Assembly (NCBI GenBank): GCA_016188625.1
Contig: JACPHL010000289.1
Coordinates: 1-6,413 of the forward strand
Length of the DNA stretch: 6,413 nucleotides
DNA from: Candidatus Rokuibacteriota bacterium
Lineage (GTDB): Bacteria; Methylomirabilota; Methylomirabilia; Rokubacteriales; JACPHL01
Reading direction: 5' to 3'
Made by a program: the position numbers and the translations under genes. Positions 1 through 6,413 of the stretch are shown here, one piece after another (within the stretch, counting starts at the first letter, position 1; the number at the start of each line of letters is the position of its first letter). The notes beneath the pieces are model-generated. The model worked only from the letters and a program-made list of their open reading frames with translations. It was not told the DNA's origin and ran no database searches.

Positions 1-1
1 C

Positions 2-88
2 GGCCTCGACGGGGCCGCGGACCCTGAGCTTGCGCCGGTCGGCGCCCCTCCGAGGAGCCAGAAGGAGGGCGAGGGTGGAGACTCCTGA
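2..88 (+). CDS. 3' end of an unidentified upstream gene (partial)
   Basis: An open frame enters from the left edge and runs 28 codons to a TGA at 86-88. Nearly all its codons end in G or C, as in the real genes of this window. The frame that would extend cofH upstream over the same bases uses poor codons (CGA, GGA, AGA, AGG). The tail is polar and low in complexity (Gly, Glu, Pro, Ala), so no family can be recognised. It would overlap the preferred cofH start by 14 nt, the kind of packing seen elsewhere in the window. Because CofH needs CofG to make FO, cofG is a natural guess for this neighbour, but nothing in the 28 residues shows it. Confidence 0.4.
   Translation, partial: GLDGAADPELAPVGAPPRSQKEGEGGDS
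62..69 (+). promoter_or_regulatory. Ribosome binding site of cofH
   Basis: AAGGAGGG lies 5 nt before the GTG at 75. It is a near-perfect Shine-Dalgarno match at good spacing. It decides the start of cofH in favour of GTG 75 over the in-frame TTG at 30, which has no such signal. Confidence 0.75.
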
Positions 89-1364
89 AGTAGCCGCGAT
101 CCTGGACCGGATCGACGCCGGGGTGCGGCGGATCCTCGCGCGGGCCCTGGAGGGGGCGGAGGTCTCCGCCGCCGAGGGGCTCGCCCTGGCCGAGGCCCGG
201 GGGCGGGAGCTCCAGGCCGCGGCCCTGGCGGCCGACGAGCTGCGCCGGCGCCAGGCCGGGGACGTGGTCACCTACGTCGTGAACCGGAACATCAACTTCA
301 CCAACGTCTGCATCAAGCACTGCACCTTCTGCGCCTTCAGCCGGGACCACCGGGAGGAGCAGGGGTACCTCCTGCCGATCGAGGAGGTCGTGCGGCGGGC
401 CCGCGAGGCCGTTGAGGTCGGCGCCACCGAGGTCTGCATCCAGGCCGGCCTCCCCCCGAAGCTGGACGGGTGGTTCTACGTCGAGCTGACCCGGGCGATC
501 AAGCGGGAGCTGCCCCGGCTCCACCTCCACGCCTTCTCCCCGGAGGAGATCCTCTACGGGGCCACGCGCGCCGGCGCCACCATCCGCGACTACCTCGCGG
601 CGCTCAAGGCCGCGGGGCTCGGAACCCTGCCGGGGACCTCCGCGGAGATCCTGGACGACGAGATCCGCGACCGCATCTCCCGGGGCCGGATCACCACCCG
701 GCAGTGGATCGAGGTGATCACCACCGCGCACGCGCTCGGGATCCGGACGACCTCCACGATCATGTACGGCCACGTCGAGCGCCCGGTCCACTGGGTGCGG
801 CACCTCGCCCTCCTCCGCGACATCCAGCGGGAGACCGGCGGCTTCACCGAGTTCGTCCCCCTCTCCTTCGTCCACCAGGAGGCCCCCATGTACCGGCGTC
901 GGCTGATCCCGGGGGTCCGCCAGGGCGCCACCGGCGCCGAGGTCGTGGCGATGCACGCCCTGGCCCGGCTGATGCTGGGGGCGACCTTCCGGAACATCCA
1001 GGCCTCCTGGGTCAAGGAGGGGCCGAAGCTCGCGCAGTATCTCCTGACCGCCGGCGCCAACGACCTCGGCGGGACCCTGATCAACGAGAGCATCTCGACC
1101 TCGGCGGGCGCCCCGTACGGGCAGCTCATGGCCCCGGCCGAGCTGCGCCGGCTGATCCGGGAGCTGGGACGGATCCCCGCCGAGCGGGGCACGACCTACG
1201 AGCTCCTCAGGGTGTACGGCGGCGAGGAGGACGCCGAGGGCCCGCTGGATCGGATCGACGACCCGGAGGCGCGCTTCGGCTCCTACCGAAAGCTCACCGC
1301 CTCGGCCGAGTTCCGCTACGCCCATCCCGCCGGCCGCCGTCCAACCACGGATCCGTCCGAGTAA
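75..1364 (+). CDS. cofH: FO synthase subunit 2, CofH (radical SAM)
   Basis: Radical SAM enzyme that joins 5-amino-6-ribitylaminouracil to the tyrosine-derived hydroxybenzyl unit. It is the first half of making FO, the deazaflavin core of F420; CofG closes the ring. It is 429 aa from GTG 75, slightly longer than typical stand-alone CofH. The 4Fe-4S motif CIKHCTFC (CX3CX2C, Cys79, Cys83, Cys86) sits after INFTNV, as in CofH. Other family blocks are HAFSPEEI (152-159), PGTSAEILDDEIR (186-198), STIMYGHVE (227-235), FVPLSFVHQEAP (260-271) and GANDLGGTLINESIS (327-341). FVPLSFVHQEAP and the STIMYGHVE context fit CofH better than its menaquinone relatives MqnC/MqnE. Start chosen for the strong Shine-Dalgarno and because the upstream gene's frame covers 2-88; an in-frame TTG at 30 would add 15 residues rich in Arg. 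CofG is not in the window. In actinobacteria the two are fused as FbiC; here CofH is free-standing. Confidence 0.93.
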   Translation: METPEVAAILDRIDAGVRRILARALEGAEVSAAEGLALAEARGRELQAAALAADELRRRQAGDVVTYVVNRNINFTNVCIKHCTFCAFSRDHREEQGYLLPIEEVVRRAREAVEVGATEVCIQAGLPPKLDGWFYVELTRAIKRELPRLHLHAFSPEEILYGATRAGATIRDYLAALKAAGLGTLPGTSAEILDDEIRDRISRGRITTRQWIEVITTAHALGIRTTSTIMYGHVERPVHWVRHLALLRDIQRETGGFTEFVPLSFVHQEAPMYRRRLIPGVRQGATGAEVVAMHALARLMLGATFRNIQASWVKEGPKLAQYLLTAGANDLGGTLINESISTSAGAPYGQLMAPAELRRLIRELGRIPAERGTTYELLRVYGGEEDAEGPLDRIDDPEARFGSYRKLTASAEFRYAHPAGRRPTTDPSE

Positions 1365-1421
1365 TGCTGTTCGTTCGCGCGCTCTGGACTCTCGGCTCAC
1401 GGATTTGGTGGTCCGCTCCGA

Positions 1422-1440
1422 GCGCCGGCTTCGCCGGCGC
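1422..1440 (+). repeat. Perfect GC hairpin in the cofH-HU intergenic region
   Basis: GCGCCGGC (1422-1429) and GCCGGCGC (1433-1440) form a perfect 8-bp stem around a TTC loop, 58 nt after the cofH stop. No T-run follows, so it is not a classic intrinsic terminator, though it may slow polymerase or stabilise the cofH mRNA 3' end. It is the first of two strong hairpins separated by 18 nt and may be part of a dispersed intergenic repeat. Confidence 0.6.
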
Positions 1441-1458
1441 AACCCTTGGGGGGAGGTT

Positions 1459-1484
1459 CGGAAGGGGGGCGGAGCCCCCCTCCG
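1459..1484 (+). repeat. G-tract/C-tract hairpin in the cofH-HU intergenic region
   Basis: GGGGGGC (1464-1470) pairs with GCCCCCC (1474-1480) around a GGA loop. The stem extends through A1463-T1481 and, past a bulged A1462, through CGG (1459-1461) with CCG (1482-1484), for 11 bp in all. The sequence after it (aggtatctcagg) is not T-rich, so an intrinsic terminator is doubtful. A second G6 run at 1448-1453 could compete for the same C-tract, giving an alternative fold. CTCCGAG occurs on both sides of the hairpin pair (1416-1422 and 1480-1486). Confidence 0.6.
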
Positions 1485-1503
1485 AGGTATCTCAGGATAG
1501 GAC

Positions 1504-1532
1504 TTGACACCGAGGGCAAAGGTGACGACACT
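1504..1532 (+). promoter_or_regulatory. Possible sigma-70-type promoter for the HU-F420 operon
   Basis: A perfect -35 box TTGACA (1504-1509) is followed after 17 nt by GACACT (1527-1532), which keeps the key A and T of a -10 box but matches only 3 of 6. The position, about 85-115 nt before the HU start, is reasonable, and the local base composition is visibly less GC-rich than the genes. The -35 lies inside the left arm of the inverted repeat at 1506-1572. The weak -10 keeps confidence low. Confidence 0.3.
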
Positions 1533-1572
1533 CTCGCCGGAGGTCGCGTTCTCGTCGTCATCCCCTGGTGTC
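1506..1572 (+). repeat. Long interrupted inverted repeat upstream of HU
   Basis: Three blocks pair in register: GACACC (1506-1511) with GGTGTC (1567-1572); AGGG (1513-1516) with CCCT (1563-1566); and GGTGACGAC (1521-1529) with GTCGTCATC (1554-1562, one G-T wobble). That is 19 base pairs. All irregularities are on the left arm (a bulged G1512 and CAAA at 1517-1520). The central loop is 24 nt (1530-1553). It could be an RNA stem in a read-through transcript, an operator overlapping the promoter, or an old mobile-repeat remnant. It has no T-run. It matches no riboswitch class I can recognise. Confidence 0.55.
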
Positions 1573-1596
1573 GGACCATCGCGTCCTAACCCTCAC

Positions 1597-1612
1597 CGCC
1601 TGAAAGGAGGCG
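1597..1612 (+). promoter_or_regulatory. HU ribosome binding site within a small hairpin
   Basis: AAAGGAGG (1603-1610) is a very strong Shine-Dalgarno, 6 nt before GTG 1617, and fixes that start. CGCCT (1597-1601) can pair with AGGCG (1608-1612) around the loop GAAAGG, which would partly hide the ribosome binding site. The 5-bp stem is short and may be chance. Confidence 0.6.
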
Positions 1613-1616
1613 AGCC

Positions 1617-1904
1617 GTGGGAAAGATGATGACCAAGGCCCAGACCATCGACGCCCTGGCCAAGAAGACGGGCCTGCCCAAGCGGCAGGTCGCCGGCGTC
1701 CTGGAGAGCCTCACCACCCTGGCCGCCAAGGAGGCCAAGAACGGCTTCGTCGTCCCCGGCCTCGGCAAGCTGGTCCTCAGTAACCGCGCGGCCCGGATGG
1801 GGCGGAACCCCCAGACCGGGGAGCCGATCAAGATCCCGGCGAAGCGGGTGGTCAAGTTCCGCATCGCCAAGGCGATGAAGGACGCCGTCCTCGGGAAGAA
1901 GTAA
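1617..1904 (+). CDS. HU/IHF-family nucleoid DNA-binding protein
   Basis: Small basic protein of 95 aa, the usual HU length. It should dimerise and bend or wrap DNA through two beta-arms. The N-terminal helical part is residues 5-42 (AQTIDALAKKTGLPKRQV and following). The conserved arm follows: GLGKL (48-52), RAARMGRNPQTG (57-68) with Pro65 at the arm tip that intercalates DNA, then basic IKIPAKRVVKFRIAKA (71-86) and the C-terminal helix. GTG 1617 is chosen over the nearby ATG codons at 1626 and 1629 because the strong Shine-Dalgarno is 6 nt upstream of it. The next gene begins 5 nt after the stop with no terminator, so HU appears to be the first gene of the unit that holds cofD, cofCE and npdG. 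HU, IHF-alpha and IHF-beta cannot be separated from this sequence alone; no partner subunit is adjacent, so a homodimer is likely. Confidence 0.92.
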   Translation: MGKMMTKAQTIDALAKKTGLPKRQVAGVLESLTTLAAKEAKNGFVVPGLGKLVLSNRAARMGRNPQTGEPIKIPAKRVVKFRIAKAMKDAVLGKK

Positions 1905-1909
1905 TCACG

Positions 1910-2446
1910 ATGCCCCGATCGGCGCGCCGGCCCGCCCCCGGCCCGGCGGCCGCCCGGTCCTCGACCCCTGAGCCCCGGACCTGGCAGGGGGTCAGCTACC
2001 GTCCCTGCCAGGCCGGGGGCGAAGAGGTGCGCGGTCTCTTCGCGTTCGCCGGGGCCTGGGCCCCGCCCCCCACCCCGCTGGAGCTGGGGTGGGAGGCCGT
2101 CCGGGGGGGGCGCCTCGTCGGCGGCGTCCTGGTCGAGCGCCAGGGAGAGCAGGGGATGCTCCACGGGCCGGTCGTGGTCGAGTCCGAGGAGCCGTTCGGG
2201 ATCGCTGAGCAGCTCATCGGCGCCCTCCTCGACCACGCCGAGCTGACCACCCTCTACGCCCGGCCCCAGGCGCTCGAGCGGCTCTGGGTCCGCTTCGGCT
2301 TCGTCCCCCTCCCGGAGGCCGGTCTCCCCGCGGCGTTCAAGGGACGGCCGGGGTCGGGGCTCTTCGTCTGGCGCCGCCCGGGGAGCTATCGGCTCGCCCC
2401 GCCCGCCCCCGAGGGGGAGGGGCGTGGCGGCCGGGGCCCCCGGTGA
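1910..2446 (+). CDS. GNAT-like N-acetyltransferase domain protein
   Basis: Predicted 178 aa. Residues 1-25 are Pro/Ala/Arg-rich and probably disordered. The rest resembles a divergent GNAT fold: strands around 61-77 (WEAVRGGRLVGGVLVERQ), a block at 83-110 (MLHGPVVVES then FGIAEQLIGALLDHA) like the acetyl-CoA-binding strand-loop-helix, and LYARPQALERLWVRFGFVPLP (115-135), which has the look of the GNAT 'ekfGF' motif. The classical Q/R-x-x-G-x-G/A pyrophosphate loop is not clear, so activity is uncertain. No substrate can be named. No strong Shine-Dalgarno precedes ATG 1910; GTG 2027 is an alternative start but would cut the first strand region. Its stop overlaps the cofD start (GTGA), tying its translation to cofD. 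It may modify a protein or metabolite, or be an unrelated passenger. Confidence 0.7.
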   Translation: MPRSARRPAPGPAAARSSTPEPRTWQGVSYRPCQAGGEEVRGLFAFAGAWAPPPTPLELGWEAVRGGRLVGGVLVERQGEQGMLHGPVVVESEEPFGIAEQLIGALLDHAELTTLYARPQALERLWVRFGFVPLPEAGLPAAFKGRPGSGLFVWRRPGSYRLAPPAPEGEGRGGRGPR

Positions 2447-3375
2447 TCGCGCTCCTGGCGGGCGGGACCGGGGCCGCCAGGTTCCTCCTGGGCCTGGCGC
2501 GGGTCGTGGACCCCCGCCGGCTCACCGTCATCGGCAACACCGGGGACGACCTCGACTGCTGGGGGCTCCACGTCTCCCCCGACCTCGACACCGTCACCTA
2601 CGCCCTGGCCGGGCTGCTCGATCCGGCCAGGGGGTGGGGGGTGCGCGAGGACACCTTCCACTGCCTCGGGGCGATGGCCCGCCTCGGCCACGAGACCTGG
2701 TTCCGGCTCGGCGACCGCGACCTGGCCACCCACCTCCACCGCACCCGGCTCCTGCGGGAGGGGCGGAGCCTCGGCGAGGCGACCGAGACCCTCCGTCGGG
2801 CCCTCGGGGTCCCGTGCCCCATCCTGCCGATGTCCAACGACCCGGTCCGGACCCGGATCCGCACGCCGGAGGGGTGGCTCGCCTTCCAGGAGTTCTTCGT
2901 CAGGGAGCGGGCCAAGGTCGAGGTCCTGGAGGTCCGCTATGAGGGCGCCGCCCGGGCCCGCCCCGGCCCGGGGGTGCTCGAGGCGCTCCGGGACGCCGAG
3001 GCGGTGATCGTCTGCCCGTCGAACCCGGTCACCTCGGTGGGACCGATCCTGGCGATCCCCGGGGTCGTCGAGGCCCTGCGGGCCACCCTCGCCCCGACCC
3101 TCGCCGTCACCCCGATCGTCGGCGGGGCGCCGGTGAGCGGGCCCGCGGGGAGGCTGATGGCCGCCCTCGGCCTGCCGGTCTCGGCGGTCGGCGTCGCGGC
3201 CTACTACCGCGACTGGCTCGACCTCCTCGTCGTGGACGAGCGGGATGCCGACCTCGTCCCCGCCGTCGAGGCCCTGGGCGTCCGGACGGCCGTCGCCGAC
3301 ACCCTGATGACGGACGGCGCGCGCGCCGCGGCCCTGGCCCGGAACGCCCTGGCCGCGCTCGGGGTGCCGGGATGA
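2443..3375 (+). CDS. cofD: FO:phospho-(enol)lactyl transferase CofD/FbiA
   Basis: Transfers the guanylyl-activated phospho-acyl unit (from the CofC reaction) onto the ribityl hydroxyl of FO, giving F420-0 or dehydro-F420-0 and releasing GMP. Cytoplasmic and Mg2+-dependent in the family. It is 310 aa, the normal length. Diagnostic blocks are GGTGAARF (7-14), GNTGDD (31-36), SPDLDT (45-50), GDRDLATH (90-97), LPMSNDPVRT (128-137), PSNPVTSVGPIL (192-203) and TPIVGGAPVSGPA (223-235). The start is GTG in GTGA overlap with the GNAT-like gene; the nearest purine-rich Shine-Dalgarno-like run (2411-2421) is too far away, so reinitiation is likely. The stop overlaps cofCE by ATGA. Whether the enzyme prefers the phospholactyl, enolpyruvyl or 3-phosphoglyceryl donor cannot be read from these motifs. 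Confidence 0.95.
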   Translation: MIALLAGGTGAARFLLGLARVVDPRRLTVIGNTGDDLDCWGLHVSPDLDTVTYALAGLLDPARGWGVREDTFHCLGAMARLGHETWFRLGDRDLATHLHRTRLLREGRSLGEATETLRRALGVPCPILPMSNDPVRTRIRTPEGWLAFQEFFVRERAKVEVLEVRYEGAARARPGPGVLEALRDAEAVIVCPSNPVTSVGPILAIPGVVEALRATLAPTLAVTPIVGGAPVSGPAGRLMAALGLPVSAVGVAAYYRDWLDLLVVDERDADLVPAVEALGVRTAVADTLMTDGARAAALARNALAALGVPG

Positions 3376-4775
3376 GGGTGGCGGTCGTCCCGGCCAAGGG
3401 GTTCGCCGAGGCCAAAGGACGCCTGGCGGGGGCGCTGACTCCCGGGGCGCGGCGGGCCCTGGCCGAGGCGATGCTCGAGGACGTCCTGGCCGCCCTTGTC
3501 CAGGCCGGGCTCGACGAGATCGTGGTCGTCACCCCGGACCCCGAGACGGCCGGGGTGGCGCGCCGCGCCGGGGTCACCCTCCTGGAGGAGCCCGAGGCCT
3601 GCGGGCACACCGCGGCGGTCGCCCTCGGGCTGGCCCACGCCCTCGGGCGCAGGGCCCGGGTGCTCCTCACCGTCCCCGGCGATCTCCCCCTCCTCACCGC
3701 GGAGGAGGTCCGCGCGATCCTCGCCGCCCTCGGCCCCGCCCCGGCCGCGGTCTTCGTGCCGTCGCGGAACGGCCTCGGGACCAACGCGGCCTGCCTCTCC
3801 CCGCCCGAGGCGGTCCCCCTCCGCTTCGGCGAGCCGAGCTTTCCCGATCACCTGGCCGCGGCCCGGGCCCGCGGGATCGAGCCGGTGGTCCTCGAGCTCC
3901 CCGGGGCCGCCCTCGACCGCGACGGGCCGGAGGATCTGGCGCTCCTGCTCGACTCCCCCGGCGTCTCGCGCACCCTGGCCCGGCTCCGGGCCCTGGGGGT
4001 CCGGCTCCCCGCCTCCGCAGCGAGGCCGCCCCGCCTGGAGGTGATCGGCGTGGCGGGCCTCCCCGAGGTCCGGCCCGGCGACGACCTCAGCCGGCTCATC
4101 GTCGAGGCGGCGCGGGACCAGGGGACGCCGCTCCAGGCGCGCGACATCCTGGTGGTGAGCCAGAAGGTCGTCTCCAAGGCCGAGGGGCGCCTGGTCCGCC
4201 TGGAGGAGGTCGTCCCCTCCCCCGTCGCCGAGGAGCTCGCCCGGGGGCTCAAGCGCGATCCCCGGCTCGTCGAGGTGATCCTCCGGGAGTCCCGCCGGAT
4301 CGTCCGCATGGACAAGGGGATCCTGATCACGGAGACCCACCACGGCTGGATCTGCGCCAACGCGGGGGTGGACCAGTCGAACCTCGAGGCGGGCGTGGTG
4401 AGCTGCCTCCCCCTCGACCCGGACGGTTCGGCCCGCCGGCTCGTGGAGCGGGTCCACCGGCTCACCGGGCTCGGGGTGGCCGCGATCGTCGCCGACACCT
4501 TCGGCCGGCCGTGGCGCGAGGGGCTGACCAACGTGGCGATCGGGGTGGCGGGCCTGGCCCCGCTCCGGAGCTATCTCGGGATGACCGACCCCGCCGGCTA
4601 CACCCTCCAGGCCACGCTCCTGGCCGCGGCGGACGAGCTGGCCGGGGCGGCCGAGCTGGTGATGGGGAAGGTCGAGCGCGTCCCGGTGGCCGTGGTGCGC
4701 GGCTACCCCTGGGAGCCCTCCGAGGCCCCGGCCCAGCTCCTGATCCGCCCCCCGGAGCGCGATCTCTTCCGCTGA
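3372..4775 (+). CDS. cofCE: CofC-CofE fusion: phospho-acid guanylyltransferase / F420-0:gamma-glutamyl ligase
   Basis: One uninterrupted 467-aa protein joins two F420 enzymes. Residues 1 to about 200 are CofC/FbiD: VPAKGFAEAKGRL (6-18), GDLPLL (103-108), SRNGLGTNAACLSPP (131-145), FGEPSF (152-157) and LDRDGPEDL (181-189). This domain uses GTP to activate 2-phospholactate, phosphoenolpyruvate or 3-phosphoglycerate. Residues 222 to about 450 are CofE: GDDLSRLI (236-243), VVSQKVVSKAEGRL (261-274), RDPRLVEVILRES (295-307), HGWICANAGVDQSN (324-337), DPDGSA (349-354), DTFGRPWREG (375-384) and ADELAGAAEL (420-429). It adds one or more glutamates to F420-0 with GTP. The linker (about 200-221) is Pro/Ala/Arg-rich. 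There is no FbiB-type nitroreductase domain after CofE. ATGA overlap with cofD and no Shine-Dalgarno point to coupled translation. Domain identities are firm; activity of both halves is inferred. Confidence 0.94.
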   Translation: MRVAVVPAKGFAEAKGRLAGALTPGARRALAEAMLEDVLAALVQAGLDEIVVVTPDPETAGVARRAGVTLLEEPEACGHTAAVALGLAHALGRRARVLLTVPGDLPLLTAEEVRAILAALGPAPAAVFVPSRNGLGTNAACLSPPEAVPLRFGEPSFPDHLAAARARGIEPVVLELPGAALDRDGPEDLALLLDSPGVSRTLARLRALGVRLPASAARPPRLEVIGVAGLPEVRPGDDLSRLIVEAARDQGTPLQARDILVVSQKVVSKAEGRLVRLEEVVPSPVAEELARGLKRDPRLVEVILRESRRIVRMDKGILITETHHGWICANAGVDQSNLEAGVVSCLPLDPDGSARRLVERVHRLTGLGVAAIVADTFGRPWREGLTNVAIGVAGLAPLRSYLGMTDPAGYTLQATLLAAADELAGAAELVMGKVERVPVAVVRGYPWEPSEAPAQLLIRPPERDLFR

Positions 4776-4787
4776 GCCTCCACGGCC

Positions 4788-5453
4788 ATGGATGTGGCGA
4801 TCCTCGGGGGGACGGGAAAGGAGGGAAGCGGCCTGGCGCTCCGCTGGGCGCGGGCCGGCCATCGCATCCTCATCGGCTCCCGCGACCGCGAGCGCGCCCG
4901 GACCCGGGCCCGGGAGCTGGCCGCCCACCTGGACGGCGCCGCCATCGCGGGGCTCACCAACGAGGAGGCGGCCCGCGCAGGCGAGGTCGTGGTGGTCGCG
5001 GTCCCGCACGCCGGCCACCGGGCCCTCCTCGAGGGCCTGCGCGACCCCCTGCGGGGGAAGGTCGTGCTGGACACCGTGGTGCCGCTCGACTTCGGCGCCC
5101 CCCGCCTCTACGCCCCGCCCCCGGAGGGGTCGGCCGCCGAGGAGGCCCAGGCCGTGCTGGGGCCGGAGGCCCGGGTGGTTGCGGCCCTCCACCAGATCGC
5201 GGCCCACGAGCTAAAGGCCCTGGACCACCCGCTGGACGCCGACGCCCCGCTCTGCGGCGACGACCCGGAGGCCAAGCGGGTCGCCGCCGGGCTGATCGAG
5301 AGCCTCGGGGTGCGGGCCCTGGACGCGGGGCCGCTCGCCATGGCCTCGGTCCTCGAGGGGCTGACGGCCCTGCTAGTCCGGCTGAACCGCCGCTACAAGG
5401 TCAAAGGGGCCGGGCTCAGGATCACCGGCCTCGAGGCAGGCTCCGGGCGATGA
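4788..5453 (+). CDS. npdG: NADPH-dependent F420 reductase (NpdG/Fno)
   Basis: Transfers hydride between NADP(H) and F420, supplying reduced F420 or recovering NADPH. At 221 aa it has family length. The N-terminal Rossmann fold has GGTGKEG (7-13) and Ser31-Arg32 after the second strand, the residues that hold the NADP 2'-phosphate in this family. Further blocks are VVVAVPH (68-74), AALHQI (132-137), CGDD (156-159), LDAGPL (178-183) and a C-terminal NRRYKVKGAGLRITGL (200-215) typical of the bacterial NpdG type. It starts 12 nt after the cofCE stop without a clear Shine-Dalgarno. Its stop overlaps the next gene by ATGA. Its place directly after the biosynthesis genes links cofactor supply with its reduction. 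Confidence 0.93.
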   Translation: MDVAILGGTGKEGSGLALRWARAGHRILIGSRDRERARTRARELAAHLDGAAIAGLTNEEAARAGEVVVVAVPHAGHRALLEGLRDPLRGKVVLDTVVPLDFGAPRLYAPPPEGSAAEEAQAVLGPEARVVAALHQIAAHELKALDHPLDADAPLCGDDPEAKRVAAGLIESLGVRALDAGPLAMASVLEGLTALLVRLNRRYKVKGAGLRITGLEAGSGR

Positions 5454-6413
5454 CCGACGCCCCGGTCATGGTCGGCCCCGAGGCGCTCCGGGGCTTCATC
5501 GTCGCCGTCTTCGACCGCCTCGGGTTGCCCCCGGGGATCGCCGAGCTGACCGCCGACCTCATGGTCCGAACCGACCTCCGGGGGGTGGACTCCCACGGGG
5601 TCGGGATGCTCCCCAAGTACGTGGAGTGGATCCGGGCGGGGTACATCGTCCCCGCGGCCGAGCCCAAGGTGGTCCGGGACGAGGGGCCCACGGCGCTGGT
5701 GGACGGCCAGCAGGCGATGGGGCACTACACCGCCACCGGGGCCATGGAGCTGGCGATCGCCAAGGCGCGGGTCCACGGGGTGGGGTTCGTGGCCGTGCGG
5801 AACTCGAACCACTTCGGGGCCTGCGCCTCGTACTCCATGAAGGCGCTCGCCCACGACATGATCGGCCTGGCCCTGACCAACTCCCCCTTCCCCGCCATGG
5901 CCCCCACCTTCGGCCGGAAGGCCATGCTCGCGACCAACCCCCTCTCCCTCGCCGCCCCGGCGGGGCAGGAGCCGCCCTTCGTCCTCGACATGGCGACCAC
6001 CACCGTGGCGATCGGGCAGCTCCACCAGGCCAGCCGCTGGGGGCGGCCGATCCCGGAGGGGTGGGCCCTGGACCCCTCGGGCCGCCCCACCACCGACCCC
6101 GCGGTCGCCCTCGCGAGCCGGCTTCTCACCCCCCTGGGCGGCAGCCGCGAGCTGGGCGGGCACAAGGGGTACGGCCTCGGCCTCCTGGTGGATATCCTCT
6201 CGGGGGTCCTCTCAGGCGCGGTCCACGGCGACCTCTTCTTCCGGAGCGAGCCCCAGGGCCGCCGGACGAACGTCGGGCACTTCTTCGGGGCGCTCGAGAT
6301 CGCCCGCTCCCGCCCCGGCGAGGAGTTCAAGGCGGCGATGGACGATCTCCTCGGCGCCCTCAAGGCCGCGGCGAAGGCCGAAGGCCAGGAGCGGATCTAC
6401 GTGGCGGGGGAGC
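5450..6413 (+). CDS. Ldh2-family malate/L-lactate-type dehydrogenase (3' truncated by window)
   Basis: NAD(P)-dependent 2-hydroxyacid (or ureidoglycolate, sulfolactate, diketogulonate) dehydrogenase of the Ldh2/YiaK/AllD/ComC family, unrelated to classical LDH/MDH. 321 codons are present with no stop; family members are usually about 335-360 aa, so only the C-terminal end is missing. Motifs: DLRGVDSHGV (42-51, His49), SNHFG (119-123, His121), NPLSLAAPA (163-171), VLDMATT (178-184), IPEGWALD (201-208), GHKGYGL (237-243) and GHFFGAL (276-282). The two histidines match family active-site positions. The substrate cannot be decided. The start is ATGA overlap with npdG, with a second ATG at codon 7. 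Strict coupling to an F420 gene suggests a shared pathway, but this family is common in soil bacteria and may be a passenger. Confidence 0.9.
   Translation, partial: MTDAPVMVGPEALRGFIVAVFDRLGLPPGIAELTADLMVRTDLRGVDSHGVGMLPKYVEWIRAGYIVPAAEPKVVRDEGPTALVDGQQAMGHYTATGAMELAIAKARVHGVGFVAVRNSNHFGACASYSMKALAHDMIGLALTNSPFPAMAPTFGRKAMLATNPLSLAAPAGQEPPFVLDMATTTVAIGQLHQASRWGRPIPEGWALDPSGRPTTDPAVALASRLLTPLGGSRELGGHKGYGLGLLVDILSGVLSGAVHGDLFFRSEPQGRRTNVGHFFGALEIARSRPGEEFKAAMDDLLGALKAAAKAEGQERIYVAGE

Follow-up and report, generated by a model that had tools for sequence, protein, structure and literature searches.

Are CofC and CofE, two enzymes of F420 biosynthesis, joined in a single polypeptide in a Candidatus Rokuibacteriota bacterium and, if so, what would the joined protein do? 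The question is raised by a DNA window (the whole stretch analysed, 6,413 nucleotides) that is one entire contig of a fragmented, 84% complete metagenome-assembled genome (MAG). An earlier note on this DNA had described a full CofC, a short Pro/Ala-rich linker and a full CofE in one frame, in a protein without the nitroreductase of FbiB. The features concerned are listed below, with the source of each assignment in brackets.

3..1364, + strand: cofH (FO synthase subunit), start at or before the window edge (NCBIfam)
2443..3375, + strand: cofD (2-phospho-L-lactate transferase) (NCBIfam)
3372..4775, + strand: cofCE, predicted fused CofC (2-phospholactate/PEP guanylyltransferase) and CofE (F420-0:gamma-glutamyl ligase), 467 aa (frame, Pfam, NCBIfam, AlphaFold2, Foldseek)
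3372..3995, + strand: CofC domain, aa 1-208, with Asp104/Asp182/Asp184, Lys9, Lys15, Gly153 and Ser156 (NCBIfam, alignment)
3996..4034, + strand: linker, Pro/Ala-rich, about 12 residues (aa 209-221), low model confidence
4035..4772, + strand: CofE domain, aa 222-467 (NCBIfam, alignment, Foldseek)
4788..5453, + strand: npdG (NADPH-dependent F420 reductase) (NCBIfam)

The cofCE gene and its surroundings

The window carries, in order, cofH, an HU-like gene, a gene whose GNAT match is below threshold, cofD, cofCE, npdG and an Ldh_2 dehydrogenase gene. The start codon of cofCE overlaps the cofD stop codon in the sequence ATGA at 3372-3375. Since cofG is located elsewhere in the genome (contig C40), on a different contig from cofH, the FO synthase here is of the two-gene type. 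The interval between cofH and cofD (1617-2446) is taken up by the HU/IHF-like DNA-binding protein gene and the GNAT-like gene. The Ldh_2 gene, of the malate/L-lactate dehydrogenase family (5450-6413), overlaps the npdG stop codon, again through ATGA, and apparently belongs to the same operon; it is speculation that its product supplies lactate for 2-phospholactate.

The 467 codons of cofCE form a single open frame with no internal stop. Within the protein, the CofC equivalog TIGR03552 matches aa 4-193 (140.6 bits; cutoff, 105) and the CofE equivalog TIGR01916 matches aa 222-467 (273.4 bits; cutoff, 180.65); the E-values of the two NCBIfam domain matches, 1.5e-81 and 4.7e-41, rule out a chance match. 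Pfam places CofC at aa 4-213 and F420_ligase at aa 230-444, and the CofE half is collinear from end to end with Archaeoglobus fulgidus CofE (about 39% identical). In the AlphaFold2 model (mean pLDDT 91) both domains are well folded, and the confidence dips to 57 around aa 211-220. Despite the high pLDDT, the pTM is 0.61, and a firm orientation of CofC relative to CofE is absent from the model. As modelled, then, cofCE is two confidently predicted domains on a loose hinge. Foldseek searches with this model return the CofE structures 2phn/7uld at the top, with a target-normalised TM of 0.81 that identifies the CofE fold, and also the CofC structures 7p97/2i5e/6bwg. By both Pfam and NCBIfam, CofE is the last domain, and no nitroreductase follows it. 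Thus, the architecture read in the earlier note, here in a gene next to cofD, holds up: each half exceeds its curated cutoff, each is folded, and the protein ends with CofE.

Where the CofE domain begins, a Shine-Dalgarno-like sequence, GGAGGTGAT (4037-4045), lies upstream of a GTG codon (4050) in the cofCE frame. Internal initiation there would yield CofE from residue 227. Some such initiation may occur, but the product is unlikely to matter because it would be missing the beta-strand with which CofE begins, placed by the model at aa 223-226.

A genuine fusion found in several phyla

A scan of Methylomirabilota gave matches in 70 of 95 genomes. In-frame fusions are present in this genome (G000, family f1), in G003 (f4, another family within the order) and in G059, G060 and G062 (f5); the sequence of the NC10 MAG RIFCSPLOWO2_12_FULL_66_18 (L012) is identical to G059 and was counted once. 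The G003 protein is 71% identical and has another linker; its gene is cut by the contig end inside CofE, and the remainder is apparently on a separate contig. In most Rokubacteria-like genomes cofC and cofE are separate and adjacent, often overlapping. Family f2, for example, has two adjoining genes that often overlap or lie a few bases apart, some of them sharing a frame that a single stop codon interrupts. Loci of this same-frame type, with TGA or TAG between the genes, include L003 (TGA), L004 (TAG), L006, L109, L126, L127 and L128. Few changes, or stop codon readthrough, would yield a fusion at such loci. In another Rokubacteria MAG (L036, about 8100-9265), the CofE match begins only at domain position 49 and overlaps cofC in another frame, which suggests a frameshift or truncation of cofE.

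Beyond the phylum, genomes were searched with a profile built from the fused proteins at a strict cut-off (1e-130), which will miss divergent cases; the phylum of each scanned genome set was taken from the set's centre locus. Four Chloroflexota genomes (400 searched) and four Actinomycetota genomes (346 searched) have in-frame fusions; a separate scan added one more in Chloroflexota (L049). One of the Actinomycetota fusions sits on a 4.16-Mb contig, a length that makes a product of fragmentary assembly unlikely. This locus (L130, G728 contig C1), from a near-complete genome of Rubrobacter's phylum, has the cofD-cofCE arrangement, and its host is possibly cultured. Full-length matches in 3 of 297 Acidobacteriota genomes each contain an in-frame TGA and thus represent separate genes. 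A survey that covered 200 archaeal genomes lacked a positive control, so its outcome carries no weight as evidence of absence. The fusion therefore recurs across at least three phyla and is not peculiar to this genome.

The loci collected comprise 16 fused, 12 with both genes in one frame but a stop codon between them, and 40 adjacent in another frame, counts that include several duplicates of one genome. Of the fused loci, 15 have cofD directly upstream, always as a separate gene that is not itself fused; the 16th is truncated at the end of its contig. A 778-aa open frame in L125 that resembled a CofD-CofC-CofE triple fusion was rejected, since its cofD is in another frame. The linker between the domain matches ranges from 11 to 51 residues, differing in both length and sequence between lineages.

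That two genes were fused here by an assembly or sequencing error is barely credible: the MAG is fragmented, the window makes up one entire contig of it, and most genomes of the order have separate genes, but independent fused homologues exist, including G003 with its divergent linker and the 4.16-Mb contig case. The earlier note had named as grounds for doubt a frameshift or assembly join near the junction, and close relatives that all encode the two as separate genes. Neither is found: G003, the nearest in the tree, is fused in frame, and other loci are fused too, even if separate genes prevail in the order (f2, and G002 of f3).

Origin of the fusion

A tree of the two domains, concatenated, pairs G000 with G003 as sisters (bootstrap/SH-aLRT 100/98) and places 25 separate-gene rows of f2 beside them (100/97). 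When added, G002, which has separate genes, falls outside both groups (SH-aLRT 94); because of this placement, the fusion would most simply have arisen on the branch to G000 and G003. The f5 fusion groups elsewhere, beside separate-gene loci of the Methylomirabilis type. Mapping the fused pairs in this way, as the earlier note had proposed, requires six changes between the fused and separate states. A single origin of all fused rows is rejected by the AU test (p = 0.0003), as is a tree in which the Methylomirabilota fusion groups are held together (p-AU 2.7e-7); the clades for these tests were defined with the fusion already known, though not picked from the tree. Since six changes are needed and a single origin fails, the fusion is recurrent and, on this tree, appears to have arisen repeatedly in unrelated bacteria. 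Not every branch allows gain to be distinguished from loss, and some Chloroflexota branches are long.

Predicted substrate of the CofC half

When the protein is aligned with CofC of known structure and residue roles are taken from PMC8764529 and PMC6450877, the three Mg-binding Asp residues and the carboxylate-binding Ser prove to be kept: D104, D182, D184 and S156 correspond to FbiD D116, D188, D190 and S166. Both CofC lysines (K9 and K15) are also kept. The position diagnostic for 3-PG use (S162 of M. rhizoxinica CofC) is occupied by Gly153 rather than by Ser or Thr. This residue argues against a 3-PG-type CofC, a reading prompted by the best PDB match, 7p97. Because Gly, not Ser, is present at the marker position, 2-phospho-L-lactate (2-PL) or phosphoenolpyruvate (PEP) is the expected substrate. 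Assays cannot separate 2-PL from PEP use in vivo (PMC8764529).

A PF00881 search of this 84%-complete genome found no FbiE-like separate nitroreductase; the sole matches are the two halves of a SagB-type protein. This tandem peptide dehydrogenase (L132, contig C290, 1-2118) has two nitroreductase-fold halves in one frame, and comparable tandem pairs are present in relatives. Other nitroreductases occur in the relatives' genomes. If absence from a draft genome is taken at face value, PEP as the substrate would leave the reduction of dehydro-F420 to be explained, and 2-PL would make a reductase unnecessary.

Proposed function

We infer both enzyme activities of cofCE from the equivalog matches, conserved residues, folds, F420 operon, presence of cofG in the genome and repeated fusions. 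The protein is very probably a bifunctional guanylyltransferase/gamma-glutamyl ligase that works with a separate CofD and without an FbiB nitroreductase domain, most likely through two independent active sites on one chain. The N-terminal CofC domain would use GTP to convert 2-PL or PEP to an unstable guanylyl-diphospho intermediate, which CofD, encoded by the overlapping upstream gene, would pass to FO to give (dehydro)F420-0. After the CofD step, the C-terminal CofE domain would add gamma-linked glutamates, again with GTP. Such a protein would fix a 1:1 stoichiometry and co-localise the steps before and after CofD. It probably originated, repeatedly, when adjoining and often overlapping cofC and cofE genes were joined within a cofD-cofC-cofE operon. 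Because most relatives get by with two genes, the fusion may confer no advantage.

Compatible with this bifunctional reading, and about as probable as its opposite, is a neutral fusion, in which genes lying end to end in an operon were joined with co-expression as the only consequence. The 12 same-frame loci with a stop codon, the 40 loci adjacent in another frame and the unconserved linkers fit this idea; the six changes and the retention of the fusion within clades argue instead that joining is at least tolerated well, and perhaps even favoured.

Substrate channelling by physical coupling to CofD would be an addition to the bifunctional reading, and a rather doubtful one. The earlier note had suggested a CofCE-CofD complex that channels the CofC product. 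In this reading CofCE, a dimer through its CofE half, would dock on CofD, and both the unstable CofC product and, later, F420-0 would move between active sites without release. CofC activity requires CofD and the CofC product is unstable (PMC8498797), and CofC holds its own product tightly (PMC8498797, PMC8764529); in addition, the fusion recurs, and cofD is adjacent wherever it is visible in fused loci. However, the inter-domain orientation is not firm in the model, the linkers are unlike between lineages, and FbiC is reported to rely on diffusion between its two domains (PMC8498797). Still less probable is the broadest proposal, that a repeatedly evolved fusion assembles with CofD into a metabolon through which the labile guanylyl intermediate and F420-0 are channelled. 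Its bacterial hosts would also lack an FbiB-type reductase and would therefore either use 2-phospholactate or reduce dehydro-F420 by another route.

Comparison with known F420 biosynthesis proteins

Searches of the open-access literature found no description of a CofC-CofE fusion; protein databases may well contain the pair. So far as that literature shows, the arrangement is new; both halves look like ordinary known enzymes. With CofC/FbiD (PDB 2i5e, 6bwg, 7p97) cofCE shares the full domain, Asp triad, substrate-binding Ser and fold, but it bears CofE at its C-terminus. At the diagnostic position it shares Gly with FbiD, whereas the 3-PG enzyme 7p97, although its best sequence match, has Ser. 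The full CofE domain is shared with A. fulgidus CofE (PDB 2phn, 7uld), from which cofCE differs by its N-terminal CofC. FbiB (CofE plus nitroreductase) likewise has CofE in a two-domain F420 biosynthesis protein. However, the partner in cofCE is an N-terminal CofC rather than a C-terminal nitroreductase, and the FbiB model NF009810 matches below its cutoff and only across its CofE part. FbiC (CofG plus CofH) also fuses two steps of the pathway, but the enzymes are others, and here cofG and cofH are two frames that lie on different contigs. The cofCE protein is a third two-enzyme fusion of F420 biosynthesis, beside FbiC and FbiB. Its recurrence is natural evidence that the steps flanking CofD benefit from, or at least tolerate, physical joining. 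A single cofCE gene could be handy for heterologous F420 production, and the protein is a possible test object for the cooperation of CofC, CofD and CofE.
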